NCBI GenBank assembly: GCA_027490915.1
Contig: JAIXXG010000121.1
Coordinates: forward strand, 1 to 51,671
Length of the DNA: 51,671 bases
Reading direction: 5' to 3'
DNA from: Microbacteriaceae bacterium
Lineage (GTDB): Bacteria; Actinomycetota; Actinomycetes; Actinomycetales; Microbacteriaceae
Below, piece by piece: positions 1-51,671 of this stretch (position 1 is the stretch's first letter; every line of letters begins with the position of its first letter). The notes below the pieces were generated by a model, which made no database searches, was not told where the DNA came from, and worked only from the letters and a program-made list of their open reading frames with translations. The translations under genes and the position numbers were made by a program.

Positions 1-139
1 CCAGGTGAAGCGCCCGGCGCTGAGTCTCGATCCAATCATCCGCGTCCCGCTTTCGATCGAACGTCTTCGAGGCGACAGCCTGACGACCACTCTTGAGGCG
101 GGCGCGCCACCGTCCATTGGGTGTCTTAGTAACGCTCAT
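1..139 (-). CDS. int: Tyrosine-family site-specific integrase, N-terminal part (cut by window edge)
   Basis: The minus strand from the ATG at 139 stays open to the window edge and gives 46 residues beginning MSVTKTPNGRWRARLKSG. The pattern (short basic strand, GRWRAR, K-x-F-x-x-K-x-x-A-x-x-W) is the AP2-like arm-type DNA-binding domain found at the N terminus of actinobacterial phage and ICE tyrosine integrases. The catalytic domain lies outside the window. The start overlaps the end of the excisionase frame by 14 bases, a typical xis-int coupling. It would catalyse recombination between the element and the tRNA-Val attachment site. The class is confident from motif and context; the catalytic residues cannot be checked. 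Confidence 0.8.
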   Translation of the reverse strand, partial: MSVTKTPNGRWRARLKSGRQAVASKTFDRKRDADDWIETQRRALHL

Positions 140-353
140 GCGTTTCACGCTGCACGAACGCGCCGACGTCCACAGCTCTGTAGCGAGGAATGCCGCCGAG
201 GTCCGCCCAGGCGGGGCCAGTGCCCGCCTGACGCCAGCGGCTGAGGGTAGCGGCGCTGACGCTCAGCAGAGCCGCAACCTGACGAGAAGTGAGAAGTTGA
301 TCCACGATATGCCCAGGGGTCAGAGGGAAGGGCGCGCGTCGCGCGTTGCCCAC
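126..353 (-). CDS. xis: Excisionase / MerR-like helix-turn-helix DNA-binding protein
   Basis: This 75-residue protein is mostly one winged helix-turn-helix: LTSRQVAALLSVSAATLSRWR (about residues 21-41), then a GGIPRYRAVDVGAFV wing. This is the HTH_17 excisionase family that gives direction to integrase recombination. It overlaps the integrase start downstream, so the two are probably translated together. The start is uncertain: GTG at 353 gives the longest form, and an in-frame GTG 16 codons later (VDQLLTSRQ) would give a 59-residue protein closer to the usual size. The long intergenic region to 595 separates it from the divergent rep gene. Confidence 0.78.
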   Translation of the reverse strand: MGNARRAPFPLTPGHIVDQLLTSRQVAALLSVSAATLSRWRQAGTGPAWADLGGIPRYRAVDVGAFVQRETHERY

Positions 354-595
354 TTCCGACCGGGACTCTCCCCGGACAACCCCGGCGTCGTGACGACCGG
401 GCGCTCAGTGAGTGTAGAACCTCAGGAAACGTGAGCGCAAGTCCACAATTGTCTACCGGCTCAGTTCTAGAAACTCTCCTCATGATGTCAGTTCATGACA
501 TAGACTTGAGGTAGCCCCGCGGCCCGAACTAGTCATTCGTCGCGGGGCATTCCCATGCCCTGAACGCGAATCGTTCGGCGGTCGATAGTCTGCGC
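354..595. promoter_or_regulatory. Divergent xis-int / rep control region with palindrome, CTTG motif and hairpin
   Basis: This 242-base gap between divergent genes holds three structures. An inverted repeat ATGTCA-5 nt-TGACAT lies at 485-501. A CTTGAGG sequence lies at 505-511. A hairpin with an 8-bp GC stem (GCCCCGCG at 514-521, CGCGGGGC at 541-548) has a 19-base loop. A CTTG-containing nick site next to a hairpin upstream of rep is the usual layout of a rolling-circle double-strand origin, so this is a candidate dso. The palindrome may be an operator, since a related one lies upstream of the resolvase. Confidence 0.4.
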
Positions 596-1405
596 ATGAC
601 TAGTTCGACCCATCGTGTGCCGTTCGACGCCCCCCTCGCCCCAGTTCCCTTGCTGGGCAAGAAACCTTTTGTAGTCCCTCTTCATGAAGTAGAAGGACTC
701 GACTCGTTCCTCAGAGAGCACTCATCGATCCCAGCAGTACGGCTCTGTTCGGTGCTGTGGGGCACTCCGTGCCGTAGACCCCTCTGTCCCTGGTGTGCTC
801 ATGAGAAGGCAAAGGCTCTCCGCTCACTCTGGGTTGAGAAGATCGATCCCCGTGAGCCTTCTCTGTTCGTCAGGCTCAGCGGCGCCTCTACTCACGATCT
901 GAGTCAGGCATGGTCTGAGCTCTCTTCTGCTCGTAAGCGGTTCCAGTCCACTAGATGGCTTGCCTCTAATTCGAGATCCTGGATGCGCACAACAGAGGTC
1001 ACCCACTGCTGGGGGCTGTGGCACCTCCATGACAACTATGTGGTGTTCGGGACGCCCCTGGAACTAGAAACAGTGAAGCGGGAGATCTCCTCTCGCTGGG
1101 TAGCAGCCGCAACCGCTGAGGGCGTCGTCGCCTCGCCAGGGGCCCAGTACGCCGACTACAGCAGGTCAACCGCGGCAGTGCGTCACTACATCCTCAAAGG
1201 CATCATGGACGCCTCAGACGAGCATGCACGGGGCCGCACGCCGGGAGACATCCTGCGGGGCTATCACCAGGGCGATGCCGACGATGCCGAACGCTGGGCA
1301 GAGGTCGAACGTCTCTTCCTAGATCACCCTCGCGGCATCATCCTGACTCAGCGGGGAGGGGCCCTTCGGAACACGGCGAATGCAGCGGATGTGGACTTCA
1401 GCTAG
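596..1405 (+). CDS. rep: Rolling-circle replication initiator (HUH endonuclease)
   Basis: This 269-residue protein would nick the element at its origin and start rolling-circle replication. A Cys-rich segment (C51, C59, C64, C67) resembles the zinc-binding part of pIJ101/pUB110-type Reps. EVT at 134-136 followed by HLH at 143-145 and hydrophobic residues is the metal-binding HUH motif. AVRHYILKGI at about 194-203 supplies Tyr198 and Lys201, the nicking tyrosine motif. It is at the short end for such Reps in actinobacteria. The ATG at 596 has no Shine-Dalgarno, but TAGTCT/GATAGT lies just upstream, so the mRNA may be nearly leaderless. Its presence beside int/xis suggests that the excised circle replicates. 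Confidence 0.7.
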   Translation: MTSSTHRVPFDAPLAPVPLLGKKPFVVPLHEVEGLDSFLREHSSIPAVRLCSVLWGTPCRRPLCPWCAHEKAKALRSLWVEKIDPREPSLFVRLSGASTHDLSQAWSELSSARKRFQSTRWLASNSRSWMRTTEVTHCWGLWHLHDNYVVFGTPLELETVKREISSRWVAAATAEGVVASPGAQYADYSRSTAAVRHYILKGIMDASDEHARGRTPGDILRGYHQGDADDAERWAEVERLFLDHPRGIILTQRGGALRNTANAADVDFS

Positions 1406-1618
1406 TTCGAGAAACATCTCGACACTGCGGTGTGCGTTTTCCGCAGCACCCGGTAGTCATTTCGGGAGCACGTTCATAGTCAAGTTGTCGACTGGCGGCG
1501 TACTTCGAACGAGTGTCCATTGTTTTGACAACTTGCGCGGTTGCGTTAGGTGGCTTCACCAAACTGCCCGCTCTTGAGGCCGTGGTGCTCCGAGGTTTAC
1601 GTGCGGTAGCGTCGCGAC
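1406..1618. promoter_or_regulatory. Intergenic region with inverted repeat over a TTGACA box
   Basis: A 9-bp inverted repeat, CAAGTTGTC at 1481-1489 and GACAACTTG at 1527-1535, flanks 37 bases. The right arm overlaps a perfect -35 box TTGACA (1525-1530), followed 15 bases later by TTAGGT. A second possible -10 (TAGCGT, 1607-1612) lies six bases before the next start codon. A repressor bound to the repeat would cover the TTGACA box. Confidence 0.35.
1607..1612 (+). promoter_or_regulatory. Candidate leaderless -10 box (TAGCGT)
   Basis: TAGCGT lies six bases before the GTG at 1619. This matches the layout seen at several core genes in this window and supports that start, which has no Shine-Dalgarno. 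Confidence 0.35.
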
Positions 1619-2728
1619 GTGGAAGAGAGGCCGATATTCGCTCGCGTACGGCTCACAGGCCAGCGCTTCGAGGGTGGCGTGCTCCCCATCGATTCGCTGA
1701 TCGAACTCCAGCGCTATCAGGATCTCGTTCGGAAGCTCGCGAGCGCGCGGCTTGCACCGGGCGCGGGAGATAGCGAGCTTCGACTGGTAATTGAACGGAT
1801 AGACGAAGGAAGCGCCGACATCTTCCTCGCCATCGAGCAAATCAACGCTCAGATCGAGGCGCCGACCTTCGCGCGAGACCAGCTTGAGGCCATCCTCGCC
1901 GCTGCATATGGCGACGAGGAGGTGTCGGAAGACCTCGATTGGGAGCTCGCGTCCGAAATTGCACAACTAGGGTCGACCCTCACCGGTGAACAAGCTCTGA
2001 TCATGGAGCCGGTCTCAGAGGGGCACCCTCGTGTGGAGATAACGGTCGTGACACGCGAGCGCGCAGCCGAAAAGCTCAACCTGACTAACTTCATGATTGC
2101 CGCCGATCAAGACAATGAAAGGACACTGACGGTCGCAGACGACTCGGTCCTAGCGGGCCGAATTGTTGAGCTCGACGCCGACAAACAGACCTTCCGTTTC
2201 GAGAGCTCCCTGTTCGGTGAGATGAATGGTCGTTACCTCGACGCGAGGATGACCCCGGACTTCCGTGCGGTGCTCGATTCAAGCGCGCTGGCACCAGTCA
2301 CGCGGCTTGAGGGTGCTTTGCAGTACCGAAACGGCGACCCTTGGCGTATCCGGGACGTTCAGTCCCTGGAGCGTCTCGATCTAGACGACCAGTCGTGGGC
2401 GATGCGTCTCAAGACCCTGGCCGAATTGCCTCCTGGGTGGGGAGACAGCGGTAACGAGCCGCCAATCTCGGTACAGGCGCTCGAGATGGCACGCGAACTC
2501 CTCAGTGCCTTGGCCATCTCGGCACGTGCATTGCCGGGTGTGTTTCCCAACGAAGACGGGGGTGTGATTCTGGAGTGGGCCACGCCCCAGTCGGTTCGTT
2601 CTATCGAGATCACGGCAGAAGGCAGTTTCGAGATGTTCCTCCTGGCCGAGGGAGACTTTGAAGGAACCCACAGCGAGGCCCAGGACCTTCCCACCGCCAT
2701 CAAATTCGCGGTCGGCGGTGACGCATGA
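1619..2728 (+). CDS. Unknown protein, first gene of a two-gene cargo unit
   Basis: This is a 369-residue acidic soluble protein with no signal peptide or membrane segment. The N-terminal 60 residues (a strand, then LPIDSLIELQRYQDLVRKLA, then a strand ending IDEGSAD) look like a compact alpha/beta domain. The C-terminal 110 residues include LPPGWGDSGNEPPIS followed by helices and a strand-rich end. No catalytic motif is recognised. It overlaps the next gene by four bases (ATGA), so the two are translationally coupled and probably work together. I recall similar large/small pairs of unknown function in mobile regions but cannot verify this. A defence or addiction role is possible but unproven. 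Confidence 0.6.
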   Translation: MEERPIFARVRLTGQRFEGGVLPIDSLIELQRYQDLVRKLASARLAPGAGDSELRLVIERIDEGSADIFLAIEQINAQIEAPTFARDQLEAILAAAYGDEEVSEDLDWELASEIAQLGSTLTGEQALIMEPVSEGHPRVEITVVTRERAAEKLNLTNFMIAADQDNERTLTVADDSVLAGRIVELDADKQTFRFESSLFGEMNGRYLDARMTPDFRAVLDSSALAPVTRLEGALQYRNGDPWRIRDVQSLERLDLDDQSWAMRLKTLAELPPGWGDSGNEPPISVQALEMARELLSALAISARALPGVFPNEDGGVILEWATPQSVRSIEITAEGSFEMFLLAEGDFEGTHSEAQDLPTAIKFAVGGDA

Positions 2729-3177
2729 CCAGACGCATCGAGCTGGGTGAAGGCGAATCACTGATCGAGCTCGCCGACGAGCTGCTGTTCCGCCAAGTCC
2801 CCGAACATCTCTACGACGAGATCGCGGGGAGGCCCGCCTCCCACGCGTTCGGACCGGCACATATCGATCAGGGGAAGCCGTCCTACACTCGCTCAAGTCG
2901 GACGACGGCACGCGCAAGTCGGCAGTGGCACAACGAGAACGCCCGCACGGCCTCTCTTGCCGTTTTTGGCGTGAGTGTCGACGAGGTCACTCGAAGCGGC
3001 ACCTACGCCGTCGACGACTCTGAAGCCCCACTGACTCCAGGCGCGAAGCGCGCGCCGGGGCACTGTTTCGTGAGCTTCCGAGAGCATGAGAAGCGAGAAA
3101 TACGTCGGATCCGGGCGATCCTGTTGCGGTACGCGCTTGAGCGCGGTGAACTCGAATCCCTCGAGGTGGCGGCGTAG
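2725..3177 (+). CDS. Unknown protein, second gene of the two-gene unit
   Basis: This 150-residue protein begins four bases inside the preceding gene. Notable conserved-looking stretches are ELLFRQVPEHLYD, ASHAFGPAHIDQGKPSYTRSS and a C-terminal basic helix KREIRRIRAILLRYALERGEL. The early F-R-Q-V-P and the later A-F-x-P...D-x-G-x-x-S-x-x-R pattern recall a family of small partner proteins of unknown function that I cannot name. No enzyme motif is visible. Its size ratio and coupling to a larger partner would fit a toxin-antitoxin or sensor-effector pair, but that is only a guess. The end overlaps antisense with the doubtful minus-strand gene ending at 3003. Confidence 0.6.
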   Translation: MTRRIELGEGESLIELADELLFRQVPEHLYDEIAGRPASHAFGPAHIDQGKPSYTRSSRTTARASRQWHNENARTASLAVFGVSVDEVTRSGTYAVDDSEAPLTPGAKRAPGHCFVSFREHEKREIRRIRAILLRYALERGELESLEVAA

Positions 3178-3626
3178 TCGGCACGGGAAGCAAGCATCGG
3201 CTGCGACGAGATGAAGGTGACCGCAAGACCCTTGACGGGCCCGATGTAGCTCGCCAGTCGATGTGCGAGGGACTGCGTTAGCAGTAACCCCGAGACGCCT
3301 GAACAGCACGGTCCCTGAAACATGACGATTGACAACGAGTCCGTCGTCGTTTCCAAAAGCTCACGTGTGGCGTCGATCATCGCAGGGGCCCATCTGGCGA
3401 GATTGCCCCGGTCACTCTGCCGGAAGTCGTCGCAATCAAGGCACCCGACCTCGAGGCCTTCTTGACCAACCTTCTGCTTCATTGAGTAAGTGGTCACCTC
3501 ACGGCCAGGCACTTCGACCGACCTCGCGCGCTTCGAAAACGATCGTTTGTGTAGCTCGCGGGAGCTCTCCCTAAAGGCCTCGAAAATGCATAGCTGACAA
3601 GTGTCGGTTGATGACGTCAGAATCAA
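3003..3626 (-). CDS. Doubtful hypothetical protein filling the gap before the resolvase
   Basis: A 207-codon minus-strand frame covers the otherwise empty stretch 3178-3607. The part between about 3180 and 3490 has plausible codon use and protein-like composition (GCLDCDDFRQSDRGN, MIDATRELLETTTD, GPVKGLAVTF), including a CxxC pair. The start would be TTG at 3626 or the internal ATG at about 3488. The last 58 codons run antisense to the preceding plus-strand gene, an unusually long tail-to-tail overlap. It may be a remnant whose true 3' end has been lost, or no gene at all. No family is recognised. Confidence 0.3.
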   Translation of the reverse strand: MILTSSTDTCQLCIFEAFRESSRELHKRSFSKRARSVEVPGREVTTYSMKQKVGQEGLEVGCLDCDDFRQSDRGNLARWAPAMIDATRELLETTTDSLSIVMFQGPCCSGVSGLLLTQSLAHRLASYIGPVKGLAVTFISSQPMLASRADYAATSRDSSSPRSSAYRNRIARIRRISRFSCSRKLTKQCPGARFAPGVSGASESSTA

Positions 3627-3652
3627 TGCATCAATTCATGTCATACGACATG
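3596..3652. promoter_or_regulatory. Cluster of palindromes upstream of the resolvase (possible res site or operator)
   Basis: Three small palindromes lie within 60 bases: GACA-AG-TGTC around 3597-3606, TGACGTCA around 3612-3619, and CATGTC-ATAC-GACATG at 3637-3652. Resolvases of the Tn3 class bind several inverted TGTC-containing sites next to their own gene, so this may be the recombination or accessory site. The ATGTC core is shared with the palindrome at 485-501. Confidence 0.4.
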
Positions 3653-3667
3653 GGAATGGAGGCGATT

Positions 3668-4249
3668 GTGCTCATTGGCTATGCAAGAACATCTACGGTC
3701 GACCAGAATCTCGATCTCCAGCTCGACGCGCTCCATGCCGCGGGTTGCGAAAAGATCTTCAGCGACAAGGGCGTCTCAGGAACGAAGGCGGTCCGGCCGG
3801 GATTGTCCGAGGCACTCGCTCACCTTCGACCTGGCGACGTCTTGGTCGTTTGGCGCTTGGATCGTGTCGGGCGATCAACAAAAGATGTTCTCGCTCTCGT
3901 CGAGCGACTCCAGGTAGACGGGGTTGCCTTCAGGTCGCTGACCGAAGAGATCTCGACCACGGGGCCGACTGGAAAAGTCTTGCTGACCATCATCGCGGCG
4001 CTCGCCGAAATGGAGCGAGCCGTACTCGTTGAGCGAACGCAGGCCGGGCTGGCTGCGGCTCGAGCTCGTGGACGAGTGGGTGGACGACGCAGGGTGCTGA
4101 CGCCAAAACAGGACAGTGCGATTCGGAAGATCTACGAGGCCAGAGGGAACTCGATTTCTGAGATCGCGGGGATGTTCAATGTGTCGAGCCCGACCATCTG
4201 GCGTTCGCTCGCGCGAACCTCGCCAGTCGATGAGGCCATCACCCAATGA
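3668..4249 (+). CDS. Serine resolvase/invertase
   Basis: This small serine recombinase of 193 residues starts (V/M)LIGYARTSTVDQ, with the nucleophile Ser9 in YARTS. It continues with WRLDRVGRS, carrying catalytic arginines, and LTEEISTTGPTGK. The long dimer helix AEMERAVLVERT and a C-terminal helix-turn-helix (SISEIAGMFNVSSPTIWRSL) complete the Tn3-resolvase plan at normal length. I place the start at GTG 3668 because GGAGG sits five bases before it; in-frame ATGs further upstream lack such a site and would add residues before the conserved beginning. It may resolve dimers of the circular element or invert a segment. It is coupled to the next gene by an ATGA overlap. Confidence 0.88.
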   Translation: MLIGYARTSTVDQNLDLQLDALHAAGCEKIFSDKGVSGTKAVRPGLSEALAHLRPGDVLVVWRLDRVGRSTKDVLALVERLQVDGVAFRSLTEEISTTGPTGKVLLTIIAALAEMERAVLVERTQAGLAAARARGRVGGRRRVLTPKQDSAIRKIYEARGNSISEIAGMFNVSSPTIWRSLARTSPVDEAITQ

Positions 4250-4953
4250 GCACGCTGGACAGCCGACTCCAGCGAGTGTTGGGCTGGCAACTGATCGTGG
4301 CAGCTGAGCGAAGAGTCAGCCGGACGTTGGTTCGTGAGTACAACGACCAGATCGACGGTCGAAGTCTTGTGCTGACGTCGGATGACCACCCCTGCGAACT
4401 GGTCCTCAATGACCGCCGAGGACTCACGATCAACGCACCGATTCTGATCGAGACACTTCCGTGGGCTGAAGTCGCCACTATGCAGATGGCACTCCTCGCC
4501 CAAGATGTGCGGGCGACCCTCTCTTGGCCTTCACAAGCCTCCTGGAAGCCATCTGAGACTCAGATCATTCACCAGGTCCTATTGAGGCTTCTCACCGCGG
4601 GACTGGCTGAGGAGGCCGAGTACTGGGTCTCGAGTGTGTTCGCTATCTCCGACAGTGCGAGTGTGAGCGAAGTGGGGTTGTTTCCGACCTACGAGGACCA
4701 GCTCCTTGAGAGCTTCCAACGAGCTGCCCTTGCGGGGGAGGAAGCAGGAGCGACCGAGGCCTGGGTGCTCTGGCGCGACGCTGCTCCGCTTGCGATCTTC
4801 GACGCGGACATGGCGATGCACACCGCGACCTCGCGTTGGAGCTACAGAGAACTCTCCGAGAACGTGGGGGGTTGCCCAAGACAGCTTGCGCACTACTGCT
4901 TCAACGTGCTGGCCTCGATCGAGCCGCCGTCAAAGATCTTTTTGCTGCGCTGA
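4246..4953 (+). CDS. Unknown protein coupled to the resolvase
   Basis: This 235-residue soluble protein overlaps the end of the resolvase gene by four bases, so it is probably made together with it. It has a strand-rich first third (LVREYNDQIDG, LVLTSDDHPCELVLND) and a helical remainder with LLLRLLTAGLAEEAEYWV-like amphipathic helices. It has two cysteines (one near the start, one in the VGGCPRQLAHYCFNVL region, which itself holds two close together). No enzyme or DNA-binding motif is recognised. The context suggests an accessory factor of the recombinase or a separate cargo gene in the same transcript. It converges on the XRE regulator. Confidence 0.55.
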   Translation: MSTLDSRLQRVLGWQLIVAAERRVSRTLVREYNDQIDGRSLVLTSDDHPCELVLNDRRGLTINAPILIETLPWAEVATMQMALLAQDVRATLSWPSQASWKPSETQIIHQVLLRLLTAGLAEEAEYWVSSVFAISDSASVSEVGLFPTYEDQLLESFQRAALAGEEAGATEAWVLWRDAAPLAIFDADMAMHTATSRWSYRELSENVGGCPRQLAHYCFNVLASIEPPSKIFLLR

Positions 4954-4980
4954 GCCGCGCCGGCACGGTGGTGGAAAGAT

Positions 4981-5304
4981 CTATTTCCCCGAGTCGAGAG
5001 GCGCTAGAAGTTCCGCCAAGGGAACGTCGAACGCTTGGGCGAGCCGGTACCAAGTGAGGAGCGACCCGATGGTCGCAGGCTTCCCTGGATTGCGGTTCGG
5101 CGCGCCCGACTCGAGGTAGACAATCGTCGACCTCCCCACTCCTGACCGAGCTGCGAGCTCGTTGTACGACCATCCACGCTCGTGCCGAAGTCGAGCCAGA
5201 TGAAGTCGGAGAGCCTCGAGGTCGGGATCGGGAAAGGGAGAATCGGCGACCACCTGTTGAGCACACCGGCAAACGCGATTGCGTGCGTACCTGCTAACAG
5301 GCAC
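4981..5304 (-). CDS. XRE-family helix-turn-helix regulator
   Basis: This 107-residue protein has a lambda-repressor-like HTH: LRLHLARLRHERGWSYNELA, then a turn, then RSGVGRSTIVYLESG, then helices ending LAQAFDVPLAELLAPL. This is the usual XRE domain and fills most of the protein. The start is unsure: GTG at 5304 is the longest form, and GTG at 5253 (VVADSPFPDPDLEAL) fits typical XRE proteins better. It is divergent from the lipoprotein gene, whose start at 5314 lies only ten bases away, so the two likely share control sequences. It could be the element's maintenance or immunity repressor. Confidence 0.72.
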   Translation of the reverse strand: MPVSRYARNRVCRCAQQVVADSPFPDPDLEALRLHLARLRHERGWSYNELAARSGVGRSTIVYLESGAPNRNPGKPATIGSLLTWYRLAQAFDVPLAELLAPLDSGK

Positions 5305-5313
5305 GATGGTGCG

Positions 5314-5937
5314 ATGACCCCCCGAAACTCAAGCTCCGCTCGCCTCCGCCAGTTCACCCTCGCCTTTGCCACTGCGCTCGTGCTGGCAGGTTGTGCAGCG
5401 CCAGCAGCCCCGACCGTGCTCGAGCCGAAGCCGGAGCCGCCCGCACAGCCCTCGGGCCCTCTTCTGAACCTTCGCAACAACGTCGCGCTCAAGATCGGAG
5501 AGCCCGTCTCAATCACTTTTCCCGGCACCGGCAACGAAGCCATCCGCATGGTCGTCACTGCGGTGGAGCGCGACCCCGAGTGCCCAGGCGACCCGATGTG
5601 GTACTTGCCCCCCGAAAACGGTGAGTTCGTCCAGCTACAGATTGAGCTGACAACGTCGGACGACTACCTCGAACTCATGGCGGGCAAGGAGCCCTTGTCT
5701 CTGTATTGGAACGACTGGTTCGGCATCGACGCCGGGGGCGACCCGATCGACAACACCCCCAACGGCTTCGGATGCCATGACGTCGACGCGCAGATTCCTC
5801 AGAAGATCCCGGATGGAGAGACTTCGACGGGACCATTTGTCCTCGACCTTCCGCCAGGCACGACCAAGGTCATGTGGCAACCGACCTACATCTACGGCGT
5901 CGACTACGGCTTCGAATGGGACATCTCGAAGATTTAG
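5314..5937 (+). CDS. Secreted lipoprotein of unknown function
   Basis: The 207-residue product has a lipoprotein signal peptide: basic start, hydrophobic LAFATALVLAG and lipobox LAGC with Cys29 as lipid anchor, followed by an Ala/Pro-rich linker. The remainder (IGEPVSITFPG, AIRMVVTAVERDPEC, EFVQLQIELTTSD, TSTGPFVLDLPPGTTKVMW) is a beta-sandwich pattern like the DUF4352/Ig-like domains of exported lipoproteins, with a probable disulfide (C in ERDPECPG and C in GFGCHD). I choose the ATG at 5314 because it gives a proper signal peptide; the frame is open further upstream. On a mobile element it may act in entry exclusion or surface modification, but that is inference. Confidence 0.75.
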   Translation: MTPRNSSSARLRQFTLAFATALVLAGCAAPAAPTVLEPKPEPPAQPSGPLLNLRNNVALKIGEPVSITFPGTGNEAIRMVVTAVERDPECPGDPMWYLPPENGEFVQLQIELTTSDDYLELMAGKEPLSLYWNDWFGIDAGGDPIDNTPNGFGCHDVDAQIPQKIPDGETSTGPFVLDLPPGTTKVMWQPTYIYGVDYGFEWDISKI

Positions 5938-6027
5938 TCAGCCTTACCGTCAGACGGTTGAACCAAGTCGCGAGTGACACGACTAGGCGATCCTTCACCA
6001 CTCAGTTTCCGACACCGGGCAACCGCA

Positions 6028-6057
6028 TTGACGAGCGCGATCGCGGAATGGGATAAT
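6028..6057 (+). promoter_or_regulatory. Sigma-70-type promoter TTGACG-18-GATAAT
   Basis: TTGACG at 6028-6033 and GATAAT at 6052-6057 are separated by 18 bases. This is the best consensus promoter in the element. It would give a leader of about 78 bases before the small gene at 6141. Confidence 0.6.
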
Positions 6058-6140
6058 GGACTAGTTTCGATTCGCGGCCTGCGCATGGCATGGACATTCC
6101 CGTTGGGTGCCGCTCCCGATGGTCCTTGAAAGGTATTGCC

Positions 6141-6308
6141 ATGTCCGCTGTCGTCGTTCGCCGTGTTCGCAAACTTGCTGCTCGCGAGGGGTTAGCCCTT
6201 CGGCTTTCCCGCCGCGATGCGTCGTGGTCCATCATTCAGATCGACCGTAACTGGTTGATCAGGAGCGGGATTGACCTCGACCAGGTGCTCGAGTTCCTGG
6301 AGAGCTGA
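6141..6308 (+). CDS. Small basic protein of unknown function
   Basis: This is a 55-residue protein with a basic N-terminal half (VVVRRVRKLAAREGLALRLSRRD) and an alpha/beta end (IIQIDRNWLIRSGIDLDQVLEFL). The pattern resembles small proteins common in actinophages and integrated plasmids, but I cannot name a family. The ATG at 6141 is supported by an AAGG seven bases upstream; an upstream in-frame ATG at 6090 has no such site. It has its own promoter (6028-6057) and is followed by a strong hairpin at 6447-6474. Confidence 0.55.
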   Translation: MSAVVVRRVRKLAAREGLALRLSRRDASWSIIQIDRNWLIRSGIDLDQVLEFLES

Positions 6309-6446
6309 GGCGTAGGCCACACACGAACGGGGAGCGCGTGCTCCTCGACACTCTCGGCAGTCAGGGGCTCGCGAGACTCGTGTCGGCTTCGGCCTGCGGG
6401 CCCAACCGGAGTCGGTTCTCGTTGTCCTATCTATCCACAGGCTCTA

Positions 6447-6474
6447 GGGCCCCCTGGCGCGAGCCGGGGGGCCC
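6447..6474 (+). terminator. Strong GC hairpin with GNRA tetraloop
   Basis: Twelve consecutive pairs (GGGCCCCC, one T-G wobble, GGC) close a GCGA tetraloop, with the partner strand ending at 6474. No T-tract follows, as is common for actinobacterial terminators. It sits 17 bases before the zinc-ribbon gene, so it could instead be a 5' regulatory hairpin of that gene. Confidence 0.6.
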
Positions 6475-6491
6475 TGTCGTAGATTGCCCGC

Positions 6492-6620
6492 ATGGCCACC
6501 GAACGCGACGACCTCGACGACTTGGGGTTGCCGAACTGCCCAGGCTGCTTGACGCCTCTCGTTCTTGATGAAGTGCGCAAGTCTTGGCGGTGCCTTGACT
6601 GCGGGCTCGTGACGCTCTGA
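6492..6620 (+). CDS. Zinc-ribbon microprotein
   Basis: This 42-residue frame from ATG 6492 to TGA 6620 encodes two CxxC knuckles: C16-P-G-C19 and C34-L-D-C37, separated by TPLVLDEVRKSWR. That is a minimal zinc ribbon, preceded by an acidic start. The spacing and composition are too regular for chance. No Shine-Dalgarno is obvious; a long GC hairpin ends 17 bases upstream. Its function is unknown; single zinc ribbons of this size occur as nucleic-acid or protein-binding adaptors. The gene ends about 300 bases before the methyltransferase. Confidence 0.55.
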   Translation: MATERDDLDDLGLPNCPGCLTPLVLDEVRKSWRCLDCGLVTL

Positions 6621-6911
6621 CTGACCACCAGCCTGAAGTCGAGCGCCTGGCTTGCCCCACGGCTATGGGGAAGCCATCCGCAGCCAAGGCAGTCCGGCAC
6701 CTCAACGCGAGGTGCGTTATCAGTCGGGGCGTGTCCAACCGAGGTACTTCGGTGACAGTCATGGACTTTCGAAATCTGACTCTCGAAGGCTGGGCCTCCC
6801 ATCTTCTCATCCGTGCGACCTTGCTTCAAAGGTGCGGCTTTTGTAAGGCGATCGACTGGAGGTCTTGATTGGGTTACGCGCGGCGCTGAAGAACGCTGAC
6901 CAGTAGACCTC
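6621..6911. other. Intergenic stretch before the restriction-modification genes
   Basis: I see no convincing gene in these 290 bases. The open frames present lack sensible starts and composition. No control-protein (C) gene typical of some restriction-modification systems is visible. The last part carries the candidate promoter of the methyltransferase. Confidence 0.4.
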
Positions 6912-6917
6912 TAACCT
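6912..6917 (+). promoter_or_regulatory. Candidate leaderless -10 box of the methyltransferase (TAACCT)
   Basis: TAACCT sits six bases before the GTG at 6924, which has no Shine-Dalgarno. This is the leaderless layout seen repeatedly in this window. Confidence 0.4.
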
Positions 6918-6923
6918 GTACCT

Positions 6924-8831
6924 GTGGCCCCCTCTACTTCTGTCCGTCAAGCGCTCCCTGCGCGGGGCCAGACGAGACCACTCTTGAAGTGGGCTGGCGG
7001 AAAGACTCAGCTCCTGCCTGAACTGACGCAGAAGCTGCCGAAGAAGTACAACAAGTACATCGAGCCGTTCATCGGTGGCGGTGCCCTCTTCTTCTCGCTC
7101 TCGCCGGAGCAGGGCGTCATCGCAGATTCGAACCCGGAGCTGGTTAACCTCTACCGTGCAGTCGCGGTCGATGCTGATGCAGTCATCGAGGCGCTCGGTA
7201 CTCACGTCAACACCAGCGAGCACTTCTATGAGGTGCGCGCCCTCGACTGGAAGGCGATACCGGTTGCGGAAGCCGCGGCTCGCACAATCTTTCTGAATCG
7301 CACCTGCTTCAACGGTCTCTACCGGGTGAACCGTAGCGGAGGATTCAACGCCCCCTTCGGGCACTACAAGAACCCGAAGATTCTTGATGTTCCAGCTATT
7401 CGCGCTGCCGCGGCTGTGCTCAAGCGCTCGACCATCGTGCTGGGTGACTACAAGTCCGTGCTGCTCGAGCACGCGGGCGAGGGTGATGTGGTGTTCCTCG
7501 ATCCGCCTTACCTACCCATCAGTGAGTACAGCGACTTCAAGCGGTACACGAAGGAGCAGTTCTACGAAGAAGATCACCGTGAGCTGGCGGTCGAGGTCGA
7601 GCGACTCCACGAACTAGGCGCGCACGTAATCGTGACTAACAGCAACCACCCCCTCGTTCACGAGTTGTTCCAGGGCTACGAGATAGAGATTGTGCAGACG
7701 AAGCGATACATCAGCAGTGACGCCAGCAAGCGAACTGGTGAGGATGTCATCGTCAACGTTCCCTCGCGGCCGCGCTTCAGCATCAAGCTCGCGCCGGAGC
7801 CGATCAACGATCAGACGAGCAGGTACCCGGCGACCCGGTACATGGGGAGCAAGAACAAGCTCCTCACGCAGATCTGGGCAGTAGCTTCCCAGTTCGAGTT
7901 CGACACCGCCATCGACCTTTTTGGCGGTTCCGGCGTCGTTAGCTACATGATGAAGGCACAGGGCAAGCGGGTCATCAGCAATGACTACATGGCGATGGCC
8001 GCGACTTATGCGAAAGCAATGGTCGAGAACAGCAAGGTTCTGCTTTCCCCGCTCGAGGCTCGCAAGCTCGTGGACACCGAGTGGGGCGGCGACGACTTCG
8101 TTCAGGACACATTCGCAGGCTTGTATTTCACCGACGCCGACAACGCCTTCATTGACAACCTCCGCGCCGGCATCGTGCAGATCAAGAACCCCTACAAGCG
8201 CGCTATTGCCATGAGCGCGCTCATGCGCTCCTGCATGAAGAAGCGACCGCGCGGCATCTTCACCTACGTGGGCGACCGGTACGACGACGGGCGCAAGGAT
8301 CTCGCCATCGGTTTTCGCGAGCACTTTCTCGACGCAGTGCAGCTCGTGAACGGAGCTGTCTTCGATAACGGGCATCAAAGCCGCGCCCGTCATGGGGATG
8401 CCATGACGGTCAGCGCAACCGAGAACTCGCTCGTCTACATCGATCCTCCCTACTACTCGCCGCTGAGCGACAATGAGTATGTGCGCCGATACCACTTCGT
8501 TGAAGGACTCGCCCGTGACTGGAAGGGCGTAGAGATTCAGGAGCACACCCTGACGAAGAAATTCAAGAGCTACCCGACTCCGTTCTCTTCGCGAGTGGGT
8601 GCGGCCGATGCGTTCGACAAGCTCTTCCGTCGTCACCGAAACAGCATCCTCGTCGTCAGTTACTCCTCAAACAGCCAGCCGGGTCTCGATGAGATGGTCA
8701 GCATCATGAACAGGTACAAGAAGCACGTCGAGGTCGTCCCTGTCGATTACCGCTACTCATTCGGTACCCACCGTCACAAGGTCGGGGACAACAAGAACGT
8801 GGTTCAGGAGTACCTGTTCGTCGGATTCTGA
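6924..8831 (+). CDS. Type IIS modification enzyme: fusion of two D12-class adenine methyltransferases
   Basis: This 635-residue protein contains two complete DpnII/Dam-class N6-adenine methyltransferases. Domain 1 (about 20-285) has KWAGGK for AdoMet binding, FIGGGALFF, and the catalytic DPPY at 193-196. Domain 2 (about 300-635) has YMGSKNKLL from 306, DLFGGSG, and a second DPPY at 507-510. Two fused D12 methylases are known from M.FokI, where each half methylates one strand of an asymmetric site; the length here is close to that enzyme. The next gene, an AlwI-like endonuclease, fits the same Type IIS scheme. It protects host DNA from the partner nuclease. The target sequence cannot be read from the protein. 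Confidence 0.88.
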   Translation: MAPSTSVRQALPARGQTRPLLKWAGGKTQLLPELTQKLPKKYNKYIEPFIGGGALFFSLSPEQGVIADSNPELVNLYRAVAVDADAVIEALGTHVNTSEHFYEVRALDWKAIPVAEAAARTIFLNRTCFNGLYRVNRSGGFNAPFGHYKNPKILDVPAIRAAAAVLKRSTIVLGDYKSVLLEHAGEGDVVFLDPPYLPISEYSDFKRYTKEQFYEEDHRELAVEVERLHELGAHVIVTNSNHPLVHELFQGYEIEIVQTKRYISSDASKRTGEDVIVNVPSRPRFSIKLAPEPINDQTSRYPATRYMGSKNKLLTQIWAVASQFEFDTAIDLFGGSGVVSYMMKAQGKRVISNDYMAMAATYAKAMVENSKVLLSPLEARKLVDTEWGGDDFVQDTFAGLYFTDADNAFIDNLRAGIVQIKNPYKRAIAMSALMRSCMKKRPRGIFTYVGDRYDDGRKDLAIGFREHFLDAVQLVNGAVFDNGHQSRARHGDAMTVSATENSLVYIDPPYYSPLSDNEYVRRYHFVEGLARDWKGVEIQEHTLTKKFKSYPTPFSSRVGAADAFDKLFRRHRNSILVVSYSSNSQPGLDEMVSIMNRYKKHVEVVPVDYRYSFGTHRHKVGDNKNVVQEYLFVGF

Positions 8832-8855
8832 CGACTTCTCTGGTTGAGTAGTGCC

Positions 8856-10562
8856 ATGACAAGCCCGTGGATGCTCGGAAACACGACCGTCCGCTCGGCT
8901 TTGCGCCTGAAGGACGGTCTGGCCGCGCTTGTCGCTTCTGGTCTGGTCGGGAATCTCGACCGCGAGAACGAGACTGCGTTTGCATGGGCACTCGATGAGC
9001 ACGGTGTCGTCTCCCTCTCGGATGAGACTGAAGATGTCTCCTCGCTAGGACGAAAGTGGCGGTCAGCGCTCGGCAAGCTTGGCTTCATCGTGCCGAAGGT
9101 TCCTGCTCGGCTCAGAGGAGATCTCGATGCCATCGGGCAGCAATACACCGTCACCGAGAACGGGTATCGGCTCCTCGCGGCGGAGTCCATTCCTGCCATT
9201 CAGGAGGTGTTCCTGCGAGCTATCGCAGCCGTGCAGGTTCCGTCACCGCTCGACAGTCGTTTCGAGCCGCCCCCCTTCACCCCTCTCCGTCACGTACTGC
9301 GAGTGATGTTGGCGCTGCAAAGTGAGACGGGCAGTAGCCACATCACACCCGTGGAGATGGCTTCCGTTGTTCAGCTCGTCACGCCCACTATCCCGACGAC
9401 TGAAATTGTGGAGCGAATCCTCGACCTCCGGAGTCGTCGAGAGATCTCTGAGAACAAGAAGGCGTTCGACCGAAGGGAGCGGGAGGCTGCTGCGGTAGTA
9501 GCTCGCGTAGTTCCCGGAACGCTGCACGACTATGCCGACTTAAACTTTCGCTACATGAAGGCGACGGGACTGGTTCAGGGCAAGGGTCGCGGAATAGCTC
9601 TGGTGCCCGAGCAACAGTCGATGGCGGAGCTGCTCGTCAGTGAAGTGGAGCCTGAGCTTTCTGAACTTGCCTACCTCGAGCGGCTTTGTCGAGGCGCGGT
9701 GCTACCTACCGACACTCAGTACGGTGCGCTCGCGGTCCTAACTCAGCTCTCCGAGTCTGCGAAAGCTCGTGGCATCGACTTGGACATCGACTACTACAAG
9801 CTGACCGACCCAGCCGACATCGCCGTGGCTCGCCACGAGATTGAAGACTTGATCTCGAAGTCGAAAGAGCTGGAGTTCGCGGCTGAGCAGGCGAGCCGGA
9901 TCTCAGAGATTCTGGCTGTGATGGATCTCATCATCACGAGACGCGCGAGTATCACCGTGGGCGAAGAGGAAATCTCCGTTCCGAAGGACGAGCGACCGGC
10001 GTACTTCGAGTGGGTGGTCTGGCGAGCGTTTCTTGCCATCAATCACCTTGCAATTCCTCCCCACGAGGTCCGGAGGTTCAAGATCGATCAAGACTTCCTG
10101 CCGGTCGGGAATGCGCCCGGTGGTGGGGCCGACCTGATCGTGGAGTTCGAGGACTTCGTGCTCGTGGTCGAAGTCACGCTAACCGAGAACTCACGCCAGG
10201 AGGCTGCCGAGGGAGAGCCGGTACGTCGTCACGTCGCGGACATCGTGGAGAAGCACGCCGACACCGGTAAGGCGGTCTACGGACTGTTCATGGCGAATCG
10301 CATTGACACGAATGCCGCAGAGACGTTTCGCATCGGAAGCTGGTACCGAGCGGACGATAGCCGTTTGAGTCTCGACATAGCGCCATTTACCTTGGCGCAG
10401 TTCCGTGTGCTGGTCGCGTCGATGTTCGATGGCGGAGCCGTGCACCCGAAGGCAGTCCGTCAGGTCATCGATGTCGCCATCGAACTTCGGGACCAGAGCA
10501 ACGGCGCGCCGGCATGGAAATCGAAACTGCAAGAGCTTCTCCCAGTGAAGGTCGAAAGCTAG
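8856..10562 (+). CDS. AlwI-like Type IIS restriction endonuclease
   Basis: The 568-residue protein follows the methyltransferase after 24 bases. The start (W-x-L-G-N-T-T-V-R then R-L-K-D-G-L) and the nuclease core match my recollection of the AlwI family (Pfam RE_AlwI; AlwI, MlyI, PleI and N.BstNBI group). The core reads GGGADLIVEFEDF then VLVVEVTL: Asp426 and Glu439-Val-Thr441 form a PD-(D/E)xK site in which Thr takes the usual Lys position. NSRQEAAEGEPVRRHVADI follows. The N-terminal half should carry DNA recognition. These enzymes cut a few bases outside an asymmetric site. The ATG at 8856 is chosen over an upstream TTG. All motifs are present, so the system looks active. Confidence 0.82.
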   Translation: MTSPWMLGNTTVRSALRLKDGLAALVASGLVGNLDRENETAFAWALDEHGVVSLSDETEDVSSLGRKWRSALGKLGFIVPKVPARLRGDLDAIGQQYTVTENGYRLLAAESIPAIQEVFLRAIAAVQVPSPLDSRFEPPPFTPLRHVLRVMLALQSETGSSHITPVEMASVVQLVTPTIPTTEIVERILDLRSRREISENKKAFDRREREAAAVVARVVPGTLHDYADLNFRYMKATGLVQGKGRGIALVPEQQSMAELLVSEVEPELSELAYLERLCRGAVLPTDTQYGALAVLTQLSESAKARGIDLDIDYYKLTDPADIAVARHEIEDLISKSKELEFAAEQASRISEILAVMDLIITRRASITVGEEEISVPKDERPAYFEWVVWRAFLAINHLAIPPHEVRRFKIDQDFLPVGNAPGGGADLIVEFEDFVLVVEVTLTENSRQEAAEGEPVRRHVADIVEKHADTGKAVYGLFMANRIDTNAAETFRIGSWYRADDSRLSLDIAPFTLAQFRVLVASMFDGGAVHPKAVRQVIDVAIELRDQSNGAPAWKSKLQELLPVKVES

Positions 10563-11068
10563 GGACAGTTCTTCTGGTGTGTGCCGGTGCTGCGCTTAGA
10601 AGGAGCACACGTTTGGGCCGTCCCCACAACACGAGCACCTTGAGACTGACTAGACGCGTGCAGATCCCGCGGTCCGGCAATCAACTGTGACGTTCCACCA
10701 CCGATCGCGGCGAATGGCTCAATGGATCAATCGGCATGGTGTGAGCGCTACTCCCGGAGGTAGTCCAACTATCCACACTCGGAGCGAAGGAGCGACGAGC
10801 TCTTTGGGTTGAGTGTGTCGCCCTGCTCGAGATGTTCGACGGCTCAGACACCCGGTGAAGGTGGGCGGTCATGGCATTGCAGCTGTCGCGCACTCCTGAC
10901 GACTTGACACGAGAGACACCCGCCCGCGGGCCTGGCCCCCTGCGTCGCCCGCAATAGGCCCCCCCATCCGCTGAGGGTTTCGACTACCCGCCTGAGCGGG
11001 CCTAAAGGCCCTGGCGCACGCAAGGGCCCCGGTTGGGTAGTCCGGGGCCCCATGTTCGTGACGACCTG
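10563..11068. other. Non-coding stretch near the right end of the element
   Basis: No credible gene is visible in these 500 bases; the frames lack starts and sensible composition. The last 80 bases hold a series of strong hairpins (listed separately). Such a region could contain a single-strand origin or the transcription barrier of the element. Confidence 0.45.
10987..11050. terminator. Run of three GC hairpins
   Basis: CCCGC-CTGA-GCGGG (about 10,987-11,000) overlaps GGGCC-TAAA-GGCCC (10,998-11,011). These are followed by a 9-bp stem GGGCCCCGG / CCGGGGCCC (11,024-11,032 with 11,042-11,050). The array lies 18 bases beyond the stop of the minus-strand gene at 11,069, so it can terminate that gene and plus-strand readthrough. 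In a rolling-circle element it could also be a single-strand origin. Confidence 0.5.
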
Positions 11069-11215
11069 CTACAGGCGCGCGCACTCGGCACACAGCGGCT
11101 TGCCGCCCGTGCCCGAGCGCCGGTTCTCGCGCTCGATGTTGTTACCGGTGTTGCAGGACGTGTTGTTGTGGTGGACGTTCGACAGGATCGAATGCCACGG
11201 ACTTGTCTTGCCCAT
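11069..11215 (-). CDS. Small Cys/His protein of mobile-element type
   Basis: This 48-residue protein starts MGKTSPWHSI. The notable elements are NVHHNN, then S-C-N-T-G-N-N-I-E, then the end RRSGTGGKPLCAEC, with Cys21, Cys42 and Cys45 and two adjacent His. That suggests a metal-binding knuckle. The motif order (HHNN, C..GNNIE, GTGGKPLC..C) is one I associate with small actinobacterial proteins of unknown function. The start is fixed by GAGG eight bases upstream. The leader contains an inverted repeat that pairs with this ribosome site (see the regulatory entry). It is the last gene before the attachment site. Confidence 0.6.
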   Translation of the reverse strand: MGKTSPWHSILSNVHHNNTSCNTGNNIERENRRSGTGGKPLCAECARL

Positions 11216-11221
11216 TGCTCG

Positions 11222-11275
11222 TACCTCTTTCTTTCGGGTTCGTGAGAGGTAACTCACGGTCGGCGGGTACCGACC
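11222..11275 (-). promoter_or_regulatory. Structured leader with Shine-Dalgarno-sequestering repeat
   Basis: Read on the minus strand, the leader has a GGTCGG...CCGACC hairpin (11,275-11,258), then GTGAG...CTCAC (11,257-11,242). The Shine-Dalgarno AGAGGTA (11,228-11,222) is perfectly complementary to TACCTCT (11,251-11,245) inside the second hairpin. Two exclusive folds are therefore possible, one hiding the ribosome site. Confidence 0.4.
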
Positions 11276-11487
11276 CCAGCAAAGTAGTCCTCAGGTCCGA
11301 CATTCCCGGAAGCGACGCGCGAGGGAAACTGAGCGTTCACCCTGGCGCATGAGCGGGACTCCGGTAGGGCGTTACCTCCCGCGCCGCGCGTCCCGCCCGC
11401 GTCCCCCCAGGATGAGACGGGGGTCAACCAGAGCAACAAATGCAACGCCAGACCGCCAAGAAACGGCACTCCCCCGTGTCTTGGCTA

Positions 11488-11533
11488 CCTTCACACGGAA
11501 GAGGTCATCAGTTCGAGTCTGGTATCGCCCACC
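11488..11533 (+). repeat. Attachment-site remnant: 3' half of tRNA-Val(CAC)
   Basis: The sequence holds the anticodon loop TTCACAC (anticodon CAC), the stem side GGAAG, the T arm ATCAG-TTCGAGT-CTGGT with all five pairs, and the acceptor strand ATCGCCC plus discriminator A and CC. The left side of the anticodon stem is wrong (CTACC instead of CTTCC) and no D arm or 5' acceptor precedes it, so this is not a complete tRNA. It is the duplicated end left by integration into a tRNA-Val gene and marks the right boundary of the element. Confidence 0.82.
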
Positions 11534-12566
11534 GGAACGGCCTTCTCGACACCAGCAGCGTGACCGCGCTGATGATCGCCGCGAGCGGCGCCGCGAGCGC
11601 ACTGATCGCGAGCACAGCCCCGATGTGCGCGATCACGCCCGCGATCGACCCGGTCGCCGCCAGCCCGAAACCGTCGGCGAGCAGCGCTGTCACGACGCCG
11701 CCGATGGTCACCGCCACGATCATCGCGACGGCCGTTCGCCCGGATGCGGAGGCCCCCGCCCGCCGCCGCAGCACGATCGCGGCGCCCGCCGAGACGCCCA
11801 GCGCCACCGCGGCCGCGACCGCCATCGGCGACAGGTACGGGGCACCCGCACCCACGGCACCCCAGCCGAGAAGGGCGCCGAGCACGGCACCCCCCGCGGG
11901 ACGCTCCCGACCGGCGAGCACCGCGATGATCAACCAGACAGCGGCCCCGAGCAGGGCGCACGACCCGGCATTCAGGGCGATGCGGCCGCTCGCGTCGGTG
12001 ACGAGGCGCTCGGCCCCGAGCATCCACCCGGTCGCCGCGACCGCCACGAGCACCACGGCCAGCGCCGTTCGGGCGGGGGCGGGGCTCCCCGGGTTTGCCC
12101 CGCTCGGCCCCGGAGGCCGCCCCGCGAGAGCCTGCATCACCCCCACCGTGACCGCCACGGCGACATGGGTCGCGAGCACGCCGGCGAAGTCGACGGCGCC
12201 GAGCGCCTGCTGCAGCACGCCGGGGACGATGCCGACCAGCACGAGCAGCAGCGGAGCGAGCAGCACCGCCCCGGTGAGGGCGGCGAGCACGCCGGCGCCG
12301 ATGCCCCCGATCCGCGCGGCGGCCGCGCGCCCGAGCACGAACGCGACGCCGCCGAGCAGAGCGGCGTCGAGCAGCCGCGCGGCAGGATCGGGCGAGAGGC
12401 CGAGCACGACCGCCCAGGCAGGCACGGCCAGCGCGGCGGCGGCGCTGCCGGTGACAATCGGAAGCAGAGCGGAGCGCGGTGGAGGGGCAACGACCGCGAC
12501 ACCGAGGGGCAGACCCAGGACCAGCACGGCGCAGGAGAGTTGCAGCACCGCATCCGAGCTCGACAT
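11508..12566 (-). CDS. Degenerate Amt/ammonium-channel-like membrane protein
   Basis: This 352-residue, almost wholly hydrophobic protein has about ten membrane segments. Several stretches align by eye with the ammonium channel encoded next to it: VDFAGVLATHVAVAV against IDFAGGTAVHINAGA, and ALNAGSCALLGAAVWLIIAVLAG against the homologous helix. The first pore histidine is kept, but the second (in GIHLVGG of the channel) appears as Ser in ATGSIAG. Ammonium conduction is therefore unlikely; a subunit, sensor or scaffold role is possible. The final codons (WAIPDSN and the stop) are read from the antisense strand of the tRNA-Val remnant. GGAGG-like sequence precedes ATG 12,566. Confidence 0.6.
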   Translation of the reverse strand: MSSSDAVLQLSCAVLVLGLPLGVAVVAPPPRSALLPIVTGSAAAALAVPAWAVVLGLSPDPAARLLDAALLGGVAFVLGRAAAARIGGIGAGVLAALTGAVLLAPLLLVLVGIVPGVLQQALGAVDFAGVLATHVAVAVTVGVMQALAGRPPGPSGANPGSPAPARTALAVVLVAVAATGWMLGAERLVTDASGRIALNAGSCALLGAAVWLIIAVLAGRERPAGGAVLGALLGWGAVGAGAPYLSPMAVAAAVALGVSAGAAIVLRRRAGASASGRTAVAMIVAVTIGGVVTALLADGFGLAATGSIAGVIAHIGAVLAISALAAPLAAIISAVTLLVSRRPFRWAIPDSN

Positions 12567-12619
12567 GAGCGCTCCCTCCCCCGGGGCGGCCGCGCAGACC
12601 GCGCTCCCCGCAACGACGA

Positions 12620-12652
12620 CGGGGCGCCACCCTCGAGGTGAGGGTAGCGCCC
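12620..12652 (-). terminator. Hairpin between amt and the amt-like gene
   Basis: GGGGCGC-c-ACCCTC pairs with GAGGGT-a-GCGCCCC around a five-base loop: a 13-pair stem with one mismatch, 31 bases after the amt stop. It should end or attenuate transcription of amt. Confidence 0.7.
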
Positions 12653-12683
12653 CGCGCTGGTCCGCCCGCGGCGGACGCGTGCC

Positions 12684-13985
12684 TTACTTGGTGGCGTCGA
12701 GCACGTAGCCCGCCTCACCGTGGACGATCGGGTCGATGCCCGCGATCTCGTCCTCCACCTTCACGCGGAAGCCGATGGTCTTCTCGATCGCGAAGCCGAT
12801 GATGTAGGCGACGACGAACGAGTAGGCCATGACCGCGAAGGCCGCGATCGCCTGCACCAGCAGCTGCGTGAACGAGCCGCTGTAGATCAGGCCGGTGCCG
12901 TTGGCGAAGAAGCCCAGGTACAGGGTTCCGATGAGGCCACCGACGAGGTGGATGCCCACGACGTCGAGCGAGTCGTCGAAGCCGAGCTTGAACTTCAGGT
13001 CGACCGCCAGGGCGCAGAGCGCTCCAGCGAGCAGGCCGAGCACGATGGCCCAACCCGGGTTCAGGTTCGCGCAGGCAGGAGTGATGGCGACCAGACCCGC
13101 AACAGCACCCGAGGCCGCACCCACGGAGGTCGGCTTGCCGTCCTTGATCGCCTCGACGATGAGCCAGGCCAGCAGCGCAGCGGCCGGAGCGGCGATCGTG
13201 TTGATGAAGGCCAGCGCGGCGACGCCGTCGGCCGCGAGCTCCGAGCCGGCGTTGAAGCCGAACCAGCCGAACCACAGCAGACCGGCGCCGAGCAGCACGA
13301 ACGGCGGGTTGTGCGGCACGTGCGCACCCTTGGCGAAGCCGACGCGCTTGCCGAGCACGAGCGCGAGCGCGAGGGCAGCCGCACCGGCGTTGATGTGCAC
13401 CGCCGTACCACCGGCGAAGTCGATCGCACCCACACCGAAGATGTCCTCGAGCCCGTTGGTGATCCAGCCGCCGTACGAGAAGACGCCTGCCTCGGGGTCA
13501 TAGGAGTCAGTGCCCTCGATGTTGAGGCCGAAGTTAAAGACCCAGCTGGCAACCGGGAAGTAGACGAGCGTCGCCCAGAGGCCGGCGAAGAGCATCCACG
13601 AGCCGAACTTCGCGCGATCGGCGATCGCACCCGAAATGAGGGCAACCGTGATGATCGCAAAGGTGGCCTGGAATGCGACAAATGCAAGCGTCGGGTATGC
13701 CCCGGCCGGCGCGGCGGCGTCTGCCACTGCCGCGTCGAGGAACAGATTGCTGGCGTCGAACAGCCACGGAGACGGAGCGGTGCCGCCAATCGTGGGGAAG
13801 GCGATCGCATAGCCGTAGGCGACCCACAGCACGCCGATGAGGCCGATGGCGCCGAAGCTCAGCATCATCATGCTGATGACGCTCTTGGCCTTCACGAGGC
13901 CGCCGTAGAAGAACGCGAGTCCGGGTGTCATGAGCAGCACGAGCGCTGCCGAGAACAGGAGGAAGGCGGTATTGCCCTGATCCAT
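12684..13985 (-). CDS. amt: Ammonium transporter
   Basis: The 433-residue protein is a complete Amt channel with eleven expected membrane helices. It begins MDQGNTAFLLFSAAL and has the signature DFAGGTAVHINAG with the first pore His. The second pore His is in VVGIHLVGGLIGTL, and WFGWFGFNAGSEL is also present. It imports ammonium across the cytoplasmic membrane. The start at ATG 13,985 is chosen because GAGAGG lies six bases upstream. Amt genes are often followed by glnK and glnD; here the downstream gene is instead a degenerate Amt-like protein, after a hairpin. Nitrogen control is expected, but no operator was identified. Confidence 0.95.
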   Translation of the reverse strand: MDQGNTAFLLFSAALVLLMTPGLAFFYGGLVKAKSVISMMMLSFGAIGLIGVLWVAYGYAIAFPTIGGTAPSPWLFDASNLFLDAAVADAAAPAGAYPTLAFVAFQATFAIITVALISGAIADRAKFGSWMLFAGLWATLVYFPVASWVFNFGLNIEGTDSYDPEAGVFSYGGWITNGLEDIFGVGAIDFAGGTAVHINAGAAALALALVLGKRVGFAKGAHVPHNPPFVLLGAGLLWFGWFGFNAGSELAADGVAALAFINTIAAPAAALLAWLIVEAIKDGKPTSVGAASGAVAGLVAITPACANLNPGWAIVLGLLAGALCALAVDLKFKLGFDDSLDVVGIHLVGGLIGTLYLGFFANGTGLIYSGSFTQLLVQAIAAFAVMAYSFVVAYIIGFAIEKTIGFRVKVEDEIAGIDPIVHGEAGYVLDATK

Positions 13986-14178
13986 GTCAAACCTCTCTAA
14001 CCGTGGCAAAGGGACGGCCCGGCTCGAGGACTCACGTTCGGGACGAGACTCCCCCGGCGAGTCCGGGCACGTGCTCAGTGTCGAGCGGTGAGGTTTCGGC
14101 GAACACGTCAGCGTGTTTCGCTCGCGTTACGCGCGCGGTGCCCACGTAAACATCGCGTTTCGCGGGCCGAGGAATGCC

Positions 14179-15537
14179 CTAAGCGTTCGCCCGGTCCTCG
14201 TTGTACACGTCGGGGATGCCGTCGCCGTCGAGATCGACGGTCTCCTCGGCGACCAGGCGCTTGTAGCGACGGTTGCGCGACCCGAGCAGGATGACCGCGA
14301 GCACCGCCGCCAGCAGCGAACCGAGCAGGATGCCGACCTTGCCGACATCGTCGAGCGCGGTGCCCTGCCCGAAGCTCAGCTCGTTGATGAGCAGCGAGAC
14401 GGTGAAGCCCATGCCGGCGAGAAGAGCCAGCCCGACGAGGTCGATCCACGCGACGCCGCGGGGCAGCGAGACACCGGGGATGCGCGTGACGAGCCAGGTC
14501 GCCGCCGTGATGCCGATCGTCTTGCCGAGCACGAGCCCCGCCATGATCCCGAGAGCGAGCGGGCTCGTGACCGCTTCGACTAGACCGTCCCACCCCCCGA
14601 CTGCGACTCCCGCCGAGAAGAAGGCGAAGACCGGAACCGCGATTCCGGCGCTGAGAGGGCGGTAACGGTGCTCGAAGGTCTCCGCGAGCCCCATGCGCTC
14701 GCCGAGACCGTCCTCATCCCCGCCGCGCGCCCGCACCGGCACGGTGAATGCCAGCAGCACGCCGGCGACCGTGGCGTGCACGCCCGACTCGAACATGAAG
14801 AACCACACGATGACACCGATCGGCAGCAGCACGAACCAGGCCGCCGTCGTGCGGACGCGGAAGAACTCCTGGTAGCGCTGCGCGATCAGGCCGTAGACGG
14901 CCACACCGATGAGTGACGCGAGCAGGTACCCGGGCTGCAGATCGGTCGTGTAGAAGAACGCGATGATCGTGATCGCGATGAGGTCGTCGACCACCGCGAG
15001 GGTCAGCAGGAAGGTGCGCAGCGCGAGCGGCAGGGCGGTGCCCACGACGGCGAGCACCGCGAGCGCGAAGGCGATGTCGGTGGCGACCGGGATCGCCCAG
15101 CCCCGCTGCACCTCCGGACCCTCCGCCCGCACGATCGTGAGGAAGATGACCGCCGGCACGATGACGCCGCCGACCGCCGCGACGACGGGCACGAGGGCCT
15201 TGCGCGGATCGCGCAGCTCGCCCGCGACGAACTCGCGCTTGAGCTCGAGCCCGGCGAGGAAGAAGAAGATCGCGAGCAGGGCATCCGCCGCGAACTTGCC
15301 GACGGAGATCTCCCACGAGAAGGCTCCGAACGAGATCTCGAGATACGTCGACCGCAGCCCGAAGTAGCCCTCGGCGAGCCCCGTGTTGGCGGCGATGAGG
15401 GCGAGCACGGTCGCCGCGAGCAGCAGGAAGCCGCCGACCGTCTCACGGCGGAGGATCCGCTCGATCCAGAGCGACTCGCGATAGCGGCGCGCGGGGGCGC
15501 TGAGAGGGGTGGATGCGGGCTCGAGGTCGGTCGCCAT
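14179..15537 (-). CDS. nhaA: Na+/H+ antiporter NhaA with an EF-hand-like C-terminal tail
   Basis: This 452-residue membrane protein exchanges sodium for protons. NhaA signatures are present: [37 protein letters not shown], and AVVDDLIAI with the two ion-binding aspartates. GVALLL-type late helices ([19 protein letters not shown]) follow. The start at ATG 15,537 has AAAGG eight bases upstream. The last 18 residues carry DLDGDGIPD (435-443), a DxDxDGxxD calcium-binding loop that NhaA normally lacks; it recalls dockerin or thrombospondin type 3 loops. The gene lies between zapE and amt on the same strand. Confidence 0.95.
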
Positions 15538-15569
15538 GACGGTGCCTTTCGGGGTCGCGGGGTCGTGGG

Positions 15570-15594
15570 CTCCCCGGGCGACGGCCGCGGGGAG
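15570..15594 (-). terminator. Hairpin after zapE
   Basis: CTCCCCG (15,570-15,576) pairs perfectly with CGGGGAG (15,588-15,594) around an 11-base loop, between the zapE stop and the nhaA start on the same strand. Confidence 0.5.
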
Positions 15595-15627
15595 GCCGAC
15601 CAGGCTTCCCGGCGCTCCGCTGCCAGT

Positions 15628-16668
15628 CTACGAGGTGGTCAGGGCGATCATCCGCGAGACGGCCCGGAGGTACTTCTTGCGGTAGCCGCCCGCGAGCATC
15701 TCCTCGGGGAAGATCTGGTCGAGCGGCACGCCCGTCGCGAGGATGCGCACCTGCGCGTCGTACAGCCGATCGACGAGAGCGACGAGCCGCAGCGCATCGG
15801 TCTGGTTGTCGAGCACGCGCACGCCGCGCAGACCGATCGCGCCCAGCCCCGCGATGAGCCCGACGTACCGGCTGGGGTGCACCGTCGCGAGGTGACGCAG
15901 CACATCGTCGAACGCGTCCACCGTTACGCCGCCGGTCTCCGCGGCGATCCGTGCGTCGAACTCCTCGTCGCTCAGGCTGACGGCATGACCCTCGATGTCG
16001 CGCTTGCGGTAGTCCTCGCCGTCGATGCGCACGGTCGTGAAGCGGTCGGCGAGCGCGTGGATCTCGCGGAGGAAGTCCTGGGCCGCGAACCGACCCTCCC
16101 CCAGCGCGTGGGGCGGGGTGTTCGAGGTCGCGGCGATGCGCGAACCGCTCGCAACCAGCTCGCCGAGCAGTCGCGACATGACCATCGTGTCGCCCGGGTC
16201 GTCGAGCTCGAACTCGTCGATCGCGATGAGCGACGCGCCCCGGAAGTGCGCGACGGCCTCCCGATAGCCCAGCGCGCCCACGATCGCCGTGTACTCGATG
16301 AACGTGCCGAAGTATTTGCGACCGCGCGTGCGATGCCACAGCGCGGCGAGGAGGTGGGTCTTGCCGACGCCGAAGCCGCCATCGAGGTAGATGCCGGGTC
16401 GGGCGACCGGCGCGGCCGGCCTGCGCGAGAACAGCCCGCGCGGTGCGGCGATCGTCTCGCTCGAGAACGTCCGCATCGCCTCGACGGCCTCCGCCTGCGA
16501 GGGGTACCGTGCGTCGGGCACGTAGTTCTCGAGGCTCGCCTCAGCGAACTGCGGCGGCGGGGTCAGGTGACCGACGAGCTCGGCGGCCGTCATACCGGGC
16601 TGGCGATCGATCAGCCGTGCGATCGTCGTGGTCGGCTCCACCGTGGTCTCCACTCTGTCGCAGGGCAT
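15628..16668 (-). CDS. zapE: Cell division protein ZapE (AFG1-like ATPase)
   Basis: This 346-residue P-loop ATPase has Walker A GGFGVGKTH (about residues 97-105), Walker B with LIAIDEFELDDPGD, the sensor ATSNTPP, and DRFTTVRIDGEDYRKRDIEG. This is the ZapE/AFG1 plan at normal length. In proteobacteria the protein associates with the divisome; in actinobacteria its role is less clear. The ATG at 16,668 is used, but in-frame GTG codons 5 and 9 residues later are possible. It is divergent from the reductase gene. Confidence 0.88.
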   Translation of the reverse strand: MPCDRVETTVEPTTTIARLIDRQPGMTAAELVGHLTPPPQFAEASLENYVPDARYPSQAEAVEAMRTFSSETIAAPRGLFSRRPAAPVARPGIYLDGGFGVGKTHLLAALWHRTRGRKYFGTFIEYTAIVGALGYREAVAHFRGASLIAIDEFELDDPGDTMVMSRLLGELVASGSRIAATSNTPPHALGEGRFAAQDFLREIHALADRFTTVRIDGEDYRKRDIEGHAVSLSDEEFDARIAAETGGVTVDAFDDVLRHLATVHPSRYVGLIAGLGAIGLRGVRVLDNQTDALRLVALVDRLYDAQVRILATGVPLDQIFPEEMLAGGYRKKYLRAVSRMIALTTS

Positions 16669-16743
16669 CTCGGGGCGGTGGTCTCGAGTCTACCGACCCG
16701 CTCCCCCCGCGAATCCTGACCGCCGCCTCGTCGACCCCCTCGC

Positions 16744-16749
16744 TACGCT
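16744..16749 (+). promoter_or_regulatory. Leaderless -10 box (TACGCT)
   Basis: TACGCT is followed by six bases and then the GTG at 16,756. No Shine-Dalgarno exists, so transcription likely begins at the start codon. Confidence 0.55.
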
Positions 16750-16755
16750 GACCCC

Positions 16756-17532
16756 GTGCCCGCCGCGACCAGCCCCGAGACCCCGCTGCTGCGTCGCGCG
16801 CTCCCGGCGCACGGCACGATCGATCCGTCGACTCCGGATGGCCGCTCCACCCTCCTCGACTGGTACACGCTCGGCACCCCGGCGCACCTGCGGCTCACCC
16901 TGATCTCGACGCTCGACGGCCGTGCCGCCGGCCCCGACGGCACCTCGGAGACGCTCACGTCGCGCGTCGACCGCACCGTGCTCGGGGTCATCCGCGAACT
17001 GAGCGACGCGGTGCTCGTCGGGGCGGAGACGCTGCGGCGCGAGCCCGCTCTCGTGCCCCGCGCGCGACCGCTCGTCGTGCTCACCGCGAGCGGACAGCTG
17101 GAGGGGCTGAGGCCGCCGGGCACCGCTCCCCGGCCGACCGTGCTGGTCGTGTCGACGCCCGACGGAGCCGCGCGGGCCGCGGCCGAGCATCCGTGGGTCG
17201 AGACCGTCGCGTTCCAGGGGCACGGCGATCGCCTTCCGCTGCCCGCCGTGCTCGACGCCCTGCGCGCGCGGGGTCTGCACCGCATCACCGCCGAGGGCGG
17301 GCCGGCGCTCGCCGGGGCCCTGGTCGCGCAGGGACTCGTCGACGAGCTGTGCCTGACGATCGCCCCCCGCATCGGCGGGAGCGCCCTGCCCCTGCTCGGG
17401 CAGCTCGAGGGCGGGCAGGAGGGTGGGCTGTCGGCGCCGCTCAGCGCGGCGCAGCTCCGCCAGCTGCTGGTCGACGACCACGGGGCGCTGTACGGGCGCT
17501 GGACCCTGACCGCGCGGCGCCCGACCCCGTAG
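16756..17532 (+). CDS. RibD C-terminal-domain pyrimidine reductase family protein
   Basis: This 258-residue protein consists of the dihydrofolate-reductase-like RibD_C domain. LTLISTLDGRAAG lies at the substrate/NADPH site, ELSDAVLVGAETLRRE follows, and ITAEGGPALAGALVAQGLVDELCLTIAPRIGG carries the late glycine-rich loop. Such stand-alone proteins lack the deaminase half of RibD. They are annotated as pyrimidine reductases, though many are not proven to act in riboflavin synthesis. The start GTG is leaderless (TACGCT six bases upstream). Its last 92 bases overlap antisense with the hydrolase gene. Confidence 0.88.
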   Translation: MPAATSPETPLLRRALPAHGTIDPSTPDGRSTLLDWYTLGTPAHLRLTLISTLDGRAAGPDGTSETLTSRVDRTVLGVIRELSDAVLVGAETLRREPALVPRARPLVVLTASGQLEGLRPPGTAPRPTVLVVSTPDGAARAAAEHPWVETVAFQGHGDRLPLPAVLDALRARGLHRITAEGGPALAGALVAQGLVDELCLTIAPRIGGSALPLLGQLEGGQEGGLSAPLSAAQLRQLLVDDHGALYGRWTLTARRPTP

Positions 17533-18715
17533 CCTCGGCGGTGACGCTCAGACCCAGCTCGTCGAGCCAGGCCCGGATCGCTCTCTCCCACCGCTCGGGG
17601 TCGTAGTTCCAGAGCTTGGTGTGCCGGGCCCGCGTGAAGCGCTCCAGTCGAACGACGTCGGGCCGCGCCGCGGCCAGCGCGACACTGCCGTCGCTCGGCA
17701 CGAACCCGTCGTCGTCGCTGTGCAGCACGAGCATCGGCACCGGCACCTCCGCCGCACGGGCCACGACGTCCAGCCGCTCGAAGTCGATCGGCGCGGCGAG
17801 CCCGACGAGGGCCGAGCCGCGCGTGGATCCGAGCAGGGCGAGCGCCGCATCCCGCACCGCCGGCGGAAGGCTCACAGCCGAGGCCTGGAACCGCAGCACC
17901 CCGACCCAGTCGACGACTGGCGACTCGAGCACCACACCGACGACGTGCGCCGCGAGAGGCGAGCGCAGCAGGCACTGCAGCACCGTGGCGCCGCCCATCG
18001 ACCACCCCATCAGCACGATGCGCGTCGCACCGTGCTCGAGCGCGAAGGCGATCGCCGCCTCGATGTCGCGCCACTCCTCGCCGCCGAGCGCGTAGCGGCC
18101 GTCGGCGCTCGCCGGGGCGTCGCCATCGTTGCGGTAGCTGACGAGCAGCGCCGAGAAGCCCGCCGCACGGAAGACCGGCACGGCCCGCAGCGGCTCGGCG
18201 CGCGTGACACCGCGCCCGTGTACGGCGATCACCCAGGGGGTGCCCGCTGCGCCGCCCTCCGGCGCGATGAGCCACGCCGGTGCGACGCCGATGGGCGTCT
18301 CGATCCCGACCTCGGAGTGGAGCAGACCGAGATCAGCGGGCGTCGAGTACCACCACGCGCTCCATCGGGCGGCGGATGCCCGCTCGAGGTCTCCCCGCTC
18401 GACGCTCACCAGGCGGCGCAGCACGGTGCGCTCGTCGAGGCTGATGATGTCGCCGACGCGCGCGTGGCCCCGGTCGTCGTCGAACCGCAGGCTGTAGCGG
18501 CCCGCCACCTCGGTGTCGGGCGTGCGCCCGAGCAGGATCGTGCCGGCCGCGCGATCGACCGCGAAGACGGGGATGTCGAAGGGGCGGCGGCGGGGAGGCG
18601 TCACGACGTCGCGGGCGACGCGCAGCGCCACGAGCATGCCCCCGACGGCGCCCACGAGCGCCGCACCCGCGACGGCGACGGCCACTCGACCCGCAAGACC
18701 GCGACTGCTCCTCAC
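17441..18715 (-). CDS. Membrane-anchored alpha/beta hydrolase
   Basis: The 424-residue protein starts with an N-terminal membrane helix (VAVAVAGAALVGAVGGMLVAL). A roughly 110-residue specific domain follows, and then an alpha/beta hydrolase fold: WVIAVHGRG as oxyanion region, nucleophile in GWSMGGAT, acid in LHSDDDGFVP, and histidine in TRARHTKLWNY. The catalytic triad is complete. The substrate is unknown; esterase or thioesterase activity is likely. The Ser/Arg/Ala-rich last 30 residues lie antisense to the reductase gene. The GTG start has TAAGGT six bases upstream. Confidence 0.85.
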   Translation of the reverse strand: MRSSRGLAGRVAVAVAGAALVGAVGGMLVALRVARDVVTPPRRRPFDIPVFAVDRAAGTILLGRTPDTEVAGRYSLRFDDDRGHARVGDIISLDERTVLRRLVSVERGDLERASAARWSAWWYSTPADLGLLHSEVGIETPIGVAPAWLIAPEGGAAGTPWVIAVHGRGVTRAEPLRAVPVFRAAGFSALLVSYRNDGDAPASADGRYALGGEEWRDIEAAIAFALEHGATRIVLMGWSMGGATVLQCLLRSPLAAHVVGVVLESPVVDWVGVLRFQASAVSLPPAVRDAALALLGSTRGSALVGLAAPIDFERLDVVARAAEVPVPMLVLHSDDDGFVPSDGSVALAAARPDVVRLERFTRARHTKLWNYDPERWERAIRAWLDELGLSVTAEATGSGAARSGSSARTAPRGRRPAAGGAAPR

Positions 18716-18721
18716 ACCCTC

Positions 18722-18727
18722 ACCTTA
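18722..18727 (-). promoter_or_regulatory. Leaderless -10 box (TAAGGT)
   Basis: On the minus strand TAAGGT is followed by six bases (GAGGGT) and the GTG at 18,715. This supports the hydrolase start. Confidence 0.55.
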
Positions 18728-18782
18728 GGGGGGTGCGGCGGGCTCGCGGCGAGTCTCGCGCGCGCAGACGCGCAACTGCACC

Positions 18783-18788
18783 TAGTCT
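18783..18788 (+). promoter_or_regulatory. Leaderless -10 box (TAGTCT)
   Basis: TAGTCT, then six bases, then the GTG at 18,795. No Shine-Dalgarno is present. Confidence 0.55.
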
Positions 18789-18794
18789 GCACAC

Positions 18795-19394
18795 GTGCCT
18801 CCCGCATCACCCGCCGGGCAGTCCCCGCAGTCCGTCTTCGACGGGATCGTCGCCTCGATCGAGCGCGCCGTTCTGCGCCCCGAGCTGGAGGTCTCGACGA
18901 TCCCGGCCCCGTCGGGCCTCGCCCCCTTCGCGCACGCGCTCGCGGCGGATGTGAATCCGGCCCAGCACGCCGACGACTCCGATCTCGGAACGGGGCGCCT
19001 GGTCGTGCTGTTCGACCCGGAGGCCCCGGAGGGCTGGGGCGGTCCGGTGCGGGTGATCTGCTACGCCCAGGCACCGCTCGAGACCGAGATCGGGCTCGAC
19101 CCCTTCGTCTCCGACGTCGCGTGGTCGTGGCTCGTCGACGCGCTCGCGACCCGCGGTGCCCAGTACACGGCCGCGAGCGGCACGGCGACGAAGGTGCTCT
19201 CGACGGGGTACGGCGAGCTCGCAGCCCAGGGCAGCGGCGCGCAGATCGAGCTGCGTGCCTCGTGGACCCCGCTCGAGCTCGACCTGGCTGCGCATGTGGA
19301 GGGCTGGGCCGAGCTGCTGTGCATGGTCGCGGGCTACCCGCCGACCGCCGACGGGGTCACGGCTCTGCCGCGACGACGGGGGTCGCGTGGCTGA
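18795..19394 (+). CDS. DUF3000 family protein
   Basis: This 199-residue protein belongs to an uncharacterised actinobacterial family (DUF3000), recognised by VFDGIVASIERAVLRPEL, then strands around GRLVVLFDPEAPEGWGG, VSDVAWSWLVDAL and ELRASWTPLE..AHVEGWAELLC. It is cytoplasmic and has no known activity. It overlaps the RNase D gene by eight bases, an arrangement conserved in actinobacteria as I recall, suggesting a shared process. The GTG start is leaderless. Confidence 0.9.
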   Translation: MPPASPAGQSPQSVFDGIVASIERAVLRPELEVSTIPAPSGLAPFAHALAADVNPAQHADDSDLGTGRLVVLFDPEAPEGWGGPVRVICYAQAPLETEIGLDPFVSDVAWSWLVDALATRGAQYTAASGTATKVLSTGYGELAAQGSGAQIELRASWTPLELDLAAHVEGWAELLCMVAGYPPTADGVTALPRRRGSRG

Positions 19395-20769
19395 GCGTCC
19401 TCCCATCTCCGACCCGTTCACGGTGCCGGAGGAGTTCCGGGTGCCCCCGCCCGCGCGCGCCCGCACCCGGAGCGCTCCGCCACCGTCCGCTGAACCGGAC
19501 CCGCAGAGCGCACCGGAGCCGGAACGCGCGCCGGAGCCGGATGCGGCACCCGCACTCCCCGCGGCTCGCCTGGCCGTGCCGCCCCACGTGATCGACTCCG
19601 ACGACGAGTTCTTGGCCGCGGTCGCGACCCTGGGCGACGGTGTCGGCCCGGTGGCCGTCGACGCCGAGCGCGCGAGCGGCTTCCGGTACTCGCAGCGCGC
19701 CTACCTCATCCAGGTGTTCCGCCGCGGGGCCGGCACGTTCCTGTTCGATCCGATCGCGATCTCGTCCTTCCAGGCGCTGCAAGGAGCGATCGGAAACGAG
19801 GAGTGGGTGCTGCACGCGGCGAGCCAAGACCTGCCCTGCCTGCGCGAAGTGGGTCTCGAGCCCGCGAGACTGTTCGATACCGAGCTCGGTGCCCGCCTGG
19901 CCGGGCTGCCGCGGGTCGGCCTCAGTGCGGTCGTCGAGGAGACGCTCGGGCTGCACCTCGCGAAAGAGCACTCGGCTGCCGACTGGTCGACGCGGCCGCT
20001 GCCCGAGGCCTGGCTCGCCTACGCCGCCCTCGATGTCGAGCTGCTGGTGGATGTGCGCGACCGCATCGCCGAGCTGCTCACGGCGGCAGGCAAGGCGGAG
20101 CTCGCCGCTCAGGAGTTCGCCGCCGTGCTCGAGCGGCCCGCGGCCGTGGCGCGCATCGATCCGTGGCGGCGCCTCAGCGGGCTGTCGACGGTGCGGGGTC
20201 AGCGCGCTCTCGCCGTGGCCCGCTCGCTCTGGTTCGCCCGCGACGCCTACGCCCAGGAGGTCGACACCGCGCCGGGCCGCCTGCTGCCCGACGCCTCCAT
20301 CGTCGCGGCAGCCCGGGCACCGCTCGCGGCGAAGCGCGACCTCGCGGCGCTCAAGGCGTTCACCGGCCGTGCGAGCCGCTCCCAGCTCGACCGCTGGTGG
20401 GCGGCCATCGAGGAGGGCCTCGCGAGCGAGGACCTCCCTCCGGTCCGCAGCGGCGAGGAGAGCATCCCGCCCCCGCGGTCGTGGGCCGATCGCGACCCGG
20501 AGGCCGACCGCCGCTACCGGGCCGTGCGCCCGCGCCTGCAGACCATCGCCGACGCGCTCGCCCTGCCCGTGGAGAACCTGCTCACCCCCGAGCACGTGCG
20601 CCGAATCTCCTGGCGACCGCCGGCGGAGGCGACCGCGGAGGCGGTCGCCGGTGCCCTGGCGGAGCTCGGGGCGCGGCCCTGGCAGATTGACGCAACCGCA
20701 CAGGCGATCGCCACTGCGTTTGTGGAGGCGCGCCAAGAGCCCGACGAGGGCGACGAGGGCGGTTCGTAG
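19387..20769 (+). CDS. rnd: Ribonuclease D-like 3'-5' exonuclease with HRDC domain
   Basis: This 460-residue protein has a Pro/Ala-rich head (about 20-60), a DEDD exonuclease domain and HRDC-type helices. Exonuclease motifs are VAVDAERASGF (Asp, Glu), HAASQDLPCL with the second Asp, and YAALDVELL with Tyr and the last Asp. The HRDC region lies around 230-310, and a second helical domain ends the protein. It should trim RNA 3' ends. The GTG start at 19,387 overlaps the DUF3000 gene; the frame is open further upstream but overlaps too much. Confidence 0.88.
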   Translation: MAERPPISDPFTVPEEFRVPPPARARTRSAPPPSAEPDPQSAPEPERAPEPDAAPALPAARLAVPPHVIDSDDEFLAAVATLGDGVGPVAVDAERASGFRYSQRAYLIQVFRRGAGTFLFDPIAISSFQALQGAIGNEEWVLHAASQDLPCLREVGLEPARLFDTELGARLAGLPRVGLSAVVEETLGLHLAKEHSAADWSTRPLPEAWLAYAALDVELLVDVRDRIAELLTAAGKAELAAQEFAAVLERPAAVARIDPWRRLSGLSTVRGQRALAVARSLWFARDAYAQEVDTAPGRLLPDASIVAAARAPLAAKRDLAALKAFTGRASRSQLDRWWAAIEEGLASEDLPPVRSGEESIPPPRSWADRDPEADRRYRAVRPRLQTIADALALPVENLLTPEHVRRISWRPPAEATAEAVAGALAELGARPWQIDATAQAIATAFVEARQEPDEGDEGGS

Positions 20770-20808
20770 GAAGACGCAGGGCTCCCCCGGCCGGTCGACC
20801 CCGCTCCC

Positions 20809-20814
20809 TAGGCT
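20809..20814 (+). promoter_or_regulatory. -10 box of the fadA-fadB operon (TAGGCT)
   Basis: TAGGCT lies about 35 bases before the thiolase start. The same hexamer precedes lpdA (47,158) and the E2 gene (48,662). Confidence 0.4.
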
Positions 20815-20849
20815 GAGCGCAGACCAACAACCCCCTGGGAGGCAGCATC

Positions 20850-22049
20850 GTGGCTGAACGAGCCGACGTCGTATTCGTGGATGGAGTCCGAACCCCGTTC
20901 GGTCGGGCCGGCGAGAAGGGCATGTACTGGAACACGCGCGCGGACGACCTCATCGTCAAGGCCATGATCGGCCTGCTCGAGCGCAACCCCTCGCTGCCGA
21001 AAGACCGCGTCGATGACGTCGCGATCGCGGCGACGACGCAGCAGGGCGATCAGGGGCTGACCCTCGGCCGCACCGCGGCCATCCTGGCGGGCCTGCCCCT
21101 GAGCGTGCCCGGCTACGCGATCGATCGCATGTGCGCGGGAGCAATGACCTCCGTCACGACCACCGCGGGCGCGATCGCGTTCGGCGCCTACGACGTCGCC
21201 ATTGCCGGCGGCGTCGAGCACATGGGCCGCCACCCGATGGGCTTCGGCGCCGACCCGAACCCGCGCTTCCTCGCCGAGAAGCTCGTCAGTGCGGATGCCC
21301 TCAACATGGGCCTCACCGCCGAGCGGCTGCACGACCGCTTCCCACAGCTCACCAAAGAGCGCGCTGACCGGTTCGGCATGCGCAGCCAGCAGAAGGTGGC
21401 CGCGGCCTACGCGGCGGGCAAGATCCAGCCCGACCTCGTGCCCGTCTCGATCCGCAGCGAGCAGGGCTGGGGCCTCGCGACCAGCGACGAGGGGCTGCGC
21501 CCCGAGACGACGATGGAGGGCCTCGCCGGGCTCAAGACGCCGTTCCGCCCACACGGGCGGGTGACCGCCGGTAACGCCTCCCCCCTCACCGACGGCGCGA
21601 CCGTGAGCCTGCTCGCGAGCGCCGACGCCGCGAAGGAGCTCGGGCTGTCGACCAAGATGCGCCTCGTGAGCTTCGCCTACGCGGGCGTCGCCCCCGAGGT
21701 GATGGGCATCGGCCCGATCCCCTCCACCGAGAAGGCGCTGAAGAAGGCCGGTCTCACGATCGACGACATCGGCCTCTTCGAGCTGAACGAGGCCTTCGCC
21801 GTGCAGGTGCTGAGCCTGCTCGACCACTTCGGCATCGACGACGACGACCCGCGGGTGAACCCGTGGGGCGGCGCGATCGCCCTCGGCCACCCGCTCGCCA
21901 GCTCGGGCGTGCGCCTCATGATCCAGCTGGCGCGCCAGTTCGAGGAGCGGCCCGACGTGCGCTACGGCCTCACCGCGATGTGCGTCGGCCTGGGCCAGGG
22001 CGGCAGCGTGATCTGGGAGAACCCGCACTACATCGGAAAGAAGGCTTGA
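20850..22049 (+). CDS. fadA: Acetyl-CoA C-acyltransferase (thiolase, beta-oxidation)
   Basis: This 399-residue thiolase cleaves 3-ketoacyl-CoA with CoA in the last step of beta-oxidation. It carries the acylated Cys95 in DRMCAGAMTS, GGVEHMGRHPMGF, NEAFAVQ, His347 in GHPLASSG, and Cys378 in CVGLGQGG, so all catalytic residues are present. The GTG start has GGGAGG seven bases upstream. It lies two bases before the fadB-like gene, giving the classic multienzyme pair. Confidence 0.93.
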   Translation: MAERADVVFVDGVRTPFGRAGEKGMYWNTRADDLIVKAMIGLLERNPSLPKDRVDDVAIAATTQQGDQGLTLGRTAAILAGLPLSVPGYAIDRMCAGAMTSVTTTAGAIAFGAYDVAIAGGVEHMGRHPMGFGADPNPRFLAEKLVSADALNMGLTAERLHDRFPQLTKERADRFGMRSQQKVAAAYAAGKIQPDLVPVSIRSEQGWGLATSDEGLRPETTMEGLAGLKTPFRPHGRVTAGNASPLTDGATVSLLASADAAKELGLSTKMRLVSFAYAGVAPEVMGIGPIPSTEKALKKAGLTIDDIGLFELNEAFAVQVLSLLDHFGIDDDDPRVNPWGGAIALGHPLASSGVRLMIQLARQFEERPDVRYGLTAMCVGLGQGGSVIWENPHYIGKKA

Positions 22050-22051
22050 TC

Positions 22052-24217
22052 GTGGCGACCGCCGACGCGACCGCACAGTACTCGCCCGAGCAGTTCGATG
22101 AGCTGCGCGCCATCAGCGGCGACGAGGTGATCACCCACTCCTTCGTCCGCGACGTGCCGCTGCCGAGCGGCGGGATGCTCGCCCTCGTCACCCTCGACAA
22201 CGGGCGCGACCACACCCGGCCCAGCACCCTGGGCCCCGCGGGTCTCACCGAGCTCGCCGAGCTGCTCGACGCGCAGAGGGCGCGCGCGGCCGCCGGAGAG
22301 ATCCGGGCACTCGCGATCACCGGCAAGCCCTTCATCCTCGCCGCGGGCGCCGACCTCTCGAAGGTCGGCGACATCCCGAGCTACGAGACCGGCCTGCAGA
22401 TGGCGCAGCTGGGGCACTACGCGCTCGGCAAGCTCGGCGAGCTCGGGGTGCCGTCGTTCTGCTTCATCAACGGCCTCGCCCTCGGCGGCGGCGTCGAGGT
22501 GGCGCTGAACTGCGACTACCGCACGCTCGACTCGAGCGCTGCGGCTCTCGCCCTGCCCGAGGTGTTCCTCGGCATCATCCCCGGCTGGGGCGGCGCCTGG
22601 CTGCTGCCGAACCTCATCGGCATCGAGAACGCCCTCAAGGTCGTCGTCGAGAACCCGCTGAAGAACAACCGCATGCTCAAGCCCGCCGAGGCCTACGAGC
22701 TCGGCATGGCCGACGTTCTCCTGCCGCCCGTGAACTTCCTGGAGGACTCGATCCGCTGGGCCGACGGCGTGCTGACGGGCCGGGTGAAGGTGAAGCGGCC
22801 GAACGAGCCCGGCAAGCTCGAGCGCGCGGTGAAGTGGGATGCCGCGATCGGGATCGCCCGCAAGATGCTCGAGAAGCGTCTCGGAAAGGTCGCCGCGTCG
22901 CCGTACGCCGCGCTCGATTTGCTCGCCGCGGCCAAGAGCTCCACCAAGGCCGAGGGCTTCGCCGCCGAGGACAAGGCCCTGGCCGACCTGGTCGCGGGCG
23001 ACCAGTTCCGCGCATCCATCTACGCGTTCAACCTGGTGCAGAAGCGCGCGAAGAAGCCCGCAGGTGCTCCGGAGAAGGAGCTCGCCAAGAAGGTCACCAA
23101 GGTCGGCGTGCTGGGGGCGGGCCTCATGGCCAGCCAGTTCGCGCTGCTCTTCCTCCGCCGGCTCCAGGTTCCCGTGGTCATCACCGATCTGGATCAGGCG
23201 CGCGTCGACAAGGGCCTGGCGTACATCCGCGGCGAGCTCGACACCCTGCTGCAGAAGGGCCGCATCGACGCCGACGAGGCGAACAGACTCAACGCCCTGC
23301 TCACCGGTACGACCGACAAGGCCGACTTCGCCGACTGCGACTGGGTCATCGAGGCGGTGTTCGAGGAGCTCTCGATCAAGCAGCAGGTCTTCGCGGAGAT
23401 CGAGCAGCACGTCTCGGCCGAGGCGGTGCTCGCCACGAACACCTCCTCGCTCTCGGTCGAGCAGATCGGCGCGAAGCTCGCCCACCCCGAGCGGGTTGTC
23501 GGGTTCCACTTCTTCAACCCGGTCGCGGTCATGCCGCTCATCGAGGTCGTCAAGGCGCCGAAGACGGATGACGCCACCCTCGCGACGGCGATGGCGACGG
23601 CGGCTGCGCTCAAGAAGAACGCCGTCATCACGGCGGACACCCCGGGCTTCGTGGTGAACCGCATCCTGGCGAAGGTGCTCGGCGAGGCCATGCACGCGGT
23701 CGAGCTGGGCACGCCCTTCGAGACGGTCGTCGAGGCCCAGCGCCACTTCGGCCTTCCGATGGACCCGTTCGTGCTGCTCGACCTGGTGGGCCTCAAGGTC
23801 GGCGCGCACGTGCTCGACACCCACCACACGGCCTTCCCCGACCGGTTCTTCGAGTCGAAGGCCCTGCACGAGCTGGCCGAGGCGGGCGTGCTGCTGGAGA
23901 AGGACGCGAAGGGCAACCCCAAGGGCATCGACAAGAAGGCGATCGCGATCGTCGCGAAGCACCGGCCGGCGGACGCGCGGCCGTGGACGGTCGAGGAGCT
24001 CACGCAGCGCCTCGAGGACGGCCTGGCGGACGAGATCCACCGCATGCTCGGCGACGGCGTCGTCGAGGCACCGGAGGACATCGACCTCTGCATGATCCTC
24101 GGGGCCGGCTGGCCGTTCCAGATGGGCGGCGTCACGCCGTTCCTCGATCGTCAGGGTGCCTCGGAGCGGGTGTTCGGCGACACCTTCCACCACCCGCCGA
24201 TCCGCGGCGTGCGCTGA
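22052..24217 (+). CDS. fadB: 3-hydroxyacyl-CoA dehydrogenase / enoyl-CoA hydratase (FadB/FadJ type)
   Basis: This bifunctional enzyme of 721 residues hydrates enoyl-CoA and oxidises the hydroxyacyl product. The N-terminal crotonase domain has FILAAGADLSKVG, NGLALGGGVEVALNCDYR and LPEVFLGIIPGWGG with the two glutamates. The dehydrogenase half begins at KVGVLGAGLMASQFALLFL (NAD Rossmann fold) and includes NTSSLSVEQI and HFFNPVAVMPLIEVV. A C-terminal helical domain follows. The GTG at 22,052 directly follows the thiolase stop; the frame is open further upstream inside fadA, which is not credible. Confidence 0.93.
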   Translation: MATADATAQYSPEQFDELRAISGDEVITHSFVRDVPLPSGGMLALVTLDNGRDHTRPSTLGPAGLTELAELLDAQRARAAAGEIRALAITGKPFILAAGADLSKVGDIPSYETGLQMAQLGHYALGKLGELGVPSFCFINGLALGGGVEVALNCDYRTLDSSAAALALPEVFLGIIPGWGGAWLLPNLIGIENALKVVVENPLKNNRMLKPAEAYELGMADVLLPPVNFLEDSIRWADGVLTGRVKVKRPNEPGKLERAVKWDAAIGIARKMLEKRLGKVAASPYAALDLLAAAKSSTKAEGFAAEDKALADLVAGDQFRASIYAFNLVQKRAKKPAGAPEKELAKKVTKVGVLGAGLMASQFALLFLRRLQVPVVITDLDQARVDKGLAYIRGELDTLLQKGRIDADEANRLNALLTGTTDKADFADCDWVIEAVFEELSIKQQVFAEIEQHVSAEAVLATNTSSLSVEQIGAKLAHPERVVGFHFFNPVAVMPLIEVVKAPKTDDATLATAMATAAALKKNAVITADTPGFVVNRILAKVLGEAMHAVELGTPFETVVEAQRHFGLPMDPFVLLDLVGLKVGAHVLDTHHTAFPDRFFESKALHELAEAGVLLEKDAKGNPKGIDKKAIAIVAKHRPADARPWTVEELTQRLEDGLADEIHRMLGDGVVEAPEDIDLCMILGAGWPFQMGGVTPFLDRQGASERVFGDTFHHPPIRGVR

Positions 24218-24247
24218 CACCGACGCCGTCGGCCCGCGTCACGGCAA

Positions 24248-24279
24248 GAGCCCCGGTCATCCTCGGATGGCCGGGGCTC
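24248..24279. terminator. Bidirectional terminator between fadB and dxs
   Basis: GAGCCCCGG (24,248-24,256) pairs with CCGGGGCTC (24,271-24,279), and the inner CATCC/GGATG extends the stem to a two-base loop. It lies between convergent genes and can serve both. Confidence 0.85.
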
Positions 24280-24311
24280 GCGCCGTCGGGGGTGCACCGC
24301 CGTTCGAACGG

Positions 24312-26255
24312 CTAGTGCGCGCGCTCGTCCTGGTCGACGGCCGCGGTCTCATCCGGCAGCGGTCGCGCCACGGGAACCTTGGTGCCGAGCACCTGGGCGA
24401 CGAGGTCGCGCGCGATCGCCTGCGACGTGAGGCCGACCCGCTCGAGGATCTCCTCGCGGGAGGCGTGCTCGAGGAACTCGTCGGGCAGGCCGAGCTCGTC
24501 GACCGCGGTGTCGACGCCCGCGGCCCGCAGATCCTGACGGATGCGCGTGCCGATGCCGCCGACCCGCACGCCGTCCTCGATCGACACGAGGATGCGGTGC
24601 TCGCGGGCGAGCTCGATCACGCTGCCCGGCACCGGCACGACCCAGCGCGGGTCGACCACCGTGGCGCCGATCCCCTGGTCGGCGAGCCGCTCGGCGACCT
24701 CGAGCCCGATCTTGGCCATGGGGCCCACCGTCACGATGAGCACGTCCTTGTGCGGCGCCTCGCGCAGCACGTCGACGCCATCCGCGGTGCGACGCACCGC
24801 GTCGAACTCGGTTCCCACCGAGCCCTTCGAGAACCGCACGACCGTGGGGGCGTCGTCGACGGCGACGGCCTCGGCGAGCTCCTCGCGAAGACGCGTCGCG
24901 TCGCGCGGGGCGGCCAGTCGGATGTTCGGCACCACCTGCAGGATCGAGAGGTCCCACATGCCGTGGTGGCTCGCGCCGTCCGGCCCGGTCACCCCGGCGC
25001 GGTCGAGCACGAAGGTGACGCCCGCCTTGTGCAGTGCGACGTCCATGAGCACCTGGTCGAAGGCGCGGTTGATGAACGTCGCGTAGACGGCCACGACCGG
25101 GTGCATGCCGCCGTAGGCGAGGCCGGCGGCCGACGCGACGGCGTGCTGCTCGGCGATGCCGACATCGATGATGCGGTCGGGGTGCTTCTCGGCGAGCTTG
25201 TGGAGGCCTGTCGGGCGCAGCATCGCGGCCGTGATGCCGACGATGCGCCGGTCTCGGTCGGCGAGCGACACGATCTCGTCGGCGAACACGGAGGTCCACG
25301 ACGGTCGGGTCGCCTGCTCCATCGACTCGCCGGTCTCGGGGTCGATCTGCCCCACCGCGTGGAACTGGTCGGCCACGTCCGCGAGCGCGGGCTCGTATCC
25401 GCGGCCCTTCTGGGTGATCGCGTGCACGATCACCGGGGCGCTGTACTCCTTGGCCTGGCGCAGGGCGCGCTCCACGTCTTTCAGGTCGTGGCCATCGACG
25501 GGGCCGATGTACTTGATGTCGAGGTTCGAGTACAGGGCCTCGTTGTTGGTGAAGCGCGAGAGGAAGCCGTGCAGACCGCCGCGCATCCCCCGGTACATCG
25601 CGCGGCCCGGCGCGCCGAGCACGCCGAAGGCCTTCTCGGTGCCGCGACGGAAGCGGTAGTACGAGCGACGGGTGCGCACCGTGGAGAGGAAGCGCGCCAT
25701 GCCGCCGATCGTCGGGGCGTAGGAGCGCCCGTTGTCGTTCACGACGATGACGAGGTTGCGGCTGTTGTCATCGCTGATGTTGTTGAGGGCCTCCCACGTC
25801 ATTCCTCCCGTGAGGGCTCCGTCGCCGACGACGGCGACGACGTGGCGGTCGTCCTGCCCCGTCATCTCGAACGCCCGCGAGATGCCGTCGGCCCAGCTGA
25901 GCGAGCTGGAGGCGTGCGAGCTCTCGACGATGTCGTGCTCGCTCTCCGACCGCTGCGGGTACCCGGCGAGCCCGCCCTTCTGGCGGAGGCGGGAGAAGTC
26001 GTGCCGACCGGTCAGCAGCTTGTGCACATAGGACTGGTGACCGGTGTCCCACACGATCGCGTCGCGAGGCGAATCGAAGACCCGGTGGATGCCGATCGTC
26101 AGCTCGACGACGCCCAGGTTCGGGCCCAGATGGCCGCCGGTCTTCGAGACCTCGGTGACGAGGAAGCGGCGGATCTCATCGGCGAGCTCCTCGAGCTGCG
26201 CCTCCGTCAGCCGGTCGAGATCCCGCGGAGTGCGGATCGAGTCGAGCAGTGCCAT
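24312..26255 (-). CDS. dxs: 1-deoxy-D-xylulose-5-phosphate synthase
   Basis: This 647-residue thiamine-diphosphate enzyme makes DXP from pyruvate and glyceraldehyde 3-phosphate, the first step of MEP isoprenoid synthesis. It shows [18 protein letters not shown] with the key His, and [19 protein letters not shown] (GDG...N thiamine motif). It also has [17 protein letters not shown] with the catalytic Glu, and [15 protein letters not shown]. Length is normal. The ATG has TAGAGT six bases upstream, so the mRNA looks leaderless. It is separated from acnA by a terminator. Confidence 0.95.
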
Positions 26256-26261
26256 TCCCCC

Positions 26262-26267
26262 ACTCTA
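26262..26267 (-). promoter_or_regulatory. Leaderless -10 box of dxs (TAGAGT)
   Basis: On the minus strand TAGAGT, then GGGGGA, then the ATG at 26,255. The GGGGGA could also act as a weak ribosome site. Confidence 0.5.
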
Positions 26268-26290
26268 CGGGAGGCGCCCGGAGGACGAGC

Positions 26291-26328
26291 CCGTCGGCGA
26301 ACGCGGTTTGCTGAGCGTTCGCCGACGG
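26291..26328 (-). terminator. Terminator after acnA
   Basis: A perfect 14-bp stem (26,291-26,304 with 26,315-26,328) around a 10-base loop lies 13 bases after the acnA stop. No T-tract follows on either strand. Confidence 0.85.
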
Positions 26329-26340
26329 ATCGCTGAATGG

Positions 26341-29025
<2,685 letters not shown>

Positions 29026-29054
29026 GGTGACTCCTTAGGACGCGGGGCCGAAAC

Positions 29055-29072
29055 TATCTTGATATCGAGATA
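29055..29072. promoter_or_regulatory. Palindromic operator candidate upstream of acnA
   Basis: TATCT-T-GATATC-G-AGATA is an 18-base palindrome with one mismatched pair, centred about 38 bases before the acnA start. It is strikingly AT-rich for this genome. Palindromes of this type are typical for MarR- or GntR-like dimers. Confidence 0.6.
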
Positions 29073-29087
29073 AATGGATGCTATCAC

Positions 29088-29819
29088 TCAGTCGGCGCGC
29101 CGTGCATAGACAGCACGCACCATGAGCCAGGTGACCCAGAGCACCGCCGCGTAGAGCGGCAGGCCCATGAGCAGCTTGGTCGCCGCGAGCGCGGCGGCCT
29201 GCTCGGCGAGGTACAGCGGAACCTGCACGCCGAGGCGCAGAGAGAACAGACCCACCCACAGCCACGTCGTCACGGTCAGCACCGTGCGCTTCGCCGCGTC
29301 GCTCCGCCACGCCTGATCGCCGGTGAGCAGCGCCGTGATGACGCCGATCAGCGGGCGGCGCACCGCGAGGCTGACGACCAGGGCGACCAGCCACACGCCA
29401 TTGATCACGAAACCGAGCAGGAAGTTCTCCTCCGCGCGCCCCGACCACAGGGCGAGCCCCGCCGAGAGCGCGATGCCGACAAGACCGATGACGGCCGGCA
29501 TGACGGGCGACCGCGTGAGGGCCCGCACGAGCACGAAGACCACGGCCACCCCGAGCGGGATGAGCACCGACGGCGCCACCTCCGCCGTGATCGTGAAGAC
29601 GACGAGGAAGAGGAATCCGGGAAGCAGCGACTCGATGAGCCCGCGCACACCCCCGACCGCGGCCCACAGGGCGTGCGCGGTGGGTCGCTCGCCGGGCGCG
29701 ACGCGGCCGAACCCGGAGCGGCGTGCGGCGGCCGTGAGGGCCTCGCGCAGCTCGGCCCCCGCATCCGGAGCCGGAGGGTTGTCGCCCGCCGCCGAGCGGG
29801 CGGCCGAAGAGTCGGTCAT
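29088..29819 (-). CDS. DUF3159 family membrane protein
   Basis: The 243-residue protein belongs to the actinobacterial DUF3159 family: a polar head of about 50 residues with ALWAAVGGVRGLIESLLPGF, then five or six membrane helices. Conserved pieces are GFVINGVWLVALVVSL, RRPLIGVITALLTGD, and a C-terminal helix ending VRAVYARRAD. The function is unknown. It overlaps the DUF3710 gene by four bases, and dut-DUF3710-DUF3159 is a conserved actinobacterial order. Confidence 0.9.
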   Translation of the reverse strand: MTDSSAARSAAGDNPPAPDAGAELREALTAAARRSGFGRVAPGERPTAHALWAAVGGVRGLIESLLPGFLFLVVFTITAEVAPSVLIPLGVAVVFVLVRALTRSPVMPAVIGLVGIALSAGLALWSGRAEENFLLGFVINGVWLVALVVSLAVRRPLIGVITALLTGDQAWRSDAAKRTVLTVTTWLWVGLFSLRLGVQVPLYLAEQAAALAATKLLMGLPLYAAVLWVTWLMVRAVYARRAD

Positions 29820-30439
29820 GCGCCGCTCGCTCCCGCGGCGGTCTGCGCGCCGGCCGGAACCTGCAGCGGGATCAGGTCGCGCGGCGGCATGGGCGTCGAC
29901 CCGCGGACGACGACGATGCTGCGGAAGACGTCATCGATCGCGGCGGCCGCCGCGGGATCGACGGCACCCTCGCCCGCGACGACACCCCGGAGGAACCAGC
30001 GCGGGCCATCGACGCCGATGAAGCGCGCCATCCTCGTCGCGCCGGCCGCACCGCCGGTCACCGGGATGCGGGCGACGAGCTCAGGACCGAACGCGCCCTG
30101 GCGCTCCTGCGTCTCACCGCCCTGCGACCGCACCTGCTCGACGATCTGGGCCCGGATCTCGTTCCAGAGCCCCGCCGACCGCGGAGCGGCGAACGGCTGC
30201 ACCTGCAGGGTCGAACCGCCGAGGTCGAGGCTCACGGCGACGACGCGCTTGGTGCCCTCCTCGATCTCGAGCCGCAGTTGCATGCCCTCGCGAGGCACGA
30301 GCTTCACGCCGCCCAGGTCGACGTAGGGGCGCACCGCGTTGGCCTCGCTCTCGTCGAGCGGGCCGTTCTCGGCGCGGTCGGCCGGCGCGGACTTCGCGTC
30401 GTCGAACGCCGGCGCGGCGCCGGACATCGGATCGGTCAC
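29816..30439 (-). CDS. DUF3710 family protein
   Basis: This 207-residue soluble protein belongs to the DUF3710 family, with VDLGGVKLVPREGMQLRLE, VSLDLGGSTLQVQPFAAP, WNEIRAQI and RFIGVDGPRWFLRGVVAG. It has no known activity. Both ends overlap neighbours by four bases (dut upstream, DUF3159 downstream), indicating tight translational coupling. The GTG start at 30,439 has AAGGAGGAG upstream. Confidence 0.9.
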   Translation of the reverse strand: MTDPMSGAAPAFDDAKSAPADRAENGPLDESEANAVRPYVDLGGVKLVPREGMQLRLEIEEGTKRVVAVSLDLGGSTLQVQPFAAPRSAGLWNEIRAQIVEQVRSQGGETQERQGAFGPELVARIPVTGGAAGATRMARFIGVDGPRWFLRGVVAGEGAVDPAAAAAIDDVFRSIVVVRGSTPMPPRDLIPLQVPAGAQTAAGASGA

Positions 30440-30897
30440 GGGGCTCCTCCTTCGGTGGGCTCTTCACGGTAGCCCGTCGACCCGAACCCCTGCGCACCGC
30501 GGTGGGAGCCCGGGAGGCTCTCGACCGCGATGAACTGCGCGCGGACGACGGGCTGGATGACCAGCTGGGCGATGCGATCACCCGGACGGATCGAGAACGA
30601 CTCGGTGGCATCCGTGTTGAGCAGCGTGACACGGATCTCGCCGCGGTAGCCCGCATCGACCGTGCCGGGGGCGTTGACGACGGTGATGCCGTTGCGGGCG
30701 GCGAGTCCGCTGCGGGGCATCACGAACGCGGCGTAGCCGTCGGGCAGCGCGATCGCGACGCCGGTGCCGACGGTCGCGCGCTGCCCGGGCGCCAGGTCGA
30801 CCGCCTCCGCGGCGCGCAGATCGGCGCCCGCATCACCCGGATGCGCGTACACCGGAGCGTCGGCCCCGCTCAGCAGCACCTCGATCGTTCGCAGCAC
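30436..30897 (-). CDS. dut: dUTP diphosphatase
   Basis: This 153-residue trimeric dUTPase hydrolyses dUTP to dUMP and keeps uracil out of DNA. All five motifs are present: HPGDAGADL, MPRSGLAARNGI, VNAPGTVDAGYRGEI with the catalytic Asp, RPGDRIAQLVIQP, and the C-terminal RGAQGFGSTG arm. The GTG start at 30,897 is leaderless (TAGCCT six bases upstream). It is the first gene of the dut-DUF3710-DUF3159 unit and divergent from DUF3093. Confidence 0.95.
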   Translation of the reverse strand: MLRTIEVLLSGADAPVYAHPGDAGADLRAAEAVDLAPGQRATVGTGVAIALPDGYAAFVMPRSGLAARNGITVVNAPGTVDAGYRGEIRVTLLNTDATESFSIRPGDRIAQLVIQPVVRAQFIAVESLPGSHRGAQGFGSTGYREEPTEGGAP

Positions 30898-30903
30898 GGG
30901 TCG

Positions 30904-30909
30904 AGGCTA
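30904..30909 (-). promoter_or_regulatory. Leaderless -10 box of dut (TAGCCT)
   Basis: On the minus strand TAGCCT, then CGACCC, then the GTG at 30,897. The divergent DUF3093 gene starts 33 bases away. Confidence 0.55.
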
Positions 30910-30929
30910 ATGCATGGTCGAATGGAGGC

Positions 30930-31367
30930 ATGGAGTCGTACCGCGAGCGCCTGTGGCCCGCACCCTGGATCGCCCTCGTCGCCGCACTGGCCATTCCCGC
31001 CAGCCTGCTGACCTTCGCGCCGGTCAGCATCGTCGCGGGCGCGGTGGTCGGCATCGTGCTGACCGCGGGCGTCATCGGCGCCGCGATCGCCTCGGCGCCG
31101 CTCATCACGGTGGGCGACGGGATGCTCCGCGCGGGCTCGGCCCGCATCCCGGTCGCCCTCATCGCCGGCACGGAGTCCGCTCGCGGCGACGATGCGCGTC
31201 GGGCGCGCGGCGTCGAGCTGGATGCGCGCGCGCACCTCGTGCTGCGCCCCGATATCGACCCGGTGCTGCGGGTCGCGCTCGACGACCCGGACGACCCGAC
31301 ACCGTACTGGCTGCTGTCGACCCGACGGCCCGAGCAGCTCGCCGCAGCGATCGCGGCGGCGCGCTAG
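30930..31367 (+). CDS. DUF3093 family membrane protein
   Basis: This 145-residue protein has two adjacent membrane helices (LVAALAIPASLLTFAPVSIVAG and VGIVLTAGVIGAAIA) followed by a soluble beta-rich domain (MLRAGSARIPVALI, HLVLRPDIDPVL, YWLLSTRRPEQLAAAI). This is the plan of the actinobacterial DUF3093 family, function unknown. It is divergent from dut and shares four bases (CTAG) with the convergent DUF4193 gene. Confidence 0.88.
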   Translation: MESYRERLWPAPWIALVAALAIPASLLTFAPVSIVAGAVVGIVLTAGVIGAAIASAPLITVGDGMLRAGSARIPVALIAGTESARGDDARRARGVELDARAHLVLRPDIDPVLRVALDDPDDPTPYWLLSTRRPEQLAAAIAAAR

Positions 31368-31654
31368 GCGGCGCACTCCCGGCAGACCGAGCCGAGCTTC
31401 TCCTCGTGGTCGAGCTGCGACCGGTGCTTCACGAGGAAGCAGCTGATGCAGGTGAACTCGTCGGCCTGCGGCGGGAGGACGACCACGTCGAGGTCGATGT
31501 CCGCGAGGTCCTGGCCAGCGAGCTCGAAGCCGGGGTTGTCGGCGTCATCGACATCGACGACACCCGAGAGCTTGTCGGGAACGCGCTCCTGCAGGGCCTG
31601 GATCGAGTCGGTGTCCTCGTCGGTCTTGCGGGGGGCGTCGTAGTCCGTTGCCAT
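31364..31654 (-). CDS. DUF4193 zinc-ribbon protein
   Basis: This 96-residue acidic protein starts MATDYDAPRKTDEDTDS and ends with a zinc ribbon: CISC and, after KHRSQLDHEEKLGSV, CREC. It belongs to the DUF4193 family found next to dut in actinobacteria; the function is unknown. The ATG at 31,654 fits the family start although the frame is open much further upstream. Its stop is shared with the convergent DUF3093 gene through CTAG. Confidence 0.9.
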   Translation of the reverse strand: MATDYDAPRKTDEDTDSIQALQERVPDKLSGVVDVDDADNPGFELAGQDLADIDLDVVVLPPQADEFTCISCFLVKHRSQLDHEEKLGSVCRECAA

Positions 31655-31856
31655 GCCAGTCCACTTCTCGTATGCGCTCGGGGGCCGCGTTCGGCGGCCA
31701 TAGTTTGCAGGAACCCCTCCCGAAACGCAAACGCGCGCGCCGGGCCCGGCCCCTGTGCCGACGCTCAACTTCCGGCGCGCCCGCCGTATTCCCGGATCCG
31801 CCCGGCGATGCATGGGATGCTGGCTCCCACGATCCCGTCGAGGAGGGGGTGCGACC

Positions 31857-32966
31857 GTGGACGAGCTCACAGTCATCGGCGCCGAGAACGGTGCCCTCAT
31901 CGTCGTCTCCGCCGACGGCGCCCGGTTCCGGGTGCCCATCACCGAGGCTCTCCACACCGCCCTCCGGCAGAACCGGCCCGCCGCTCCGGCCGCGCACCGC
32001 GTGCCGCCGCGCGAGATCCAGGCGCTCATCCGGCAGGGTCTGACGGCGCAGCAGGTCGCGGCGCAGACGGGCGAGCCGCTCGAGTACATCCAGCGCTTCG
32101 AGGGGCCCGTGCTCGCCGAGCGCGAGTACGTCGTAACGGCCGCCCGCACCGTTCCCGTCGCGGTGGCCGCCGAGCTCGAGGCGGGCACGACCGGCACGTT
32201 CGGATCGGTGATCGATCGTCGGCTCAGCGCGCTCGGCGCCCGCGACGTGCGCTGGGAGAGCCGCAAGGCCGACACCCACTGGCTCGTGTCGGTGTCGTTC
32301 CTCGACGGCGAGACCGCGCGCACCGCCACGTGGACCTTCGACCCGAAGAAGTCCGCCCTGGCCCCTGTCGACCACGAGGCCCACTCCCTCTCCCAGCAGG
32401 GCGATGCGGCGACGCCCGTGCTGCCGCGCCTGCGCGCGGTGCCGCTCGACAGCGAGGGCGGGTCGCGGTTCGACAGCGGCGCCTTCTCGCCGCTGAGCGG
32501 TTCCGACGGCCCGGATGCCGCGGCGACCCAGCCGGCCGCCGCCCCCTCCGGGCAGACGGCCGACCTCCTCGAGGCGCTCCGTCGTCGTCGCGGCGAGCGG
32601 GAGTCGGCCGCGACCGACGACTGGGAGTCGGCGCGCGCCGCGCATCCGTCGACGGGCTCGATCCGGATCGTGGAGGTGCCGCTCGACTCCGCGCCGTCCG
32701 ACGACGCACCTCTCGAGACGGTGGCCTACGAGCCCGTGCCGATCGACGGCGCCCGCACGGACGACGAGGGCGCCACGGCCGACACGATCGAGGTCGTCGG
32801 CGCGACGCCCGACAGCATCGTCGATGACGCAGCCCTGACGGGGCAGGATGCCGCTGCTCCCCCGGCGCCCGCGCCGAAGACCAGCAGCGCGCGACGCGGC
32901 CGTGCGGCGATGCCGAGCTGGGACGAGATCGTGTTCGGGGCGCGTCCCGACGACGACCCCGCCTGA
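31857..32966 (+). CDS. sepH: Cell division protein SepH (DUF3071)
   Basis: The 369-residue protein begins VDELTVIGAENGALIVVSADGARFRVPI and has a helix-turn-helix at about 52-85 (PPREIQALIRQGLTAQQVA, TGEPLEYIQRFE), then a long acidic disordered tail ending in a basic RGRAAMPSWDEIVFG motif. This matches SepH, which in Streptomyces stimulates FtsZ assembly. The GTG at 31,857 is supported by GAGGAGGGGG seven bases upstream. Confidence 0.9.
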   Translation: MDELTVIGAENGALIVVSADGARFRVPITEALHTALRQNRPAAPAAHRVPPREIQALIRQGLTAQQVAAQTGEPLEYIQRFEGPVLAEREYVVTAARTVPVAVAAELEAGTTGTFGSVIDRRLSALGARDVRWESRKADTHWLVSVSFLDGETARTATWTFDPKKSALAPVDHEAHSLSQQGDAATPVLPRLRAVPLDSEGGSRFDSGAFSPLSGSDGPDAAATQPAAAPSGQTADLLEALRRRRGERESAATDDWESARAAHPSTGSIRIVEVPLDSAPSDDAPLETVAYEPVPIDGARTDDEGATADTIEVVGATPDSIVDDAALTGQDAAAPPAPAPKTSSARRGRAAMPSWDEIVFGARPDDDPA

Positions 32967-33000
32967 CCGGACACCTCCGCAGCGTCGCAGACAACGTCAC

Positions 33001-33030
33001 CGTGACCGTGACCGTGACCGAGACCGTGAC
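33001..33030. repeat. Short tandem hexamer repeat
   Basis: CGTGAC three times, CGAGAC once, CGTGAC once, preceded by CGTCAC. It lies in the gap between the convergent sepH and phosphodiesterase genes and outside both. Confidence 0.7.
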
Positions 33031-33044
33031 GATCATCGGCACCG

Positions 33045-34175
33045 TCAGCGGGCGAAGGCCCCCCAGCGCGCCAGAGGCACCCGCCGCTCGTCATCGCTGA
33101 ACGAGCCGTGCTGCCCGACCATCGCGAGCGCGGAGGGCGTGGCGGTGCGCGCGTCGTAGTAGGCGACGGCCGCGCGGGCCGCCACGATCACATCGCCCAG
33201 GCGAGCGCGGACCGCGGGAGCGACGGAGCCGAACCACCCCGCCGCGATCGCCTCATCGCGGGTGACGACCCAGGCGCGGTCGCCCTCCGCCGCACGCCAG
33301 CGCTCGACCACCGCGTCGCGGTGCTCAGGGTCGTCGACACCCAGATGCAGGCAGCGCGGCTCCCCCGCGACGTGCCGCACGCCGATCCAGAGCGCATCGT
33401 CGCCGTCGATCACGCGCCGGCGGTGCGCGGGGATGTCGAGCATGCCGTGATCGGCCGTGAGCAGAACGCCCGCGTCGGGACCGATGCCGCGATCGAGCAC
33501 CGCGAGCGCCGAGTCGAGCTCCTCGAGGCGATGCGTCCACGTGTCCGAGCCGCACCCCTCGGCGTGGCCGGCCTGATCGAGCTCGGGCACATAGACGTAG
33601 ACCAGCCTCTCCCCGGGCAGCCGCAGCAGCTCGGCCGCCGCGGCCAGGCGATCGGCGATCGAGCGATGAGCCTCGAACCGGGCGCCGCGCAGCACCGCGT
33701 CGGTGAATCCCGTCTCCCGGTAGCGCTCCGCGCCGATCACGACCGGCTCGATGCCGGCGGCGGCCGCGCGCTCGAACACCGTGGGGTGCGGCTGCCACGA
33801 GCGCGGGTCGGCGAGGGCATCCCACCCCCGCAGCTGATTGACGACGCGATCGTTGTCGCGATCGAGAGCGCTGTACGAGACCAGGCCGTGCTCCCCCGCC
33901 GACAGGCCCGTGGTGAGCGTCGCGAGCGCGGCCGCGGTCGTCGTCGGGAAGCCCGCATCGATCACGTCGCGCCGGGAGGGCGCGGCGGCGAGGATGCGGC
34001 GCGCATGCCCCGACCGCGCACGAAGGGGGGCAGCCCCCAGCCCGTCGGCGAGCACGACCGCCGAGCGGGCGACCCGCGGCAGCTCGAGCCGGTGCGGAGC
34101 GGCCTGGATCGCGGCGAGGGCTCCGGTCAACACGTCGGCGAGTGACGGGGTCTCGCCGCGGGCCGCCGGTAGCAT
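33045..34175 (-). CDS. Type I phosphodiesterase / nucleotide pyrophosphatase family protein
   Basis: This 376-residue member of the alkaline-phosphatase superfamily binds two metals. It shows [12 protein letters not shown] (metal Asp), [16 protein letters not shown] with the Thr nucleophile, [13 protein letters not shown], and [16 protein letters not shown] (Asp-His). Actinobacterial homologues are annotated as alkaline phosphatase family or nucleotide pyrophosphatase; the substrate is unknown. I choose ATG 34,175 ([12 protein letters not shown]) because TAAGAT lies seven bases upstream; the in-frame ATG at 34,184 would overlap that box. The frame is open far upstream, antisense to parC, which is not real coding. 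Confidence 0.85.
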
Positions 34176-34188
34176 GGGGGCCATCTTA
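34170..34188. promoter_or_regulatory. Overlapping divergent promoters of the phosphodiesterase and parC
   Basis: Within 19 bases lie a plus-strand -10 TAGCAT (34,170-34,175) and a minus-strand -10 TAAGAT (34,188-34,183). The complement of CAT in the plus box is the minus-strand start codon, and the A of the parC ATG is the first base of the minus -10. Both mRNAs would have a leader of zero to a few bases. Confidence 0.5.
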
Positions 34189-36659
34189 TGACTCCCCCTC
34201 CTGCCTCCCGCTCCCGGGGCTCCGAGCCCTCCGCCACGCCCGACGGCGAACGCATCGACGACGTCGATCTCGCCGATGAGATGCAGGGCTCCTTCCTGGA
34301 GTACGCCTACTCGGTCATCTACTCGCGGGCGCTGCCGGATGCCCGCGACGGGTTGAAGCCCGTGCAGCGGCGCATCCTCTACATGATGAGCGAGATGGGC
34401 CTGCGGCCCGATCGTGGGCACGTCAAGTCGGCGCGCGTCGTCGGCGAGGTGATGGGCAAGCTGCACCCGCACGGCGACAGCGCGATCTACGACGCCCTCG
34501 TGCGACTGTCGCAGGACTTCACGCTGCGGGTGCCGCTCATCGACGGGCACGGCAACTTCGGCTCGCTCGATGACGGCCCGGCCGCGTCGCGCTACACCGA
34601 GGCGCGGCTGCGCCCGGAGGCGATGGCGATGGTCGACGATCTCGACGAGGACGTCGTCGACTTCGTGCCCAACTACGACAACCAGCTGACGCAGCCGTCG
34701 GTGCTGCCGGCCGCCTTCCCGAACCTGCTCGTCAACGGCACCAGCGGCATCGCGGTGGGCATGGCCACCAACATGGCGCCCCACAACCTCATCGAGGTCG
34801 CGGCGGCCGCCCGCCATCTCCTCGAGAATCCCGACGCCACGGTCGACGACCTCATGGCCTATGTTCCCGGCCCCGACCTGCCGACCGGCGGCACCATCAT
34901 CGGGCTCGACGGCATCCGCGAGGCGTACGCCACCGGGCGCGGCTCGTTCCGCACCCGCGCGAAGGTCTCGGTCGAGCAGATCACGGCCCGCAAGACCGGC
35001 ATCGTCGTGACCGAGCTTCCGTACCTCGTCGGCCCCGAGAAGGTGATCGAGAAGATCAAGGACGGCGTGCAGTCGAAGAAGCTCGCCGGCATCAGCGACG
35101 TCACCGATCTGACCGACCGCCGCAACGGGCTGCGGCTCGTCATCGGCATCAAGACCGGGTTCAGCCCCGAGGCCGTGCTCGAACAGCTCTACCGCTACAC
35201 CCCTCTGGAGGACGGCTTCTCGATCAATGCCGTCGCCCTCGTCGACGGCAAGCCCGAGACGCTGGGGCTGCGCGAGCTGCTGCGCGTCTACCTCGACCAC
35301 CGCATCGCGGTCGTCACCCGGCGCAGCGCGTACCGTCTCGCGCGGCGCCGCGAGCGGCTGCACCTGGTCGAGGGCCTCCTGGTGGCGATCCTCGACATCG
35401 ACGAGGTCATCCAGGTGATCCGCACCTCCGACGACGCCGAAGCGGCCCGCACGCGTCTCGTCGACGTCTTCGACCTCAGCACCGTGCAGGCGGAGTACAT
35501 CCTCGAGCTGCGGCTGCGGCGCCTGACCAAGTTCAGCCGCATCGAGCTCGAGGCCGAGCGCGACCAGCTGCAGACGGAGATCGCCGAGCTCGAGCACCTG
35601 CTCGCCGACCCGGCGCGCGTGCGGGCCGTCGTCGGCGACGAGCTCGACGCGACGGCCGAGCGCTTCGGCACGCCGCGCCGCACGCTGCTGACCGAGGCCG
35701 GCGCGGCGACCACTCCCGCGCGCGGCCGCGGCGCCCCCGTCTCGCTCGAGATCGCCGACGCCCCCTGCCGCGTGCTCGTGTCGACGACCGGGCGCGCCGT
35801 GCGGGTCGAGCTGCCCGACGGGGCGGTGCTGACGACGCCGAGCCGGCGCAGCAAGCACGACGCGATCCTCGTCGGGGTCGACTCCACGACGCGCGGCGAT
35901 CTCGTCGCCATCACCTCCAAAGGCCGGTTCGTTCGGTTCACGCCGGTCGACCTTCCGAGCGTTCCGGCGACGTCGGTGCAGCTCGCGGCGGGGGTGCGCC
36001 TGCGCGACTACATCGGGCTGACCGACGCGAAGGAGCGCATCCTGACGGTCTTCGATCCCGCGGCCGGTGCTCCGCTCGCGCTCGGCACGCGCACCGGGGT
36101 CGTGAAGCGGGTGGCCGTCGACGGCTGGCCGAACCGCCCCGACGGCGAGGCGATCGCCCTCAAGCCGGGCGATGAGGTCGTCGGGGCCGGTCGCGCCGCC
36201 GACGGCGACGAGGTGGTCTTCGTGACCTCGGATGCCCAGCTGCTGCACTTCTCCGCAGACCAGGTGCGCCCCCAGGGCGCGGCGGCCGCCGGAATGGCGG
36301 GCATCAAGCTCGCGGCCGGAGCGGTCGTCGTGCACTTCGGCGTCGTCCCGAGCGGCGCCGACGCGCAGGTCGTGACGGTCTCCGGCTCGACGCAGACGAT
36401 CGCGGGCGCCGACCCCGGTCGAGGCAAGGTCTCGCCCTTCGACCAGTTCCCGGCCAAGGGGCGCGCCACGGGCGGCGTGCGTTGCCATGCGTTCCTCAAG
36501 GGGGAGGACGTGCTGCAGCTTGCCTGGGTCGGTGCGCGACCGCTCGCGGTCGGAGCCGACGGCTCGAGCCGAGCCCTGCCGGAGGGCGGCGCCCGACGCG
36601 ACGCCTCGGGCTCGCAGCTCGACTCGCCCATCGGGTCGATCGGCACCCCGATCGCGTAG
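34188..36659 (+). CDS. parC: DNA topoisomerase IV subunit A
   Basis: This 823-residue type IIA topoisomerase subunit breaks and rejoins DNA through Tyr136 in AASRYTEAR. The winged-helix region [19 protein letters not shown] and [17 protein letters not shown] precede it, and a coiled coil and a C-terminal beta-pinwheel (from about 510) follow. I find no QRRGGRG-like GyrA box in the pinwheel, which favours ParC over GyrA. The partner subunit gene converges on it from the right with 12 bases between stops. Confidence 0.92.
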
Positions 36660-36671
36660 GCGACCCGCCCG

Positions 36672-38753
36672 CTAGATGTCGATGCGGTCGCGGTCGAGAC
36701 CCTGACCGGCGATGATGAAGTCCTTGCGCGGCGCGACATCGTTGCCCATGAGCAGCTCGAAGACCTGCGAGGCCGCCTCCGCATCGCTCACCCGCACGCG
36801 GCGGAGGGTGCGGTGCGCCCGGCTCATGGTCGTGTCGGCGAGCTGGTCGGCATCCATCTCGCCGAGCCCCTTGTAGCGCTGGATCGGATCCTGGTACCGC
36901 TTGCCGGCCTTCTTCAGGGCCGCGAGCACGCCCTGCAGCTCGGCCTCGCTGTAGGTGTAGATCGTCTCGTTGGGCTTCGAGCCCGGGTTCATCACGACCA
37001 CACGGTGCAGCGGCGGCACGGCCGCGAACACCCGACCGGCATCGATCATCGGTCGCATGTAGCGGAAGAAGAGCGTCAGCAGCAGCGTGCGGATGTGCGC
37101 GCCGTCGACATCGGCGTCGCTCATGATGATGACCTTGCCGTAGCGCGCCTGCTCGAGGTCGAAGGTGCGTCCCGACCCGGCGCCGATCACCTGGATGATC
37201 GAGGCGCACTCGGCGTTGCTGAGCATGTCGCTCACCGAGGCCTTTTGCACGTTGAGGATCTTGCCGCGGATGGGCAGCAGGGCCTGGAACTCGCTGTCGC
37301 GCGCGAGCTTCGCCGTGCCGAGCGCGCTGTCGCCCTCGACGATGAACAGCTCGCTGCTGGCGACATCGTTCGACCGGCAGTCGACGAGCTTCGCCGGCAG
37401 CGCCGAGCTCTCGAGCGCGTTCTTGCGCCGCTGCGTCTCTTTGTGGGCGCGCGCCGAGATGCGGCTCTTCATCTCGGCGACGACCTTGTCGAGCACGAGG
37501 GCCGACTGCGCCTTGTCGTCGCGCTTGCTGGACGCGAACCGCTCCCCCAGGCCCCGCGCGACGACCGACGACACGATCGCGCGCACGGCCGGGGTGCCGA
37601 GCACCTCCTTGGTCTGCCCCTCGAACTGCGGCTCGGGCAGGCGCACCGTGAGCACGGCGGTGAGACCCGCGAGCACGTCGTCCTTCTCGAGCTTGTCGGT
37701 GCCAGCCTTCAGGCGGCGCGCGTTCTTCTCGACCTCGGCCCGGAGGAACTTCAGCAGGCCCTGCTCGAAACCGAGCTGGTGGCTGCCGCCCTTCGGCGTG
37801 GCGATGATGTTCACGAACGAGCGGAAGGTCGTGTCGTAGCCGGTGCCCCAGCGCAGCGCGAGGTCGACGGTGCACTCGCGCTCGACCTCCGTCGGCACCA
37901 TGTGCCCGTTCTCCTGCAGCACGGGAACCGTCTCGCTGAACGTGCCGGTGCCCGTGATGCGCCAGGTGTCGGTGAGCGGCGCATCCGGAGCCAGATAGTC
38001 GGCGAACTCGCTGATGCCGCCGTCGAACCGGAAGGACTCGACGACGGGCTCGGCACCGCGCTCGTCGCGCACCGAGAGCGTGATCCCCGGCACGAGGAAC
38101 GCGGTCTGCCGGAGGCGCCCGAGAAGCTCCTCGGTGATAAAGCTCGCGCCCTTCGTGAAGATCTGCGGGTCGGCCCAGTAGCGCACCCGGGTGCCGGTGA
38201 CGCCCTTGGCGACCTTCCCGGTGACGCGCAGCTCGCTGCCCGAGATGAAGGGCGTGAACGGGCTGTCGGGCCGCGGCCCGTCGGGGCCGTCGTCGAACAC
38301 GCCCGGCTCGCCGCGGTGGAACGACATCGCCCAGGTCTTGCCGTCGCGATCGACCTCGACGTCGAGCCGCTCGCTCAGCGCGTTGACGACCGAGGCGCCG
38401 ACCCCGTGCAGACCGCCCGAGGCCGCGTACGAGCCCCCGCCGAACTTGCCGCCCGCGTGCAGCTTCGTGAACACGACCTCGACGCCCGTGAGTCCCGTCT
38501 TCGGTTCCACATCGACCGGGATGCCGCGCGCACGGTCGCGCACCTCGACGCTCCCGTCCCGATGCAGCAGCAGGTCGATCTCGGTGCCGAACCCGCCCAG
38601 AGCCTCGTCGACGGCGTTGTCGATGATCTCCCACAGGCAGTGCATGAGCCCGCGCGAATCGGTCGAGCCGATGTACATGCCCGGGCGCTTGCGCACCGCC
38701 TCGAGGCCCTCGAGAACGGAGAGATGGCGAGCGGAGTAGTCGGAGCTGGGCAC
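36672..38753 (-). CDS. parE: DNA topoisomerase IV subunit B
   Basis: This roughly 693-residue ATPase subunit has a GHKL domain (EIIDNAVDEALGG; GRARGIPVD-like turn; KFGGGSYAASGGLHGVGASVVNAL), a transducer domain and a Toprim domain (IVEGDSALGTAKLARD, IRGKILNV, IIMSDADVDGAHIRTLLLT). The start is GTG at 38,753 (VPSSDYSARHLS) if the TACGAT seven bases upstream is the -10; an ATG three codons earlier overlaps that box. Pairing with parC supports topoisomerase IV over gyrase B. Confidence 0.93.
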   Translation of the reverse strand: MPSSDYSARHLSVLEGLEAVRKRPGMYIGSTDSRGLMHCLWEIIDNAVDEALGGFGTEIDLLLHRDGSVEVRDRARGIPVDVEPKTGLTGVEVVFTKLHAGGKFGGGSYAASGGLHGVGASVVNALSERLDVEVDRDGKTWAMSFHRGEPGVFDDGPDGPRPDSPFTPFISGSELRVTGKVAKGVTGTRVRYWADPQIFTKGASFITEELLGRLRQTAFLVPGITLSVRDERGAEPVVESFRFDGGISEFADYLAPDAPLTDTWRITGTGTFSETVPVLQENGHMVPTEVERECTVDLALRWGTGYDTTFRSFVNIIATPKGGSHQLGFEQGLLKFLRAEVEKNARRLKAGTDKLEKDDVLAGLTAVLTVRLPEPQFEGQTKEVLGTPAVRAIVSSVVARGLGERFASSKRDDKAQSALVLDKVVAEMKSRISARAHKETQRRKNALESSALPAKLVDCRSNDVASSELFIVEGDSALGTAKLARDSEFQALLPIRGKILNVQKASVSDMLSNAECASIIQVIGAGSGRTFDLEQARYGKVIIMSDADVDGAHIRTLLLTLFFRYMRPMIDAGRVFAAVPPLHRVVVMNPGSKPNETIYTYSEAELQGVLAALKKAGKRYQDPIQRYKGLGEMDADQLADTTMSRAHRTLRRVRVSDAEAASQVFELLMGNDVAPRKDFIIAGQGLDRDRIDI

Positions 38754-38760
38754 GACTGCC

Positions 38761-38766
38761 ATCGTA
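38761..38766 (-). promoter_or_regulatory. Leaderless -10 box of parE (TACGAT)
   Basis: On the minus strand TACGAT is followed by seven bases and GTG 38,753. The alternative ATG (38,762) overlaps the box. Confidence 0.45.
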
Positions 38767-38864
38767 GGCCGGTGCGCCGCGCGGCTCCCCACCGCCACTC
38801 CGGCCGCGCGGCCCCTGCCGGCCAGCCGAGCGAGCGCCTACGCGTTCAGCGAAATCGGAGCGGA

Positions 38865-38893
38865 TTGACACGGCACCGTCGCACCGGTGTGGT
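38865..38893 (+). promoter_or_regulatory. Promoter candidate TTGACA-17-TGTGGT
   Basis: A perfect TTGACA (38,865-38,870) is followed after 17 bases by TGTGGT. It would drive the DUF7455-alr-like operon with a leader of about 48 bases. Confidence 0.45.
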
Positions 38894-38947
38894 GCAATGA
38901 GGGCACGAAGTTTTCACGCGACGCCGACGGAGAGCGAGGGGCACCCC

Positions 38948-39172
38948 ATGACGCAGATCACCACCGAGACTCCGGGCGTCGCGACGGCGGCCCTCACCGC
39001 CGTCGACCGGTGCGACAGCTGCGGCGCGCAGGCCTACGTGCGCGCGACCCTCGCGACGGGCGAGCTGCTGTTCTGCGCGCACCACGCAGCGCGCTTCAAG
39101 GAGAAGCTCGCGGGCACCGCGCTGGTCTGGCACGACGAGACGAGCCGCCTGCTCGATGACCGCGGCGCCTGA
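38948..39172 (+). CDS. DUF7455 small zinc-binding protein
   Basis: This 74-residue protein has CDSCGAQAYVRATLATGELLFCAHHAARF: two CxxC/CxxH knuckles forming a zinc site, then a helix. It is widespread in actinobacteria near sigma factor and topoisomerase genes; the function is unknown. The ATG at 38,948 has GAGGGG six bases upstream. Its end overlaps the first racemase-like gene by 17 bases, so the three genes form one transcript. Confidence 0.88.
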   Translation: MTQITTETPGVATAALTAVDRCDSCGAQAYVRATLATGELLFCAHHAARFKEKLAGTALVWHDETSRLLDDRGA

Positions 39173-39842
39173 CCCGCGACCCCGCGACGCGGGCACGGGC
39201 CCCTCGGGCGTGCGGCGGACAGCCTGGCTGTCGCCCACCGCGTTCGACGCGGCGCTCGACGCGCTGGTCGCCCGTGACGGCGAAGACGCACTCGTCGATC
39301 TGCGCGCTGATGCCTACGGGCACGGTGCTGTCGAGGTCGAGCGGCGCGCGCGCGAGCGCGGCATCCGCCGTTTCCTCCGCACGGCGGCGGACGCCCGGCA
39401 CGTGACGCCGCAGCGGCTCGTCGAGCCCTACGGGCTTCTGCCCGGGTCGACGCCGGTGCTGCGCCTCACCGGGGAGGTCATCGCCGTCAAGCGGGTTCCG
39501 GCGGGCACGGCGGTCTCCTACGGCTACACCTACCGCACCCGCGGCGAGGCCACCATCGCGCTCGTCGGGCTCGGCTACGCCGACGGGGTTCCCCGCCTGG
39601 CCTCGAGCAGGGCTCCCGTGCGCGTCGGCGCGGCGACCGGCGTCGTGGCGGGCCGCGTCGCGATGGATCAGCTCGTGGTCGACCTCGGCGAGCACGCCAC
39701 GGGCGCCCAGGCGGGCGACGACGCCGTGCTCTGGGACGACGCCGCGACGCTCTCTGCGTGGGCCGCCGCTACGGACCGCGCGCCCGAAGCCCTCACCGCG
39801 GGGCTCGGTCGTCGCATCCAGCGCCGATGGGGGCTCGGATGA
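39156..39842 (+). CDS. Alanine racemase-like protein A: C-terminal domain with catalytic Tyr, no PLP lysine
   Basis: This 228-residue protein is a shortened fold-III racemase. It keeps the PLP-site sequence but with Arg in place of the Schiff-base lysine (R50 in LRADAYGHG). It then lacks most of the TIM barrel (about 140 residues in Alr) and continues with a full C-terminal beta domain: VPAGTAVSYGYTYRT with Tyr122 (Tyr265 of Geobacillus Alr), GLGYADGVPR, and GRVAMDQLVVDLG with Met170-Asp171. Alone it cannot bind PLP covalently. It is coupled by an ATGA overlap to a second racemase-like gene with the opposite losses, so a heterodimer is likely. Confidence 0.85.
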   Translation: MTAAPDPRPRDAGTGPSGVRRTAWLSPTAFDAALDALVARDGEDALVDLRADAYGHGAVEVERRARERGIRRFLRTAADARHVTPQRLVEPYGLLPGSTPVLRLTGEVIAVKRVPAGTAVSYGYTYRTRGEATIALVGLGYADGVPRLASSRAPVRVGAATGVVAGRVAMDQLVVDLGEHATGAQAGDDAVLWDDAATLSAWAAATDRAPEALTAGLGRRIQRRWGLG

Positions 39843-40882
39843 CCGCCGTCGCCCGCGTCGACACCGCTGCCTTCGCCCGCAACGTCGAGCGTCTCGTCGC
39901 GCGGGCCGCACCGAGCGAGGTGATGCTCGCGGTCAAGGCCGACGCCTACGGCCATGGCATGCTCGACCTCGCTCCCGTCGCCCTCGCGGCCGGTGCGAGC
40001 TCCCTGGCGGTGCTCGAGATCTCGGCCGCTCTCGCGCTGCGCTCGGCGGGCATCCCGAACCGGCTGTTCGCGTGGCTGCACGGAGCCGACAGCGACTTCG
40101 CGTCGGCGATCGAGGCGGACATCGACCTCGGCGTCTCGAGCGGACGCGAGCTGCAGGCGATCACCGCTGCGGCCGCCCAGCTCGGACGACCCGCGCGCGT
40201 GCACCTCAAGATCGACACCGGGTTGCGCCGCAACGGCGCCCTGCCGGAGGACTGGCCCGCGCTCGTCACCGCCGCGGCGTCTGCCGCCGCCGCCAGTCGG
40301 GTCGTGATCGAGGGCATCTGGTCGCACCTCGCGGATGCCTCCGTCGAGGACGACCTGGCCGCGATCGGCGTCTTCGAGACGGCACTGGCGCAGGCCGCTG
40401 CGCTCGGCGTGGTGCCGCCCCTGCGGCACCTGGCGGCGAGCTCCGCCGGCTGGCGCGAACCGCGCGCCCGATACGACGTCGTGCGCTTCGGCATCGCGGC
40501 GTACGGCGTGTCGCCCTTCGACGACCTCACGGCGGCGGACATGGGGCTCGAGGCCGTGATGACCCTCCGCACGACGGTCGCACCCGATGCCGCGCCCGAC
40601 GGGCAGTGCTGGATCGCCGCCGGCTACGCCGACGGCGTGCCGCTCGCGGCGCACGGGGCTTCGGTGCTGATCGACGGCAGGCGCTGCGCGGTCGACCGCG
40701 TCGAGGTCGACCGCACGCTAGTGGCCATCGCCGACCCCGTCGATGAGGGATCGCCCGTGATCGTCTTCGGCGATCCGACCACCGGCGCGCCGACCGCGGC
40801 GGAGTGGGCAGGGTGGGCGAGCACGATCGGCGACGAGATCATCACGGGCGCCGGCGCGCGGGCGCGCCGCGAGGTCGTCTAG
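39839..40882 (+). CDS. Alanine racemase-like protein B: PLP barrel without the catalytic Tyr segment
   Basis: This 347-residue racemase has an intact PLP-binding barrel: Lys33 in VKADAYGHG, KIDTGLRRNG with Arg131, WSHLADA with His163, and VRFGIAAYG with Arg216. The C-terminal domain is degenerate. The stretch before GYADGVPL is about a dozen residues shorter than in protein A and has no SYG, so the counterpart of catalytic Tyr265 is missing, and the MDQ motif reads VDR (290-292). In Alr the Tyr comes from the other subunit, so protein A could supply it. The substrate may be alanine or another amino acid. It shares CTAG with the convergent gatD-like gene. Confidence 0.87.
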   Translation: MTAVARVDTAAFARNVERLVARAAPSEVMLAVKADAYGHGMLDLAPVALAAGASSLAVLEISAALALRSAGIPNRLFAWLHGADSDFASAIEADIDLGVSSGRELQAITAAAAQLGRPARVHLKIDTGLRRNGALPEDWPALVTAAASAAAASRVVIEGIWSHLADASVEDDLAAIGVFETALAQAAALGVVPPLRHLAASSAGWREPRARYDVVRFGIAAYGVSPFDDLTAADMGLEAVMTLRTTVAPDAAPDGQCWIAAGYADGVPLAAHGASVLIDGRRCAVDRVEVDRTLVAIADPVDEGSPVIVFGDPTTGAPTAAEWAGWASTIGDEIITGAGARARREVV

Positions 40883-41628
40883 ACCGCGAGCCCGGCGCGC
40901 CCGAGGCGCCCGGCGATAGCGGCGCGGGCCTGCCGCGCACGCTCATCGGCGAGCAGTGTGCGATCGTCGGCCTCGGGCAGCGCGGCACCCAGCCGGGCGA
41001 GGGCCGCCCCCAGCAGCTCGTCGGCGACGGTCGGGTTCATCGGCAGCACCGGTCCGCCGAGGTGCGTGCCGATCACCGACCCCGAGCGTGCGCCGTCGAG
41101 TGCCGGCTCCTCCTCGCGCGGGCCGTCGCCGCGCCCCCGCTCGAGCACGGCGAACGGGGCGAGCGAGCGCCGGTCGACCTCCACGCCGTGATTCACGAAG
41201 CCGGCCAGCCGGCCCGCCGGGGTCGCCGCGCCGAGCACCTCGCCGACAACGCGGCCCGGGGCATCCCGGATCACGATCGGCAGCACCCCGACGCCGGGGC
41301 GATCCGCGCCGTCTGCGGAGACGATCCGCTCGCTGAGAAGGTGGAAGCCCGCGCCGACGCCGATGATCGGCACGCCCGCCGCCGCCCAGTCGCGCAGTGC
41401 GCTCCCGTGCTCGCCGCTCGCGAGCACCGCCTCGAGCGCCGATCGCGGGCCGCTGCCGATGTGCACGAGGTGCGGCTCGGCGGGCGCGCGGTCGCCGACG
41501 CCGACCTCGTCGACCTGCGCCCGCAGGCCGCGCCAGGTGAGTCGCCGGTCGAGAGCGAGCACATTGCCGCGATCGCCGTTGATGCCGAGCTCGCGCGCGA
41601 AGAGGTGCAGGATGCGCACGGTGGTCAT
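40879..41628 (-). CDS. GatD-like class I amidotransferase-fold protein lacking the catalytic Cys
   Basis: The 249-residue protein has the CobQ/GatD fold: ILHLFARELGINGDRGNVLAL at the start, PHLVHIGSGPRS, and GTHLGGPVLPMNP near residue 187. In GatD the nucleophile lies in GVCGGYQ; here the segment reads IIGVGAGFHLL, with Gly92 at the Cys position, and the protein has no cysteine at all. The His of the YLHGP motif is also replaced (Gly191). Glutamine hydrolysis is therefore excluded by known chemistry of the family. It overlaps the murT-like gene by four bases and is presumably its partner subunit. Confidence 0.85.
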   Translation of the reverse strand: MTTVRILHLFARELGINGDRGNVLALDRRLTWRGLRAQVDEVGVGDRAPAEPHLVHIGSGPRSALEAVLASGEHGSALRDWAAAGVPIIGVGAGFHLLSERIVSADGADRPGVGVLPIVIRDAPGRVVGEVLGAATPAGRLAGFVNHGVEVDRRSLAPFAVLERGRGDGPREEEPALDGARSGSVIGTHLGGPVLPMNPTVADELLGAALARLGAALPEADDRTLLADERARQARAAIAGRLGRAGLAV

Positions 41629-42893
41629 GCGCCGCCCTCCAGGTCGAGGTAGCCCATGCGCAGCCGCAGCGCCATCATGAGCTCGTAGTTGATCACGGCG
41701 ACCTTCGGCCCGTCCTCCGGCGCGGGCAGGGCCAGGAAGGCGTCCACGGCCTCGTCGAAGTCCTCGATCACCGCGCCCACGGGGATGCCCTCGTAGGCCA
41801 GGCGCGTCGCCCACTGCCAGGCTTTCGTGCCGGTGACGACGTCGACGTGATCGAGCGTCGAGAGGTCGGTGTCGTAGATCCAGGAGGGGTCGGGCGTGCC
41901 CTCATCGACGGCCACCATCACCCGCTGCGGCACCCGCCCGAGGGCGTCGAGGTTGAGCTGGAGGCTCGGCGGGTTCTTCATCATCACGAGCTCCACCTGC
42001 TGCCCGCGCGCGTCGATGACCTCGCCGCGCCCGTAGACCGGGGCGAGGTCGGAGATCGCTCCGGTCGCCGTCGCCGTGTCGAAGCGGTCGCCCAGCAGGC
42101 TGCGCGCGGTCGCGATCGCGGCCGCCGCGTCGACGGCGTAGTGCAGACCGCGGGCGGGCAGGGCGAGGGATGCCCGCTCACCGTCCACCGCAAGCTCGGC
42201 CCGCGCGCCATCGACGGAGAGCACCTCCACCACCGCCGCGGGAAGCGCGGCCCCCGGCGCCGCGGTGGCCCGCGGCGCGGCCGCGACGCCGCGCGGGCTC
42301 GCCGCCAGCGCCGCCTCGCTCACGCCGACGACGACCACCTCCTGGTCGGGCCGCGCTCCGCGCCCGAGCTCGGCGGTGTTCGGGTCGGCCCCGTTCACGA
42401 TGACCCGCCGGGTCGCGGCGTCGCGCATCGTGGCGAGCATGCCGTACACGCGATCGGGCTCGTGGAAGCGATTGAGCTGATCGATCTGGAGGTTGAGCAG
42501 CAGCACGTCGCTGGGGGTCAGGCGTCGGGAGAGCCCCACGCCGTACGCCTCGTCGACCTCGAGCACCGCGATGTCGTCGCGCACCCGGCCGTCGAGCGGC
42601 ACGGTCGCGAGCAGCGCGGAGGCGATGCCCTGCGGCAGGTTGGCCCCGCTCGGGTTCGTGAAGACGCGCATGCCGTGGGCGCGGAGAGCGGCGACGAGCA
42701 TGTGCGTGGTCGTCGACTTGCCGTTCGAGCCGGTCACGAACACGACGCCCAGCGGCAGGGAGCCGAGCGCGTGCTCGAGGAAGCGCGGAGCGATCCGCAG
42801 CGCGATGTTGCCGGGGATGGCCGACCCTCCCCCGCGGAGCCGCGCGATCACGCGCACGGCCCGCCCGACGAGCACCGCCAGCCGGATGCGCAT
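41625..42893 (-). CDS. MurT-like Mur ligase without zinc ribbon
   Basis: This 422-residue ligase has an N-terminal membrane-near helix, the Mur ATP site VTGSNGKSTTTHML, LEVDEAYG, LLLNLQIDQLNRFHEPDR and IVNGADPN. Its C-terminal domain (DUF1727) has MMKNPPSLQLNLDAL and DPSWIYDTDLSTL. MurT normally carries a four-cysteine zinc ribbon after the NADDP segment; here that place holds an Ala-rich linker and the protein has no cysteine. In staphylococci and pneumococci MurT/GatD amidates D-Glu of lipid II. With a dead GatD partner, a different acceptor or ammonia source must be assumed. It starts ten bases after sigA. Confidence 0.87.
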   Translation of the reverse strand: MRIRLAVLVGRAVRVIARLRGGGSAIPGNIALRIAPRFLEHALGSLPLGVVFVTGSNGKSTTTHMLVAALRAHGMRVFTNPSGANLPQGIASALLATVPLDGRVRDDIAVLEVDEAYGVGLSRRLTPSDVLLLNLQIDQLNRFHEPDRVYGMLATMRDAATRRVIVNGADPNTAELGRGARPDQEVVVVGVSEAALAASPRGVAAAPRATAAPGAALPAAVVEVLSVDGARAELAVDGERASLALPARGLHYAVDAAAAIATARSLLGDRFDTATATGAISDLAPVYGRGEVIDARGQQVELVMMKNPPSLQLNLDALGRVPQRVMVAVDEGTPDPSWIYDTDLSTLDHVDVVTGTKAWQWATRLAYEGIPVGAVIEDFDEAVDAFLALPAPEDGPKVAVINYELMMALRLRMGYLDLEGGA

Positions 42894-42903
42894 CAGGTCG
42901 CTC

Positions 42904-44421
42904 CTACTCGAGGTAGTCGCGGAGGGCCTGCGACCGCGACGGGTGCCGCAGCTTGGCCATCGTCTTCGACTCGATCTGGCGGATGCGCTCGCGCGTCACG
43001 CCGAAGGTGTCGCCGATCTGGTCGAGCGTCTTCGGCATGCCGTCGCCGAGGCCGAAGCGCATGCGGATCACGCCGGCCTCGCGCTCGGAGAGGGAGTCGA
43101 GCAGGCTCTCGAGCTGCTTCTGCAGCATCGTGAAGCCCACCGCGTCGGCGGGCACGACCGCCTCGGTGTCCTCGATGAGGTCACCGAACTCGCTGTCGCC
43201 GTCCTCGCCGAGGGGCGTGTGCAGCGAGATCGGCTCGCGGCCGTACTTCTGCACCTCGATGACCTTCTCCGGCGTCATGTCGAGCTCGCGGCTCAGCTCC
43301 TCCGGGGTGGGCTCGCGCCCGAGGTCCTGCAGCATCTGCCGCTGCACGCGGGCGAGCTTGTTGATGACCTCGACCATGTGCACCGGGATGCGGATGGTGC
43401 GCGCCTGATCGGCCATCGCTCGGGTGATGGCCTGCCGGATCCACCACGTGGCATAGGTCGAGAACTTGAAGCCCTTGGTGTAGTCGAACTTCTCGACCGC
43501 GCGGATCAGGCCGAGGTTGCCCTCCTGGATGAGATCGAGGAACTGCATCCCGCGACCGGTGTAGCGCTTGGCGAGGGAGACGACGAGGCGGAGGTTGGCG
43601 CCGAGGAGGTGGTTCTTCGCGCGCTGCCCATCGCGAGCGACCCACGCGAGGTCGCGCCCGAGCGCCGAGCGCTTCTCCTTCTCGGTCATCGACGACAGCT
43701 TCTCCTCGGCGAAGAGGCCGGCCTCGATGCGCATCGCCAGCTCGACCTCCTCCGCCGCGTTCAGCAGCGGAACCTTGCCGATCTGCTTCAGGTAGTCCTT
43801 GACGGGGTCAGCGGTCGCCCCCGTGATGGTGGTCGAGTAGACCGGCAGCTCGTCGTCGTCCGCGTTCGAGATGACGATCGCGCCGGTCGGCAGGTCGCCC
43901 GCCGAGCCGGTGTCGGCCGGCTCGTCCTCGTCGGCGTCGTCGGCGGTCTCGTCCGCGTCGGCGTCGCCGTCGGCGTCGTCCGCCACGACCGGCACCTCCG
44001 GCTCGTCCTCGATGACGACCTCGACGTCGTCGGGCTCGACGGCATCGAGGTCGAGGTCGCCCTCCGGCTCGACTGCCTCGGGGTCGGCAGCGGCACCCTT
44101 CGCGCGCGAGGCCGCGGTCGACTTCGCGGCCGGTGCCTTCGCGGCGGCCTTCGTCGCCGGGGCCTTCGCCGCCGTGCTCTTCGCCGCCGGGGCGTTCTCC
44201 GCCGTCGTCTTCGCAGCGGGGGCCTTTGCCGCGGTCGTCTTCGCCGCGGTCGTCTTCGCAGCGGGCGCCTTCGCCGCAGTGGTCTTCGCGGCCGTCGTCT
44301 TCGCAGCAGCGGTCGTCGCGGCTGCCGTCTTCTTGGGCGCGGGCTCGGCCTTCGCCGCGGCCGCTCCCTTCGCGGGCGCGGGCTCGGCAGCGCTCTTGGT
44401 GGTGGTCGCTCGGGCAGCCAT
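42904..44421 (-). CDS. sigA: Primary RNA polymerase sigma factor
   Basis: This 505-residue sigma-70 factor has region 1.2 ([21 protein letters not shown]) and region 2 with [30 protein letters not shown] and [14 protein letters not shown]. Region 3 and region 4 with [20 protein letters not shown] follow. The first 110 residues are Ala/Lys/Thr/Pro repeats ([13 protein letters not shown]), followed by a strongly acidic stretch to about 180, an extension common in actinobacterial RpoD/HrdB/SigA. The ATG at 44,421 is preceded by AGAGGGG. The murT-gatD-like genes follow without a terminator and may be co-transcribed. Confidence 0.95.
44060..44350. repeat. Imperfect repeats coding the Ala/Lys-rich head of SigA
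   Basis: Short units coding AAKTTAAK and AAKAPAAK recur more than ten times within the first third of sigA. Such repeats can change number by slippage, altering the length of the basic head. Confidence 0.6.
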
Positions 44422-44536
44422 GGGCCCCTCTTCTCGCGTTCTGCGGGCAGTACAACGACCCATGTCAAGTCACCAGGGTCATCGGCCCCGCGGGAGCGGA
44501 GCACGAGACCGGTGTCCGACCGGGTCGTGAACTTCG

Positions 44537-44542
44537 ATTATC
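44537..44542 (-). promoter_or_regulatory. Possible -10 box upstream of sigA (GATAAT)
   Basis: GATAAT on the minus strand lies about 116 bases before the sigA start. No good -35 box accompanies it. A TTGACA (44,468-44,463) lies nearer the gene but lacks a convincing -10. Confidence 0.3.
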
Positions 44543-44603
44543 GCACACTGCGCACGGCGCGCCGACCAGGCGCCGCCGACGGCCTCAGGGTGCGGTGCGA
44601 GAC

Positions 44604-45524
44604 CTAGGCCTCGTCGTCCTCCGCGACCTGCCGGTGGGCGAGGAACTTCTCGAGCTCCGCGGCGATCGAGTCGGCGCTCGGCAGCTCGCCGTCCTCCCCG
44701 GTGAGGGGCGACGGCAGCGGGTTGTCCTCCATGTAGGTGTCGTGCCGCTCCTCGAGCGTGCCGACCAGTCGCGCGAGCTCGCTGTTCCCCTCGACCTGGG
44801 TCTCGATGGTCGCGAGGAACTCGCGCCCCTTCTCGCGCAGCTCGTCGGTGGGAAAGAGCAGGCCCGTCGCCGCCGTGATGCTCTCGAGCGCGGTGACCGC
44901 CGCCGACGGGAACTCCGTGTCGGCGAGATAGTGCGGAACGAGCAGCACGAAACCGGCGATGGGATGACCGGCCGTCGTCAGGCGGTGCTCGAGCAGATGC
45001 AGCACGTTGCCGGGCACCTGCGTGCGCGGGCGCCAGACCGAGAAGGCCTCGATGAGCTCGTCGCGCGTTCCGCTGACGGTCACGCCGATCGGCCGGGTGT
45101 GCGGAACCGGCATGGGGATCGCGTGCACCCACGTGGTCGTGGCGACCCCGTAGCGGTCGATGATCTCGAGCAGGGCATCCACGAACCGCTCCCACCGGAA
45201 GTCGGGCTCGTAACCGGTGAGCAGAAGGAAGGGGGCCCCGAGGTCGTCCTCGGCGAGTCGCAGCGTCAGCTGCGGCCGGCGGTACTCGGTGATGCGGGTC
45301 TCCTCGAAGACCATGATCGGTCGGCGCGCCCGGTAGTCGAGTAGCTCGTCGTTGTCGAACACGATCACGTCGCGGTGCTCGAGCTGGTCGAGCAGGTACT
45401 CCGAGACCTGGGCGACGGCGCCGCCCGAGTCGACGAATCCGGTCAGACCGATCACGAGCGCGAGACCGCGCGGCACCTCGTCCTCCGTCATGGCGACGGT
45501 GTAGAGGTCGGCGGGTGGTCGCAT
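44604..45524 (-). CDS. PAC2 family protein (proteasome assembly chaperone-like)
   Basis: This 306-residue protein belongs to the PAC2 fold family: LALVIGLTGFVDSGGAVAQVSEYLLDQL, VIVFDNDELLDYRARRP, LLLTGYEPDFRWERFV, GIPMPVPHTRP-like turn and GHPIAGFVLLVPHYLADTEFPSAA. Actinobacterial members are conserved and essentially uncharacterised; some occur in organisms without proteasomes. The ATG at 45,524 has TACCAT six bases upstream, so it is probably leaderless although GGAGGT directly abuts the ATG. It is divergent from pepA. Confidence 0.88.
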   Translation of the reverse strand: MRPPADLYTVAMTEDEVPRGLALVIGLTGFVDSGGAVAQVSEYLLDQLEHRDVIVFDNDELLDYRARRPIMVFEETRITEYRRPQLTLRLAEDDLGAPFLLLTGYEPDFRWERFVDALLEIIDRYGVATTTWVHAIPMPVPHTRPIGVTVSGTRDELIEAFSVWRPRTQVPGNVLHLLEHRLTTAGHPIAGFVLLVPHYLADTEFPSAAVTALESITAATGLLFPTDELREKGREFLATIETQVEGNSELARLVGTLEERHDTYMEDNPLPSPLTGEDGELPSADSIAAELEKFLAHRQVAEDDEA

Positions 45525-45530
45525 ACCTCC

Positions 45531-45536
45531 ATGGTA
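45531..45536 (-). promoter_or_regulatory. Leaderless -10 box of the PAC2 gene (TACCAT)
   Basis: On the minus strand TACCAT, GGAGGT, ATG (45,524). The GGAGGT is too close to work as a normal ribosome site, which favours leaderless initiation. Confidence 0.5.
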
Positions 45537-45647
45537 GGCGGCGCCGTTCGGCGCGCCCGGTCGCCGGACGAGCGCCCTGAGCGAACAGCGCCGACCCGCG
45601 CGGGCACCGCGGCCTCGCCGCCGCCCGGGTGCACAGCGCGGCGCGGA

Positions 45648-45653
45648 TAGCAT
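45648..45653 (+). promoter_or_regulatory. Leaderless -10 box of pepA (TAGCAT)
   Basis: TAGCAT is followed by seven bases and the ATG at 45,661. An upstream in-frame ATG at 45,652 overlaps the box and is therefore unlikely. Confidence 0.5.
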
Positions 45654-45660
45654 GGCGCGC

Positions 45661-47157
45661 ATGCCCACGCCCCGCCTGCTCAGCTCGTCCACGCCGCCCT
45701 CGCAGCTCGAGGGGGATGCTCTCGTCATCGGCATCGCTCCCGGTGCAGACGGCGGAGTCGCGGTCGTGGGCACCGACGATCCCGTGCTCGCCGGCATCGA
45801 GAGCGCTCTCGGGATGCTCGGTCTCACCGGTGCGCCCGACGAGACGGCGCGCATCCCCGCGCCCGAGGGTGTCGCGGCCCGCAGCCTGCTCGTCGTGGGC
45901 CTCGGACGCGGCCCGCTCACCGAGGAGTCGCTGCGGTCGGCGGCCGGCACGGCGTCGCGGACGCTCGGCTCGGCCCGGCGCATCGCCGTGGCCCTGCCCA
46001 CCAGCAGTGCCGGCGAGGTGCGGGCGGTGCTCGAGGGGGCCGGGATGGGCGGCTACCGCTTCACCGCCTACCGCTCGAGCGAGGCCGGGCCGGCGACGGA
46101 GGAGATCGAGCTGACGACCGGGGTCGACGGGGCGGATGCCGCCAGCGCCGACGCCCAGGCGCACGCCGAGGCCGTCGCGCTCGTGCGCGATCTGGTCAAC
46201 ACGCCGCCGAACGACCTCTACCCCGCGAGCTTCGTCGACCGCGCGCGCGCCGCGACCGAGGCCCTGCCGGTCACGGTCGAGGAATGGGGAGTCGACGAGC
46301 TGCGGGAGGGCGGATTCGGCGGTCTGCTGGGTGTCGGCAGCGGGTCGTCGCGCGGACCGCGCCTGCTCGCCGTGCGCTACACGGGCCGGGCGGATGCTCC
46401 GCACCTGGCCATCATCGGCAAGGGCATCACGTTCGACTCGGGCGGCCTCTCGCTCAAGCCCGCCGCCGCAATGGTCGGCATGAAGTACGACATGACGGGG
46501 GCGGCCACCGCCCTGGCCGCCGTCGTCGCGGCGGCGCGTCGCGCGCTGCCCGTGCGGATCACCGCCTGGCTATGCCTCGCCGAGAACCTGCCCTCGTCGA
46601 CCGCGATGCGCCCGAACGATGTACTGACGATCCGCGGCGGCACCACGGTCGAGGTTCTGAACACCGACGCCGAGGGGCGGCTCGTGCTCGCCGACGGGCT
46701 TGCGATCGCGAGCGAGGAGCATCCCGACGCGATCGTCGACGTCGCCACCCTGACGGGGGCGGCCCGGATCGCGCTCGGCGAGCGCTACGCCGGCCTGATG
46801 GGCGACGACGCGCTGGTCGAAGAGGTGCGCGCCGCGGCGGCGGACACCGGGGAGCTGGTGTGGCCGATGCCCCTGCCCTCCGAGCTGCGTCCGCTGCTGA
46901 AGAGCGATGTCGCCGACATCGCCAACGCCAAGCCCGGGAGCACGGCGGCGGGCATGCTGCTGGCGGGCGTCTTCCTGCGGGAGTTCGTCGGGCGCGTCTC
47001 GGACGAGCCGGATGCGCCCCGCATCCCCTGGGCCCACCTCGACATCGCCGGGCCGGCCAACAATCCCGGAACCCCCTTCGGCTACACGCCCAAGGGGCCG
47101 TCGGGCGTGATGGTGCGCCTGCTCGTGCGGCTCGCGGAACGGCTCGCGGCCAAGTAG
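45661..47157 (+). CDS. pepA: Leucyl aminopeptidase (M17)
   Basis: This 498-residue cytosolic enzyme removes N-terminal amino acids. The M17 core is complete: VRDLVNTPPNDLYP, GKGITFDSGGLSLKPA with metal Lys and Asp, KYDMTGAATAL, and the signature NTDAEGRLVLADGL. IVDVATLTGAARIALG follows. ATG 45,661 is chosen on promoter position. It precedes lpdA by about 110 bases with a probable separate promoter (TAGGCT at 47,158). Confidence 0.94.
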   Translation: MPTPRLLSSSTPPSQLEGDALVIGIAPGADGGVAVVGTDDPVLAGIESALGMLGLTGAPDETARIPAPEGVAARSLLVVGLGRGPLTEESLRSAAGTASRTLGSARRIAVALPTSSAGEVRAVLEGAGMGGYRFTAYRSSEAGPATEEIELTTGVDGADAASADAQAHAEAVALVRDLVNTPPNDLYPASFVDRARAATEALPVTVEEWGVDELREGGFGGLLGVGSGSSRGPRLLAVRYTGRADAPHLAIIGKGITFDSGGLSLKPAAAMVGMKYDMTGAATALAAVVAAARRALPVRITAWLCLAENLPSSTAMRPNDVLTIRGGTTVEVLNTDAEGRLVLADGLAIASEEHPDAIVDVATLTGAARIALGERYAGLMGDDALVEEVRAAAADTGELVWPMPLPSELRPLLKSDVADIANAKPGSTAAGMLLAGVFLREFVGRVSDEPDAPRIPWAHLDIAGPANNPGTPFGYTPKGPSGVMVRLLVRLAERLAAK

Positions 47158-47163
47158 TAGGCT
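47158..47163 (+). promoter_or_regulatory. -10 box of lpdA (TAGGCT)
   Basis: TAGGCT starts immediately after the pepA stop and lies about 104 bases before lpdA. It is identical to the boxes ahead of fadA and the E2 gene. Confidence 0.35.
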
Positions 47164-47266
47164 CGACGGCGGGCACGTGACCGTCGTGCCGCACATCGGG
47201 TCGGCCCGCCACCTCGACGTCGACCCCCGCACGACAATCCTTCGCGGATGTAAGGAGTCTCTGCCG

Positions 47267-48640
47267 GTGTCGAACCAGACGTTTGACCTTGTCATCCTCG
47301 GTGCGGGAAGCGGTGGCTACGCCGCCGCGCTGCGCGCCAGCCAGTTGGGCATGAGCGTCGGGCTCATCGAGAAGTCGAAGGTCGGCGGCACCTGCCTGCA
47401 CGTCGGCTGCATCCCGACCAAGGCCCTGCTGCACGCGGCCGAGGTGGCCGACGCCGCGCGCGACGCGGCCAAGTTCGGCGTCAAGGCGACGCTCGAGGGC
47501 ATCGACGTCCCGGCCGTCATCCAGTACCGCGAGGGCATCATCGCGAGCAAGTACAAGGGCCTGCAGGGCCTCATCAAGGCCCGCGGCATCACCATGATCG
47601 AGGGCGAGGGGCGCCTGACCTCCCCCACCACGGTGCAGGTCGGCGACAGCACCATCACCGGCACGAACGTCATCCTCGCCACCGGCTCGTACTCGCGCAC
47701 CCTGCCCGGCCTCGAGATCGGCGGGCGCGTGATCACCTCCGAGCAGGCCCTGCAGCTCGACTATGTGCCGAAGAAGGTCGCCGTGCTCGGCGGCGGCGTG
47801 ATCGGCGTCGAGTTTTCGAGCGTCTGGCGCTCGTGGGGCTCCGAGGTGCACATCATCGAGGCCCTCCCCCGACTCGTCCCCATGGAGGAGGAGTCGATCT
47901 CGAAGCAGTTCGAGCGGGCCTACCGCAAGCGCGGCATCGAGTTCACCACCGGCGTCCGCTTCCAGAGCGTGACCCAGAACGAGAGCGGCGTCGTCGTCAC
48001 GCTCGAGAACGGGGCGACCATCGAGGCCGACCTGCTGCTCGTCGCCGTCGGGCGCGGTCCGGCCACCGCGGGCCTCGGGTTCGAGGAGGTCGGCGTGGCG
48101 ATGGATCGCGGGTTCGTGCTCACCGACGAGCGCCTGCGCACCAACATCCCCGGCGTCTGGGCCGTGGGCGACATCGTGCCCGGCCTGCAGCTCGCCCACC
48201 GCGGCTTCCAGCACGGCATCTTCGTGGCCGAGGAGATCGCGGGGCTCAACCCCGTCGTGATCTCCGACGTGAACATCCCGAAGGTGACCTACAGCGAGCC
48301 CGAGGTCGCCTCGGTCGGCCTCAGCGAGGCCAAGGCGAAGGAGCAGTACGGCGACGCCGCCGTCGCGAGCTACGAGTACAACCTCGCCGGCAACGGCAAG
48401 AGCCACATCCTCGAGACGGCGGGCTCGATCAAGGTCGTGCGCGTCATCGACGGCCCCGTCGTCGGCGTGCACATGATCGGTGCGCGTGTCGGCGAACTGA
48501 TCGGCGAGGCGCAGCTGGCCGTCAACTGGGATGCTCACCCGGAGGACGTCGCCCCCCTCCTGCACGCCCACCCGACGCAGAACGAGGCCCTCGGCGAGGC
48601 CTTCCTCGCCCTCGCGGGCAAGCCGCTGCACGCGATGTGA
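47267..48640 (+). CDS. lpdA: Dihydrolipoyl dehydrogenase (E3)
   Basis: This 457-residue flavoprotein reoxidises dihydrolipoamide in 2-oxoacid dehydrogenase complexes. It has the FAD fold LVILGAGSGGYAAALRA, the redox disulfide GGTCLHVGCIPTK, the NAD fold VAVLGGGVIGVEF, WAVGDIVPG, and the C-terminal dyad in HAHPTQNEALGE. The GTG start has AAGGAG nine bases upstream. The E2 gene follows after 62 bases. Confidence 0.95.
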   Translation: MSNQTFDLVILGAGSGGYAAALRASQLGMSVGLIEKSKVGGTCLHVGCIPTKALLHAAEVADAARDAAKFGVKATLEGIDVPAVIQYREGIIASKYKGLQGLIKARGITMIEGEGRLTSPTTVQVGDSTITGTNVILATGSYSRTLPGLEIGGRVITSEQALQLDYVPKKVAVLGGGVIGVEFSSVWRSWGSEVHIIEALPRLVPMEEESISKQFERAYRKRGIEFTTGVRFQSVTQNESGVVVTLENGATIEADLLLVAVGRGPATAGLGFEEVGVAMDRGFVLTDERLRTNIPGVWAVGDIVPGLQLAHRGFQHGIFVAEEIAGLNPVVISDVNIPKVTYSEPEVASVGLSEAKAKEQYGDAAVASYEYNLAGNGKSHILETAGSIKVVRVIDGPVVGVHMIGARVGELIGEAQLAVNWDAHPEDVAPLLHAHPTQNEALGEAFLALAGKPLHAM

Positions 48641-48661
48641 GCCCCGTCCGACCACCGCAAC

Positions 48662-48667
48662 TAGGCT
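48662..48667 (+). promoter_or_regulatory. -10 box of the E2 gene (TAGGCT)
   Basis: TAGGCT about 35 bases before the start, at the same distance and with the same sequence as upstream of fadA. Confidence 0.4.
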
Positions 48668-48702
48668 GAAGAAACACTGAAGGCTTCGAAGGAGCACTAC
48701 TG

Positions 48703-50109
48703 ATGAGCGAATCCGTCAACCTCCCGGCGCTCGGCGAGAGCGTCACCGAGGGAACGGTCACCCGATGGCTGAAGAACGTCGGCGACCGCGTCGAGGTCGA
48801 CGAGCCGCTGCTCGAGGTGTCGACCGACAAGGTCGACACCGAGATCCCCTCGCCCGTCGCGGGTGTGATCGAGGAGATCCTCGTGGCCGAGGACGAGACC
48901 GTCGAGGTCGGCACCCCGCTCGTGCGCATCGGCGATGGCTCGGGCTCCGCGAGCGCCCCTGCGGCCCCGGCGGTTGCCGCCCCCGCTGAGCCCGCCGCCG
49001 CTCCCGAGCCCGCCGCTGCCCCGGCGCCCGCCGCGGCCGCTCCGGCCCCGGAGCCTGCGCCCACTCCCGCTGCTCCGGAGCCCGCGCCGGCGGCCCCCGC
49101 AGCGCCCGCTGCTGCTCCTGCCGCTGCGCCTACCGCTCCCGCGCCCGCGCCTGCCGCCCCCGCACCTGCCGCTCCTGCCGCCCCAGCGCCGGCCGCGGCG
49201 CCGGGCAACGCCGCCGCGTACATCACCCCGATCGTGCGCAAGCTCGCCGCGGAGAACGGGGTCGACCTGAGCCGCGTCACGGGCACGGGCGTGGGCGGTC
49301 GCATCCGCAAGCAGGATGTGCTCGCCGCCGCGGGTGGCCACGCGGGCGCGCACGCTGCTCCGGCCGCGCCGCGCGCCGAGCTGGCAGTCTCGCCGCTGCG
49401 CGGCACGACGGCCGCGATGTCGCGCCTGCGGAAGGTCATCGCCGAGCGGGCGGTGATCTCGATGCAGTCGACGGCTCAGCTGACGACCGTGGTCGAGGTC
49501 GACGTCACCCGCCTCGCCGCCCTGCGCACGGCCGTCAAGGCGGACTTCGAGAAGGCCACCGGCACCAAGCTGTCGTTCCTGCCCTTCTTCGCGAAGGCCG
49601 CCACCGAGGCACTGCGCGCCTTCCCGATCATCAACGCCACGGTCGACGGCGACAGCATCGTCTACCCCGACACCGAGAACCTCTCGATCGCGGTCGACAC
49701 CGAGCGCGGCCTCCTGACCCCGGTCGTGCGCAATGCCGGCGACCTGAACATCGCCGGTCTCGCTCGCGAGATCGCCGACCTGGCCGCACGCACGCGCGAC
49801 AACCAGCTCAAGCCCGACGAGCTGGCCGGCGGCACCTTCACCCTCACCAACACCGGGTCGCGGGGCGCGCTGTTCGACACCCCCGTGGTCTTCCTGCCGC
49901 AGGTCGCCATCCTCGGCACCGGCATCGTCACGAAGAAGCCCGCGGTGATCCAGGTCGACGGCTCCGATGTCGTCGCCGTGCGGTCGATGGTCTACTTCGC
50001 CCTGTCGTATGACCACCGCATCGTCGACGGCGCCGACGCCGCCCGGTTCCTGTCGGCCGTGAAGGCACGCCTCGAGGAGGCCGACTTCGACGCCGACCTC
50101 GGCATCTAG
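48703..50109 (+). CDS. sucB: 2-oxoacid dehydrogenase E2 (dihydrolipoamide succinyltransferase type)
   Basis: The 468-residue acyltransferase has one lipoyl domain with Lys43 in [18 protein letters not shown] long Ala/Pro linker follows (about 85-168), then an E3-binding domain ([22 protein letters not shown]) and the catalytic domain with His438 and Asp442 in [16 protein letters not shown]. It links E1 and E3. The family is annotated SucB in actinobacteria, but this type can serve pyruvate dehydrogenase as well. The ATG has GAAGGAG nine bases upstream. It shares CTAG with the convergent last gene. Confidence 0.93.
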
Positions 50110-51671
50110 TCGAGCACGTCTCGCACACGCCAGCCGGCCTCGCTCCTCATCAGCAGGAGCGAGGCCGCTGTCGTCTCGGAGCGCGGGTCGACCAGGTCGA
50201 CGAGCACCGCCGCGCCCATCCGCTGCACCACCACCACGTCGCCCTGCTGAGCGAGCCACGACGCCAGCACACCGTGTCGCGGGTCGTCCTCGTGCAGCAG
50301 CGCCGGCGCCGCCGAGCCCGGATGCGCCACCCCGGCCGCGCAGTCCTCCGACCCGTGCCCGCCGGCTCGCGTCAGGCTCGCGCGGCACTCCCCCCATCGC
50401 CGCACCAGCTCGGTCACCAACGAGCGCCACTGGCCAGGCTCGGGCCGCTCGGCGCTCTCGGGCAGCCCCGCCCCGTCCGGCGCGCTGCCGGTGTCCGCGC
50501 TCGCACCCGCCCCATCGGGGGCGTCGGGAGCGACGCCCGCTGGTGCTCGTGACGGTGTCGGCCGGTCGACCGGACCGGCGGAAGACGACGGGGTCCGCGT
50601 CAGCGGGCCGGCGTCGCCCGCAGCGGGCGCGGTCGTCGTCACGAGGATCGCCAGTGCGAGCGCGAGACCGCCGCCCGCCCCGGCGATCACGATGGGGCGG
50701 CGGACGCGCGCGGGCTGCGGTGCAGCGATCGGCGGTGCGGCGGCCGGGATCGGCGCGGGCGCTCCAGCGATCAGTCGGGCGCGTACCGCGCGCAGTGCGG
50801 CATCGAGTCGGCGCGGCACCTCGAGCGTGGTGCCCACCGCCCGCACGACGGTGCTGCTGATCCTCGTCGGCACCCCGAGCGCGACGAGCGCGGAGGCGAC
50901 CGCAGAGGCGACCGCGGGCGGCCGGGCAGGGGGTGCACCTGCAGCCGCGGCGGCCCCGCGATGCTCGGGCGGCGCGGTGATGCTCTCGGGCGCACCGTCG
51001 GTCGTCGGGCTCCAGCTCGGATGCGCCACGTCCCCCCTCTCGTCGAGCCGGATCGGGATCGGTCTCGCGAGATCGAAGAGAGCGGTGGCCGTGGCGCGGT
51101 CGCCGCGGGCGGTCGGTGCGAGGGCGCTGAGCGCTGCCGCTGTCGGCCCGCTCACTGCGGCGGCGACCGCTCTCAGCAGGTGTGCGACCGCTCGATGGTC
51201 GTCGTCGTAGCCGGGCTCCCGCGCCCGGAGACGGGCGGGGATGACCGGGCCCGCCATCGCTCCGGCGACGCTCACGACCACGGGGGCGCCGCCGGCAGCG
51301 AAACGGATGCGCCGCGGATCGAGCGGCACCCCCGTCACCCCGACCTCGTGGGCGCCCTCGACCACCGCGACGAGGGGGGCGAGCGTCGTCACCGCCTCTC
51401 CGAGCTCGAGAGCGCCGTGCCGAGCGCTCAGGAGGTCGTGGAGGGTCGGCCCGGTGGCCGCAGCGAGCAGTAGCACGAGCCGCCCGTCGGCGAGGGTCAG
51501 CAGGTCGTCGAGCGCGGCGACATGCTGCCGCACCTCGGCCGTGCCGCTGGCGAGCGCGTCGTGCACCGCGAGCTCCGCCTCCATCACCGCAGCATCGAGG
51601 CCCCGGTGGAACACCCGCGCCACGCGGGCCTCGCCCCCGGCATGGACGAGCGCGGTCGTGGCGATCGCGTC
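50106..51671 (-). CDS. Membrane-anchored pseudokinase-like protein (N terminus cut by window edge)
   Basis: The minus frame is open to the window edge and gives at least 521 residues. The N-terminal part follows a Ser/Thr kinase outline: [79 protein letters not shown] and PVVVSVAGA. There is no HRD, no DFG and no usual beta-3 lysine, so it is a pseudokinase by sequence. A Pro/Ala linker, one membrane helix ([20 protein letters not shown]), a Ser/Pro-rich spacer and a C-terminal extracytoplasmic domain with two Cys follow. A regulatory role at the envelope is inference. Confidence 0.65.

Follow-up and report, generated by a model that had tools for sequence, protein, structure and literature searches.

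Two overlapping alanine racemase-like genes

The window, meaning the whole stretch of 51,671 nucleotides that was analysed, is contig 126 of a Microbacteriaceae genome of 2.57 Mb (135 contigs, 99.98% complete). It carries two overlapping genes on the forward strand whose products, A and B, resemble alanine racemase (Alr), a textbook homodimer and antibiotic target (D-cycloserine). The features of the locus are as follows; the names of the two reverse-strand genes are presumptive.

38897..39172, forward strand: DUF7455 zinc-ribbon-like small protein, upstream neighbour, overlapping the start of A
39156..39842, forward strand: protein A, 228 aa; C-terminal domain of alanine racemase, preceded by what is left of the first strand and helix of the barrel
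39303..39305, forward strand: Arg50 of A, within DLRADAYGHG, where ordinary Alr has the PLP lysine (Lys39)
39519..39521, forward strand: Tyr122 of A, in SYG, equivalent of the catalytic Tyr265
39663..39671, forward strand: Met170-Asp171-Gln172 (MDQ) of A, the Met312 motif
39839..39842, forward strand: ATGA, shared by the stop codon of A and the start codon of B
39839..40882, forward strand: protein B, 347 aa; full PLP barrel and a C-terminal domain without the SYG segment
39935..39937, forward strand: Lys33 of B, the PLP lysine (Lys39 equivalent)
40229..40231, forward strand: Arg131 of B (Arg136 equivalent)
40325..40327, forward strand: His163 of B (His166 equivalent)
40484..40486, forward strand: Arg216 of B (Arg219 equivalent)
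40577..40609, forward strand: rough location of the deletion by which B has lost the SYG segment, judged from the Pfam C-domain start and alignment gaps
40832..40834, forward strand: Asp332 of B, aligned with Tyr354, the specificity residue of ordinary Alr
40879..41628, reverse strand: gatD-like gene, convergent neighbour of B
41625..42893, reverse strand: murT-like Mur ligase

The original prediction had named these active-site residues and the ATGA overlap. Re-reading the sequence, we found all of its residue calls and coordinates correct and the overlap present.

Protein A matches Ala_racemase_C of Pfam with 103.6 bits and Ala_racemase_N with a sub-threshold scrap of 15.1 bits (cut-off 24.1), most of the barrel being absent. 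Protein B matches Ala_racemase_N with 180.6 bits; its match to Ala_racemase_C does not begin until profile position 36. In the alignment of B to 1vfh (Streptomyces lavendulae Alr) the SYG-bearing segment consists of gaps, and residues 290-292 of B read VDR rather than MDQ. The PLP lysine and the catalytic tyrosine are never in the same chain, A having the tyrosine without the lysine and B the lysine without the tyrosine, and A and B summed give the full catalytic set of Lys39, Arg136, His166, Arg219, Tyr265 and Met312. Tyr354, which is linked to alanine specificity, is absent from the pair. Neither protein reaches the cut-off of 168 bits of the curated NCBIfam alr family (TIGR00492), with 104.9 bits for A and 166.3 bits for B. 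Strictly speaking, then, the pair does not qualify as an alanine racemase: it falls below the family cut-off, has no complete catalytic set on one chain and lacks Tyr354. It should nevertheless work like one.

Structure prediction assigns an Alr-like fold to A and B alike. The single-chain AlphaFold2 model of B has a mean pLDDT of 93.4 and a pTM of 0.91, and VIA-align superposes it on 1vfh with a Z score of 44.9 and an rmsd of 1.6 over 347 aligned residues. The model of A (mean pLDDT 82.7, pTM 0.78, also single chain) aligns with E. coli Alr 3b8v_A over 206 residues, comprising the C-domain and the remnant only (Z 19.0, rmsd 2.5). The genome of the window also encodes an intact Alr elsewhere, in which all nine residues checked are standard, including Tyr265, Met312 and Tyr354; its gene cluster, read by eye, is acpS-like, alr, tsaE-like.

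A and B occur together across the family

We searched an A profile in 398 genomes of the family and fetched 80 regions around the matches, followed by 20 further regions, mainly B rows without a listed A plus some odd cases. The loci are not a random sample, having been chosen by A-profile match, by B without a listed A, or by odd Alr counts. Short, barrel-less A proteins number at least dozens among the matches listed. We also surveyed 297 genomes of the order, including 23 from this family; among the matches listed, A-type rows occur only in the family.

With misparsed Subtercola rows taken out, both A and B are present at 110 of the 114 loci that have either unit, spanning 27 genus codes, Pseudoclavibacter and three further records. 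The four single-unit loci are explained by an assembly gap (L038) or by contig ends (L150, L224 and L225). Among 12 regions with B but no listed A, a complete A lies beside B in 10, while A is cut by the contig start in one and lies off the contig end in another; nine loci fetched later have both units without exception. The genes are thus never seen apart except at truncated or gapped loci, and the co-occurrence in related genomes that the original prediction proposed as a check is borne out. The observation made in the window is correct and not isolated. In Homoserinibacter gongjuensis (L026/L151), the frame of B is broken, and a sequencing error is possible there.

One might suspect an assembly or sequencing artefact of a single intact gene, given the number of contigs in the genome of the window. 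However, a C-terminal domain is present in A and again in B, which a single intact gene could not supply, and the same arrangement is found in single-contig genomes (e.g. G282-type contigs of 3 Mb, G305 and G269). We regard an artefact as practically negligible.

The genes are also tightly linked. Of 93 unfused pairs, 86 offer the downstream gene an in-frame start codon that overlaps the stop of the gene before it, and this start lies exactly at -4 in 18 of the 30 pairs inspected. At 17 further loci both halves lie in a single open frame, with B ahead of A in 15 and A ahead of B in two (L192 and L240). These natural fusions provide Rosetta-stone evidence for contact between A and B.

Active-site residues are divided between A and B

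We mapped the columns of ordinary Alr onto 112 A units and 112 B units, leaving five A units from intact Subtercola genes out of the counts. As a yardstick, 100 intact Alr proteins keep Lys39, Arg136, His166, Arg219, Tyr265 and Met312 in 100 of 100 cases. All 112 A units keep Tyr265 and Met312; Arg290 is kept in 111, Arg309 in 100 and Asp313 in 101, and position 284 is Tyr in 95 and Phe in the remaining 17. All 112 B units keep Lys39, Arg136, His166 and Arg219, with Tyr43 kept in 111 and Lys129 in 110. B units have Tyr265 in 0/112, Met312 in 1/112, Arg290 in 5/112 and Arg309 in 15/112. Two partner-donated positions are not cleanly divided, which counts against a complete partition: of the 112 B units, 84 retain Asp313 and 41 retain Tyr284. 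At the Lys39 column, 113 A rows have Arg (78), Ser (15), Thr (9), Ala (6), Gly (3) or Asp (2) and never Lys; about 15 of these rows are unreliably aligned at the column, and the motifs read there show no Lys.

A tyrosine of SYG type in B, or a Schiff-base lysine in A, would have spoken against the original prediction, and neither is found, in 112 B units and 113 A rows respectively. With 112 units of each protein showing the reciprocal partition, it is not due to chance. The division follows a known feature of the enzyme. In Alr, Met312 is supplied to the active site by the partner subunit. Tyr265 and the entryway residues likewise come from the other subunit, as described in PMC3485190.

Two classes differ in gene order, locus and residue 354

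The loci fall into two classes. In the A-B order (86 loci, two of them fused), residue 354 is readable in 83 and is Asp in 60 and Glu in 23. A parE, murT, gatD or rpoD homologue is in view at 86/86 of these loci (murT at 64/86, gatD likewise at 64/86) and tsaE or tsaD at none, and the DUF7455 neighbour of the window recurs in 80/86. In the B-A order (24 loci, 15 fused), residue 354 is readable in 23 and is Tyr in all; tsaE is in view at 24/24, and parE, murT, gatD and rpoD at none. As tsaE neighbours ordinary alr (Pfam; the window's own genome), the B-A Tyr class replaces alr in place.

We found no intact Alr in 18 of 30 chosen genomes, which have split or fused forms only. These 18 comprise eight genomes of genus code g21, three of g74, five of g50, G077 (g77) and G015. 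G077 has two complete pairs, one of the Tyr class and one of the Glu class. D-amino-acid transaminase is above the cut-off in none of nine of these 18 genomes, with weak sub-cut-off matches in eight. Peptidoglycan needs D-Ala, so in genomes without an intact Alr the Tyr-class split or fused enzyme must act as the alanine racemase. This role is the strongest functional argument for a composite site. The reduced genome G015 is an exception: its sole pair has Asp354 and a diverged B, there is no intact Alr, and it fits a racemase dedicated to 2,4-diaminobutyrate (Dab) badly.

These patterns bear on two further explanations. In the first, B alone would catalyse another reaction, as a fold-III decarboxylase, aldolase or epimerase, with A as a regulatory protein. 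B does keep every cofactor residue checked and has a predicted complete fold, and loss of the catalytic tyrosine converts Alr into an aldolase-like enzyme. The complete conservation of Tyr265 and Met312 in A (112 of 112 units), however, would be needless in a regulatory protein, and the Tyr354 split forms replace alr at its ordinary locus in 24 of 24 cases, making this explanation distinctly unlikely. In the second, the pair would be a decaying, non-functional pseudogene duplicate, as the large segments lost from both proteins and the broken B of H. gongjuensis (possibly a sequencing error) could suggest. Against it, the pair is conserved across 27 genus codes, the loss is reciprocal rather than random, gene order is tied to residue 354, and split or fused forms are the sole Alr in 18 of the 30 chosen genomes; we consider decay highly improbable.

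The split architecture probably arose at least twice

In a tree of the N-domain (162 rows), the B proteins with Asp or Glu at 354 group with an intact tandem paralogue, apart from canonical Alr, Tyr-class B and the fusions. The grouping of Asp/Glu B with the intact tandem paralogue has a support of 98 in a 105-row tree. Placing all split forms in one clade is rejected, with a log-likelihood 148 lower (p = 2.3e-7); the group for this test was defined after the first tree had been inspected. A tree of the C-domain also separates the A groups, from few columns and with several Subtercola rows mislabelled (intact genes with insertions that were misparsed). The trees omit L084-L113, L002, L124, L127-L129, L131-L133 and L136 as duplicates, together with the canonical rows L053-L083, and the tree tests also omit L138, which has a very long branch, with the Asp-type rows thinned to 30 loci and the canonical rows to 26.

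Rejection of a single clade points to two or more origins of the split architecture as the probable history; a single split that was later reversed several times is the less likely course. Subdividing further finds no rejection, either for the Asp/Glu pairs as one clade without the intact paralogue (p = 0.176) or for the Tyr split forms as one clade (p = 0.34), and we accordingly claim no more than two origins. Intact tandem paralogues are present at 16 loci in Herbiconiux, Subtercola and Planctomonas, and both genes have full active sites. The first gene has Tyr354 at 15 of these loci and Trp at one, and the second has Asp354 at all 16. The survival of such intact pairs suggests an order of events in which duplication came first, followed by a change of specificity and then by the split.

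A basic diamino acid is the likely substrate

According to PMC3485190, Tyr354 belongs to the subunit that bears the lysine, where it contacts the phosphate of PLP; lysine racemases have Thr in its place, broad-specificity racemases Ala and serine racemases Asn. As Asp occupies this specificity-setting position in the window pair, the substrate is probably not alanine. An acidic residue at 354 could hold a side-chain amino group, and we infer that a basic diamino acid, Dab or ornithine, is the best candidate for the substrate, a weaker step than that to the heterodimer.

Type-B cell walls of the family contain the D forms of such residues. A D-Dab bridge is described for Clavibacter (PMC9603630), Dab for Subtercola and D-Orn for Agreia and Frondihabitans (PMC5945732), D-Orn, L-Lys or Dab for Microbacterium depending on the species (PMC10757982), and ornithine together with Dab for walls or cells of Humibacter (PMC6346192). 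In Humibacter (G057) and in G225, the gene immediately downstream of B encodes a 2,4-diaminobutyrate transaminase that exceeds its curated cut-off, and the same type lies near the pair on the opposite strand in G325 and G377; the pairs of all four genomes have Asp354. In five genomes an ATP-grasp ligase cluster member is beside the pair (Pfam was run on the Humibacter one), and elsewhere an F420 gamma-glutamyl ligase-like gene occupies the usual place of gatD-murT. Together with the murT and gatD homologues, each in view at 64 of 86 A-B loci, these neighbours give the pair the setting of wall-peptide and diamino-acid genes that such a racemase should have.

Other observations count against a diamino acid. 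The transaminase is above the cut-off in 72 of the 398 genomes, and many pair-bearing genomes are without it, including that of the window, where nothing exceeds the cut-off of 401.6 bits (best match 233 bits); this gap in the supply of Dab extends to most genomes, and the transaminase serves here as neighbourhood evidence only. The wall of Rhodoluna lacicola contains D-Dab, as reported in PMC4156110, and each of two Rhodoluna sp. genomes has a single Alr-type protein, with Tyr354, so another route to D-Dab would have to exist there. DapF was tried as a marker of another Dab route and set aside, being present in 15 of the 15 genomes tested and offering no discrimination. A literature search conducted mostly without subscription papers, and therefore weak as evidence of absence, found no Dab racemase of Microbacteriaceae and no heterodimeric alanine racemase.

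A heterodimer with a composite site might instead act on alanine or another neutral amino acid, as a spare Alr or in wall editing. Among solved structures its nearest relatives are alanine racemases, the alanine job must fall to the Tyr354 split forms in genomes without an intact Alr, and G015 has an Asp354 pair only. The genome of the window, however, already has an intact Alr with Tyr354, and residue 354 is Asp or Glu in all 83 readable A-B loci, some of which have the diaminobutyrate transaminase as a neighbour. We give a neutral substrate a small but real probability and retain a diamino acid as the likely one.

A proposed two-part racemase with one composite site

In ordinary Alr, each identical subunit gives the PLP lysine to one site and Tyr265 and Met312 to the site of its partner. 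In the proposed A-B dimer, B would be the cofactor subunit, providing the barrel with Lys33, Arg131, His163 and Arg216, and A the lid subunit, providing Tyr122, Met170 and Arg147, leaving one working composite site instead of two. Its product would be the D form of the Dab or Orn that bridges type-B peptidoglycan in Microbacteriaceae.

The original prediction had offered two options, an obligate heterodimer sharing a single composite site and a racemase of changed specificity. The partition of residues, the co-occurrence at 110 of 114 loci, the overlapping starts and the 17 fusions lend strong support to a racemase whose two parts depend on each other and build a single composite site, from which we infer that A and B form a complex and catalyse together. 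A change of specificity, indicated by Asp at 354, is probably also true, beside the heterodimer and not in place of it. We think it quite probable that A and B are unequal halves of one PLP-dependent fold-type-III racemase with a single composite site and, probably, a diamino-acid substrate; that six of nine other genomes in the window's genus have no pair counts against this explanation.

A broader scenario, which we hold to have an even chance of being right, would cover the whole family. On two or more independent occasions in Microbacteriaceae, an essential fold-III racemase that is an obligate homodimer would have become an enzyme with a single site, composed of a cofactor half and a lid half that are encoded as pairs or as fusions in either order. 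One lineage would have kept the alanine job in the old place as the sole Alr. The other, that of the window, would have moved to parE/gatD-murT, exchanged Tyr354 for Asp or Glu, and become a PLP-dependent D-Dab/D-Orn racemase for type-B peptidoglycan.

If the two-part racemase is real, a site shared by identical subunits has been divided between two different proteins, naturally and repeatedly, and intact, split and fused stages coexist within one bacterial family. The D-diamino-acid bridge is a taxonomic marker whose racemase was not found in the literature searched, and the pair would, within the searches made, provide the first candidate genes for the D-diamino acid of type-B walls in Microbacteriaceae.

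Comparison with known systems

Alr itself (TIGR00492; 1vfh, Geobacillus) has the same fold and the same residues as A and B summed, and its head-to-tail sharing of residues between subunits, as set out in PMC3485190, is what we propose for A-B. Alr is, however, a homodimer with two equal sites, whereas here each protein is without half of the site, scores below the family cut-off, and the pair has Asp at 354. Lyr, Bar/Bsr and VanT share the Alr fold and, like the A-B class, have Tyr354 replaced (by Thr, Ala and Asn) with changed specificity; unlike the A-B pair they are intact, none of them is split, and the account in PMC3485190 gives none with Asp or Glu at 354. PddB produces D-Dab in an actinobacterium, as proposed for A-B, but it is PLP-independent (PMC8225329), with a DapF fold and a cysteine pair, and belongs to an unrelated protein family.

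A similar pairing is known from trypanosomes, where deoxyhypusine synthase and AdoMetDC each combine an impaired and a dead paralogue (the prozyme) into a working enzyme (PMC3663545, PMC5201418). The prozymes are eukaryotic and of other folds, and their activation is described as allosteric. In A-B, unlike the prozymes, catalytic residues would come from each half, and the split is met again in fusions and, probably, in two independent lineages.

Possible turnover or transfer of the split pair

We compared the pairs within the window's own genus, where three genomes (L237, L238 and L239) carry A-B pairs with Glu354 at the specificity position, in contrast to Asp354 in the window, and six other genomes have no pair. 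This distribution of Asp354, Glu354 and pair absence suggests turnover or transfer at a single locus.

Further genomes differ in their split and intact alanine racemases (Alr). In the 0.9-Mb genome G015, the A-B pair with Asp354 (locus L138) is the sole Alr-type form, with no intact Alr in the genome, and its cofactor half, B, has Asn in place of Tyr43. G369, whose assembly consists of 260 contigs with 3% contamination, has two intact tandem genes, one with Tyr354 and one with Asp354 (L236); the other fetched members of its genus (g77) have split genes. Two genomes of a further genus (g50), G332 and G384, combine unfused Tyr-class B-A genes with a diverged full-length Alr in which Tyr43 is replaced by Phe and Tyr354 by His (L125, L126, L241 and L242). 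In Homoserinibacter gongjuensis (L026 and L151), a frame change breaks B and the lid half, A, is shortened, reflecting either decay or sequencing error.

Retained motif in A

Window A keeps a D-x-R-x-D-A-Y-G-H-G motif at residues 48-57, as do most A units. Arg here replaces the PLP lysine and the Asp is newly gained; the motif is conserved even though A can no longer hold the cofactor.

Genes adjoining the pair

Two kinds of gene were found beside pairs:

L017 6348-7232, and cluster members: F420 gamma-glutamyl ligase-like gene
L005 6350-8740: ATP-grasp gene, beside an A-B pair

The first, which scores 28.1 bits against F420 gamma-glutamyl ligase in L017 (cut-off 25), occupies the spot next to the pair that gatD-murT holds in other genomes. 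The ATP-grasp protein adjoins the A-B pair in five genomes (loci L005, L144, L149, L214, L218 and L221), four of which also have a diaminobutyrate transaminase with them, and the Humibacter copy belongs to Pfam family PF14397. We consider this protein a candidate ligase that would join a diamino acid to the wall peptide.
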